Assembly (NCBI RefSeq): GCF_000165425.1
Contig: NW_001799632.1
Span: 124,001-188,000 of the forward strand
Length of the DNA: 64,000 nucleotides
Direction of reading: 5' to 3'
DNA from: Paramecium tetraurelia
Lineage: Eukaryota > Ciliophora > Oligohymenophorea > Peniculida > Parameciidae
Below the pieces are notes generated by a model. It did no database searches. It saw only the letters and a program-made list of their open reading frames with translations, and had not been told where the DNA came from. Below, piece by piece: positions 1-64,000 of the stretch. The stretch's first letter is position 1; the number at the start of each line of letters is the position of its first letter. Position numbers and translations under genes: made by a program.

Positions 1-289
1 AAGTTTAAAAGAGATGAAAATTTGTTTGTCATTATATCAAAACATATATAAAGGTTATAGAATTCAAGCAATAAAATGTTATGTTATTTCAATAACATAT
101 TAGCTCCTCATTTCTAGAATATTCAAAAGTGTTCCAGATTTGAAAATTGTATTAAAAAAAGTAAACAGTAATGATGAAGCTAAAATCAAAAATAGTTGGT
201 AGAAATTGAACCTAATTGTCAAACAAGAAGATAAAATTGATCTGTTTAAATATTTTCTAGACCCATAAAAATCAACATAAATAATTTGA
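1..289 (+). CDS. 3' end of an unknown gene, cut by window edge
   Basis: The frame starting at base 2 is open under the ciliate code to TGA at 287-289, about 95 codons. The composition looks coding: mixed charged and hydrophobic residues with a lysine-rich stretch near the middle. Part of the predicted protein reads VPDLKIVLKKVNSNDE. No domain is recognised. The start lies outside the window, so function and length are unknown. The other two plus frames are closed early by TGA, which favours this one. It could also be the last exon of a longer protein. Confidence 0.4.
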
Positions 290-437
290 TTTACGATATA
301 GATTATGAAATAATGAATAAAATTAATACAACAATAAATAATTGAAAGTTAGTAAATTAAATTGAATATTTTCTGTTTATAGTAATAATTAGTGAAAAGG
401 TGTATCATTGATTATTTTCAATCTCTTTTTAATTAAT

Positions 438-797
438 TCAAAATTCTTCCTCTATAGAGTTTGAGGAAATAGACTCATAACCTTAACTTGATAAAATTTC
501 AGGGAATTTATTACCTAAAAAATTTATAAATTCTATACTTGAAGCATCTGTTGACGAAGGTATATAAATAGATGGATTAAAACTTTGTTAATCGAATTCA
601 TTTCTCTAGAGATCAACTAAGTTAAACACCATACATTTTAAATCTGGTACTAAAACATAGTCTGAATTTGAAGAAATCCCTAATTGAGGGTCTTCTTCAA
701 ATGGTTATATTAATTATCGAATATTATTTTGGAAGTACGCTTTCATATTTGTAACAATGTTAAAGTCTCTCTTGAATTGTTGTTGTGAATTGTTCAT
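438..797 (-). CDS. small unknown protein, 119 residues
   Basis: A single exon from ATG (797-795) to TGA (440-438) encodes 119 residues with six TAA/TAG glutamine codons. The product is acidic and serine/asparagine-rich, with a C-terminal run ending SIEEEF. There is no signal peptide, membrane helix or recognised domain. The start is the first ATG in frame and follows an AT-rich leader. The gene stands alone between AT-rich spacers. It is called real on composition and clean boundaries only. Confidence 0.5.
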
Positions 798-1856
798 GAA
801 TACAAAATATTAAATCTTATGTTTAAAATTATTAAAATCTTCAAACTTTTACATGATGTTTACAACCCGATATAACTGACAAATTGTTAGTAATAATTCA
901 ATAGAAAACATATATTAAAAGGATAAGAAAATTTAATTAACCAACATTCTCATACTTTAAGTTGAGGTACTTATATAAAAGTTAAATATAATAATTCATT
1001 CTAATTGTTAGAGTAGAAATTGTTTGGCTTCTTAATTAATGTTGCGAATTTTTGAATTATAAAAAGAATTGCCCGCGTATCATAAATACATTAAAACTTA
1101 AGGAATATTATAATGATAATTATATTTCTGGTCATTTATTCATTGACTTGATTTTCAACATAAAAATCCCTTTTATTATTTTATATTTCTGCTTATTCTA
1201 TCAGGAATTCAGAGAGGATTAGCTTTCTATATATAATTTCAGGAAAAGAATGAGTGTAACAACATCGTATGTTAATTTAAAAAAATGTACATAATAATAG
1301 GTTTAGGAATTATAATTTGGTTTCTCTTTTAACAGCTCCATTAATAGGTTTATGACATGAGCATCACAATTATAATATCGATTTTGAGATTTCAATATCA
1401 TATATTTTTCGTTTCATTTATAAATTAGATTGAAACATAACATTTTATTAAAAAATTATATTAAAATTTAATTATCCAAATAACATAATTCATCTATATA
1501 ATTTTTTATAAAATTTAAAAGGTATCTATCGATTGCATTTTTAGAATCTTCTTTTCAAAGAAATAATAATAATAAATATGCTAATATTTTATTTAATCAT
1601 GATATAAAACAAAACAAAAATTTGCATAACTTTGTACCAAATTATATATTTAAAAAAAAAGTAAACTCATTGAAATGATGAAAAATGTTCTACACGTAAT
1701 ACATTAGAATTGAATTTTTGAATTTGATGATTGTCTTTAAAATCTATCAATAATGTTTTGTCTTCAATTTATATTTTTAAATTATCTAGGTAATAAAACA
1801 GACAAACTTATTTTTCTAATTCCTATTCAAGTGATTGTTCTATATTTAGGTTAGAT
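798..1856. other. AT-rich spacer with possible gene remnants
   Basis: No complete gene is supported. Two plus-strand stretches are unusually open: about 880-1115, ending TGA, with a coding-like tail reading KELPAYHKYIKTQG; and about 1120-1385, hydrophobic then basic. Neither has a convincing start or intron joining them. They may be fragments of an old gene or chance open frames, which are common when only TGA stops translation. Confidence 0.3.
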
Positions 1857-3318
1857 TCACCTTCTAAACCCTCTTGCTGCTTTAAATTCATATTTGATAA
1901 TTCTCCTTAGGGGAACTTAGGATAATCTATTTATTCTTACTATTAAATTAGCAAAATGAGAGCTGTCTTTTTGATCTAATAATCCATATTTATCAATTAG
2001 AGACTCTAATTTTTAAGATTGAATTAATTATTAGTATATTTACTCCTATCCCAATTATCTGACCAATAAATTTTATAATCTATTTTAATTTAAATTTTAT
2101 TACTTCGATAATTCAAGCAAAATACTTTTTTAATCTAATTTTTAAATTGCAAGTTCTTCTAATTTCTTTAAAAGTTTTTGCATTTTAGCCATATCACAAG
2201 ATTTGTCCTTAAATGAAATTTCATTTATTTTCCCATACCAATTTTTCTTAATTGATAAATTTTTAAAATCATTATAGTACATTTATATAACTTCTGTAAT
2301 GATATTTTGCATACTAAGTTCTTTATTATATAGTGTCACAAAATAAGATAATGTGAAAAACCAACTTACTATGGAACCTGTATCGGCAAGAATTTCTGAT
2401 ATTTTCGGATATTCATAAAGTGTCTCTTATTTAATCTAATCCAAGGTATAATATAAGATCATCACTATGTCCTTAGAAAAAAACTTATTTGTATAATCTG
2501 CATCATATGATTAAACTAGTTACTACATATTATGAAAGAATATTTCTTGTCTAGAATTAGGGAATAAGATTCCATCATCTATTGAAATCAGGCTACATTC
2601 AAGTTAAAAATTATAAAACATCAATTTATCCTCCAACATATTTAAAACATAAAACTTTGGAACCTTGTCCAACTGTTTTGTTTTGATATTGAATTGCTAA
2701 ATATAAATTTAGATCTAGAATAGATTTATTATTCCTTGTATAGGTTATAGGTGGTTTCATCAGCACATTGCATTCCCTACTATATTTTATCAGGATTGCA
2801 TCTCTTAAATGTCAATTGATAGTCTTTTTAAGCTAATTATTAAGATTAAAGTGGAGATCCTACTAATTCGATATCATATAAAACAAATTTATTAACAGTT
2901 TTACCACTATCTAAGATTTCTTATTCAAATGCAATACCGTCAATTTATTACTACAATATAATAGTGAACTACATACTTGTGAAGGATTTATTATTAAGAT
3001 TGGGTAGTATATAAGTTACTTTGGATTGAAAGGATCTATGCGATTGGACATTTATTGAAGGTAACAAATCTCTGAGAATTTGCCTAAGCCCTGAACAGTT
3101 TCTGAATGATTAATTTATTTAGAGGTTGAAGTGACTTTAGGTAACTTATTGTTCTCAATCCAATCAATAAATTAATATAGACCATATGAAAGAATGATCC
3201 CGTAGAGAAACAAGGTCATGAATCCACCAAATGCACTTCTCTTTGTTGATATTGATCTTTAGAAGAGGACTCGCTCTTCAATTCCAAATTAATCTATGGA
3301 TGACAAAAAGTTATTCAT
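1857..3318 (-). pseudogene. ciliate multipass/TM family paralog, probably decaying
   Basis: This is the second of two tandem paralogs on this strand. The N-terminus (M-x-x-F-L-x-S-I-D-Q-F-G-I-E) and membrane segment (GGFMTLFLYGIILSYGLY) match the upstream copy. The C-terminal hallmark EYPKISEILADTGSIVSW is also shared. A 26-nt intron near 2980 and a 19-nt intron (GTTGG...AAAG) near 2655 restore the frame at those points. One extra base near 2715-2745, just after a conserved EQQ, is not explained by any GT-AG intron, and the spliced length leaves a remainder of one. The copy is therefore either a recent pseudogene or carries an assembly error. Its role is unknown; the family is annotated only as putative transmembrane proteins in ciliates. 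The stop at 1857 gives a basic tail (KAARGFRR). Confidence 0.55.
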
Positions 3319-3379
3319 TTCTAAATGTTTTATAATTATATAGTTTATTCGAATCATCATTAGTATTTTTACAACTATC

Positions 3380-5028
3380 TCAACTTATTGAAGATGGCTA
3401 TTTTTCGATGTTTCTGATTTTTAAATCAATTTAGGATCCTGCTTGAGGTAACATACTTTGATTATTATCAATTTGGGTATATTGAGCATTTTCCTTCATT
3501 AGAAATAATCCTATATGTTAATCTAAATCTTCCTCTGGTATATTCTCCTGATACATCATCAATTCTCCTTCTGATTAATCTTATCGCTTTAAGTTATCAT
3601 TCGATATATCTTAAGGTTACTTAATAAATTCATTAAATTACAATTTAATTAAGAGGCTTTTTTGTCTAAGGACATTCATGTAGTCCAATTTTATCCAGTA
3701 TTGGTTCCAATTTATGATTTTATTATAAACATTTTTTCATTTAATCAATTCCCAAATATTCTTGCAAGATTAATTAAATTCTATTTATTTTGATAACAAT
3801 AATTACCTTGAGACTTCAAATTATAAGTTAATGTAACTCATTTTTTAATCAGCAATCTAATGCAAACTCTCAAAAAATGAATTAACCTTCATCATATTAT
3901 AATTTTTTCCTTTTAACCCTATTTATGTCATTTTACCCAACCAATTAGTGGTTATATTGAAATCAGCATAGTCGGCATAAAACATAGAAATGACATCTTT
4001 TCTGGCGTTGTGAGTGCATATCATTTCATTGTATTTTATGAAGATAAAGGATATTTAAAGGATCCATGTGATTATAGATCCTGCATTGGCAAGGATTTCT
4101 GATATTTTAGGATATTCGATATAAACAACTGATTTAATTTGATCTATTGTGAAATAGGCAACCAAAACTGACTGTTATCCATAAACCTTTTCACTTTATG
4201 AGATTTCATAGGAATTAGTAAACATAACGAAATCAGAGAAGAAAATTTACTGATTTGAGTTGGAAAATAAAAATCCATCATCAACATCATTTTAATTTGC
4301 TTATAGATTAAATGAGCAGTATTACATTTTTTCAGTTGAAATATCAAGAGTATAAAATTTGGGTATTTTTATAAGCTACTTTTATTTTGTGTCGTATTGT
4401 TAAATATAGATTTAAATTTGGAAAAAGTTCTGTTGTTCTTGAAATTTTAAGATCGTGTCCTTATCAGCACATTATTATCCCACATCTAAAGCATCTGGAT
4501 CACAAAACCCAAAAAGGATCTGATAATCTACATATTGAATTTGAGAAGCCGTTGGAGGTGAACCAATAAAGTTAGTGTTTTCTAGAAGAAATTTGTTAAT
4601 TGAATGTCCATTTTCTTAGACTGAATTGTCCAATCTACTTTTAAGTATTTAGTTCTAAACATTAAAAATAACTGTACCTCATCTTTATTATTAGTTTAAG
4701 TAGTTAAGATTGGATAGAAAATTAAATTTTGTGGATCGAATGGATCAATTTTGTTCTCATTAAAGGCAAGGTGAGATACCTCAGCAAATACTCCATCTAC
4801 ATAAACATTCTCAGCTTAATTGATTTATCTTTGTAATGATGTAATTTTTGGAAGTTTATTGTTTTACTACCAATCTACAAATTCGTATAGGAAGTAAGCA
4901 AAACTAATTCCATATAATGTCAATGTGGCCATTCCTCCTATTGCACTTCTTTGAGTGGGATTTATTGAAGGGATAGAGAGTTTTTATTCAATTCCAAATT
5001 AATCTATAGTTTTAAAGAAATTATACAT
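3380..5028 (-). CDS. ciliate putative transmembrane family protein, 525 residues
   Basis: This is the first of a tandem pair. The start is ATG 5028-5026, followed by the family N-terminus FFKTIDQFGIEQKL and a membrane helix at about residues 37-60 (GGMATLTLYGISFAYFLYEF). The long ectodomain-like middle carries conserved cysteines (FGFCDPDAL, QQCADKD). The C-terminal hallmark EYPKISEILANAGS precedes a second hydrophobic segment. Introns of 23 nt (near 4670), 26 nt (GTAATT...ATAG, near 3775) and 22 nt (ending AAG, near 3625) give 526 codons including stop. The last intron is the least certain; without it the protein ends shortly after a KKPLN motif. Function unknown. It is intact, unlike its downstream neighbour 61 bp away. 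Confidence 0.75.
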
Positions 5029-5188
5029 ATTACTACGAATATTAATTGTTGCTTGGAATTTAAATGAAAAATAGATATTGAAATTGAATAGGTCTATGAT
5101 AATAAATAATTCTTTTTCCTTTAATTTATAAAACATATTTAGGTTGCTTTATTTTATTATTTTTTTTTCGTTAAATTATATTTTTAAA

Positions 5189-6281
5189 ATGGCTTCTCAG
5201 AAGAAAGAAAATAGATTATTCAATTTAACTCCTAATAAGTCATAGCAACTTCAGCAATCCACATTCTTTTAGAAAGGTTTTGTTAGTTCTAATAATTTTC
5301 CATAAAAAATTGCTCCCAATTATCAATTCACTTATGAAAGCATGCCTAAAGTGAATTGCCATTATCATGTTGATCAGTACATAACTATGTTTTGCAGATG
5401 CCAAACTTGCTAAATGCCCCTATGTCCACAAGTAAGGAATAATGTAAAATTATTAGTGCGTTAAAATCCATTCTCAAGAACATCAAGCATACAATACATA
5501 TGGAGATTTCGACACTCTTGAGAATTGTCTGACAGAGGTGTATCAATCTGTGGCTTCAAATTGCAATAGATTTGTGGATGAAATGGGATAGTTGAATAAA
5601 GTAACAGCATTAAACGAAGGGATCAATTACTACATGGACAAAGTCAAACAAGCGAGACAACAATGCTATCAAGTCATTGATAACTTCTTCAATACCTTGG
5701 AAGCAGAACTGGCCTAAGAAATAGAGGGAAATAGAGGATTTATGACTAATCAGTCTTAAAATTTTAGTAAATACTTGCAACAAAGATGGAAGACATTGAT
5801 GAGTCTATTGGAAAAACTCAACACAGAAAGATGTGTGAAGACTCTTGTTAAATATTACACATCTAATCTCCCTTAAGAAAATGAGGAGTACTATCATGAA
5901 TCGAATTAATTTATGAAGTAGTTCAATAAATGCGTTCCTGAAATCATATTAGATTAAAGTGCATTATATGAGTTAAACATTGATTTGGCAAAGTTTGTCT
6001 CTTTGAAAAAAGTGCCAGTTATGAAATAAATATCTAGAGGTTATCCTCAATATCCTCCCAATGAACCAATATAACCAATGTATAATTAATTCATACAGCC
6101 ATAACAAAATCAGACTTTGATGCCCTTAACTAATACTGAGCCACCCATAGAACCTCCAAAATAGTATCCAGTGAAATAAGGATCATTTAAATAGGAACAA
6201 AGCCGTCCCATTTAGCAGGAGAATACGTAAATTCATCCGTATTTGTTAACTCCTCCGAAAACAAGTAACTTTTATTAATGA
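5189..6281 (+). CDS. B-box zinc-finger protein, 355 residues
   Basis: After a glutamine-rich leader, residues 57-90 carry B-box spacing: C57-x2-H60, then C71-x2-C74, C79-x2-C82, H86 and H90. The following 200 residues are helical and resemble the coiled coil that follows B-boxes in TRIM-type proteins. The tail, from about residue 270, is rich in proline and glutamine. No RING precedes the B-box, so ubiquitin-ligase activity is not implied. One 25-nt intron (5432-5456) splits the B-box just before its last cysteine. The spliced length is 356 codons. Divergent from the transmembrane gene (160 bp apart) and convergent with glutamine synthetase. The B-box is confident; cellular role unknown. Confidence 0.8.
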
Positions 6282-6338
6282 TGAATATATTTAATATATT
6301 GGATTTATATAATAATAACAAATATAAAATATAATGTT

Positions 6339-7560
6339 TCACAATTGCTTGGCAGAATCAACCAATAATTATTTAAGTTGATTCACATAGGTACTATTTA
6401 ATAAGGCAACATCAACAACGACTGCACTTACTAAATATGGATCTATGTTAGCAGCTGGTCTTCGGTCTTCCAAATAACTAGAAATATAGGGATTAATCAT
6501 TCATACCCAGCTCCTAGTTCTTTTGTAATTACAGGTACTCTGATGGATCCTCCTCTTGATCCATCTCCCCACGAAAATGTGTCATATGAACTTGTTTCAT
6601 GATGACCTGTCAATCTCTATTCATTGTTGGCTCCATACAACTTTAAGACTTCTTAATGTGTGCTCTGTAATATTGGAATCAATGTATCAACTATGTATCG
6701 ATATCCTCCAGGTCCCCTAGTTTTGATGTCCGAATAATTTGTATGAGCACCTGATCCATTCCAATCCCCCAATATTGGTTTGGGATCATAGTTAATATCA
6801 ATACCAAATTCTTCTCCCAGTCTTTCCAATATGTATCTGGCCAACCAGAGATGATCTCCAATTTCAATGCCTTCAGCAATTCCAATTTAGAATTCCCATT
6901 GAGATGGTGCAACCTCGGCATTGATACCAGCGATCTTAAGTCCTGCATTTAAGCAAGCCCTTAGATGAGCTTCGGCCAAAGCTCTTCCAAAATTGTTCCT
7001 CTCTCCAATCGAGCAGTAATATCTTCCTTAAGGATAAGGAAATCCTCCTGTTGGCCAACCGAGAGGCCAAATATGGGTAGTCCCAGTCCTTTTTAATAAG
7101 AAGTACTCCTATTCTATTCCAAACCAAGGTTTGAAGTCTTTTGCTTTTTCCATGATTTCATTGGCAATAAATCTAGAAATGCATTTAAATCAAAAAATAC
7201 CTGAAATTATACCTAGCTGGTGTCTTCTTGTCTGGGAGATAGGTTTCACATAAGACCAAAACATGTGGGCTCCCTCTAAATGGGTCCTTAACATATACTA
7301 CAGGTTTCAAATATATTTCAGACCATTTAGTATTGGCTTATTCTGTTGATGATCCATCGTAGGTCCACCATTCTAAATCTGAGAGCTATGTGATTGGACC
7401 TTTGTACACCTAGTAGTATAATAAGCCTGTATACCTTAGTTTTAGATCTCATCCTCTCTCCGGTTCCATCAATCCAAATGTATTCAGCAAGGACATTCTT
7501 TATGTCTGAGTTCAATTTATAGTAATTGAAATCACGAAGATGCTCTACAGTCTCTGTCAT
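6339..7560 (-). CDS. glutamine synthetase, eukaryotic type II
   Basis: Makes glutamine from glutamate, ammonia and ATP, probably in the cytosol. The predicted 379 residues match the usual length of type II enzymes. Family signatures appear in order: [18 protein letters not shown] near the N-terminus, [22 protein letters not shown] with metal-binding glutamates, WEFQIG, the glutamate-binding loop [10 protein letters not shown], then [13 protein letters not shown] and [19 protein letters not shown] near the end. Introns of 25 nt (near 7425), 28 nt (near 7185) and 29 nt (near 6500) restore one continuous protein; the last splits the conserved GAGYLEDRRP. No targeting peptide is evident. High confidence. 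Confidence 0.97.
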
Positions 7561-7755
7561 AGAAAATACACAAAATCAAATTTCATTTAAGGTTTTTAGA
7601 AATTTTCAATTTAACTGGAATAATAATAGGTCATTTCACAATATTTCATATTAACATGAGATATTATTTTGACATTTTGTTTAGTTGATAATCAGTAACA
7701 TTTCTTAGTGATTACAATAATAATATGGATTCATTTTATATTTAACAATACATAA

Positions 7756-8170
7756 TCATAATAAATTTAATTTTTATAATCCTACATAAGACTTTTACCT
7801 TAAAATTTCCATTTTGGGGGCAAGTGTGCTATTCTATCTTTAATCATTATATATTACATAATTTGTCTCAACTAATTGTTCTAATGACTCAAATGAAACA
7901 TATGTTGGCAATATCAATATGCAAACACCTATAGTGTCATTCATTGTCTCTATGAAATTGTTACTAATTTTTAATACACAATCCAATAAATGCCAAGATT
8001 GGAAACAAAGTCTGATTCAAAATATTGATAAGCAAAAAATGTATCAGCCATCTGCTCATCTTTGTTTTGTCATTTGATGCATAAGCTCCACCTGCCATTG
8101 AAATTGGAATCAAGTAACTTAAGGCCAAATATAGAGCATGAACCAGAAATTGAAATGCTTCTAAAATCAT
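7756..8170 (-). CDS. REEP/TB2/HVA22-like membrane-shaping protein
   Basis: The short protein (128 residues) has paired hydrophobic hairpins, as in the TB2/DP1/HVA22 (REEP) family that shapes tubular ER. The stretch ALYLALSYLIPISMAGG is followed by a polar turn, then RWLIHFLLINI and VCILILPTYVSFESL. The frame breaks near 7975 unless a 28-nt intron (GTATTA...CATAG, containing an internal TAG) is removed; the spliced length is then 129 codons. I first took this for a frameshift. Homology is by hydropathy and spacing rather than long identity, so the family call is moderate. The start ATG is followed by ILEAFQ and no earlier ATG fits. Confidence 0.6.
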
Positions 8171-8641
8171 TTTTATATATTATTATTTTATTATTTCAAG
8201 ATGGAAAACCAAAAAAAGTAGTATAAAGAATAGACTCTCAAATAATTTTAATAATTCGGGCCTCCAAAATATATTTTAAGTGTAATCATGAATGATTCTT
8301 GGACTTTATTTCTAAAAATTTATCAAAAATAAATACAAAGAAAACCATCCATGAAATTATAAATACTTCTATATATTTTTAAATCAATATTTTCATTGTT
8401 GTCCAATTATTTATCTATATTACTTCTACTAAAGAGATATAAATCAACCTCCTATTAGATTTAATTTTACGTATATATAAGAGACTACTTACATAAAAAT
8501 TGTACAAATTTTTATGAAGCCTACAGATTAAATTCAGAGTGTACTAAAAATCATAAAATTCTATCTGATTATAAGGAACTTAAGTTATTTTATTGATATA
8601 ATAATAAGTTAAAAATTATTCTACATTTTGAATATATATTA
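8171..8641. other. AT-rich intergenic spacer
   Basis: 471 bp between the REEP-like start and the PUS1-like stop. It must hold the promoter of the REEP-like gene. I see no open frame with coding character, no RNA gene and no repeat of note. Poly-A and poly-T runs dominate. Confidence 0.6.
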
Positions 8642-9742
8642 TCAATCATCGTTTTCAGCTTTGTTGTTATTTTCTTCTTCCTCTTCGATATTGAAATTCT
8701 TTTCCTTCAAAATCTTCAACCAATTAGTGAATGTTTAATTTTTAATTTCCTATTCGCAAATAAAATCAACAATAGCTAAAGATATACATTAATGTTACTT
8801 GGTCTAAATTGATCAATCTTGATTTGGTCTTCCTCCTCTATTTCCAATCTTTAAGGAATATCGAATTTTGTATTGTATCCTTCAAAGCTTATGCGATTAA
8901 GGAACAGTCCTTCAGCAGGTGCCAAGATAATTCTTAATTGATTCTTGAAAAATGTGTTATCAATAAAGGTATCAGGTAATTCCTCTTAAAATATTTGAAT
9001 AACAATTCCCATCATCTTTCTAATCTAATGATAAATGAAACTTTATCCATGAATCAAAAATTTGAAGAACTCCCTATCTTAACATTTGAACAATTCGACT
9101 TAGATTGACAATATATATCTCATCGATTAAGGATCAGTGTATTTCATCCCTCTGCTGTAATTGTGGAAATTGTGAGTTCCCACAAATTTCTTAACTAAAT
9201 TGCTCACCTTTTCCAAAATCTCTTCTCCTTTCTTATCTGAATAAATGGAAACCGGAGCAATATACTCGTAGAATCTATATCTTGCATTTTTTCTAACATC
9301 GAATCCCTGAGTCACCAATTTTATTGAATGCACCTTAATATCATTAGGCAAATTGGAATTAATCACATTTAAGACCTTCGAATAATCCACTTTTTGTTTG
9401 TCCCTTAACTTTGATACTATTTCCTCCTCATTTTATTAGATTTCATCTTTAAAGAATTCCTTATTTATGCATAATTTAACTGCAATTGAGTTACATAAAG
9501 CATGAACCCCTTTATCTGTTCTTGCTCCTCTACTCCATCCAGATTTTGATAAATCATTTGCATTCTACTCCATGATTAAATTCTACTATAAATACTCTAA
9601 TTACAGAATCTTTTAGAGCTTGGAAAAGCTTTGATTCCACAGTCTCAAACTCGACTCCCTTTTAGATTTGTAAGCCATGGTAATTTGCTCCATTATATCC
9701 AAAAGTCAGCAATACTTTTTATTTAAAATAATTTCTAGACAT
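8642..9742 (-). CDS. PUS1: tRNA pseudouridine synthase, TruA/PUS1 family
   Basis: Isomerises uridine to pseudouridine in tRNA and possibly other RNAs. The catalytic motif GARTDKGVHAL contains the essential aspartate. Other family blocks are LLTFGYNGANYHGLQI at the N-terminus, INSNLPNDIKVHSI, RFYEYIAPVS, FVGTHNFHNYSRG and HQIRKMMG. The insert LIMEQNANDLSKSGW before the motif resembles eukaryotic PUS1 rather than bacterial TruA. Introns of 22 nt (near 9600) and 23 nt (near 8790) yield 351 residues. The C-terminus is a short acidic tail. No clear mitochondrial presequence is visible. Lies upstream of the DUS1-like gene, another tRNA-modifying enzyme, on the same strand; shared regulation is not implied. 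Confidence 0.93.
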
Positions 9743-10001
9743 AATTAATAAAATTATTTATATAATTAATCAAATAAATAATAGTTAAAGTAAACGTAGC
9801 TTTGTTCCCAAAAATTTCCTTATTTTTCAATAGAAAGAATTGATTAAGAATTTTGTAATAATATAGTTTTCAATGTGTGCCTGTAGATTTAAGTGAACAA
9901 ATCATAACCAAGAAAATAAAATAGAGTCAAAATAGTTCATTATCAAATCAATTAAGTTACTTATAAACAATCATTCCCAATTTACATTCATAGTATCTAC
10001 A

Positions 10002-11128
10002 TCATGAATCATAATTTTATAGCAACAGATCCTGTTCTTAGATAATATTTTCTTATTTATCATCTTCCTTATCTTTTTAATTAGGTTATTTAAAGTTTTA
10101 GTATCTTTTATACCAACCAAGTTTATCTTCCTTTGGAATATCAGCTCTCTTATTTTTTAATTCTATCACAACTTCCAGATGTTCTTCATAGGTTTTAGCA
10201 GCTGCTAACTTAGATCTTTGGTCTAAATAATAAGATAGTTGGATTACCAGTATGGATCTATAATCCTGTGTAAAGGAGTTTAAATAGATGAGCTTTGATT
10301 TCAACCAATCTGGCATCATATTACTTGGCAAGTTGCATGTATTCCAGAGCCAACTCATTTAAATCTTTAATTTCTCCTGAAAACAGAGCAGGATTTTCTA
10401 AGAGAGCTTCAGAAGACATGACTGCATCTACTTTAGTCTCTTGAAGACATCTTTCAACATCAGACCAGGTGTAGATGCCTCCATTAGCAAATACAGGGAT
10501 TTGAAGTAGTTGTTTGATTTCTGCAATAATGTTCCAATCGCATTGGCCAACAAAATCTTTATTTTGCTCCTTAGTTCGACCATGAACAGTAAGAATAGAA
10601 CATCCAGCTGATTGAATGTCTTTGGTTAAATCAAGAGTTCTCTTCCTATCTTTGAATACTCTAATTTTGCAAGTAACTGGAACCTTAATATTTTGTTTTA
10701 ATTCTTTCACAATGGTTCTATGAATTAAATGAGTGAATTTACAGAACTTATTCTCTCTTTTCTAAAAGAAAGGCTCCATAAAGACCTTTCCTTGCAATTC
10801 CTTGAGGACAACCAAAATTGAGATCGATGGCATCACATTGATCCTGGATCATTAATGCTGCCTTAATTATGACTTGTGGATCATGTCCACATAGTTAGGC
10901 AAACAAAGGTCTGTCTTCTGGGCAAGTGGTGAAGAATTCATCTTTGTATGATTTGGACTCAGTCATGATTCGACTGTGCAACATGGGAGTGTAGGCTAAT
11001 GTGGTTCCATATTTTCGAGTTTGCATTCTAAATGCGAGTTCACTTTAATCCACCATTGGAGCACCTATGATAAGTTGATGGAGATACAGATGAATTTAGG
11101 GGATCCGAGGTTTCTGTAGAATTGCCAT
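10002..11128 (-). CDS. DUS1: tRNA-dihydrouridine synthase, DUS1-like
   Basis: A flavoenzyme that reduces uridines in the tRNA D-loop; eukaryotic DUS1 acts at positions 16/17. The N-terminal barrel shows [15 protein letters not shown], then [19 protein letters not shown] with the catalytic cysteine, [18 protein letters not shown] and [18 protein letters not shown], all characteristic. The tail GWYKRY and a charged C-terminal extension follow. Two 25-nt introns lie at 10223-10247 and 10718-10742. The spliced product is 358 residues. The gene is divergent from RSP3 with only 39 bp between start codons. Very confident in family; substrate position is inferred from similarity to DUS1. Confidence 0.95.
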
Positions 11129-11167
11129 GCTTATTAAATATGATCATCCATTAATATTATAATTAAT
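11129..11167. promoter_or_regulatory. 39-bp bidirectional promoter region
   Basis: The start codons of the DUS1-like gene (minus) and RSP3 (plus) are only 39 bp apart. The interval is almost all A/T. It must carry both transcription starts and 5' leaders unless transcription begins inside the opposite gene. No named element is identified. Confidence 0.5.
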
Positions 11168-13135
11168 ATGGCCACTGAATTATTATAAGAGAATTATGAA
11201 TTCAATGCTCCACCTAGAGTGGTTTAGAAGATGAAGTACAGAGAGGACAGGGATGCTTGCAACATTATGTGGGATAAGAGGGTCATTAGAGGGAATACAT
11301 ATTCAAGTGTTTTGAATAAATCAGAGCCAACTATGTAGACAACTATAAAGAGGATTCAAAACACTAAAGTAGTGACTGAGAAGAAGGAGGATGAAACTAT
11401 CCATGACGAGGAAACACAAACTGACCCCAATGTTGAAGAGTTAACTGACAAACCGCCTAGACATCTAAGAGAAACTCAAACAGAATTCGTAATCGAGAAA
11501 GTTGTGCCTAGATTGTACATGAGAGAGAAGACAGGAATAGATGAAGAAACTCAAGTGTGGGATGACGGGGAATTGTTTAATTTTGAATATGAAGCTGATA
11601 CCCATTCTTTAAGTATTGGTCAGAAAAACTTTGGATTTAAGTCGAATGGAAGTATTATAAGAAGAGGAGCTTAGAGAGATGAAGGAGAAGTAGGAGCATT
11701 ATTAAAAATTAAAGCAAATGGAAATGGCTGAATAGGATAGGTTGGAGAGGAAAGAATAACAGTTATACAATGAAAATATTAAATTAAAATAGCAATTCCA
11801 TAATTAAAAGTAGAGGGATATTAAGACGCATGAAAAATTAGTCAGTCGAGCATCAGCTAAGAAATATCTATCTAAATGCGTTAATTTGGCATTATAACAA
11901 TTGGACCTCAGTGGATATTTCAGAGATCCTGTCGAAATACAATTAATATCTGAATATCTACCTTGGATTTACTAGGATGTGACAACTGAATTACTGAATT
12001 CTAATCATATCCTTGTGGAATACAACTAAATGTTAGATAACATTGATGATAACATGTTTTAATTACACACCAAAACATTATCTAAAGAAAGAAGTCGAAG
12101 ATAATCAATACTAGATGAAAGAGAGAGGCAAAGAATAGCTAAAGAAGAAGCAGATGCATAAAGAAGAGAGAGAAGAAAAATTAGATTGGAAAAGGAAAGA
12201 AGATAGAAATTGAAAGAGACTGTTTATGAGTAAATGATTACCAAGGGAGAAGAAAAAGAATGGTTTAATCTGATATCTGATGTTGATGGCTATTATCAAG
12301 GAACTAATACTATTGGTTATTTGGGAGGTATAATTGGTTAATTTGTCATCATTATTAACGCTTTACAACAAGTGGGAGAAACAATTGAAGATATTTCTGA
12401 GTTGATTACCAATTCAATAGCTGCATTACCAGAAGGAACCATCATTGAAGTTGGATTAAGAGATTAAATTGATCAAATGCTAGCAGATATTGAACGTATC
12501 ATTTATTAATTACAATCTTAGCTGAATTGACTCTAGCCAACCTACCAGAATAATTAACTTAGGGAATCGAAAATGCCATCAAATCTAACATTGTCTATAG
12601 TTTATAATAACATTGGGCATCATTTGGATTCCTTCAGAATGTGAATCAAATTATAGATTTGGTTATTAAAAACCTTTTTGAAAATAGACCCAAGGTCAAA
12701 TGGTCAAAAATTAAAGGATAAGTAGATTTTCAAAAGATTCCATGCCTTGTTAAATTATTGCCAGGAATGGAATCTCTACGATTTCATCCAAAATCAGGAA
12801 AAACTAGAGTTGAAAAGTAAGTAGAGGATGAAGCAACTGAAGAGGAGATAATTAATCCTTAAAATCTTGGAGAAGCTGTGGTTGATACCAAGGCTACTGC
12901 ATTCATTCCTTAGGTATTTATAATTAAATACAATATTGTATAGAATGAGGAGATCCAAACTGCAGTCATCCATAATGTAGCAGAATTCCACCTTAGAAAT
13001 CTAATTATACAATAGATTGGGGAATAAGACATACCATGGCTTGTCAATTTCACTGATAAGTGCTAACAATTGGAGACATAAATAATCGAGATCCTCAATC
13101 CTCAACTACCTTAATTGGAAGTTTAGTAATATTGA
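11168..13135 (+). CDS. RSP3: radial spoke protein 3 (RSP3/RSPH3), long form
   Basis: A ciliary radial spoke anchor; in other species RSP3 binds PKA regulatory subunits. Family blocks include DEETQTDPNVEELTDKPP, EETQVWDDGELFNFEYE, then VLVRKTLDLSRMEVLQEEEL and the coiled coil to about residue 330. The two last blocks are in frames differing by one base: removing one base near 11602 (ACCC run) gives ADPILQVLV, matching the family. Both flanks are conserved, so no intron fits. Introns of 26 nt (near 12495) and 30 nt (near 12915) extend the frame to a 250-residue C-terminal region, giving about 636 residues versus 516 in Chlamydomonas. That extension is helical and unrecognised. The 30-nt intron is a stopless multiple of three. 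Confidence 0.9.
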
Positions 13136-13156
13136 TTAAGAGCATATATAATTTAA

Positions 13157-14857
13157 TCATATTATTTTCTATAGTTTTGCATTTGCCTTTTGTAATAAGA
13201 ATACAAACTGTTGATAGAAGTTGCATTGCTATTGATCCAAAACTTAATAAATGCTGATTAAATCCAAAACTTATTAATTAAATGATAAATTCTGTGGATT
13301 CTCTATTATTAAATTTAAGATTTCCAAAGCAAACCAACAATACTCTTACTACTTTTACTGAATCTCAGTTAGGGGTTCATTGATTTTCAATTCTATTTCC
13401 ATTAAATACCTTATCTTGGCCAAGTCATTTACAATTCTTTTAAACTTCTGTTCTTCTGTTTCATTCTTATTATTTAAAGATCCATTACAGCAAATGAAAT
13501 AATCCAAATACTTCCTCTACTGATTTTGCAAATGAGATTTGTTGCTCATGCAAAAATTGGTGTGATTATTGGCTTAATTAATTGAAATAAATTGATCGCA
13601 TTGTGTACAATATATGTATGACATGAAATCTAAAGCTTAATTTTACTATTTCAAACCTGCTTAATTCTGTTTACTCTAATAGAACTTTTATATGATTCTT
13701 TATACAGGATACCTTTAACAAAGATATTAATAGAATTGATCATACCCCAAATTGCCGAGTAAATCATTAATATAATTTTACTATGAGTCTAATCTATTCC
13801 CCTTTGTATTAGACTTAGTGGGTATGATACTATTGTTAATTGGTACCACATTTGAATTGAAAGTGACATTCTATTTAAGGCGGTTTTATTAATTCAATGT
13901 AATGTTTGATTAATGAGGTTAATTTTTTTTGAAACTCTCACTTTGATCATCATCAAATATCTTCTTTTTTTGATACTTTTTATTTTGGGATTAAGATAAA
14001 TCTGAGGAAATGAATTGCTCGTAGTCATCATACAAGGAGGACTAATCTGGAGAAGTAAAATGATTATAGTTTAATGGCTGATGTTAATCAAAAAGAGGCA
14101 CCGATGGTTGAGTTAACTACAAATCCAAGGATTGCAATGTTCCTTATTATTAGTGATGTACATAAGGGGGTGGTTCAATATCATTAACTTCTTTTCTTTT
14201 TAAGATTTGATGAGGAAAGTGTTGTTTTGGAGGAGATGTCTTGAATCTAAAATTAGATGGTTGTAATTATTAGTATTATGGTTAGATTTGTTTAAAGGCT
14301 GAATTTTGATCTTAATTATTCTATAACTATTTATGACAACTATAATACTAGATGTCTTTTGTTTTTTGAACAGGCAATGACGATGATTGGTAGTATGTAG
14401 ATGGCAAAGAGTTGGAATTGCTGTTCATTGTTGAAGTTATAGGTATTAATTAAGGAGTGTCATTAATTTTAAATGAAGACTAATACATACTTTGTCTTTG
14501 TTATTCTTTTTTTTCGATTTCGTCGAAATAATTGATTTATTACTTTTTGATATCATTCTCCATCTTTTATCCGTAATTTTCTCTTTGGGTTCTTAGTTCT
14601 AGCAGGAATGAAGAGTAATCTTTCAAAGTCGATTTTTGAAGTTCAGCAATATTATTTATAATGTCATTTAGAACCTTGTCTATTTTGGATATAATTTGTT
14701 GATATCTTAATTAATCATCTGGACTTTGATTATTAATCTAGGATTAGGATTCTAATTCTTGGTAGTGATTCATCAGCAGATTATAATTACAAATGAGTTC
14801 CTATTTGGGAGTGAGTACGATATGTTTGACAGGAGTCGAATAGTTAGAATTTAACAT
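13157..14857 (-). CDS. coiled-coil protein with C2HC-type zinc motif
   Basis: One uninterrupted frame of 567 codons. Residues 20-140 are helical and charged (for example LQKSTLKDYSSFLLELRTQR). The middle is low-complexity, rich in Q, N, S and P. Near residue 440 the motif CTQCDQFISINQANNHTNFC has C-x2-C-x12-H-x3-C spacing, a C2HC zinc-finger pattern. A helical C-terminus follows. No family name is offered. The stop lies 21 bp from the RSP3 stop; the two genes are convergent. Many TAA/TAG codons show the frame is read with the ciliate code. Confidence 0.75.
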
Positions 14858-14943
14858 GGGAAATATGCTTTATCTAGGAAGCAAGTAATAATTTTATTTA
14901 ATCTAAAATCAGCATTGTAAAATAAATTGATTAAATGATAAAC

Positions 14944-16209
14944 TCAGTTTTATTCATTCTCAATTAGAGCTGCTGCACCCATACCTGTAGCAATACACAT
15001 AGAAATGACACCATACTTAGCCTTCTTTCTCTTCATTTCTGGTAATAAAGTGGCGACTTGTCTGGCTCCAGTGCATCCTATGAATATTATAAATAAAGAT
15101 ATACCTAAGGGATGTCCTAATGCTATGGCACCACCTTTTGGATTGACTCGAGTTGGGTCAATGCCAATCTTTTCTACACAGTATACAGATTGACTTGCAA
15201 AGGCCTCATTAATTTCATAGATGCAGATATCATTAGGCTTCAAGGAGTTTCTTTGTAATAATTAAGGAATAGCTGCAGCTGGACCAATACCCATAATGCC
15301 TGGTGGTACTCCAGCAACGGTGTAATCAAGGAATCTTCCAAGGATTGGTAATCCTAATTTTTTGGCTACAGATCTTCTTGCTAATAGGACTGCAGCTGCA
15401 CCATCAGTAACTTATGAGGAATTACCAGCAGTTGTGGATCCATCCTTACCAAAGGCAGGTTTCAATTTGCCTAAACCTTCAAGAGTAGTCTCCTTTCTAA
15501 TACCATCATCTTCTGTCACAGTAACTTCCTTTGTCTTTTCACCATCCTTAATTGTTGTTTTGACAGGGATAATCTCATCCTTATACAATCCTTCAGATTG
15601 AGCCTTGTAAGCCTTTTATTAAGATTCATAAGCAAATTTGTCTTATTATAATCTGGTGATTCCAAATTGTGCAGCTACATTTTCTGATGTCTATCCCATT
15701 CCCAAGAGACAATCTCTCGCACATGGATGATCAAAAATAGCATCACTTAATAACTCAGCATTCATTTGACTTTACATATCATACATAGACATCTGTTCAA
15801 CTCCAGCACCAATTCCAATATCCAACATACCAGTTCTAATTTTAGCAGCAATCACAGCACAGGCTTCTATTCCAGAAGAACAGAATCTATTTATGGCTGT
15901 CAAACAAGTGGTGTCTGGAAACCCTGCTAAGAAGGCAGCCATCTTAGATGTTATAGCACCACTGCCAGGTTGATTCACATTACCAACCACAATGTCTTGG
16001 ATCAACTTTGGATCAACCTTTGTTCTCTACAACAATCCTGCGAATGCAGTGCTCAGCAATACTTCTGGAGGAGTGTCCCTTAATAAGCCCTTTTTGGCTT
16101 TAGTCAAAGGAGTTCTCACAGCCCCACAGATGACTACATCGTTGTCACTTTTGGCTGGCACAGGAGTACAATTGTTTACTTAAGTACTAAGATGTTGGAT
16201 TCTATTCAT
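14944..16209 (-). CDS. 3-ketoacyl-CoA thiolase, peroxisomal type
   Basis: Last step of beta-oxidation: cleaves 3-ketoacyl-CoA to acetyl-CoA and a shortened acyl-CoA. Catalytic features are present: nucleophile cysteine in NRFCSSGIEA, histidine in GGAIALGHPLG, and the C-terminal cysteine in CIATGMGAA. Residues 3-11 (RIQHLSTQV) fit the PTS2 peroxisomal import pattern R-I-x5-Q-V. Length is 412 residues, as expected for ACAA1-like enzymes. One 27-nt intron (15078-15104) sits between GHPLG and CTGAR. It has no stop in frame and is a multiple of three, so unspliced message would encode nine extra residues. Divergent from the TPR-SET gene. Confidence 0.96.
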
Positions 16210-16522
16210 CAATAAGATATTTTATTTTATGCAAATACACCATATTACGTTTAGATAAATATATGTTCCTAAATTTTAAATATAATATTATTTATTAGTA
16301 TCATAATATTTAAAGAAAACCTTAATATAATTATTTTCTTTAAAAAAAGTAATAAACTAATTATTACTTGATTTATTACAAAGCTGAGGGAATTATGAAA
16401 TGCAAAACTAGTTTCTTAAGCTTTTGATTTACTTGTCTAAGATCATTATCATTTCTAATTATTTTCTTTAATTATATAATTTTCACTTAATAATATAAAT
16501 ACTTAATTTGACAACACTCTTA
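16210..16522. other. divergent intergenic region
   Basis: 313 bp between the thiolase and TPR-SET start codons. Very AT-rich with A and T runs. It should contain both promoters. I see no open frame, repeat or RNA gene. Confidence 0.55.
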
Positions 16523-18448
16523 ATGGCAGATATCCCAGCACATGTTCTTGCAATTCAATCTTAAAAAAACGATCCTCCTCTTTAGCAAATTGAAAAAACA
16601 CCAAAATTACCAATTTAAGAAATGAAACTTATAGATGTTGAAGAATTAATGGAAAATAAAAATATGAATAATTAATACATAGTTGTCTAAGTATATTAGA
16701 TAGACTGGAAAAATAGCACTCAATATTTAATTGTTAGAGATTTTAATGAAATATGGCTCAATTTAACCATTCTGCAATAAAATAGATTATGCAATTACTA
16801 AATCAATGATTGGCTAATTGTTAAAAATCCAAAGCTGATTGAATTCGGAATATTTATCCAAGATTCACAAGATGTTGTTGCCATCAATCAATTTACGTAT
16901 CAAGCTCTGATGAACTCAGAAATTGACTAAACAGATCCAGCCTAACTAAAAGAAACAGGAAATCAATATTTTAAATTACAATAGTATCGATTGGCCTACG
17001 AAGCCTATTCCATGGTTATCAAATATGAGCATGCCAATAAAACGAACCTAATACAAGAATAATGTTACAATAATAGAGCCCAATGTTTATTCCAACTTGG
17101 TTATATCTAAGAAGCTGTAAATGACCTTAATCAAGTATTACAACTGAACCCTCAAAATGAGAAAGCCATTCAAAGGTAAGCATTATGTTACCTTAAATTG
17201 CAGAACCCTAATGATGCCAAGAAATTGCTTGAGTCACTTCCAAATCATAAAACTGATAAAGATATAGTATTCAAATTAGTCGAATGTGAACTCATGATAA
17301 AACATCTATCTGGCAATTTCGATCTAATTTCCCTACTAAACCAATATGTGAATCAAGATGAATTCTCCTTTGAAAAATTTAATAACTTTAAACACAAAAG
17401 TATCGAAAGAAAAAAAAGTAACTTAGGTGGATTGGGCTTATTCGTAAATCAACCTATTCCTAAAGGAACACTCTTAGTCGTTGAACATCCAATGCATAAA
17501 ATCAAGTAAAATTAAACACTTGGCATGCATTAAAGGGATGATGTTTATGAAGAGATTAGACAATAGGCATTTAACAATAAATAGTTTGCTGAATAACTAT
17601 TTAATTTGTATGATGGAACCAATAATTACTCTCTCAAACACGTAAAATAGGATTTCGAATACTAACTATAAAATTATGTAGTTGATCTCCTTCGAATTGA
17701 AAGTATCTTTAGGTACAATGCACATGCATTTTAATTACTCAAAGTGTTCACAAAGAATAAGCAAATTAAATATCTAGATTAGAGCGAAGGGTTGTGGTTC
17801 ACTTTATCACAAGTTAATCATAGTTTAACTCCAAATATATTTTATTACTTCTTGGGAGAGTTGTTAATTGTTGTGAGTGCTAAGAATATAGAAAAGGATG
17901 AAGAAATACTAGTGCAATATCATCCACCTTTAAATCAAAAGGAGTATTAAAATAATTTGAAATCCCACAACATTCCTCTTGATTAAAAATTAGTCTAATA
18001 GAACTAACTGTGGAAAATGGATGAGTAATTTAATGAAATTAAAACTATCATTAAGACTGTGAAGACCTCAAAAAGTCTAAACGATCTTACAACTTATACC
18101 TTATCCAACCCAAATGTTATACAATAGATAAAAGAAAAATATCCAATCAAATATTTAAAAATCATTTAATAAGTATCTTTCGATCTGTTTTAAGTTAAAA
18201 AAATTAAAGAATACTTAGACTTAAAATTTTAAGGATTGGTATTTCAATTCGATCAATATCCTTAATGTTCCACTATATAAGATTTCTTTATGTTTCTCAC
18301 TGTTGTATCATAAGGTTCAGATATAGAAAAGGAAATGGTTAATTTTATATTTAGAGTTGGAATTTTAATGTTTGGAGAAGCATTTTTGAAAAATCAAAAT
18401 TCTGAAGACTTGCTCTTTTAGTTAGGTTTTAAACAAATTAAAAAATGA
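16523..18448 (+). CDS. TPR-SET domain protein (SMYD-like methyltransferase)
   Basis: One intronless frame of 642 codons. From about residue 140 there are TPR helices (ETGNQYFKLQQYRLAYEAYS, NRAQCLFQLGYIQEAVNDLN, a typical TPR pair). A split SET domain follows from about residue 295: GGLGLFVNQPIPKGTLLVVE at its start, and LSQVNHSLTPNIFYYFLGEL then EEILVQYHPP at its end. NH-S-x-x-PN is the SET-N/SET-C hallmark, with S in place of the usual SC. This layout resembles SMYD and TPR-SET lysine methyltransferases. No clear MYND or zinc cysteines are seen in the insert, which is A/T-rich and glutamine-rich. Substrate unknown. Start is the first ATG after the intergenic region. Confidence 0.82.
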
Positions 18449-18935
18449 TCATCAATACAATAATCGTTAAGTAATAATAAAATCATTTTTATTTTTTCAT
18501 TTTTGCCATTTAAATACATATTAATATTTTTATTTAATACTGACAAATTATTTAGTGCACTCAGTTTTCTTTTGATAAATCTTAGAATAATCAATTAAAA
18601 CATTCTATTAGAAATATTCAACATTATATATATATTTTGTTATAATTCATTAATCTATTTGATTTTACAAACATTATCAAGAAAGGATTTTGTATTATAT
18701 AATGAATCACTATATTTCAGAGTCACCAGCCTTGATTGCATTGATAAATTCTAATACAGATTAAGTAATTTTTAATAATTCAGTTTATATAATTATCATA
18801 TAAAATAATTATAGAATTCTAATATTACAGAAATTTATCCTATATTATAGTTTATAGGTTCCAATACCAAACTAATTATTGTTTTGTTATTTATAGGGAA
18901 ACACTCGATGAACATAAATAATATTATATCTTTAA
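18449..18935. other. spacer between convergent genes
   Basis: 487 bp between the TPR-SET stop and the Myb stop, longer than most convergent gaps here. A plus-strand frame from ATG 18702 looks coding for a short way but depends on poor introns and then runs antisense to the Myb gene. I do not call a gene. Confidence 0.45.
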
Positions 18936-19703
18936 TCATTGTAGGATAGCATTTGGCAGGCATTACAAGTAATATTAAGGTTGGGCAAACTAAAAATAAG
19001 GATAGCATATTGAAAATTGTGGATAGCAATACATTGAGTTAACTGAGGGTATACCTGCTATATTAACTGGTATTAGATATTGTTAGGTTGAACTTATGTT
19101 TATTGATGGTGATTATTCTTACGACTGTACTGAAACAATTGAATTGAGCTTCTGTTCAGTTTTTATTAAATTCATTTATTCTTTTTTTGGAACAATATAA
19201 TATGGATTCTTGATCTTGAGGTATTTATTTCGAAGGTATGAATAGAACCTGTTTTTAATACTGTTTTCTGATCTACCTTGAAGCTCTTTTTAAACAATGC
19301 TCCACTTTCCTCCGACATTTTTATAGATTTTAATAATTTTTTCATCTTCTTCTTAACTCCAGGGTTCATTATTCAATTGAGGATGCAATTAGTTAAGATA
19401 GTGTTCTCGTATTTATTTTCCAGAGCGATTAGGTAATAATTTACTTATTTTGCTCCACTGATATCCATATTCTTTAACCAAATTCCTGAGTTTGTCGTCC
19501 TCCTCTTCGGTCCATTGTCTCCTCAACTTGAATCCCTTGATTCTCTTCCATCTCTAAGCACATTAAGATGGGTTTCTTCCGCCTATTCTCCGTGCCACTT
19601 CAATCCAATCAAGACATTACTTTTGCCTTAAGTCTTGAAGCATTTGATCTTCCAGCATGCTCCAAGCTTTTCTTTTAGGCTGTATCTGCTCAGAATTTGA
19701 CAT
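18936..19703 (-). CDS. Myb-like DNA-binding protein with three repeats
   Basis: A 255-residue intronless protein. Three Myb/SANT repeats with spaced tryptophans occupy residues 10-165: KAWSMLEDQMLQ...WIEVARRIGGR, RQWTEEEDDKLRNLVKEYG...WSKISKLLPNR and EPWSQEEDEKIIKIYKNVGG...WSIVQKELQGR. Each ends in a recognition-helix-like segment (QCAQRWKR, QIREHYLN, SIKNRFYS). The C-terminal 90 residues are polar and then rich in tyrosine, phenylalanine and proline, possibly an activation region. A transcription regulator is likely; targets are unknown. The start ATG precedes SNSEQIQPKR. A long open antisense frame crosses the 3' half but is judged a shadow. Confidence 0.92.
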
Positions 19704-20348
19704 TCTTCTTATAAATTTAATTTTGATTTACTTAATCACAGAGATGATTCTCTATAAACATAAAGAATTCAGTTATTTCAATACTTTTATTTTAATACTT
19801 CATATAAACTGCCCTCTTTACCGATATTTTAGCATTGAATCTTTATAAACCAATATAATTTCGTTAGTTTCCGATAATGAACTTATCATATTTTGAATTA
19901 CGTCATTTATTATGCTGAATTTTTCATAAATTTCAGAATTTAGATGAAAGAATAAATTAATTGAAAAATTCCGCATCAGTTTCCAGTGCCAATGTATTTT
20001 TCAATACTCAAGATAGTTCCCCCTCTAATTTAGCTTAAAGTTAAAAATTTCAATTTGTAATAAATAATAGAAATTACAAATTTTCATCATGTTCATTTAA
20101 AAACTCAAATTTTTCTTTTAAAATACGACACTATAAATAATAAAATATATTATAGAATAGAAAAGTAAAGATTTGGTGTTTGATTTTCATAGAATTTATG
20201 AATTGAATTGATTTCTGAAGTAAATTTAATTTGTTAACATAAATAATTATTTTTGAATAATAGAATGTCGAATTTAAATTTCTTTTTTTAAAATTTATCT
20301 TCTAAAACTCAGTTACTTTATAATAATAAAAATAATTAATTATTCTTA
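19704..20348. other. divergent spacer, possible small unresolved gene
   Basis: 645 bp between the Myb and CNOT9 starts, holding their promoters. On the minus strand around 19810-20095 there are short coding-like segments (IINDVIQNMISSLSETNE; TLALETDAEFFNQFILSS) in two frames that no GT-AG intron joins. This could be a small gene with a frame disruption or a remnant. I do not assign boundaries. Confidence 0.35.
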
Positions 20349-21506
20349 ATGTCCAATCAATATGTTATCGTGCCTTAAAATTATCGAAGTGACAGTATGG
20401 TAAGCATATCACCTGCTGACAAACGATATTTTGAACAGGCTCAGGCCAAGTAAAAATCGCCTCCTCAACAAATGATGTTCGGAGGGTACTCGCCATCACC
20501 TAGTCTTCAAAAAAGTTTAAGCACTCAATTATCAGAACAAAGCATTGATGATGTATAAATATTGTTCAAAATTTATCAGTTTAGTAGGATGTAAAAAGAT
20601 TCAGATACTGAGTTAGTTGTGCAATATATACTTTAATTGAGAGACGCAGATAAAAGAGAATAAGCATTATCAGAGTTGTCCAAAAAAAGAGAAAGCTTTC
20701 CTCATTTAGCACCTCTCTTATGGCATTCTGTTGGTACCATAGCTATATTGTAAGTCATTTAAATATTTTAGTCTATAAGAAATTGCAGTTGTATATCAGC
20801 ATTTACAACCAGCCTAGCTTACACAGGCTTAATCTTCTAGAATCTGCAGTGTTTTGGGATTGCTACAATGTCTTGCTCTACATGTGTAAACAAGATCTTG
20901 CTTCTTAAGAGGTAATATTAAATTTAAATATAGCTCATATTCCATTATTTCTATATCCATTTCTAAACACTAGTAACAAGAGCAAAGCGTTCGAAAACCT
21001 AAGAGTCACAAGTTTGGGTGTAATAGGTGCTTTGGTGAAGGTATTAACATTTTTAAATTTTTAAAGGGAGATGATCCAGAGGCGATTAATTTTTTAATGC
21101 AGACTGAAATCATTCCACTTTGTTTGAGAATCATGAAAAAAGGACAAGAACTCTCCAGAACAGTTGCTACATTTATAGTCTAGAAGATCCTTCTCGATGA
21201 CAATGGTCTCAATTATATCTGTTAGACTCCTGAAAGATTCTTTGCAGTCAGCTAAGTCTTACAAACCATGATTGATGATTTACATCAATCCTAAAAAGAT
21301 GACTAAAGATTATTGAGACACATAATTAGATGTTATTTGAGATTATCTGAAAACCAGAAGTAACCTTGTGATTTAAATTTAGAGCTGGGGAGGTCCTTAA
21401 AAAATATTTGCCACAAGTATTAAAAGACCCAACTCAATCTTTTATTAAAGATGAAGTGGTAAAAAAGTGGCATAATAATTTGCTTCAAAATCTTTCGATC
21501 AAATGA
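20349..21506 (+). CDS. CNOT9: CCR4-NOT subunit CNOT9/CAF40/RQCD1
   Basis: A conserved armadillo-like subunit of the CCR4-NOT deadenylase, which controls mRNA decay and repression. The conserved core starts near residue 85: [20 protein letters not shown], then [69 protein letters not shown] and RCYLRLSEN. Introns of 22, 22, 26 and 23 nt (near 20750, 20912, 21040 and 21362) give 354 residues. The third ends in AAG, not TAG. The first 80 residues are a glutamine/serine-rich extension not found in short animal forms. High confidence. Confidence 0.96.
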
Positions 21507-21622
21507 TATAATAAATATGTATCTAAAAAATAGAAATCTTTGCTTATTGACAAATTGCTTCTTCCCTTTTTTAAGTATAAATATACTATAATTCTATTAA
21601 AATAATCATTCCTATTATACGA

Positions 21623-23734
21623 TCAATTTGTGAATTTCTCAACCAAATATGAAGTCCATTCAAACTGTTACTCTCCAAAGTCCTTTTTCTCATTCTTACA
21701 TTTCAACATCTGCAATGCCTCCAACTATGCTTCAATTATTCTTTATTGTTCAATATGATAAATTAAGGCAAAATAATCATGATAATTCAACTTTGAATCT
21801 CTAAGCTTCTCTGATTATGATTTCAAAGTGTCCTTAAAGTGCTCATCATGATAAGCCTTAATTAAATTGTAAGCCTAATCAATTATGGCTGTATCATAAA
21901 TGTCATCAAATAAATATGATATTCCTTAATCATATTACCAGTTTAGAATTTTGAAATACATCAATAGATCATCATTGATCCTTGTATATCTAATCTTGAA
22001 CTTCTTATACTTAGACAACTAAAAGTACTAAACATATTAATTATATTTGATTACTGCTGCAATATCACTTGCGAATGGAATGTATTGAATAAATTAAGTT
22101 TTCACTTCCACATAATCGAAAATATTGTACTCTAGAGTGAATCCGTATCGAAGTAACAAAGATCTATTCGATATCTTTCCATAAGAAAAATAGGCTTAAG
22201 CACCTTTTTCGAATTCATCTTTGCTTGAACACTTAATTACAAAATTGTCAAATAAATCTTCCTTCCACTCCTCTTTGGCTTCGAAAGGCTTAATATTTTC
22301 AGGAATAGCGATCTATAACATTTCCTCAACACTTTCAATTGCTGATGGTTATTCTGGAATTTCAAATTGTTTTAGTGAATAATTCTTAGACTTCAATTTT
22401 TCTTGAGCATATTCTTTAACATTTTATAAATAGAGTTCTGATTTCTCTTCAACAGCTTATAGAGCAGATGACACTTAATCATAAGTCAAAACATCTGTTT
22501 CATACAACTTAATTTATTCTTGGATATACTCCAGACTTTTCGAGACAAAAATGATGGTAAAATTGTCTCTTAAATTTAAGTTCTCTTAAAACCATCTTTT
22601 GTACTTCAAAAATTGGATTTATAAATCAATTCTGTTATTGCATTTCTCTTAATAAAGTCTCAACTTTTCGATTGCATCAGGATTTTGGAAGTCCACTTAA
22701 TTTTAATACAATGCTAATTCTTGTTCAATCAGTTTATATGTTGGTGTTTTCTACTTGTAATTTTTGATTTACTCTTAAATTTCAATTGGGTATTAGTAAT
22801 CATCTTACTCGTATGAATCACTATCTCCATCTGAATCATCTGATTCATTAGGATCCAATTATTTGTCTTCTTTGGGTTTATTGACGTTGCTTTCCAAATA
22901 TAAACCTTTGTATCTCACATCAGTATTCTCATGATTAAACATTTCACAAAAAGGCACAAATGCAACCTATTCTAAAGTGGATCCAAAACATCTACTAACC
23001 AAATGTATGAAAATCCACTTGATGTTTTCAAGACTGTATGTTTCCTTCTTAAAATGTTAAGGATATTAATCCAATATGTGTGTCAATGTCTTTTAGATCA
23101 ATAAGAAATCTTGCAGTTCTCTCTTGGCTTTCAATACAAGTTTTTCATCATTCAATAGTTTTAACTCCTCATCAGACCAAAATATTAAGTAATCAATGTC
23201 TCTTGGTAAATTAGCTATTAAGTGATACCATTATGATTGTCTAAATATTTAGATAACAAACTAATACCTTCCTAATTATGATTGATATAATAGATATGTG
23301 AGAAGAATTCTATCTTGCCACCCTCCTGCGCAATGTTGACTAAAGAATTATGGATAAGCGTCAAAGATTTCTTGGATATCTGAAAAATATGCTATTTTTG
23401 TGGTCAACATTAATTCTCTTGGCACTGATACAAGAATTGAATCACTTTCAATCTTTTCGATTGCTAACCATATTGCCTAAAGAAAAGTTACTTTTTAATC
23501 CTAAATAAGGCAAATTGTTTCTTGTTTTGAATTACGCCATTCGTAAATTATTAATTTTCATGCCTCTTTCCAATAAATAATCGACATATTCTTAGAATTC
23601 TTTCTATCCTTCCACATCTTATGCTTATGGATCCTCCTTGTAAATTCCCTTTATCTTTTTTAATATATGTATGTCATTTATACATTATGAAATATAGTAG
23701 CAATCCTTTTACTTATTGATGTTGTTTATTACAT
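21623..23734 (-). CDS. SETD3/RBCMT-like SET-domain methyltransferase
   Basis: The SET domain is of the RuBisCO-methyltransferase/SETD3 class, which modifies lysine or histidine in non-histone proteins. The N-terminal part LGLKAIEKIESDSILVSVPR aligns with the SETD3 start. AFVPFCEMFNHENTDVRY contains the SET NH motif, and FSYGKISNRSLLLRYGF the C-terminal signature. A long acidic, charged insert (about residues 240-430) splits the SET domain. Introns: 29 nt near the start (AAG acceptor), 28 nt near 23487 containing an internal TAG, and 27 nt at 23241-23267, stopless and a multiple of three. The spliced length is 676 codons. Substrate unknown. Confidence 0.85.
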
Positions 23735-23902
23735 TAAATTAATATTGTGGTTATGATAAATTAATAAATTATGAGAATCAGATATATATAATTCTCTTGA
23801 ATAATTTAAATCATCTCAAATAATTCATGGTCGACCCTTTCGATCTTTAAATAACCTGAGTTTCAGAATTATATATATATTAATAATTAAATATTTGAGC
23901 AG

Positions 23903-24435
23903 ATGTAGAATAATAAGAAAGCCAAAAGAACAAAATTGACAAAAGAACAAATAGATGTTTTGTAATAAGCATTTACATTGTTTGATACAGATAAATCAGG
24001 ATCAATTGATGAGTCAGAATTGAGAAATGCCATGAAAGTAAATCACTAATTTTGATTGTTTAGGCTCTTGGATTCAACGCATCCAAAGAAGAAGTTCAAA
24101 AGATGGTTGAATAAATAGATAGAGATGGATCTGGAACAATTGAATTTCAGGAATTTGTGGAAATGATGAAAAAGAAGATGTTGGAGGATAAGAATGTTGA
24201 AGTCGAAATAGAAAAAGCATTCAACTATTTTGATGATGATAATGAAGTATGCCAGTATTCAAATATTTAGGGTGCTATTGATCTAGAAAAATTAAGAAGA
24301 GTTGCAGCCGATTTAGGAGAAGAATGCGATGAACAAACCCTAAAAGACATGATTTACGCTGCTGATCTTGATCAAGATGGCAAAGTTAGTAAAGATGAAT
24401 TCATGATGGTTATGAGGAAGATGAAATTAATATGA
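23903..24435 (+). CDS. centrin-like EF-hand protein, 160 residues
   Basis: Four EF-hands in the centrin arrangement. Loops: [36 protein letters not shown] and [10 protein letters not shown]. The third loop lacks the usual glycine-flanked pattern and may bind calcium weakly. A short basic N-terminus ([14 protein letters not shown]) is typical of centrins rather than calmodulin. Centrins act at basal bodies and in contractile infraciliary networks in Paramecium. Introns of 26 nt (near 24045) and 24 nt (near 24258) lie within the first linker and the third loop. The spliced length is 161 codons. Convergent with the trichocyst gene, 18 bp between stops. Confidence 0.93.
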
Positions 24436-24453
24436 TATATGCTGTAAATTTCA

Positions 24454-25625
24454 TCAAATATGATCTCCAGCAGCCATTTTCTGAGCAAGAGTTTCCTTAA
24501 GATCTCTCATATTCACATTTAGCAATCCAACCACCTCAGAAACTATATTACGATCCTCCTATCTTGATGTCCTTCTTTATGTATAGTCATAGGCTGCCTA
24601 TTAGCATTCATTTCTCCTATCATCTTTAGTGTATTCCTTTGATTCAAGTCTGATATTCAAATCCTCCATCTTTCTCTGATTTTCTGCCAATCTGTCTTTT
24701 AGAGCTTGAAGTTAAGCCTCTAATTCACCTATTTCCTTATCATAAATCTTGAAATCTGTATTCATAAATTTTTAATATTCTGAATACCATCTCACTCTCT
24801 CCTCCTCTGCTTTCCTCTCCACTTACCAAATTTCGTCTATTTGTCTAATTAAGGATTCACTTAAATCTATAATGTTCCTTAATACTCCGATGTTATTTCC
24901 ATTCTTACTCATCTGAATCATAAAGTCTATTATATTTTAGAAAGGCTTTCCAATTGATTTGAACTTACCAAAACTCACCAATTACTTAGTTACTTCAGCA
25001 AAAACCTCTGGCTAGACTGCTGTTTTATCAGTCTATAATTCCAAAAAGTTTGTTCTTAATTTTGAAGCATATACCAATTTCACTTCTTCTAATGTTTTTA
25101 TTATTTTTCCCACTTCTCCTCTCTTTAATTCATAAACTTTCTCTTGATATTCTCTTATGACATCTACTTCATTCATTCCTTTTCTCAAGTTCTTTCTCAA
25201 AGCATCTTTCTCATTCAAGATCTTTTTCTTTGATCTAATAATATTTTAGTTTAACATACTCTATGCTAGCTTTCAGTTAATCTATAGCTCCTTAAATTTT
25301 CACTTTCAATCTATTTATTGCATCAATCTCAGTGTTCAAATTAGTGAGATCCTCATCACATTTTGATTGAAACTCTCTGTTTTCTAAATCTTCCTCCTTC
25401 TGATCTTTTTAGTATTTATCTTCTAAGTCTTGCAAAGTATCTATTATTCTATAGTAGATAACAAATTTACCTATCCAAAGGAGTATTTGTTTACAATGCC
25501 AACTATGCAGTTGATAGTAGTGTATGACCCAATTGTGTTTATAGTAAACTCTCTATTTTAGAGTTCAAAGTTTTATCACACTAAGCAATTAACAAGCTAA
25601 GGAATAATGTAAAAATAACTTTCAT
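24454..25625 (-). CDS. trichocyst matrix protein family member
   Basis: A secretory coiled-coil protein of the crystalline core of Paramecium defensive trichocysts. The signal peptide is MKVIFTLFLSLLIAQC. Family signs follow: LLQTQLGHTLLSTAQLALQ, NTPLDRIIDTLQDLEDKY, then long heptad-rich helices and the tail NMRDLKETLAQKMAAGD. Such precursors are cleaved into paired mature polypeptides, but I could not place cleavage sites. Introns of 22 nt (25449-25470) and 25 nt (25235-25259) give 374 residues. Only 27 bp separate its start from the stop of the upstream ABC1 gene on the same strand, so its promoter must overlap that gene's 3' end. The family call rests on layout and motif similarity. Confidence 0.85.
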
Positions 25626-25652
25626 TAATAATAAAAATTATAAAACGACTTT

Positions 25653-27447
25653 TCATTATGAAATATTCATTAATTCATTTATTGTACTATCAATTGTTCT
25701 TATTTGGAGAAGAAAAGATGCTGCTTTGGAAACTATGTTGATTTTGGGATCCAATTCTTTTCCAATCCCTTCTAAAATCATCATATTGGTCAATAATGTA
25801 GCAAAATGACCCTCTACAGCAAGTCCATTGGATCTTAAAATTTCGAGCATGCCTTTGAAAATTGACCCTAAATCCATCTTAGATAAGGGGGCATTACAAA
25901 CCTCTCCAAATAGATCTTCAATGTCTTTTAAGAACTTTTATTTCTTCTCTTCTTTCAACTAGGTGTTATATGATGCCAAACTCAACATCAATTGACCACA
26001 CTCCTTTGGCTGTCTTAATGCAACAAACATTATTATTTTTATGAAATTTATTCTATCATTTTGATTTAATATCGTAACCATACCTGGGTCAATAAATATC
26101 AAATCTAAATTTTTTTAATTTTAGTTGGTCTATCTCAAAAAGTTCCAAAATTGCTATTCATCAAATATTTTTTCTTTCTCCAATATTGAAACCTAAGAGT
26201 GATATCGTATATTACCTTTAATGGTTTCTTTAATATGAACTTTTCAAAGAGTGGTACAATCAATTCAGCAGCATACTCAACTAAGTCATAAAATCCCTCT
26301 TCTAATAAATTTTTGAAATTATCAAATTTTGAAGTATTGTTATCTTTAATCCTAACTAAAATATTTCCAGAATGAAGATCAGCGTGTATAAAATTATCAT
26401 ATATTAACATTTTATAAAACGCTTTAAGTCCTAAGTTAGCTGCCACTCTATGCTCTCTTGTTCTTTCCAATTTCATAAAGTTAGACAAGGACACTCCTTC
26501 TTCAAAGGTTTCGACTATTACACTTTTCGAGACATATTCTTTGAGTATTTTTGGAAATATGACATTTTTTGAATCTTTAAATTTTTACTCAAAAATCTGA
26601 AGATTCTTTGCTTCAAATGAAAGATCTGCCTAATTCATTAATGTAACGCTAAACTCTTAAAATGTTACTGGCATAGCTAATCTCCTAAAAATTTGTTGAG
26701 TTGAACTTAAAATATTTGATATCACATATAAAATTTTTAGATCTAATTCTAGCTTCTCTACTATTCTCGGATGTCTAACCTTCACTGCATATTTTACACC
26801 ATTTTTATAAGCTAAATGAATCTAACCTATTGATCCTGATGCTATTGGATTTGTATCGAAACTGTCGAAAACATCTTCAATCTTCTACTTAAATTCTTCT
26901 TCAAACTATTTTTTAGTATAGTAGTAGTTGTGAGGCGTCGCTGAATCTCTTAGCTTACTTAGCTCTGAAGTCACTTCATAACCAAACACATCTCCCCTGT
27001 GACTTGCCCATTATCCCAATTTCATCCATAATGGCCCAGCCTTATATATTAAGAACTTACTAATTCTAATGATTTAATTAAAAGCCTTAGCCAATGCTTA
27101 TACAACCATGATTTGAAAAGTAAGGCGAAAGGAAAAAATACAACAAGAGGAGTAAAAGTTAGGATCAATTGCAGAAATCTTAATTACAATTTTCCATAAT
27201 AAATCATCCTACTCCAAAACCCATTAACACTATGAACATGTCCCCTTAAATATTCTTATTGATAATCCTTAAATAGATCAATTTCAATTACTTATTTTAA
27301 TTCTAAGTTTTCGTACAGAGAAGCATATTAAGCTTTCTTAAATCTTTGATAACCTGCACTATAAAGACCAATACAAGTCATCCCTCCTACAAATATTGTC
27401 GCTCTTCGACTTAAACCAACATTACTCAACTTGATCAATTTTAACAT
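25653..27447 (-). CDS. ABC1/UbiB/ADCK atypical kinase
   Basis: A member of the UbiB family, which supports coenzyme Q biosynthesis in mitochondria. Hallmarks: KLGQ motif in LAGPLWMKLGQWASHRGD, the serine-bearing loop NPIASGSIGQIHLA in place of a P-loop, YAVKVRHP with the lysine, catalytic HADLHSGNILV and the metal-binding LIFIDPGMVT. The N-terminus has basic residues and hydrophobic helices (about residues 15-30 and 105-125), suggesting membrane association. The arrangement is closest to ADCK2. Introns of 20 nt (AAG acceptor, near 27045) and 23 nt (26193-26215) give 583 residues. Divergent from the Dicer-like gene. Target specificity is inferred from the family only. Confidence 0.93.
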
Positions 27448-27542
27448 GTATAATTTTAAATAATAATTTTAACTCAAAACACAAAATCGTTGTTAAATTT
27501 CCCACTGATAGTAGTTTTATTTTAGTCATTTCCAATTTCTTT

Positions 27543-29267
27543 ATGTAATAAATTCAAATCTTGATCATTCATACTGTAAAAGATATTCTCAATCTAATTT
27601 AAGGATATCTTTATTTTTATATTGTTTATATTAGATTAATTAAAAATAAATTCATAAGAAATCCTTGTTTCTTGTCAGTGATTCTAAAATTAAAAGCTAT
27701 ATCTCTCTAAATCAACAGAAAATATGAGTTTTCTAATAAATTACATGACATCAAAACTCTCTTAAAACCTTTTATAAATAATTAACTGTTATTAATAGTC
27801 AATTAAAAATTATTTTATCACATTATAACTAAGTCTCATAATCTATCATTCTAGAATCTAATCAGTGTCTAGCATAAAAAATTGACAAATATTCCGTTTT
27901 TCTTAGTATTTATCAAATTTTTCAACTTGATTTGAGTTTGGAAAGAAAACTTGATTATTATAAAACTTTGAAAACGTAATACTTATTAGATAGCATGTTT
28001 TAAGGTAGTTACAATTTATTTTTTTCTGAGATAAAATAATTTTATGACCGAAAAAAAGTGCGAACATACATATGGAATGGCTTAACTTAAGTTTATTCTA
28101 TAAATGCTAAAAATAATACATCTAAATTAATTTCTAATTAAAATCTGAAATAATGTATTAAAATTATATATGTTAATTATCTTAAATAAAGTGCAATGAT
28201 AGAAATTCTTTAACCTTTTATGATTTATTGAAATTATTATAAATTTAATTACAAATGTTCAACTAACTTCTAGAATTCAGAAATACAAAACTTCTAGTTT
28301 AAGCTTTTACAAATAAAATTCACGAAATTGAATACTTTTAGAAGACTGGACAACAATATTAGTATGGAAACAACGAAGACTTTTCAATAGCTGGATAATA
28401 ATTACTAGAATTCTATTTTTATGACTACATGTTGCTCTAAGGGTACTTAAAATTAATAATATTAAAGGTTTCCAAATCAATAGAGTCAATTTAAAAAACC
28501 AAGTGACATAATTTAATTAAGGTAGAGGTTAATTAATGATAAATACCTTTCAGAGATAGCAATTCTACTAAGTATTTAAAATCTATTAAATATTGGAAAC
28601 TAGAAATCATTAAAGTACATTCTATTTTAATATTTAGAAATAATCCAAAAGTACTATCAGATTGTGTTAAATCCATAATAGGGGCACATTACTATGATAA
28701 ACAAAACGATCTAGAGGCTCTTAGAGATATTATTCACCCAATCGTAGTATAATTGTTGAATAAGTATCTATAAAATGTATACATAGAGGAGAACAAATAA
28801 CCAGAACACAATGGAAATATAATCCAAAATCTTCCTTCTTAGAGTACCTTAATTCTTATAAAGGAGAATTAAACATCAATCCTAAACTAACGATAGAATG
28901 GAAAAAAGATGATTCCATTTTAAATTAAAATAAATCTTTATATTTAATTTCTTTAGAATTAAATAGCACTATGAAAGTACAAAAGGTAGGCATAAACAAA
29001 AGAGAAACTGAACAAAGTGTATACCTGGAGGCTTTACTTTAACTTAGAAACTATCATACAAGGAATTACTAAAAATAGAAGAAACTAAATTACAAAACGG
29101 AAATTTAAGAAAATCAGGGTGAATCTGAGTTGTCAACTTCTCTTGATTCAACCCTAAATAATCAAGATTTATCATATTATAGTTTTACAGAGAAGACTCT
29201 AGATAAATTATAATTAAACTTTGATTAATAATTAAATCTCATGCTAGAGTAGTTGGCAAATGAATGA
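27543..29267 (+). CDS. Dicer-like RNase III plus dsRBD protein
   Basis: A C-terminal RNase III fold is followed by a double-stranded RNA-binding domain. RNase III segments: KLLVQAFTNKIHEIEYF, AGQQLLEFYFYDYMLL, DIIQLRQRLINDKYLSEIA and NNPKVLSDCVKSIIGAHYYD. The dsRBD reads PKSSFLEYLNSYKGEL to VGINKRETEQSVYLEALLQL. Two catalytic positions differ from active enzymes: the glutamate of the D-x-x-E pair is lysine (DCVKS), and the E-F-L-G-D pair is spaced by one extra residue. No helicase is present and the first 280 residues are helical and unrecognised. Short Dicer-like proteins make scnRNA and iesRNA in Paramecium. A mitochondrial mL44-type ribosomal protein is an alternative. Seven introns are proposed; the first two and the start (27543 or 27724) are uncertain. 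Confidence 0.78.
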
Positions 29268-29615
29268 AGTTTCTTTTTAGATACTTTTGACTTTTTTTAA
29301 TTTATTTGTATTTCTTGTAATTAATATTTAAATATTTCATAATACAAATAAATAAAGTAACTAATTCACATCTTTAATCGAGTGCTTATTAGAGATGAGG
29401 CTTAATAATTGGCTTACTATAGCTTGTAGGAAGTCGATTATTATTTTTATTATAGTATATAAAAAGGTATAACTTATTTTACACTACTTGATGGCCTAAA
29501 AGAATTAGTAGGCTTTGTTCTATTTTAAATTTGTTGGCAATCATCATTTGCTGCAGAAATGGGTAGTTTTCCAGAAACGATCTCTTTTATTACTTAAATT
29601 TTTTGTTTCTACTAG
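29268..29615. other. spacer with a GC-richer hairpin-forming island
   Basis: 348 bp between convergent genes. No coding frame. Bases 29375-29440 are less AT-rich and bounded by TAATCGA and TCGATTA, which are complementary; an internal CTTATTA/TAATAA pair can also form. A second mixed-composition patch lies at about 29508-29585. A small RNA gene is possible but I recognise no family and no box elements. Confidence 0.35.
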
Positions 29616-31656
29616 TCAATTTACTGTTTGAAATCGTGAAATTTCTAATTTTAATTAAATTTTTACATTTTTTTCAAATTATTCAAATACTTCAGAAGTC
29701 ACAAAATTAAATTTTCTAACCCTTTTTCCATCAATAATATCATATGCTTCATCTGGTTTTATAGGTTCATCAATGTCAACAATTTCTCCATCTTCATCCA
29801 CCATTTAAGTTGCTTTGCATTCTAATTGTCCTTTTTAAATTAATTCCAAAACCTTTAATCTTTTATTCATTTTTTTTAGTTTATTCAAGAAGAATTCCTT
29901 TCTAATCATATTATCAGACTTTCTAGTGGTTAATTATTCGAATGCCTTTTTAATATTTGTTTATTGATCTTAAACCAATTACTAATATTCAACTTCCAAA
30001 TTCTTAGCCTAAATCATAATTTTAATATCTTACATGTTAAGACTTGGATTCTTATAAATTTAAATTCTTGTAAAGTTGGAACTAAGCATAAGTTTCCATA
30101 GTTTAATAGAATTAATTATTTTTTTCGTATCTATCAGTAGCACTTCCACTCAATTTTTAAATTTCTAGCATATTTTCATCAGTGATTCCTATTTTGTCTA
30201 AATATTGTGTTAATTGTTATTCCAAGTTTAATCTTTCAGTCTCTTAATTAAATAATTTTAAATAACTCATATTTGATGCTACCTTCCCTTAACCTTTATT
30301 ATGAAAACTGCTAATTCTATAAGGTGATTGATTAGCCTTTATTATTGATTAACGGTTACTGAAATTGGTTTTAGTACTTTTTGTATATTTTGATTTTGCT
30401 TTTATTCTTTCTAATTATAATTGATATTTTGGCGAAACAGATGTGATTTATTTAATTTCATCTTTATTTTAAGTCTTTTATCTGAAATTTTACAAAATTT
30501 ATTATGCTTAATTTGCACTTTTTAACAGCCATGAAGCAGTAATAAATTATTCTTAAGCTGTGGTAGTCTACATTTGATTTTGATTCTCTTCAAATTCTAA
30601 ATCAATTTTAGGTTACTCATCTTAATTTAATTTTTAGCTAAGATTTTTAATTTATTAAGAGAGAAGTTCCTTGTCCATATTCATTTATGTTAATTCATAG
30701 AATCTCTAAAATCTGAAAATCCACTTTTGATTAAGTAATTCAAATAACCATCTTCTTTGTTCTTTCTTCCAAATTCTTTTATCAAACTCCTATAAACTAA
30801 TTCTATACAGTAAGGTATTATCTTATGAACATTTAGCAGAAAATTATCGTTTATTGAGTAAAAATAGGCCATCTTCTCCAAAGAACTCCCCCTGTAAAAG
30901 TTTTGTTAAGCAAAATTACTTTCTTTATGTATTTTACTTATATATCTCCATTTCTCCTCTACCTATAAAGTAGCAGAATTCTATTGATTCATCATTTTCT
31001 TGATAAATATATGAATTTTTTTAGACTATCGATTACTCCATATGATAACTAAAGTATTTAATTTCTACATCTGAAAATATAGAAAAAAAAGAAAGGGACT
31101 TTAGAAACTTTTATTTCTCATAAGTGTCATTAGATCTCTGATTTGAATTGATTTCGTTAAATATTTTAAAATCCAAGCAAGCAAATTCTGTTGGTCTTAT
31201 AACTCTCACATGACATTTCCGATTCTCAGACAACCCATAATCATTAAATGACATTCCAAATGTTAACTCTTGTGAAATTGATTTCGAACCATTATGTTGA
31301 TCCCCATCTTCATTGTCATCGTAATAAGTAACTACAACTCTACCGCTAAGTACTAAAAATACGGTTTTATGTGTATTTATTATTGTGTTTTAAGAAACTT
31401 ATTTGTAATATATGTATCTGCATATTTCCCTAACAAATTAATCACTGTATTTTGACTTTAATCTTTATATATAATTGTAAACATAGATGAATTCGTATAG
31501 AGATTGAATATCTTAATCATTTCTTGAGAATGGATCTTTTATTAACGAATCTTTGATTTAGCTGATATCATGTTAATAGGTTGTTTTATGCAGGAATTTG
31601 GCTATTGACATTATGTTGAGGGCATCTGAAAAAGCTGATGATGTACGCTTTTTCAT
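29616..31656 (-). CDS. tandem cyclic-nucleotide-binding-domain protein
   Basis: A 671-residue soluble protein with two cNMP-binding-like folds. The first (about residues 75-190) includes TVFLVLSGRVVVTYYDD and ELTFGMSFNDYGLSE. The second (about 205-320) includes FLKSLSFFSIFSDVEIKY, YFIGRGEMEIYK and the phosphate-binding-cassette-like QGEFFGEDGLFLLNKR. That cassette lacks the canonical R-x-A-S-V, so cyclic nucleotide binding is uncertain. The C-terminal 330 residues are charged and helical with no known domain. No membrane helices and no kinase domain are seen. One 25-nt intron near 30010-30035 restores the frame after LESKSQH-like sequence. The upstream ATG at 31656 was chosen because MKKRTSSAFSDALN is in frame. 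Start codons of this gene and IFT22 are 41 bp apart. Confidence 0.8.
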
Positions 31657-31697
31657 AAAATTATATATTTATATTTATCATTTTTTTAATAAATAAC
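31657..31697. promoter_or_regulatory. 41-bp bidirectional promoter region
   Basis: The interval between start codons of the cyclic-nucleotide-binding gene (minus) and IFT22 (plus). It is almost pure A/T, including a seven-T run. Both promoters must fit here or inside the coding regions. Confidence 0.45.
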
Positions 31698-32324
31698 ATG
31701 TTTAAAGGTTCTTCAATCAAAATTTTACTAATTGGACCACAATAATCAGGAAAATCAAGACTTGCAAATTATATAGCCGATAGAGAAGATATTTCATAAA
31801 ATGGATATAGACCTACAGCAGGAGTTAGAATTTTGGAATTTGAAAAAGAGGCACCTAAGAATCCTAAAAGACCTGGCTCAGAAAAAGTAATTGTCGAGCT
31901 TTGGGATATGAGTGGAGATAATAAGTTTATATTTTTAATTAAATCAGATATGACTCCTGTTGGCCTGCAGTAATGAAGGATGCTCAAGGAGTTATATGTG
32001 TATACAATGCAGAGAATCCTAAGCACGAATAAGAATTAGAATGGTGGGTGAATCAAATATCAAAGAAAGCTGGTATTCCTGCTGCTCAAAACGTTGTATT
32101 TGCACATCATTTGACAGGAAAGGCTATAAAGGGATAATCAAAATTGCGTATTATTTGAATTTCTAAATATTTCAGCAAAATCATTAAGTAGTTTAACAGT
32201 CCATGATACTTCCATTGAAGAGGGGAATCAGACAATCCACCCAGCTTTTGAAAAGTTTTTCAATTCTTTGATGTTGAGTATTTATGAAAAATAGGAGAAA
32301 GAAGAAAATAGATTAATGAATTGA
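31698..32324 (+). CDS. IFT22: IFT22/RABL5 small GTPase-like IFT-B subunit
   Basis: A Rab-like subunit of the intraflagellar transport B complex, needed for building cilia. The P-loop is IKILLIGPQQSGKSRLANYI (G-P-x-x-S-G-K-S). PTAGVRILEFEK matches the switch I region of RABL5, and VELWDMSGD the Walker B/switch II area. DSCWPAVMKDAQGVICVYNA and FAHHLTGK follow, again RABL5-like; the HH replaces the canonical NKxD. Introns of 23 nt (31925-31947) and 28 nt (near 32140-32170) both end in CAG rather than TAG and give 191 residues, the family's usual size. High confidence. Confidence 0.95.
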
Positions 32325-33136
32325 TATATATTTTAAAATTCATAAAAATATACATTATAATATCCTCAATCAAATATTTAGGTTTGTAAATATACTTGAA
32401 TCACAAGGCACAACTTAAATAAGTGATTAGTTCTAAATTTTTAAAATACTAAGCATAATAAATTTGTTTTAGAAAGATTTTATAATATGTATAAATATAT
32501 CAGAGTATTGCTTTTAAATTCTCTTATAAAGGTTCATTAAAAGAGAATTTTATCGATTAATATTGATACTATAATGTATGCCATTAATTTGGAGAATCTT
32601 AGTAGTCACTTATTTCATTACTAATAATAAAATAAAGTATATAAAGAGAATTTAAAATATTGCTCTAATGTATCCATATATACTATCAAAAAAATTTGGA
32701 GAGAGAATTTTACATAATAACTACTTATAATAATATTTCTTTGAAAAATATAATTCACAAAATATTTAATTAATTATTTTTTTATAGATAATATTTGTTA
32801 CTGGTTATTAAAAACTATGTACAGTTCTTTTATTATAGTTTTACTAGAACAATCTAAATCCGAAAATATATTGTCTATTTAATTATTTTAATGTATTAAC
32901 CATTAGTGAATTTTAAATAATTCATAAAGATTTCATCATCTGATGTTATTTTTTATGTATCTTCTTCTAATGAATAAAAGAAAAAACAAACTATGGAAAT
33001 TACAATAAATATTCATTCGTAAACATCATCCCCCTTAATCACCCCTTTAGTTAGTATAATCTCAAATACTCATTTATTTGATAACAGTTGTTTTTCAAAA
33101 ATAATAATAAAAATTAAGAAAAATAATTCTATTTTG
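32325..33136. other. long AT-rich spacer
   Basis: 812 bp with no supported gene, the longest gene-free stretch after the first kilobases. It contains a hairpin (listed separately) and further copies of the word agagaattt near 32645 and 32701. Poly-A/T tracts and TATA-like strings are frequent. It may hold the promoter of the downstream coiled-coil gene. Confidence 0.5.
32516..32550. repeat. perfect 10-bp inverted repeat
   Basis: AAATTCTCTT at 32516-32525 and AAGAGAATTT at 32541-32550 are exact reverse complements separated by 15 bases. It could form a hairpin in DNA or RNA, or be chance in AT-rich DNA. The right arm's core recurs twice downstream. Confidence 0.5.
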
Positions 33137-35096
33137 ATGTCACTTATGTTCTAAGTATGTTTTAAGGTTAAAAATACTCCAGTTGTGCCCGGAAAATAGG
33201 TGTACATATTGATTAATAGAAGCAAAAATATTAAATATTACCAGATGGAAAAAAATAATGAGTTTTACTAGATTAAACTAGATTTAATCCAAAAAGCAAA
33301 TTATCAATATAAATATTTAGTGGTGGATAATAATGAATAAAGAAAGGAAGAACGAGGATATAGAAATTTTTTTTATGGAAAATAGGATTTATAAATGATG
33401 GATTCCTGGAATAAAAAAGAAGTAATTATGAGAATTTATAAACCATAATAATCAATTATTAACGGGCTTAAAATTAAAGCCCACTAAAAATTTAATTAAA
33501 AAACCCTTATTAAACAGTCAGAAATAGAACTTCGGTAAATTAAGCATAATAAAACGATTTACTATGAAGCAATCCTCTTTGCTGAATGTGCATTGAATAT
33601 TTTAGAATTTGAATTTTTTTTTAATGCTGTCAATTAAGCTCCATGCAGATTAGATTAATAATATACGAACAGCATAATGTATTATTATTCAATCCTTAAA
33701 ACAGTTGGGAATTAATCATATGTTGATATTTAACAGGAGGATCTTGAGAGATTGAGTTGTAAACCAATTGTTAACTAATCAAGTCAATAAATTTTCGATA
33801 ATTTTTAGAATTTATCTGAGAATTATACATTCTCTAAAGAGTTATAATATGATAAAATTTAAAACTTAATGCAAATATTTGAGACCAGTATACAAAATTA
33901 TTCGAATAAACTTTAAGCAAAAGATAAATAAATAAAAGAATTATAATTAGAAAAATTATTCCAAGATGAAATTATTTTTTTTAATTATCAAGATGCATTT
34001 TAACCAGATGGTATTGGTGAAATTTAAAATGAATTTAATATGAATGTAAAAGAACGCGAAAAACAAAACAATTCNNNNNNNNNNNNNNNNNNNNNNNNNN
34101 NNNNNNNNNNNNNNNNNNNNNNNNNNNNNNNNNNNNNNNNNNNNNNNNNNNNNNNNNNNNNNNNNNNNNNNNNNNNNNNNNNNNNNNNNNNNNNNNNNNN
34201 NNNNNNNNNNNNNNNNNNNNNNNNATAGTTTGGAAAGATTGGAAATAAAGATTTAGTGAATTGAAAAGGGGAAGAAAAAAGTAAAGAGCAACAGAGGGAG
34301 GTACGGGCAAATAAGTAAAGAGAGTAAGAGCATACCGTATGAGAAAGAATATATAGAAGATGGAATAAAAGAGTTTTCTATAATAAAGTGGAAGTTCTTG
34401 GTATGGAAATCTAAGAGTTTAAGGAGATTAAATAAAACCGTTAGCAGTGGTAATTAGAAAACCTCTAAAGAAAAAGAATATCTAATGAAATTAAAATCTG
34501 AATAGGATGAATAATTATATACGATCAAAAAGGACAATCGTAAATTAACCGAAAACTAGGAGGAATCTTAAAAAGAGTTGGAAGAAGCATAATAAATTAT
34601 ATAAAAATAAAATGATTCTTTAGAAATAATAATATAAATATAGAAGGAAGTTATAATGAAATTAGTTAATCTTTGCAAAAACATTCTAAAAGAGTTAACA
34701 TAAATAAATGATCAGAATGAACAAAAATATAATATAGATCTTACAAATTTAAAAAATAATGTAACTTTCATAGATTTGGGTTTGCAAGATTTTCTTGAAT
34801 AAAAAACGACATTATAATAAGTTGAGACAAATTTTTAATAATAAGTGCAGCCATAATTAAAATATCTCTGTAGTAGTGTCAGAATAAAATATGGAGAATA
34901 GATGTTAATAAGCCGTTCTTAAATTTACATAATAGAAATCTTTAAGGTTTTGAAAAAACTTGAGTCAATTAAAGAAATAATGCCAAGACCAAAACTAATA
35001 CTCTCCCGATAAACAACCGAATTTTCTCTTAAGTAAATTAGATCCCCTTATTATTTTAAATTAGGGTTAAAAGAAAGCTTATTTATTAATGATTGA
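33137..35096 (+). CDS. CBM20-like plus coiled-coil protein, interrupted by assembly gap
   Basis: The N-terminus (about residues 4-85) resembles a starch-binding CBM20 fold: FQVCFKVKNTPVVPGKQVYI at its start, YQYKYLVVDNN and GYRNFFYG at its end. A helical region follows, then coiled coil (YSNKLQAKDKQIKELQLEKL). A run of 150 N at 34075-34224 breaks the gene. After the gap the first 250 bases do not hold one frame: coil-like sequence appears in two frames before a single frame (EYLMKLKSEQDEQLYTIKKD) runs to TGA 35094-35096. Extra introns or poor sequence at the gap edge are likely. Whether both sides are one gene is inferred from strand and shared coiled-coil character. Confidence 0.6.
34075..34224. 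other. assembly gap, 150 N
   Basis: An exact run of 150 undetermined bases inside the coiled-coil gene. The round length suggests an estimated rather than measured gap. Flanking sequence is A-rich coiled-coil code, which often collapses in assembly. Confidence 0.98.
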
Positions 35097-35282
35097 ATTG
35101 ATATTTATATTTATAATAAACATATTATAATTTAACTTTATATGTATTTTTCAACCATGCTATCCTATTCTTAATAAATTTAAAATTCAAATTATCTAAA
35201 AGGATAATAGGCAATTGTTAGTATTAGTTTACTAAAATACATGTATTAATTATAAATTTATAATATATTAAAAACTATTATG

Positions 35283-35295
35283 AAAAAAGAAAAAA
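35283..35295 (-). terminator. RNA polymerase III terminator of tRNA-Asn
   Basis: On the minus strand two runs of six T separated by one C begin two bases after the tRNA end. Such T runs terminate polymerase III. Confidence 0.85.
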
Positions 35296-35296
35296 G

Positions 35297-35369
35297 CGCT
35301 AATGGAAGGGTTTGAACCTTCGACCTGTTGGTTAACAGCCAACCGCTCTGCCGACTGAGCTACATCAGC
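35297..35369 (-). tRNA. tRNA-Asn (anticodon GTT)
   Basis: A complete 73-nt cloverleaf without intron. Acceptor arms GCTGATG and CATTAGC pair with one G-U. The D arm is GCTC/GAGC. The anticodon arm is GTTGG-CTGTTAA-CCAAC, giving anticodon GTT and decoding AAC/AAT. The T arm is GAAGG-TTCAAAC-CCTTC. The discriminator base is G and CCA is not encoded. Internal A and B box sequences are intact. It is a normal nuclear tRNA, not a glutamine suppressor for TAA/TAG. Confidence 0.97.
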
Positions 35370-36014
35370 GTGTTCGATATAGATGTCTATAATTAATAAT
35401 TAAACAGCAGATCATTTGATCTTAGTTAATATAATTGCATTACATAATCAATTGAATTATTCTTATTTACTAAATAATAAAATTCTTTATTGTGAATTTC
35501 AAAACTAAAATTTCTGATTTTTATAAAATAAGAATGAAATTAAAGTGATTTCTAATTAAAAATAATTTTAGTAAATTAATTCATAACTTATCGAATTTCT
35601 TAATCCAAGTATTTAAAAATTATTTATTCATCTATGAAGAGATTATTGATAGATAAAATATTGATTCATTTAATAAGAGATTATTGATGGATGATATGAT
35701 ATCAACTAGATATTATACTCTCAAATAATAATATAATATAAATTAAATAACATAAATTAGCTCAACAAAAAGGTTGATTTTGAGTCTTGTATTTTTAGAG
35801 CAATAATTAGTTTAATTTAATAAATATCTATCGTCTGTAATAAAATAACAAAGTAAATTATTGATTGTTCAAGCAGCATAATTCTAATTTGAGAATTTTA
35901 TAAATCTTAACAAAATCCTTGATTGGACGCAGGTTACCAGTCAATTGTGATACATTTGTTGATAAATATTATTTTGATATCATTTGTTATTAATTACAAT
36001 TAATTTTTATAATA
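35370..36014. other. AT-rich spacer with a short direct repeat
   Basis: 645 bp between tRNA-Asn and the TTLL-like gene. No coding frame is supported. A 17-bp direct repeat with one mismatch (agagattattgatagat at 35638-35654, agagattattgatggat at 35676-35692) starts 38 bp apart. Nothing else notable; the TTLL-like promoter should lie at the right end. Confidence 0.5.
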
Positions 36015-38136
36015 ATGAACCTCAAAATGCCTTCGATACAAAATATTCATACTGACGCTAATTCCAATGTCTCTCAAATTCAAAATGACTCTATAAAACG
36101 ATAAGACTTCTCACCTACATAAATATCTCCTTCATATTTATTTTCTAATAACTCATTTTAACCTACTCTTAAAATAATAGCTACTCAAAAAGCTTCTATA
36201 TTTGGACAAAGAAAAGAAACATTTTTAAATTCTAGCTATCGTGAAATCTCACAATGCGATATATATGGAAATCTTTAGAAATATAAAATTTAAAAGTAAG
36301 AAGACAGCCTAGCTCGACTTCGTGGTAGAAAAAGATCAATAAAGTAGCATTCCCCTTACACTCTTAATTAATAATCTCCAACCTCGATTAAAAATATTGA
36401 GAGCCAAAAGAAAGCCCTTGAGAATGTAATAGATGATTTAAAGCTCAATAAGATCAAATTAAAAAAACTTGAAAAATCTCCTTAAGCCAAAAACTTTCCA
36501 GTGCACAACTTTTACTACCTTAAAAATATGAAATATATCTATCCTTTTTAAGTTGAAAAATCTGTTACAGACTTGATGAAGCCATTCCATTAATAAAGAG
36601 ATAATTTGCTTTCTCCAATTTAAACGGAGAGATCTTTAATTTATCCCTAAAGACCATAAATTTAAAGACCACAAGAGTTTTTGGATAAATTGAAAAATAG
36701 ATTATTGAAAAGAAAAAAAACAATGTACTTGCCTCAAGCATAGATCCAGGAAGACCCAATTCAGAGAAAGCTGAAACACTTTTAAAAAAGCATCTTTGAA
36801 AATCAATGTTTGCATACGATATACATTCGTCCATCAGCAATTAGAATATAAAAATATAGAATTTAGGATAGTAAAAATGAAAGCATTTTGAAAAGATGCT
36901 TGAGCTATAGATGGTGGTGGTAGGAAGCAGATGAGGCTGATGAGGAAGTGTAGTTATTATGGAGTTGTTAAGCTTCTAGTTCTTTTTTGAGTAAATAAAG
37001 AACTAGACATATAAGTGATAAAATCGAGTTTCAACCTTTTGAATAGATTTTAAAGATATGTGATAGTGTGGAAGATCAAATGAAATTCGCAATTGAACAA
37101 AAACTTTGTTTATTATCTCCTTATATAAAAATACATAATCATATAGATGTGATTGATCCATTTTGGACAAAGAAGAACTTGATTAGTAGGTTTTAAAAAT
37201 ATTGCACTTTAACAAATCAAAATGATAACGATTTCTTTCCTTTTTCAATAATTGTAAATAATTTAGGAGAAGAATCCTTCTATGATTTTATTAGAAACTA
37301 TAAAACTTCAACTGAGATTTGGATCGTTTTGAAATGCCAGAATGAGGGAGAGAGAATTTAGTTATGTGAAAATACTAAGAGTGTATATAACTTTATTCAC
37401 AAAGAGTACTCGATGCCAAGTAGAAAATAATAAAGTTTTATTGTCTAATAATACATAAGATCGTTTGTATATCAATAAATAAAATTAGATTTATGCTTCT
37501 ATTTACTGATAGCCCAAATAAATGGGATAGTGAGAGCATATTTATTTGAGTAATTTTATGGGGAATAATCCTAATTAAATTTCTCCCCATTAGAGAAGGA
37601 TATGTTGTTTAAATCAAATGAGTAATTCAATGATAACTATAATTCGGATAAGATTCAGATGAAAACCATTTTAGAATATTTTGATGATTGTAGAGTGGAT
37701 TATGATTATAAAATCCTTCCTGAAATAAAAATGATTATATGTGAATATATTAGATCAGTGTTTACTCAAATGCCAGTCAAAGATCACAATTTTGAAGTAT
37801 TCATTAAATAAGACTTAGTTACTTTAAGTTAAAATATTAATTGATAATCAATATAAACCATGGTTGATTGACATCAAACCTACAACAGAATTTGATTTAA
37901 GTACAGATTTCATGAAAGAATATGCTTAGTAACTGATTGATAATGCACTATAACTTTCTGTTGATGTTTTATTTCCGTCCCCATCCATTTGGCCCAAAGA
38001 CAAAAGAAGATTAATTGATATATATTCTGAACAAAATGATTTTGCTGTTGTTTTTGATTCAAGAATGGATGGCTAAGGTTTAAAATCATTGTTCGAAGAA
38101 AAATAACCTGAAAGTATTAAGGATGATGAATTTTGA
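36015..38136 (+). CDS. degenerate tubulin tyrosine ligase-like (TTLL) protein
   Basis: The C-terminal half has the TTLL ATP-grasp layout, which normally adds tyrosine, glutamate or glycine to tubulin. Visible blocks: EIWIVLKCQNEG (nucleotide-binding lysine region), SFIVQQYIRS, IKLDLCFYLLIAQINGIVRA and FELLQVKILIDNQYKPWLID. Key positions depart from active enzymes: the DLR motif reads DLC, and the Mg-binding E-V-N after PWLI reads D-I-K. The S-R-G loop is also absent. The first 300 residues are basic, disordered and unrecognised. A 22-nt intron near 37798-37819 (GTATTC...CTTAG) restores the frame before LLQVKILID. Spliced length is 700 codons. It may be an inactive structural relative; ligase activity should not be assumed. 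Confidence 0.78.
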
Positions 38137-38182
38137 GTCAAAATTTTCTTATATTGAGATATGCAAACTAAAAGTAATCTAA

Positions 38183-38728
38183 TCATTTTCCAAACATCAT
38201 TAATTATCTTACATTATTGTTGGTCAAACAAAACCTTACACTCTTTCCTGAATGCACACTTATACTTCTTTTTTGACTTGTCTATAATTCATTTTTTGAA
38301 CTTTGGTTTTTTAAAATTCCCTTCTTAAAAAAACTACTTCTACTTTCTCTTCTTGTAGTTTTTTGAGTGCCTTGTGTTTCTACTTAATTTAGTTTAGTTT
38401 GAGAACAATTTTTAACTTTGATTTTTTTTTCACCAACAGATCTTAATTAGGAGTCAATCTTGAAATCTAATGGAAAGTGATCTATAGTTCTTGATCTCAA
38501 GTTCCTCTATTCATCTAACACTAATGATTTTTTGTCAGTTACACTCATTCCCTATATTGTTTGAGTATGAATTGAACATATTTCTAGCTTTTAATTAAAT
38601 ACTTTATCTAAATAATTCTTCGTTTTTATTAAAATTTCATAATTTGTCATCATGGATTTATGAGGAGGTGTTTCTAACTAATTTAAATCTTATTCAAAAG
38701 TGTTTACTAACCTATGTGATTTTTTCAT
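38183..38728 (-). CDS. small basic protein with PP1-docking motifs
   Basis: A single-exon protein of 181 residues, basic and disordered. Residues 137-140 are GILK, a SILK-class motif, within KKGILKNQSS; residues 162-166 are KSVRF, which fits [RK]-x-V-x-F. SILK followed by RVxF is the known order in several protein phosphatase 1 regulators. No catalytic domain is present. It could direct PP1 in the cell, but short motifs occur by chance. It is convergent with the TTLL-like gene (46 bp between stops) and tandem with the next unknown gene. Confidence 0.6.
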
Positions 38729-38788
38729 AATTTTTTATATAAATTTTAACAAATAATAAATCAATATTATCATATCAAAAATAGTAAG

Positions 38789-39340
38789 TCATACGGCATC
38801 AGTTTCTACCTAAGTATATTATTCTTTCAGTCTATTTTGCAATCCTGCAAAGTTTTTAATGGGATTTCTCCTATTTAATATATTATATTACCCTTCTTTG
38901 TCTTTTATTGTTGAGTTTTCTTTCATCCCCTAAATTAAATCCTACTTGCACACTTCAATAAAATATTGCATAACACTTTCTCTAGTATTAATATCGTCAT
39001 CATTGTCGTATGTTTCTTAGAGTAATTGTTAATATTCTAGTTTTATGCCAAGCTGATTATCAGTAAAGATTGGAAATTTATATTTTACTTTTGGGTCCTA
39101 CTAAGACTCCAACTCTAAAAAATGGTATGGTCTCTTCTTCTATGACACTGTTGTTGCTTATTTTGATTATTAAAACGTATTCCAACTTTGTTTTTTAGGT
39201 TGAACATTTTCTTTGTTTATTGTCATATTAAAGAGTGGTAAATGAGAAACACTTGGAGGCTTAGGGAAAGGGTACATAAACAGCGAAGTTTTTCTTCTAT
39301 CAGCTGAAAGTGACTAAGATTTGGGTGGAGACACGCTCAT
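38789..39340 (-). CDS. unknown protein, 183 residues
   Basis: A single-exon frame of 184 codons. The N-terminus is serine/proline-rich (SVSPPKSQSLSADRRKTS), possibly a phosphorylated tail. The middle is charged and acidic around DNDDDINTRESV, and the C-terminus is helical. No domain recognised. Start is the first ATG after a long AT-rich spacer; 60 bp separate its stop from the start of the downstream gene. Confidence 0.6.
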
Positions 39341-39955
39341 TTATTAGCAAATTTGGCGCAAATATATTTTGAATTTAAAATATTTCAATTTAAAAATTTA
39401 GTTATCGAGTATGAAAGCAAACTTAATCTATATTTCCTAAATCTTAAGTTTAAGTTGGATTTCTACTAAATTCTATTTGCATTAAATATGATTTCTTTTT
39501 CTAATATTTTTTAATTAAAATATAATAATAATTAATAGATTATAGCATTATTTTATTATGAATCAGATCTTATATTTGTTGAAATAATGATAAATCAATT
39601 TCTAAATTTAGGATTATAATTTATAAATAGTTATTGTTCTATATATTACTCACTTTGGCTGGGGTCTGAGAATTTAAAAATATTCTATTAAGCCTACACT
39701 CTTGATTTTTGATTACATATTTGAAAAACGATTAAGCTCTGATTATAGATCAAAAAAAATATAAAATATAGTAATTAGATAGAGCATTTATCTTGATAGT
39801 TTTCAGTTAAGAAGTAAAAAAATGGTTAGAGTTAAAATATAATATCCTAACATTATTATCTTTAATGGTAACGAATGACTTTATGATCAAAATAATTTAG
39901 AATGATTTTTTTGAATCTATTAATTATTAATATTTTTATGTCATAAAGTTTTGAG
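39341..39955. other. AT-rich divergent spacer
   Basis: 615 bp between divergent starts. It carries the promoters of both neighbours. I found no coding frame, RNA gene or clear repeat. Confidence 0.5.
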
Positions 39956-42124
39956 ATGGATGAGAAGGCTAAGTTGTTGGTAAAATTACTTGATGGGGTC
40001 AAAATCGAACTATAAAAAATTAATCAAAACACTCGAGTTGGTAAAGCAAAAATATTGACCTACAATAAAGGATATATATAATATATGAATAAAGATGAAT
40101 TTATGGCTATATAAAAAGCACAGGCGACATCAAGATTAACTAAGGAAGAATATATTTATAATCAAGGCTATTTTGTATATAAAGCTGGGGTGAATATTAA
40201 TGCAATCAAAAATGGAGAAAATCAAATTGAGTTTGGGTGGAAAAATAATTAGGAGACTGTATACTATTTTATTTTCAGATTCAAACTAAAACAAAAAATA
40301 ATATATAATCCATCTCCAGAGGTATAAAACAAACAAAAAAAGAAAAGAGAAAAAAGTTCTATAAAAGATGTTACATGGTACTTTGAGGTGGAACTATAGA
40401 GTGAAATAGCAAAACTCTAGAAGAGATTTTAAGAAATTGAAGATTATAATGAGAGATTAAAAAAACTTAAGGTCTGTGATAGCTTTGCTTATCAGTTTGA
40501 TTAAATGGAGATCAAGATCTATGATTCAAAAACATTATCAGATAATTTAATAGCTTTCAAAATAGATATTGAGTTTTTGGGATATATTTCTAATAAATTA
40601 GAGAATAATACTAATAGGAATATAGTGACTGCAGAGATAGCAGCTCGTTCCTTATTTCTTTATATTAGTAATTTAAACGAATATAAGTCGAATAAAATGA
40701 GAATGATAGAAGAAATGCTATAAGCTCTTTATAAAGATAAATAGAGAAATTTTAATTAAGAAGTTATTTAATTTGCAAAAAGCAGGTTTGAATCTAATTT
40801 AGAAGCTTAAAATTTTGTGATATCTGATGTTTTATTTCTGAATGCTTTGATGTATAATTTTGAATTTACTATTAATCTTGATGTTAAGAACTTACTCGAT
40901 TATCAGAGTTTTTTTTCATCCCTATAATTCAATACTCTTGAAAATAAAGAAAATGATATAATCAAATTTTCTACTAATGAGGTGCCTAATGAGATGCAAT
41001 AAATGAATTATAAAAATTTCAAAATATTTTCACAAAAATAACAGAATTTTAGTGATATTTCCAAATATTGTATTGGGTTATTTGGAATGGAAAATTAATT
41101 TTTAGGGAAAATCTATTTAAAATTATATAAAAAGGGAAATGAGAAAAAAAATTTAGATTATGCAATATCCTTTTTAGAAAGAAACTTAAAGAATTCACAT
41201 TCCTTACTAAAAGATGCATACGCTTTATCTAAGAAACAGGAATCAATACAAAAAAGTATTCATTAATCCAGTTAACAAATGAATATCAAGAATTCTTAAC
41301 ACATAGTAAGTCCTCCATAACAAATAAATGACTAATAAAGTACTACAAAATCGGATGCATAAAATTCGTTTAAGGAAACCAAAAAAACAATTAAAATTAT
41401 TGAATGTAATCCTCAAAATGACAACTAACACGACCATACTATAAAAAGTAATAGTAATCAATAATAAATTTCAATTGAATAAATATAAATTATTAATGTA
41501 TCAAATCCTGCTGTAAAATAACTATAATAAGAAGGATAATATATTAAATTTGATGAATCTGATAAATCAAACTCAACGGCAGTTTCAGAATCTTATTAAA
41601 AAGCTGATAAATTGTCATACTAAATTGCTGAAGAAAATTATGAAAAGGGACAATATATATCTGCTTTATCCGCGATTGATGCTATTTCAAATAAAACAAA
41701 AATGGTTTTGAGATTAGGATTTTAAATCGAAAAAAAATTAAGTGATTCTTAGAATTAATACTATTCTGATAGGCTCTTAAAAAATTACCTCATCTATGGT
41801 TGTGGTGTTTAAGATTTTCAAGATATATAAGAAATATTGTAATTACAATTCAAATAATATATTTATGATGAAAAGATTTCTTTTCAAAGTGAAAGTTGGA
41901 AGTTTATAATAACCTAGTTAAAAAGTCGTAAGTTTTCAAAGGAAAAAGTTTAAATTGTGGATTCAATAGTAGCGGAGATAAGATATTACAAATATGATAA
42001 CATCAGAACTTATTTCAAAAGTTTAATTGAAAAATTAAAAGATTTTCCACAAGATTAAATGGTCAATTACTACGATTAATTTTAGCTCATTTCTAAAATT
42101 TACTAATCTTCCTAAACGCATTGA
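39956..42124 (+). CDS. unknown 722-residue protein, helical
   Basis: One uninterrupted ciliate-code frame of 723 codons with very many TAA/TAG glutamines. Residues 1-150 are mixed alpha/beta and may form a small domain (YIYNQGYFVYKAG, then a WYFEVEL segment). The centre is alpha-helical. About residues 440-530 are low-complexity and Q/N/S-rich. The C-terminal 180 residues have TPR-like spacing (YEKGQYISALSAIDAI). No family is assigned. The A/T-rich, lysine/asparagine-heavy composition is stronger than in conserved neighbours, suggesting a fast-evolving lineage-specific gene. Confidence 0.65.
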
Positions 42125-42279
42125 AATATGCAATATTAGAACATAATCAGTTATTTTATAAATATATAAAATTGATTAAATATATGTTATTTTTTCCATT
42201 AACAAGAAATTAACTATTTAATAGTTATTTATAAGAAATAATTAATATTTTTTGTTTTAGATCATTGTGACACAGGATA

Positions 42280-45200
42280 ATGTTGTACGACAAAATTAAA
42301 TAAAATAATAACAAATCTCTTTAGACCAACTTCTTTAAGTAATTGTTGTATGTATAATAGTATTTTGTATTTAATTCTGTAAGACTTTTAAACTTCAAAA
42401 TTTTTTGTGATAATTTCGTCATTTTTTGTATTTTGTTAATATTGTTATTTAAATTTTGGTTTAAAGATCAAATACATTTGGAATGATTCGACAGTTGATG
42501 TATTTAACTTGATGCTTAAGTATTTACTAGTAATTTTATTTTTAGATACTTTACCATAACAATTAATGTAAAAAATATTGGATTTAACAAGTATCTACTA
42601 GTTTTTTATTTATCTCTTGGGGTTGTAATTTTTTCTATAATTTTGATCATAGTACTAATATATTATATTAGAAATTCGAGCTTTTAGAAATTACCATTAT
42701 CGATTCTCTAATATTTACTTTATATAATATTAACTTTCGGATATTGGCCTATAATTAGAATGCAATTTGGATTATTGGCCTGCCAATATGATAAGTCAGG
42801 CAAATTTGTTATGATGTTTGAAACTAAATAGGAGTGCTGGACATCTAACTATACAATACATGCCATTATTGGAATTATTGGTTTAATAATAACAATTCTT
42901 TTTACGCTTTTGATCTCCTACTTTCTATTTTAATAGAAGTTTTCAAAAAAGAATGCAATTGCAATGAAAAATAGTCATGCATAAGTTACTTTATTAGTCT
43001 ATATAATTGTTTAAATAATGGTGTATTAAATGATTCCTACTCCATAATATACAGTGTTAATAATAATAGTGTATTTCATACTGAGTATAATTTATTTTGA
43101 AAAAGTACATATACAAAAACCATTTCACCATTAAATTATCTAAAAAATGATGTCTATTTTTTCAGCCATAAATTTCTGGATAATTTTAATGATGCTATAC
43201 TCATTCGTTTTGGAGGAGAAATTATTAAAAAATGGTCTAAAAATTCTAATATTAGGCATTCCATTAATTTGTGGAATAATAATATCATCTTAATCGAATC
43301 AAATTGATTTGTTTAGAATTAATTTTTATAAAGCAAAAAATGGAACTGAAATTTCATAATTATGCATTTATTTACTGGAACTTATGAAGAATTGGGACAA
43401 TAATCAAATTTCCGAATTAGTATTGCAAAGTTATTTAGAGATCCATAGATTATCTTGTTAAAGAGCAGACTGTTACTCAAAAGTATCGTCAACGATAAAA
43501 TTAAAGGCAAATACAAATTTTTAAGAGTATGTTGTAATCCATTTGATAAACTAAATTTTTGAAGATGGAATAAGACACTTCCCTGACGATATTGATTTGA
43601 GATTAAACTTTGTTTTCTTTTTAATTGATTCTAGAAAGTAATATTCCCAAGCCCTATAAGAGATATCGATTTCAGAATAATTTGTTACATCGTATGCACA
43701 ATAGTTTTAATTGTTCTTTTACAAAAGGTAAATTTAAGAAATTCTAACTGATTCATAATCCACATTACAATTTGATCATTTTGCAGAAGCCAACTTTCAC
43801 AAGATGGAGACAGAATTTTATCAAAAAATGGAGAAAATTACCATTACGTTTATTGAATTTTGGAATTAATTACTTGATGAAATACCAGATATTTATAAAT
43901 TAACCTAACTTGGATATTTGTTGTTAAATAAAAGATAAGAAATAGAATAAGATTATAGCAGAGTTAGTTAATAGAATAGAAGAGCAAAAAAGTTAAAGCA
44001 AATTTATTAAAAATTTACAGAACTAATTCTAAGTGACTTTAGTTCTAAGACATTATAATTTGAATTAAGTAACCAAGAAGTTCAATGTTTGTAAATTGAA
44101 GAAATAGAAGAAATTAGTAAATAGCCTGATCCAATCATTGTGATTTAATCCCATCTTGGTTAAGAGTCAAAGATTATGAGTATAAATAAGTCCTTCTGCA
44201 GTTTGCTAGGATATTCAAAAGCAGATTTGATAAATAGAACTCTTAATGAAATAATGCCTGATATGTAAAAAATTCATTTAATTTGATTAGCTACGCATTC
44301 AAACATAATTAATGTATCGAAAATTATTTGATCCATAAAATATCAGATTAAAATTAGCAATTAATCAAATCTTGTCAGGTTTACATCAAGAAGAAAAACA
44401 AATACATTCTTCCAGTACATCTAAAGGTAAAGTTATTGGAGGTGCATCATAATGAATTAATTTTATTAGGCATTTTAGATTACAGTTTTCAATAGAACAA
44501 TCAATGCTATATAATTTCATCTCCAGAAGGAAATATAACTGATTTGTCCTCTAACTGCATATCATTTTTAGGAATTGATCTATAATCAATAACACTTAAT
44601 TAAATATTGATTTCAGATTTATTCCCAGGAATTCTCAAAAATAATAATTAAGTTTTTCATAAGTCCGGGTGTTGTGTAACCTATAATGATCATTTATAAA
44701 TGCTCAAGAATAGTAAAAGATTAAAATAATCTATTCATTCAACATCTTCTTACATTCCAAAAACAAATTTCAACTGTATCATTAATTATATTGAATATAA
44801 ATGTTTACGAGAAGAATAAGATCTTAAACATGGCTTAGTGATAAGATTGGAACAAATAAAGACATAATTGCAATGCAAATAGGAATGCTTGATTCAATAA
44901 GATACCATAAGAAGTCCAGGTCCAAAAATAATAGGATTTTTTAGGTTTGCTCAAAGATCCTTGACTTATAGAAGTAATATATATTCAATATTTCAAGTGG
45001 AAAACATAAGATTCAATGAATTAGATAGTTTGAATAATGAAACTCTGATAATGGAAAATTCTTTAAATTTGTCTAAGTTAATGGGATGTATGAGAATGTC
45101 AAGACATTTTAAGACATTGATGAAACCTAACTATGGTGAAGGAATTCGGATAAAGAGATTAATAGAAAATCAAATTTGTGATATTGAAGATAGTTTGGTA

Positions 45201-47194
45201 TTGGATGGAAAGCTGAAGAAGGAAGCAGAAGATCAAAATGACGAGGAAGAAATTGAAGATAATCAAGAGAGTGATATATTTAGTTAGAGGGATACTCTTT
45301 AATCTTAGTTCTTTTAAAAGAGTTTAATTAAAAAGGAATTACAAGAGAAACCAATGTCATTTAAAATTAAAATGTCAAGTCGGGTAATTCACTCACTTTT
45401 ATTTGTATTATTGTTATTGCAAATCTTATCCTATACTTTTAATGTTCAAAACGAATAAGAATTATTAAGCAATCTACCCCTAATCAATCAAGTTAATTAA
45501 AGAATGTCAAATATATTCATGATTTAATCAATTCTATAAGACATTCGCTCCATAAATTTACACTATGTGGTTAATACATAAAATACATCTTAGGTATTGA
45601 AACAAAATTTTGAAATGCTAGAACTTGAAATACAATCACTAAAATCAGTGTAAAATGATTTATCTTCAATTAAAGTGGATATTGCAGATTAGTATAAATA
45701 ACTAAATTCTAAATACTATGAAAAGATAATAGTGATGGTTGACATTTATGGAAATGTATCATATTTCACCTTTAATGAAGCAATAGAGTAGTTGATATCT
45801 AAAACAAAAGCATTATTAAATAGTGATATATCGTAATTTGATTATTCGAAGCCAGATTTCTTTTATTTTATTTATAATTCTTTAAATTATATAATATGGA
45901 ATGGGAGAATAGCCGAAACCTATTATTGGTCATATTTACAAACCTTGGTTGATACCATAATTAATAGTGAAATATTGTATTTTCTATTACATACTTGCAT
46001 GTTGTTTTCATTAACTATTTTGATACTTTTATTTTTGAATTAGATTTAAAAGGAAACTAATTAGATTGTTTAATCTTTGTTATTTTTAAAAGAGTCAAGC
46101 ATCAAGGAATAGGTTGGAAATTGTGAAAATTTTTTAGTTATTTTGCAATCTGAAGATTTAGAGGATGTAATTAATTAAATTATACTTCATAGAAAGATAA
46201 TTTATAAATAGAGAATGAGGAGAATAAGAAAGAGAAAAAAAATGTCCAAAACAAAAAAATAAAAAAGTTTAAATATTCAGGATCTCAATTATCAAAGTAA
46301 TTTGTGAAAACTGTGTTGATTTTTATCCTCTTCTAATTATTTTATATTTACACATTCACAGACAGCAAAATCGTCTCAGATGAATATAATTAGTTGATGC
46401 CTATAATTAATTAGACTTCTATAGTTGAAAGTTATTATAGGTTGGGGGATAACTTTATTAGAGAATTGTTTTTCAATCCTAACATCAGTATCTTAAACAC
46501 TCCTGATAACAAGGCAGCTGTATTTGGATATCTTGAACTCTTGTATAATTTAAATGCTGATTTAGTGGAAATCAATAACAAATATCAAAATCTGTTGGAA
46601 TTAGAGTATTAAATTGCTTTTAATGAGATTTATTTCATGAATCCTTGCTTAAAACTATATAAGAGTCAATCATTAGTGGAATGCGAGAATTTTGAAGAAG
46701 GGATCTTAATAGAGGGACTATCAATTGGAATTATAAAATATATTGAAGATTTAAGAACTTTCTTCTAAAGTTATCAATAATTTGATGAACTTTAAAATTA
46801 TAATTTGGAATACAATTTTAGTGATGTCAAATTGATAAATTATGCATTAAATCTACTGAATACAAAACGAGGTTTAGATATTCGAACGATGTAATAAAGA
46901 TACTTGAGAGCAGCCTAGAGGTATTTAAATTAAGCTTTGTCCTCCAACATTACTTCGACGTTTTAGGGACTGGAAATAAGGAAAACAATCCTTTTCACAT
47001 GCTTTTGCTTCATGATATTGATAGTTATCACTATGATTTGGATACCTACTTGCCGTTATTAGATATAGAACTTAATTCAGATAAGAGGTGTGCTGGCATT
47101 TCTGACTCCAAGAATGCTGAATATGTATATTTATAACAATACAAATAGGTCGAAGCAAATCGTGTTAGATCTGAAACAGCAAGGGATGATTTGA
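42280..47194 (+). CDS. tmcB-like PAS/multi-transmembrane protein, copy 1
   Basis: A 1,604-residue membrane protein of a large ciliate family named after tiny macrocysts protein B. The N-terminal third has about eight hydrophobic helices (for example YLLVFYLSLGVVIFSIILII). A cytosolic helical section leads to a PAS-like segment: SKIMSINKSFCSLLGYSKA, DLINRTLNEIMPDIY. An acidic linker and further membrane helices (HSLLFVLLLLQILSYTF; TILFTCFCFMILIVI) follow. Introns of 22, 26, 26 and 26 nt (near 42330, 42512, 44268 and 46169) keep one frame. The third splits the PAS segment and has the same place in copy 2. Role unknown; sensing or signalling is only suggested by the PAS fold. Confidence 0.8.
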
Positions 47195-47355
47195 TTTTTG
47201 AGATATTATAAATGTATAATAAATGAAATTAATTATGGATATGGTGTTTGCGTTTATGACTTTATTAAACAATTCTGAAAATAGATTAACTTTTAGGATT
47301 ATATTTGAAATTCTGAAAAAGTGGTGTATAAATAAATTTTGATTTTAATTAAATA

Positions 47356-50300
47356 ATGGAAGCTGAATCTGAAGTACTAAAAAAACTAATAAACAATACT
47401 AAATATAAGTTATTTAAGTATTAAAATCATTGATTTAGTACAGTGTAGTGTATTTAATATTGAAGAGACAATAGTATCCTCTAAACGTAGCAATTATATC
47501 AACTATTATATAAATGGCATAGCTTCTTTATTTTTCATTTCAAGAATAGATCCGATATGTTTGGAGTTCTGAAAATTCGACAAAATGGGTAAATTACATT
47601 TTGGAGTATAAATATTGGTTGAAAATAGATTTTTTACTTTAATGAAATATGCAGAAAATACAAGCTTCACTATATATTTACTTGTGTTTTACATATGTGT
47701 GGCAATAGTTTAGATTACAGTCATATTGATTGTCCTTTTAGCAGTTTTGGAGAATAATCACACAGCGACATCGATTCCATATCAAATATTAAGAGTAACT
47801 TTACCAATACTAATGACAATAGGTTTCGAACCAATTTCAAGGATTTTAGTTGGAGTATTAAATTAACTAAACAATAGTATTTATCATGTGAATCAGATGA
47901 TAGTGGCATTGTCATGATGAGATATATTTCAAGTCAATAATGTTGGGTTGGTGAGTATGAATTGCATGCAGTAATTGCAATTCTTACATCCGTTGAATAC
48001 TTGATTCTGGTGATCATATTTGCCTAGATATGCATAGAATCCAAAGAAGTTGAATAGAATGCACTAGCATAAAGACAAGGCCAAACAATGCTCTTTTATT
48101 ATTTGTTTGTAATAATGTCTCTGGCCGCATATTCAACTTTGCAAGAACCAAAATTTACTGTAATAGTGATCTTGGTTTAATTGTCTACTTCATATGTATT
48201 CTTCTATAAAGTCAACAATCACTGTCCCTTTTACAATTCAAATATATAAAAGATATGGTCAATAACAGCAGGAATCAATTTTTGGACTTAGTTTATGATG
48301 CTGTATGCTTACACTTTGGAAGGATAATTTATATCAAAGACATTCACAATTTGGCTATTTGGTGTTCCATTCATATTTGCAATTTTGGCAATGAAGGAGT
48401 TAAGCTATGTAGATTTGGTCACTGCCTGTATGAAATCCACAGAAAATGGAATAGAAACTGTTGAGATTTGCACATACATTTTAGCATTGAACACTCAAAG
48501 TGAAACTAATTAAAAGTCGTAGATACTGCTGGCAGGTTTCATAGAATTTCATAAATAATCTTGCAGTAAACCTGATTGTGTTTTATTGTCGAATCATAAG
48601 AAGAAAAACAAAAGTGTGAATGTATTTAAAGATAGAAAGTAACAGATTATTTAACTGGTAAATTAAAGTTATTTGGATGGTTTAGAACAATTCCCAGAAT
48701 GTTCAGATCTTAAAATATCATATGCGTATTTTCTATTGGATAAGATGTAACTTAAGCAATAAGCACTAAATCAACTGAATTTGGCAGAAAGTTGCGATCC
48801 AAGTTTTGATCAATAATTCTTCATTTATAGATACAAGAGAATCATAGAAGAGGAGATTTAGAAGCAATAATAATAGCATAGCAATAACAAGAAGAACGTT
48901 GATATAATCACTGAGAAAACTCTAAAATCTGAAATCAAAAATCTTCATTACTTAATTGAAGACTCGTGTATGGAATATTTATACTTTTGGTCTCAATTGC
49001 AGGAAGAAGTTCCAAATCTCAGAGTGTTACATGAACATGGATAGAAAATAATAAAGTCAGTGGAGAAGGTAGAACAGTAATGGAATAAAATCTTAGAGAT
49101 CGACTCCTATGAGATTAATACTTATAGACTATTGAGTAAATATTACGAAATGATTGTGCATGATGAGTAAATTGCTTTGGATCTATTATTGCAGATGATT
49201 AAGAAATAAAAATACAATACCAAAGGAAATGAATTCTTTGAGGATCTCTCTAGTAATGGAGATCCACTAATTGTGATGTAAGTATCGGTAGGACATCCAA
49301 CCGTTATTTTGAATGTAAATAAAGCAGCCTATAGTTTACTGGGTTTCTCAAAAACAGATTTAATCAATCGTAATATAGATGTTATACTACCATCCATGTA
49401 AAATTAATTAATCTAATTATTAGTTATGTAGATTACCATATTTAATTAGTCGATTTCATCTTTGAAAAACAGTCTGTTGATGTCAATTAGATCAATAAAT
49501 TTGATGAGAGACTTATGATGCTCAAAAATAAGCAGAACTTTATCATTCCTTGTTATTCCCAATCCTAAATCATGAATACCATCAATGGATATATCATGAC
49601 AAGTAGATTGAGGCAGGATGTTCACTATAAACCCAAATGCTATATATTAACTGATATCCATGGAAAAATCTTGAATGTTACATCTTCATGCCTTCAAATA
49701 TTGAAATGGGATTAGAAATTCCTTCACTTGAATGATTTCAACGTCCAGAAATTCTTTCCTGAATTATTGTTGAATAGAGAAGACTACATCAGTAAACCAA
49801 CACTTATAAACTATTAATTCCTGTTCACTTCCTCAAGAGGATCCTTATCAAAAGACGATTCCTTTGATGGAGTTGAAGATAAAACATTTAATTGTTCTCT
49901 CTTCCTTATTGAAACACCCTATGCTAATCAAAATGATGATTTATATCAGATTTATGGCTATATTGTTAAATTGGAATAATACAATACTGACATAATCCAA
50001 TACCCTTTATTGGTTAAGAATAAGAAACTCTCTAAAGTATTTAAATTTTATGTTGCTTCCAAAACCTATCAATGTAATCATTTCATTTCTATTTTTAGTG
50101 GAAAATGCAGATCTTGATCACACAAATAATGACTCTTTGATTGACAAAAGTATTATTTGGGAAGAACCTTAAAAATTATACTTATTTAGCCAACATAGCA
50201 ATACAAGTAGTAAGAAAGTATATTCTTAATCCAAACATTCCTTATTAAAATAGAGAATATACGGAGCTGATATTAAGACGATGAGATATTTTGACAATAA

Positions 50301-52307
50301 AATTATTGAAATCGAAGAGGATTCAATGGATGAGAGCGAGTTTTCTGAGAAAAAATAAAATAAATTAAATGGAGAAGATGAAAACGAATTGGATAAATAG
50401 ACTAAAGTTGAATAGAGAAGTTTGTAAATATCTTCCAGAACTGGATTAATCAAAGTAATCAATAATTCTAAACTACCTTTAATTATGTTAAAATTAGGAA
50501 TATGTATCAGTTTGTTATTCTTATCTGTTCTAATAGTATCCATCGCAATGTTTATATTGCTTAATCAAACCTAAGAAAATATTGTGCAAGCCTTAAAGTT
50601 ATTAATTGCTAACAATCTCAGATTATGCAGTTTCATTAAAATGCAGTCCAATCTATAAGATCTTAAATTCACTAACTTTGAGATCTTACCTTTTACTTAA
50701 TAAACCGTACATGGTGTTTTTGAGACTATTAACAGATAAGAACTCGCAACAGAATTAAATTATACTATGGATTATTAAACAACTTTATAGGATGAAGAAA
50801 TTAATTTGGTTGGAGAGTATGAATATTATCAGAATGCTTTCAAAAATACAAGGATTACTATGAAATAAGTTACTGGAGAGACCTAGAGTTTCTTATTTGA
50901 ATAGGTGATTTAATAACTAATATCTAAAGCGATTTCATTAAATTCAAGCAGTTTAACGAGTTTTAATGACTCGAATGAAGATTATTATTATTTTAGTGAG
51001 AACCTCTTTAATTCGGTTCTAATGAATCAGCATCTGGCTCAAGATTATTACTATTACAATATTATTTACTAGACTGATCTATTGGATCAACAATAAGTCT
51101 ATTTCTCATTAACACAATTGTTTGTGACAGTGTTCACATACTGTATCATCTAGATATTCTTGAATAAACATTAAAATTATTTACGAGAGATCTTATCTTT
51201 ATTTATGGAATTAGATGAAAAGACTGTTAAGAAGTTTGTGAAGAATAGTTAAGAATTTTTAAGTGCCTTACGTCTAGCTGAGGATAAACAATTGGATGAG
51301 ATAGAGGAAGAATAAGAAGTCGAAGAAGATCATTTCGATATGTCTTCTTTTAATAAAAAGAAAAAGAAGAAGCAAAACTTTTCAACTACAGAAGTTAAGA
51401 AGAACATTATTTATGTCTCCATGGTTTTGATATGCTACGCTTTCTTTTTTTCTTATACTTTCATTTCCACCAATGTAATTGATCATAATTTAACTTTTAG
51501 ACAATAATTTCTTAGACTGAATAATTGGCTCCTTTGCTGAACATCACATCAATAGCAGCTTCCTAATACAGTTTAATTGACAACATAATGAGAGAAGCCT
51601 TCTGGAACCAATCCAAAGTTATTTTGGATTTGAACGCTTTCACAGCCTTATCGTATATGTAGAATGTACTGTATGAGATGGATGCTGAATCTCATCAGTT
51701 GAATCAGTAAAACTCAGATATTTTGGATGAAGTTTATAAGGTGGCTTTCAATTAGATTTATATTCTGAATCCATGTCTTATTATAGACGAATCCTATGAT
51801 GAATCAAGCTCTTGCTCCTATTTTGATTAGGGGATTCTTTTATAAGGATTATCTTTGGGAGTGACTAAATTCTTGGAGACGATTAAATATTATTTATCTG
51901 TCTTAAAAGCTTTTGACCCATAGTATGAATACACATATTTAACTTACAATCTATCGACAGACCCTAAATTAAATTATACTTATAATCTGCTTAACGAGGA
52001 TGGCCTAAATTCAAATAGAATCTTCACAAAGGTGTACATGAAACAGCTGTAGATTTATCTGACTAATATATTGCAAAGTTCATTAAATAGCCATTTCGAA
52101 GACCTACAATTACAGTTTATTTCAACATTCCTTAGCTTCTTATTGTTATCTATAGTCTTGTACTTTCTGATGTGGATTCCTCGACTATAAAAGAATCAAA
52201 AAGAAGTTTACCAAAATAGATTAATGTTATCATTCATTCCAGTAAAGAAATTAGATCAGATAGAGCCAATAAAAAATTATATCAAAAAATATCAATAACA
52301 AGAATGA
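47356..52307 (+). CDS. tmcB-like PAS/multi-transmembrane protein, copy 2
   Basis: A tandem paralog of the preceding gene, 1,600 residues, 161 bp downstream. Same order: N-terminal membrane helices, helical cytosolic section, PAS-like segment (NVNKAAYSLLGFSKT, DLINRNIDVILPSIY), acidic linker and C-terminal membrane helices (LGICISLLFLSVLIVSIAMF). Introns of 26 (CAG acceptor), 23, 23, 26, 25 and 26 nt, near 47420, 47615, 47855, 49400, 50078 and 51473, give 1,601 codons. Four intron positions are not shared with copy 1, while the PAS intron is. Sequence identity to copy 1 is low outside motifs, so the duplication is not recent. Confidence 0.82.
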
Positions 52308-52415
52308 TTTAATTAAATTATTGTTTATTTTTATTGGATCTCTAGATATAATTGAATCAATAACTCCTTTTGAACTAGAAAATAATGAATCGATTCATTT
52401 ATATTATAATACTAA

Positions 52416-55400
52416 TCAGAATTCCTATTGTTGATGTTAAACTTCTATTCTTGAGAATCTCTCCTCCACAATCTCCTCGTGATTTTCTAAATTAAACTGT
52501 TCTAACCTATCTTGTTTGATGATATCAATAGCATCATCAAAAACTAGACAGATGAGAGGCTTATTAACGGTGAAATCACTCTCTCTTGGTGGTACATAGC
52601 TAATGAATGTAGTGATGTTGATAATACCAATAATCTCTGTATCTTTCAATTCCTTCGCCATCATCTGAGATGCAACTTTGGATTTCTCCTTTTATGATGT
52701 ACCCTCCGAACATAAACTCCACATTAGAATGAACATCAAACTTTTTGAACTATGTCTTCTACCTCAAAAACTACCCCAATCTCTTTGCTTCCATCTAAGC
52801 CAATGGACCTGCCTAAGATTCAAACAATTTGATTAAGTATTCTATTCAATTAAACAAATGCTTACCAATTGAATTTATGTATATTTTTTATTCAAATACT
52901 TCAGACTTCGACATCAACGACTTGAGCACATTCAAATTTAGAGAATGTAAGACAGTCTCAGATGCAGCTCTAGCAGTGGTCATGCATTTGCCATCTCCAA
53001 TCAAATTAGCATATGAAAGTAAAGAGCCCAATCCCTTTTTCAATATATGTGTGCCAACCTCATCATCTACGGTACCTTTTTAAACAATGTATATGTTTTA
53101 ACAAGTCATGCCTTTTTCGTATACAATTTCATCTTATTAATACCTCTTTTCGTAGGTTGATTTGACAATGGTATCCAATTCTTCCTTGGGCACTCCTGTA
53201 AAAATAGGGAACTCCATTGCGAATGCATGGAAGGTTGGGATTTACCAATCGAAGGAATGATTTTCAAGTTCAACTAAACGAGCATCAATATTGGCCTTAA
53301 GAGAATTGAATTCCTTATCATCGACCAATCCATTTTTTTGGTTCTCTTCCAGATGGTGTCTTTAATGCATCAGAACTGTATGGGATGCTCTTTTGGTTTG
53401 AATGGCTCTAATGACTTCAGGGAAGGTGTCGTTCAAACTTCCCAAATAGATCTCAGCCTTAGTGATGTCATTCCTGAGTTCATCCATAATTAATTTGACT
53501 GCTCCCTTGTTCATGGGCATATGCTATTACAAGGTGATGACTTCAGAAGCGCATGAGATGAATGTGGTAGTCACATCATACACGAATCCCAGATGCTTGG
53601 TGATATACTATTGAGCATATCCACCTAAGAAGGTCCACTCTTTGGCTTTGAAAAAGTATTTGATGCTGCTGAAACTGGTGAAACTTTGGAACAATTATTC
53701 CCAGATGTTGAGGATGGAACCTGTGTGATCAAGAGCGACATCACTAGACTCAACAAGCAATCTGACTGAATCTTCATCGCATTGACCATGCTCAAATTTT
53801 GAATAATAGAGACCCTTGAGGATTCTCAAGACTCTGTATCTAACTTCTCCAAATGTTTCTGAGTCAGTCAATCCTTCGAATGATATTCTGCTAATATTTC
53901 CACCTTGAATCTGTTTGATCTCATTTTCCAATTAGACAACCTCTTGAAGGTATTCCTGAGATCCAACGAGAGCCTTGACTTAATTCCAATCAGCCATAGC
54001 ATAATGTTCATCGCCTTCTAATTCCTTAATGGTGTCCTCTTGATTCACAATCATGTCAGTCAAATAACGTTTATACACTTTCTTCTTTATGACAGGATTT
54101 TCAATCATATTCAGATAATTAACAAGTGCCTTGCAAGTAGTACCATTAACTAGATTCGTTAGAGCAGCCATTCCAGCAGTAAAGAACACAGATAAATGTC
54201 TGAATCTTGGAGGTAAATCGGGATCACATCCAACCATTAGAGAAAGAGTCAATCCCAAAGCACCTCTTAAACCTCCGTAAACGAAGACTATTAATTCAGG
54301 TTAGGACATAGGGTATCCATATTTCTTAAGTAACGGCCAAAATGATATAACCATAAGATATCTACAGATGATCATGAAGAAATAGAAGACTATCATCCTA
54401 AAGTAATCAGAAGTATAAATATATCTTTCTTCAATAACTTCGGTTCCCACTATCATTCCAACCAACAAAAACACTGTGGTGTCACATGCATACTAAACAA
54501 AACTCCAAACAGTATGAACTGCGTGTTCGCTTTCTGATCGAATTCTAGTTTTACCAAAGGCACTCCAAAACAAACCTAATGATACAACAGCAAGCAATCC
54601 ACTAGTCTTGAAGAAACAAAATTCAGCCCAATAGAAAGTGAGATAAGTAAATACAAATGTCAACCAACCTACTTCAACGTCATCTCCTACTATTCTTCTT
54701 GCCCACAATGCTCCGAAGAATCCAACAACAACTCCAAGAACTGGACCTACAATGGAATTTCTACAGAAATTCAATATAACTCCGCCAAAGGTTACTCCAC
54801 CTCCGATACCTGCAGCTGCCTTGGATAATTTATTGAAGAATATGAAAAAGACCATAGCTACTCCATCATTTAGTAATGCTTCTCCTTCAATAAGGTGGTT
54901 GAATGCTGCACTGGCTCCCAACTCCTTCAACAAGGCAACAACTGCCACAGGATCAGTGGCCGAGAGCACTGAACCAAGGGTGAATGCCTAATACCAATTC
55001 ATGTCTTCATCACTATAAAAGAGGAACAATTTGAATACAATTCCTAAAAGTATGGCACCCTAAAGCTTATAAATAGATATTTACCCAACCCACTCCAGGT
55101 CCTGCCAGAAGTAAGATATTTACCATTTAGTATTTGAATACATACCAATCGCAGTTGAATGCTGATTCGAAAAGCAACACAGGAATAAAAACATAGACAA
55201 TTAAATGTGGATGCATATGACTTAGTATACTTGCACTTTCTCCTAAATATCCAAGTGAGCTTTACAACAAACCAATCAATAACCCACAAGACAGGACCAT
55301 TGGAGAATAAGGGAATCTACATCATAATCTTGTTTACTTTGTTTTTTTGTTCACCTCTCTCAAAGCAAGTCCCAAAAGAATGCCAAGAGTAAGCAAGTAA

Positions 55401-55498
55401 GCCACATTAGCAGATTCTTCCATTTTCTCCTCATCTCTAAACAAGGAGTCTTGGTGCATAACATTTTCTCCCTCAGAATGAGTATCTTCTGCTTCCAT
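52416..55498 (-). CDS. Na+/H+ exchanger with cyclic-nucleotide-binding domain
   Basis: A membrane cation/proton antiporter of the NHE/SOS1/SLC9C class. Twelve or so helices start after residue 40; VLSATDPVAVVALLKELG and HLIEGEALLNDGVAMVFF are the ion-binding signature, and FVYGGLRGALGLTLSLMVG the late conserved helix. A long cytosolic region follows, then a cNMP-binding domain (DEIVYEKGMTCQNIYIVQKG to ANLIGDGKCMTTARAASETV). This architecture resembles sperm NHE or plant SOS1, but no voltage sensor is seen. Introns of 21, 25 and 24 nt are clear (near 55350, 55065, 52845). The last 130 codons (for example ASQMMAKELKDTEIIGIINI) are one base out of frame: either a fourth intron near 52680-52830 was missed or one base is extra. 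Confidence 0.88.
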
Positions 55499-55560
55499 TA
55501 ATTATTTATTTTTATATTTATGTATCACGTTAATTAAAAATAATTATATAAATGTATGAA

Positions 55561-57659
55561 TCATTTGATTTGCAAAAGCTTTCTGATTTCTTCAGCAGAC
55601 AAGGTCTCCTTCTTGACCAACTCAGTGGCCAACGCTTTAAGTTTATTTTCATTTGATTTCAACAATGTCTTCACTCGGTTATAAGATTCCTTGTGCTAAA
55701 CATAAGATATACCTCCAGAATCTTCTTTACCTCCATATCAACCATATAATCAAACTAATCACTAGTTTTGACTCTGTCCCCTTGAATAGAAATCAAGGAA
55801 ATCTTATCATCCATTCCCAATTACTTCACAAACATATAAGCCAAATCTGTTGCTTTTGCCAAGTCATTGCTGCATCCACTCGTAATATCATCCCTTCCAA
55901 GAAACAGATCTTCTGCTGCTCGCCCTCCCATGGCCACATCAATTGAGGCGATAATTCCCCTCCTTGTATAGTTCAATTGATCTTTTTCTGGTAGCATTGC
56001 TGTCTATTAGAGAATACTAAACAAATATTTACAAATCCCAAGGCTCCTCCTCTAGGCAATATCGTTACTTTATGTAATGGCATAGCTCCAACTGTTAATA
56101 AACTAGTGAGGGCATGTCCACCCTCATGATAAGCTGTCATCAATTTCTCCTTATCACTCACATGCATATTCTTTCTTCCTATTCCCATTGATATTCTATC
56201 GATTGCAAACTCAAAATCTTCAGTTGTAGCTATTTATCTGTCGTATTTGATTGCATTCAAAATAGCTACATTGACCATATTCTGAATATCAGCACCACTG
56301 AATCCACTAGTTTATCTGGCCAAGTTTGAAGGCAAGACTTTCTTTTCTTCAAATTTAATCTTATTTAAATAATAAGAAAATATTTATTCTCTTCCTTTTA
56401 CATCAGGCAATGGAACATGAATCATCTTATCGAATCTCCCTGGTCGTTTTAATGCTGGGTCTAAAACCTATCACTCTACTAATTTTATAATACTTATTCA
56501 AAATTGGTGGCTCCTATCACAATGACACTCTCAGTCTATTTGAATCCATCCATCTCTGTAAGAATTTAGTTTATAGTATCTCTTGAATACCCTGGATCCT
56601 AAGCTCTTCTTCTCCCTCCTATACTGTCTATTTCATCTATGAAGATAATTGAAGGAGCCTTAGCCCTCGCTGCTTTAAATATTTCTCTGACTCTTGAAGC
56701 TCCAACACCAACAAACATCTCATCAAATTCAGATCCAGATTTGTAAAAAAAGGCGCATCCAGCTTCACCAGCCAATGCTCTTGCCAAAAGAGTCTTCCCT
56801 GTTCCTGGAGGTCCAACTAATAGAATGCCTTTTGGTAGTTTAGCTCCTGAGTCAGTATATTTTTTAGGATTCTTCAAAAATTCAACTATCTCCTCCAACT
56901 CTTCTTTGAATTCATCTATTCCCAACACATCATTAAAACGAGTAGGAATATTTCTCTCCTCTTGAACACTCTGATTGTTTCGCAATATGTTATAAAATCG
57001 ATCCATTCTACCTACTCCCTAATCAGAATTCTCACTTTATGCTTTTTCATTCTTAGGCTTTGTTTGATTTGGCTGAAAATAGTAAAATAATTGATATATT
57101 ATTGCAGCTGTTATAAGTAATTGGATTACCCCTGGCAAAATCAATGATTTACGCTTGTCAGCATACAAGTTAGATTTCTGGTTAGTTATAGCAATCCCAT
57201 ATTGTTCTTGCAATTGCTAAAATTATTTAGGCGTCGCGCCTTCCCTGAAATCTATTAGTTATAACCCATACATGATACCTGCTTGTTTGAATATTTAAAC
57301 TACCTCCTCGTACATTTGCATGCGATTTAATTATCTAACATAGTTGAATGTTTTTTCAGGATTTTGAGGATCAGAAGCGAAGTCCTTCTGTAGTAAACGC
57401 AGGGTCTGAATGTTTTATTAATTGACTAGGAATGTTGAGTCTGCGTGGATGAAAGGCGAGAAATCGAATTAATAATCTGGGATGTTGGCAGATTTCCTAA
57501 TGAGATCCTCTTTGTTCAATTGAAATGGACTTTAAAGAAACTTAAATGTCGGTTCTTGAGAATTATGAGTAATACTTACTTCTGAATCTGAAAAGTGATT
57601 TATACACAAATCCCCAAAGAAACTACCTTAAGAATGATCATATTTACCGGTCCTTTCAT
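55561..57659 (-). CDS. YME1: mitochondrial i-AAA protease (YME1/FtsH family)
   Basis: A membrane-anchored ATP-dependent zinc metalloprotease for inner-membrane quality control. The N-terminus ([17 protein letters not shown]) is basic and amphipathic, as in a mitochondrial presequence. One membrane helix lies near residue 160 ([20 protein letters not shown]). The AAA module has Walker A GPPGTGKT, Walker B IIFIDEID, an SRH region ([17 protein letters not shown]) and pore sequence FDEMFVGVG. The protease has HEGGH and downstream [10 protein letters not shown] single membrane helix points to the i-AAA rather than m-AAA type. Five introns (25, 25, 26, 29, 23 nt) give 656 residues. Its start is 30 bp from the RPA12 start. 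Confidence 0.95.
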
Positions 57660-57689
57660 TCAATATAAAGCACAAATAAAATATAATTA
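57660..57689. promoter_or_regulatory. 30-bp bidirectional promoter region
   Basis: Only 30 bp separate the start codons of the YME1-like gene (minus) and RPA12 (plus), the shortest divergent interval in the window. It is almost all A/T. Transcription of at least one gene may start within the other's coding region. Confidence 0.5.
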
Positions 57690-58072
57690 ATGAATCTCGA
57701 TAGCGCAGCTGACTTTTGTCCCCAATGTCATTTTATGTTAGAACTTCCAGAAGTCATGGACATAATAGAGTGCAACCGTTGCGGATACAAAGTATTCAAT
57801 CACGTATATGCAATTAGTGTTCCATCACAGATTACCAACCTAAATACATCATTTCAACCATCAAAATGGAACCTAAATCATGGCTATCCAATCAACCCCA
57901 AGAGTCTAAACTCTCCGATCAATCGCATAGAGCTGTTATTGAGCAAGTCTGTCCCAAATGTAGCCATGAGGAAGCCTACTTCTCAACCGCACAATTAAGA
58001 TCAGCCGATGAAGGATCCACTGTATTCTATGAATGCGTCAAATGCCAGTTCCGTTACCAATTAAATAACTGA
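57690..58072 (+). CDS. RPA12: RNA polymerase I subunit RPA12
   Basis: A small two-zinc-ribbon subunit that supports RNA cleavage by polymerase I. The N-terminal ribbon is DFCPQCHFMLELPE then IECNRCGYKC. The C-terminal TFIIS-like ribbon is QVCPKCSHEEAYFSTAQLRS followed by ADEGSTVFYECVKCQF. The catalytic hairpin SADEG is intact. In the N-terminal ribbon the usual C-x2-C-G is C-x2-C-H. One 26-nt intron near 57799-57824 joins the frames; spliced length is 119 codons, the usual size. High confidence. Confidence 0.95.
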
Positions 58073-58104
58073 ATTTTCACGTGTAATATATGTATATATT
58101 CAAT

Positions 58105-58326
58105 TCACATCGACTAACTAAACAATATTAATTTATGCTCTAAAACTTTATATAAGAATTTGTGCATACTCAATTCACATTGAGGCCATAGTTGTATCAA
58201 AGGTGCGGTTTTGAGGCTAGATATTTGTTTAATTTTGGAGAATACTGCGATCCCAGACATTAATTGCCAATCAGCATAGTCATCTGGAGATTGCCCCCTG
58301 CAGAACAATTAAAATAAGCAACTCAT
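58105..58326 (-). CDS. doubtful small ORF, 73 residues
   Basis: A frame from ATG 58326 to TGA 58105 starts MSCLFQLFCRGQSPDDYADW and reads plausibly, with C, W and P in reasonable places. Against it: only 7 bp would separate its start from the divergent gene at 58334, and it has no recognised domain. A 29-nt GTA...TAG string inside could be an intron. Recorded as a candidate only. Confidence 0.25.
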
Positions 58327-58333
58327 CCTCAAA

Positions 58334-58804
58334 ATGACATCATCACTTACATCTTAAAGGGGCAATACAGACAAGATAAGTATCATCTCAAGATTATTGT
58401 TTAGCTCCATCTCAGAAAATTAATCATTCAAAGAAGGAGATGCTGTTTAATATATTTGTGGAAATGACAATTCATATCACCGAGACAGCAATAACTCTTA
58501 GGATGTTTCAGAAATACTATAAATTTTCATCTAAAATATTGATGTCCAAAGGGATACTTGCTAATAACTTTACAAGCATAACTAAATAATAAGAAATGAG
58601 AAATATTATGAGATGTGCATATTGCAAGGGGAATCACTTATTGACAACACTAATTTCACCTTTCTTATTGTCCTCAATTTAGATGAAGCCTTATTGAGCA
58701 TTGATGACAAACTAAACTTAAGAAAGTACGAATGCCAATATTTCAATACCTTAACTAAAATTAAAATTAGTGGTAACAAATATATTGTAATTAAATTGCT
58801 TTGA
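58334..58804 (+). CDS. unknown protein, 156 residues
   Basis: A single-exon frame of 157 codons, ATG to TGA. The N-terminus is serine-rich (MTSSLTSQRGNTDK), followed by polar sequence with several histidines and cysteines (YICGNDNSYHRDSN). The C-terminal half is more hydrophobic (NFTFLIVLNLDEALLSI) and may form a small folded domain. No family is recognised. It is convergent with the HAD/Dpy-30 gene, 31 bp between stops. The frame uses many TAA/TAG glutamine codons. Confidence 0.5.
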
Positions 58805-58835
58805 TTTTCTATAATAATATAAAATTAGAATTATT

Positions 58836-60427
58836 TCATTCTTATTATTCAGGGGGCTATGGGATCTTCACCATCTCTTTGTTCTTCAAACAATACATGG
58901 CTATAAACTCAAGAGGATCTTTGGGTCTCTCTATGTCTACCAATTGTAAAGCAGGCATTAACAATGGCAGGATTGTCTTACGTAAGTAATCGGCATCAGA
59001 GCATTCTTCCAACAATTCCCAATCACTCTTCTTGGGTATTTCAGCCTATTCTTCAGGGATTCCTTTTTCTATTCTTTCAATTTCTTCGTTTCTGTTTCTT
59101 TCACATATTTCAATTTGTTTTATGAAGTAATCAGGATCTTTAATAACATCCAAAATGTCCACATGTACTAAGTACTTATTCAAACACTTCTTTCTACTTA
59201 GATTTTCCAATGTCACACAGTCTGTCACTTAAACTAAGTTATTTTCATTTCTATATTTTATTAAATATAAATTACTCTTGAATTCCATCATCAAAAAATA
59301 TGTGAAGTGTATCAGGATCTTATTAATCAACATACAATTATTTAGCATTCTATTCATTTGGTTAGGCTTAATAAAAGTGATAATCATCAACATAGCACAA
59401 AGCACAACTCTCCTTCAATGATTCAGTAATCTTTAAAAGCATTTGTGTTTCATTGTAGATTTAGACTTATTCTTCTTCCAATTCCTTTTCGTATCCATCT
59501 TCCAATTGTTATTTATCAGTTCTTCTCAATGTTCCTGTCACTAATTATTTCTATTGTCTATAAACTAAGGCACATTGTTTATCCAATATTATATAACTCT
59601 TAGTCCCTTTTGATCCGTCAAATTTAACTATGGGAGTATTGTTTCTACCACTAAAACATGGATGTTCTCCTAAACAAAATTTATTAAACTCTCTCAATAT
59701 GTTTTTTGGATCTGTTCCAAATGGTCGAAATACTACTGCAAATTCTCTCTTCTACTTTTTCAAATTGATTATTGTCTTATAAAATGTAGGTAACAATTAA
59801 TATTTATTATCTGAAAATAAATTATTTAGCATATCTTTGTCCGATAACAATTAAGTTAAATTTCTTTACTTAACCTCATCTTCATTCAAGAAACCAAATT
59901 CCTCAGCTTATTGCTTTAATTCTTCAATCACAGCCTTTGGCAAAGTCTAATGTATGCTAATAATGAACACTATACAATCAATTTAACAATCCTGTCATAT
60001 TCCGGTTTCAACTTCATACATGGTTACCCTAATTTGACAAACTGAAAATATAATTATTTGCGTTATTCTCTAGTATAAATTATTAATCTATATTACATTG
60101 CACTATTATTATATTCTGTAATATCATCTGGATCTCCTTCGGTTTTCAGTGGAAACTATTCACATATGTATTCCTTATAAGAGATCATATCTTCACTAGG
60201 TCTGATTGGAGTGAAGTTGTTTGTTAATAATTTCCATAGGACTGGGGATTTCTCATCTCTCTACTCTAATTTACCCCATGCATATCCAACAAGGATTTCT
60301 TGTAACTAAAACTTAAGATTTCTTTCCATACACATTCTTCTTTGGTTTGATTTGTATATTTGGAATCTGCCAAAAGAATAGTTTTATTCAAATCAAAATG
60401 TAGCACTAATTTTTTTTGCTGTTTCAT
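58836..60427 (-). CDS. HAD-like protein with C-terminal Dpy-30 motif
   Basis: A protein of 494 residues. The N-terminus LVLHFDLNKTILLAD fits the HAD-type D-x-N-x-T motif of an uncharacterised protist family. FAVVFRPFGTDPKN and TLHIFFDDGIQE are further family blocks. The last 45 residues, YLRKTILPLLMPALQLVDIE then RPKDPLEFIAMYCLKN, are a Dpy-30 motif, a four-helix docking module of the type found in ciliary and chromatin proteins. Four introns (26, 27, 29, 25 nt) unite what first look like two genes; the last spans the apparent stop near 59245. In-frame TGA seen in one reading disappears with the 29-nt intron. The nucleophile position reads D-L-N rather than D-x-D, so phosphatase activity is uncertain. 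Confidence 0.8.
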
Positions 60428-60456
60428 AATTTAATTATATATTATTTAATTATATT

Positions 60457-62421
60457 TCATTTCAGTGTTTGAAACACAGACATTTTTTATTATTTCTTTT
60501 TAAAAGAAAATTAATCGAGCACACTTTTCTTCTTTGTGTTAACCAAACCTTTAGTTGAGTTCATTTTATTCTACTCCTCTTCATATTGAGCAATTAGCCC
60601 TAAATAATACTAAGTACTGTTTTGTAATTCCTAAATATAAGTAGATGAATACTTCTTTGGGGTCAGATCCAGAATTTCGTTTTCTTTACAATTCAATCAT
60701 ATATAAGCAAGTTTTATATTTTGATTTTCTTTTATCGTAAATGATCTTGACTTCAGAAGCCACTGTAGGAAATTCCTTCAGGAGATTTCTAAAAATATCA
60801 TATGAACAGAAGAATCTAAATAATTGATAAAATGTACAAATTAGTAGGTTCTTTGGCTATGGCAAAATACTCTCTATTAATGTCTTCAAATGCTTCTATT
60901 TCACCAAAAAATGAGGCTTCCAAAAGGGTAATTAAAGTATATTTGTCATGAGTAACAAAATTGACTTTCCCTTTTTCGATAAAATATATGTCGGTTGGAG
61001 GATCATCCTGTCTGTATATGATTTCTCCAGGATGGACTTCTAAGAAATTGAGATGAGGTAAAATAGTAGCTGTGAAATTCTTATCGATCTTAAGTAATGA
61101 GACACTATCAATCAAATATTTATAACAAATCATCAACAATTCATTACGAATTTATGATGGTAGTTCCTATATCAACTTTTTAGGTTCGAGAGATGAATAC
61201 ACATTTTTTAGATAGTTATTTCTATAGTACTTATGTACTTTGCATTTTAGAGCATAAGGTAATTTAACTCTGACTGAGAAATCATTGAACAAATGCATTC
61301 TTCTCTCAAAATCAACCCATTTTTTATCTACATTTTCCAAAATAGATGACAATTTTCCCAAAGTATAAGAAAAGAATCCAGTACCAAATATCATCCAAAT
61401 TATAGCAAACACTCTTTCTTCGATTGTAGTAGCCTTAATATCACCATAGCCTACAGTAGTGAGAGTCTACAGACTCCATTCAAAAGCAGCTATGTATTTA
61501 TTATAGAGAGTGGCATCTTCAAGATGTGCTTAAGTGACCCAGGTGTTTGGATCGAATTCATTAAATTTTGCAATGAAATACCAAAAGCAGGCAATGAGAT
61601 GATTGATCAATAAAATTTTGCCCAAGAGAATCAGTCCCTTGATGATACCTTCATTGATTCCTAAATAAGAGAGGATTCGGGCTGCTTATGTTTTGTTTTT
61701 AATATTCAAATTAGCTTTTGAAATCTTTAATAAACGAACTAACCTATATAAACGAGGCAATCGAATTAATCTTAGCAATTTATTGTATCTAAGCGCTGCA
61801 GTATCAGTCTGGTCATCGAGGAAATAGGTAATTGGTAAAACTGCAATAACATCAACTGTAAACCATCCATATAAATATTATTTGGCTATCATTCTATAAT
61901 TGTCAACAATTTTCTGTTCCTCATCATAGAATGCACTCAAAAAGTTTATGATTATATCTGCAAAGAACAAAACATCAAATATAACATCTACCCAAAACCA
62001 AAATCCTTCATTTCCAGAATCAATCTATTAATAGTAAATGTAATTTCATACAAAGCACACTTTAAATGGTGTAATGACTGCTGTTGCCAATAATAAAAAT
62101 ATCAATAACATATTCCAAAACTGTTTTAAATTATTCATCTGGGTAAAATACATATACCTTCTTTTCTTCTTGATTTGATTTAAAAACCTCATCCTCAATC
62201 AAATCCATATGATCATCTTGTCTAATTGCTCCATAAATCTTAACTCTATTCTGAAAGGATCTCATAATGCCGATAAAATAAGATGCCAGAAACACTCTTC
62301 TCCAAACAGAAACTAGTCTTTGCTTCTTCCCTTCATCTAGCTTCTTATAAAACGAGAAGTTCTAAAGAAAATCTAACTTCCTGAAGAAGACATTAAAAAC
62401 AGTGATTTATGAATTATTCAT
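60457..62421 (-). CDS. voltage-gated K+ channel with cyclic-nucleotide domain
   Basis: A six-helix channel of the EAG/HCN/CNG superfamily. S1 is FWNMLLIFLLLATAVITPF. The S4 has regular arginines (RYNKLLRLIRLPRLYRLVRL). The pore reads LQTLTTVGYGDIKATT; GYGD indicates potassium selectivity. S6 is FAIIWMIFGTGFFSYTLGKL. A C-linker leads to a cNMP-binding domain (HPGEIIYRQDDPPTDIYFIE, FFGEIEAFEDIN) lacking the canonical arginine motif, so cyclic nucleotide binding is uncertain. Introns of 19 nt (CAG acceptor), 27, 22 and 22 nt give 624 residues. The 22-nt intron near 60645 removes an apparent C-terminal frameshift. Such channels shape ciliary beating in Paramecium; the specific current is unknown. 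Confidence 0.93.
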
Positions 62422-62479
62422 AATAATTATTTAGAATCACCTTCATTATAACTAAAATCGATGATATGACAATATATAA

Positions 62480-63971
62480 TCAATTCTAATAGGAACTCTA
62501 TCTGACCCTTTATGCCATCTCTGGAGGTAACTTATTTGGAGGTCCTTGTTTTGATCCAAATTCTTTTTGATGGGTTTAATAGTCATTTCTACAATATCCT
62601 AATTAAAAGTGATGTGTTCTCAAATCCTAAAAGATGTATGAACAATAAACTTACTTTTTTCATTTCTGCATCCATTTTACTTGGTTGTCCATGAGGATTC
62701 TTGAATTATGCCTTTGCCACTGATTCAGTTGTGTCTTCATCAGTTCCAAACTTAAAGTGATGTTTCCTTAACTCAGCTTAGACTTCTTCCTGCAATTTTC
62801 CTGGCTTCGAATGAAAATCTCTGAACCTAGCTTAAGCCTCACTCTAATAACTCAATTTATCATTTCCAATCATGATATTCTTGGAATTATCCACTATTGG
62901 ATTAACTTTCTCAGCCTTTTATCCATCAAATTATTGATTATATGTGCTTTTATAATGTTCTTATACGGTAGGTCTCGACAACTTCATCTTTAAGATCAAA
63001 ATGGAATTTGATTGAAAAATTATGGGATTCCTAACCTATTCTTATTGTCCTTTTCTATCTGAGAACTAAGATCTGTAAGCTGATTGATAGTTGACAGCTT
63101 ATTCATTTCCTACTTGAAAATGAGTAGCTCTCAAGTCTTTTAATTGTGCCTCATTTAATATGGATCTATCACCTTGATTGCCTACATGAGAAGCCTTAGC
63201 TTAACTTGTGTATTCGACTCTGTCTGTACCCATAGTTATGTGTGTATTTCTAACTAATTGTTAGGTTTTGTCTTGAAAATTGTTCACTTACGCCTAGGGT
63301 TTACCATATATAGCTTAATTCTGAGTTGTGTAACCATTGCCATCTCTTCCCATCACCAAATTGGTTTTTCTTAATTGAACATTCATTTCTGCCATTCTTT
63401 CTTTTGAGTATCCCTGTCCTAATAAAGCCTTGTCATATTGTTTGTTATGCACAGTATCGTACATTGAGGAGTAGTAATTATTCGTGTCCCCAAAGTCGTG
63501 ATGATGTTTACGTAAATCTGCATTATCAGCCTTCTTGAAATTGTTTTTGCCTTGATCTGCAAAATTCTATTCGTATTCAGTTGGCTTATTGTAATCGTGA
63601 TAACCTAGTTGGAAATGATGAGATCTCAAATCTTTTTTTGTCTCATCGCTCAATTTAGCAACAGCTGCACTTTAGGGTCTTTAATAGTCAGATTTTTATA
63701 TGGACTCCAATTTAGGTTTGTCATCTCCCAAGTGAAAATGATTCTATTGTAGTTTAGGAGGTTGTATGGGCTACTACGGTTGCAGTTATTCTAACTTCTA
63801 ATCCTTCTCCACAACAGATGTCATTGGTCTCACTTTGGCTGCCTTCTACATTGGCATGGGTTGTTTGGCCACGGATTGATGGTTTGTGTCCTCATCAAAT
63901 CCAAAGTGAAAGTGAGCCTTCCTCAATTCTTAAACATGTTTTAGTCTCTCAGCAGTTGCATTTGAACTCAT
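62480..63971 (-). CDS. repeat protein with HF-x2-G-x-D units, possibly axonemal
   Basis: A 487-residue protein built from about ten degenerate units. Clear ones: LRKAHFHFGFDEDTNHQS, NHFHLGDDK, LRSHHFQLGYHDYN, LRKHHHDFGDTNNYYSS, LRKTNLVMGRDGNGYTT, NTHITMGTDRVEYTS, LRATHFQVGNEQAVNYQS, LRKHHFKFGTDEDTTES and LRTHHFQLGYCRNDYQT. The core is L-R-x-x-H-F-x-x-G-x-D then Y-x-S/T after five or so residues. Linkers are basic and Q/P-rich. One 28-nt intron near 62620-62650 lies before the last unit. Similar short repeats occur in ciliary microtubule-associated proteins, so an axonemal or basal-body role is possible but inferred. The gene is complete, starting 29 bases from the window end. Confidence 0.78.
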
Positions 63972-64000
63972 GTTATAAATAATTTAATCTGTTATTCAAA

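Follow-up and report, generated by a model that had tools for sequence, protein, structure and literature searches.

RNase III proteins with dead active sites are known from mitoribosomes, where mL44 of the large subunit combines a dead RNase III domain with a dsRBD at a size similar to that of the protein described here. In bacterial RNase III (Rnc; TIGR02191), one RNase III domain is followed by one dsRBD-like domain, and we take E41, D45, D114 and E117 of the E. coli enzyme to be its metal ligands. These four residues are among the conserved acids given in the cited part of PMC8708148; in Table 1 of that source, rnc70 (E117K) and the replacement of E117 by A or Q abolish catalysis with dsRNA still bound, E41A, D45E, D45N and D114A show low dsRNA binding, and D45A binds. 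According to PMC12936278, the trypanosome editing complexes also contain RNase III proteins without catalytic residues. In these two settings, dead RNase III proteins serve as scaffolds or partners of active subunits. P. tetraurelia itself has eight named Dicers, Dcr1-3 and Dcl1-5, in the portion of PMC8059543 that lists them, which share the RNase III superfamily with the protein analysed below.

The locus lies in a 64,000-nucleotide stretch of P. tetraurelia DNA (the window) on contig C213 of the 69-Mb genome, where a sequence-only reading had placed a Dicer-like gene with altered catalytic residues at 27543..29267. The plus strand of this interval holds RNase III-like pieces whose frames differ from piece to piece (code 6, with TAA and TAG translated as Gln). 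Gene pieces searched against the same genome revealed a family of at least nine loci, as the search scores only the best candidates: the window gene (C213) and its paralogues C227, C208, C170, C31, C91, C171, C183 and C85. In two further searches, with diverged members as queries, these nine loci were again the only ones retrieved. Modelling guided by these paralogues, which have the exon boundaries in common, yields a gene at 28255-29267 (+) with four exons and 313 amino acids:

27543..28254 (+): probably non-coding; unconserved in paralogue C227 except 28177-28248 (71%) beside the ATG
28255..28442 (+): exon 1, with the ATG and the beginning of the RNase III domain (residues 1-62 plus two bases), including E41, S44 and Q48; this 188-base exon is identical in length in seven of nine family models
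28384..28386 (+): S44, replacing the metal ligand E. coli E41
28396..28398 (+): Q48 (TAA = Gln), replacing the metal ligand E. coli D45
28443..28467 (+): intron 1, 25 nt, GT..AG; splicing restores the frame, and the position is the same in seven of nine models
28468..28614 (+): exon 2, central part of the RNase III domain; a 147-base exon in seven of nine models
28615..28637 (+): intron 2, 23 nt
28638..28763 (+): exon 3, which completes the RNase III domain and carries D120-C-V-K123; a 126-base exon in seven of nine models
28660..28662 (+): D120, the E. coli D114 equivalent, kept in the window gene
28669..28671 (+): K123, replacing the metal ligand E. coli E117; Lys in all nine members
28764..28786 (+): intron 3, 23 nt
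28787..29267 (+): exon 4, with a linker, the dsRBD-like domain (about residues 160-240), a variable linker and the C-terminal tail
29265-29267 (+): TGA stop at the end of exon 4

The lengths 188, 147 and 126 thus recur together in seven of the nine loci, and the models of the other two, C183 and C85, have three exons. The proposed start at 27543 gives way to the family-wide ATG at 28255. The original interval starts 712 bases too early, because the similarity to C227, the closest paralogue, spans the whole gene (75.8% of nucleotides over an alignment of 1,017 positions) and, upstream of the ATG, exceeds what chance would give over only about 72 bases (28177-28248). A single frame in this upstream part, at 27749-28231 (+), gives a weak PF20860 (Dicers_N) match (E 0.01), which is unconserved in C227 and probably due to chance. 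Further upstream, an ABC1/ADCK atypical kinase gene at about 26100-27450 (-) is divergently transcribed (PF03109, 8e-48 on a hand-joined protein). On the other side lie a cyclic-nucleotide-binding protein gene at 29989-31677 (-) and a Ras-like small GTPase at 31698-32324 (+; the query mixed window and C227 letters), which resembles IFT22/RABL5 and whose stretch is conserved beside the C227 paralogue. The only tRNA reported by ARAGORN in the window is a tRNA-Asn(GTT) at 35296-35369 (-).

After intron removal, the RNase III-type domain exceeds the cut-offs of both PF14622 (E 1.7e-9) and PF00636 (E 2.8e-9), and each protein in the family models contains one such domain, in agreement with the sequence-only reading. 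The dsRBD proposed in that reading is also recovered: the dsRBD-like region falls inside a TIGR02191 (RNaseIII) match spanning residues 6-237 (E 5e-15), although its 55.6 bits are far below the equivalog cut-off of 166.25. A profile of eight of the nine family proteins finds bacterial RNase III structures first in the PDB (best 1.4e-9), with the match to 1o0w extending through the dsRBD part, and weak matches to Drosha and Dicer structures follow. In the alignment of this profile with bacterial RNase III, the catalytic columns face mostly non-acidic residues. The family has the architecture of RNase III fold plus dsRBD, with a divergent dsRBD half that is weaker than the RNase III half; Pfam dsrm matches only one of eight members, below the cut-off (E 0.04). 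A single-sequence fold of exon 4 alone shows the helix-strand-strand-strand-helix order of a dsRBD at low confidence (mean pLDDT 47), with structural matches too weak to be informative. Beyond this region, the family alignment inspected by eye shows a tail motif [YF]-x-F-[ST]-[DE] in six of the nine models, all six of which end in a short amphipathic-looking segment; the tail of C183 keeps only a similar end, and those of C170 and C85 do not allow the comparison. The Pfam scan showed neither a helicase nor a second RNase III domain.

The loss of catalytic residues inferred from the sequence is real, and its extent had been understated, as the protein lacks three of the four metal ligands. The reported D-x-x-K motif is borne out as D120-C-V-K123. 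The N-terminal E...D spacing, read earlier as one residue longer than usual, is canonical, and it is the acids themselves that are replaced, E41 by S44 and D45 by Q48. The sequence-only reading would have been refuted by four intact acids after exon correction; with corrected exons, three of the four are missing. None of the nine family members keeps E41, D45 or E117, and the window gene retains only the D114 equivalent. In the order window gene (W), C227, C208, C170, C31, C91, C171, C183 and C85, the E41 position reads S, S, T, I, V, V, V, I and I. The D45 position is Q in eight members and S in C183, the E117 position is K in all nine, and the D114 position is D in three, E in four and Q in two. 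The position of E. coli E38 (E41 in the window protein) is Glu throughout the nine. The window gene thus matches catalytic RNase III of the Rnc/Rnt1 type in its fold and dsRBD, but not in its metal ligands. The Lys at the E117 position is the replacement found in rnc70, from which the family differs in that E41 and D45 are also replaced. It is further distinct from bacterial Rnc, which it otherwise resembles along its whole length, in being eukaryotic and multigene and in its extra C-terminal tail.

Despite these losses, the genes appear to be maintained. We estimated dN/dS by the Nei-Gojobori method with code 6 for seven pairs, obtaining 0.10 for the window gene and C227, 0.06 for C91 and C171, 0.19 for C31 and C170, and 0.12 for the window gene and C208; C183/C85, C227/C208 and C91/C31 are saturated, and the values are approximate, since dS exceeds 1 in every computable pair. 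Because dN/dS is about 0.1, the sequences indicate a family under purifying selection and not one in decay. Between the window gene and C227, dN is least in the RNase III domain (0.073), followed by the dsRBD (0.157) and the tail (0.296). Four pairs (window gene/C227, C31/C170, C91/C171 and C183/C85) lie in collinear blocks, in which more conserved stretches flank the genes on one side or on both and follow in matching order, the arrangement expected of whole-genome duplication. A tree of the nine proteins (first 250 residues; C85 is shorter) strongly supports C183 plus C85 against the rest and the group of C31, C170, C91 and C171, and the window gene, C227 and C208 are drawn as a polytomy. 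Contrary to the block evidence, the tree does not group C31 and C170 exclusively with each other (fork support 80/81). C170 (L034) aligns with its pair C31 except in the tail, a pattern that a frameshift within the final exon would leave. In C85 (L039) the last exon is unsettled: it meets an early TGA, which ends the model at 177 aa and would be explained by an extra short intron, as the sequence of this locus suggests, or by a damaged copy. A six-frame PF00636 scan of the genome lists none of the nine loci, apparently because introns break the domain up into two or three exons.

The same PF00636 search gives six Dicer loci in the genome, each with two RNase III domains. Because eight Dicers are named and six were found, this count is incomplete or species-specific. 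With a motif script, the N-terminal catalytic motif (YERLEFLGD, for example) was seen intact at five of these six loci and its C-terminal counterpart at two; the script failed to pick up the others, including both motifs of C34, and thus serves as a partial control only. By comparison, the family has one dead domain. We also compared the family profile with the six two-domain loci, in frames and exon by exon, and obtained no significant match. We therefore reject a Dicer identity for the window gene, for which a Dicer-like protein had been proposed, on its single RNase III domain, its dead site and the lack of a significant profile match to these loci. At G000:C52:74281-74421, a region belonging neither to the family nor to the Dicers, the dsRBD end of TIGR02191 matches weakly (E 0.05).

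We consider it probable, from the sequences and by analogy with the E. coli mutants, that these proteins are RNase III pseudoenzymes that hold dsRNA without cleaving it, as clamps or adaptors. A non-catalytic role had been raised before as one possibility, and it is now more strongly supported than stated, because the losses hold across a family of nine. The E. coli substitutions suggest that cleavage is absent and that dsRNA binding is kept. This binding is likely but not certain, because E41A, D45E, D45N and D114A bind poorly in Table 1 of PMC8708148, and losing several ligands together might also weaken the hold on RNA. The 313-residue protein comprises an RNase III-fold domain without a metal site, a dsRBD-like domain and a tail common to most paralogues. 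It would most likely grip double-stranded or hairpin RNA without cutting it and would probably dimerize through the RNase III fold, becoming a clamp, a shield or a docking adaptor for other proteins, with the tail perhaps as the docking point. We infer this dimerization and adaptor role, together with a cytosolic or nuclear location.

Another possibility, which we regard as unlikely, is that the proteins assist Dicer or Dicer-like enzymes as non-catalytic partners in the small-RNA pathways, either within heterodimers or by presenting dsRNA to them, in the manner of KREPB for KREN or of a TRBP-like dsRBD protein for Dicer. The dsRNA-binding architecture of the family, the six two-domain Dicer loci in the genome and a shared tail that hints at a protein partner are consistent with such a role. 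Dicers, however, pair their own two RNase III domains, and the sequence relation of the family to them is only at the superfamily level. There is a precedent in the trypanosome editing complexes, in which catalytic KREN proteins pair with RNase III proteins lacking catalytic residues (PMC12936278, in the part cited). The kinetoplastid KREPB proteins resemble the family in having RNase III motifs without catalytic residues, but bear a U1-like zinc finger with an RNase III-associated motif (same part of PMC12936278), whereas the Pfam matches of eight family members include no zinc-finger family and a dsRBD-like domain follows the RNase III domain in Paramecium. In addition, the RNAi components named in the cited portion of PMC8059543 include no such family.

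A mitochondrial protein, either mL44 itself or a factor binding mitochondrial rRNA or mRNA, is a doubtful alternative. It would account for the dead RNase III fold with a dsRBD at a similar length, as in mL44, and PF22935 (mL44) weakly matches four of eight members (best 7.8e-5); the first 25 residues also contain more K+R than D+E in all nine. However, PF22935 reaches only 21.5 bits on the window gene against a cut-off of 27, and 19.8 and 21.3 bits on two other members; in each of these three it stays below the cut-off and below the generic RNase III models. The model is also unspecific, matching in seven of 14 control genomes, three of them above the cut-off and all prokaryotes. No mitoribosomal chain occurs among the 31 PDB sequences matched by the family to E 10 or among the 14 matched by a single member, whereas an 86-residue mL49 piece of this genome, used as a control, matches the Tetrahymena mitoribosome chain 6z1p_AL at 4.6e-20; that structure may lack mL44, a term that does not occur in the main text of PMC7326499. 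Nor is there an N-terminal extension, as the RNase III match begins about 6-8 residues after the start codon (profile, window gene), and at least nine diverged copies stand against two loci found for mL49. The mL44 alternative raised by the sequence-only reading thus finds no support, and the family is probably not mL44, although a mitochondrial role outside the ribosome, or one that Tetrahymena lacks, would be compatible with all of these sequence results.

A divergent active ribonuclease is very improbable. It might use residues that are still present, for example E41 (at the position of E. coli E38), D42 and D120, as its ligands instead, the first being Glu in all nine members and D120 being kept in the window gene, but all nine have Lys at the E117 position and no acid at the E. 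coli E41 and D45 positions, and two have Gln at the D114 position. A decaying pseudogene of a Dicer or RNase III would also have lost its catalytic residues, but the chance of this is negligible given the open frame, the conserved exon structure, dN/dS of about 0.1 and identical losses in nine paralogues.

The pseudoenzyme reading removes a false Dicer and exposes a blind spot of the six-frame PF00636 scan. With at least nine genes under strong selection in an organism whose biology relies on dsRNA processing, the family would be a further case of dead RNase III proteins and would add a putative layer of dsRNA handling. More speculatively, and with low probability in our estimate, it may be an rnc70-like, lineage-expanded family that holds dsRNA uncut and competes with or assists Dicers; if so, it would gate which duplexes become the small RNAs that guide genome rearrangement or silencing.
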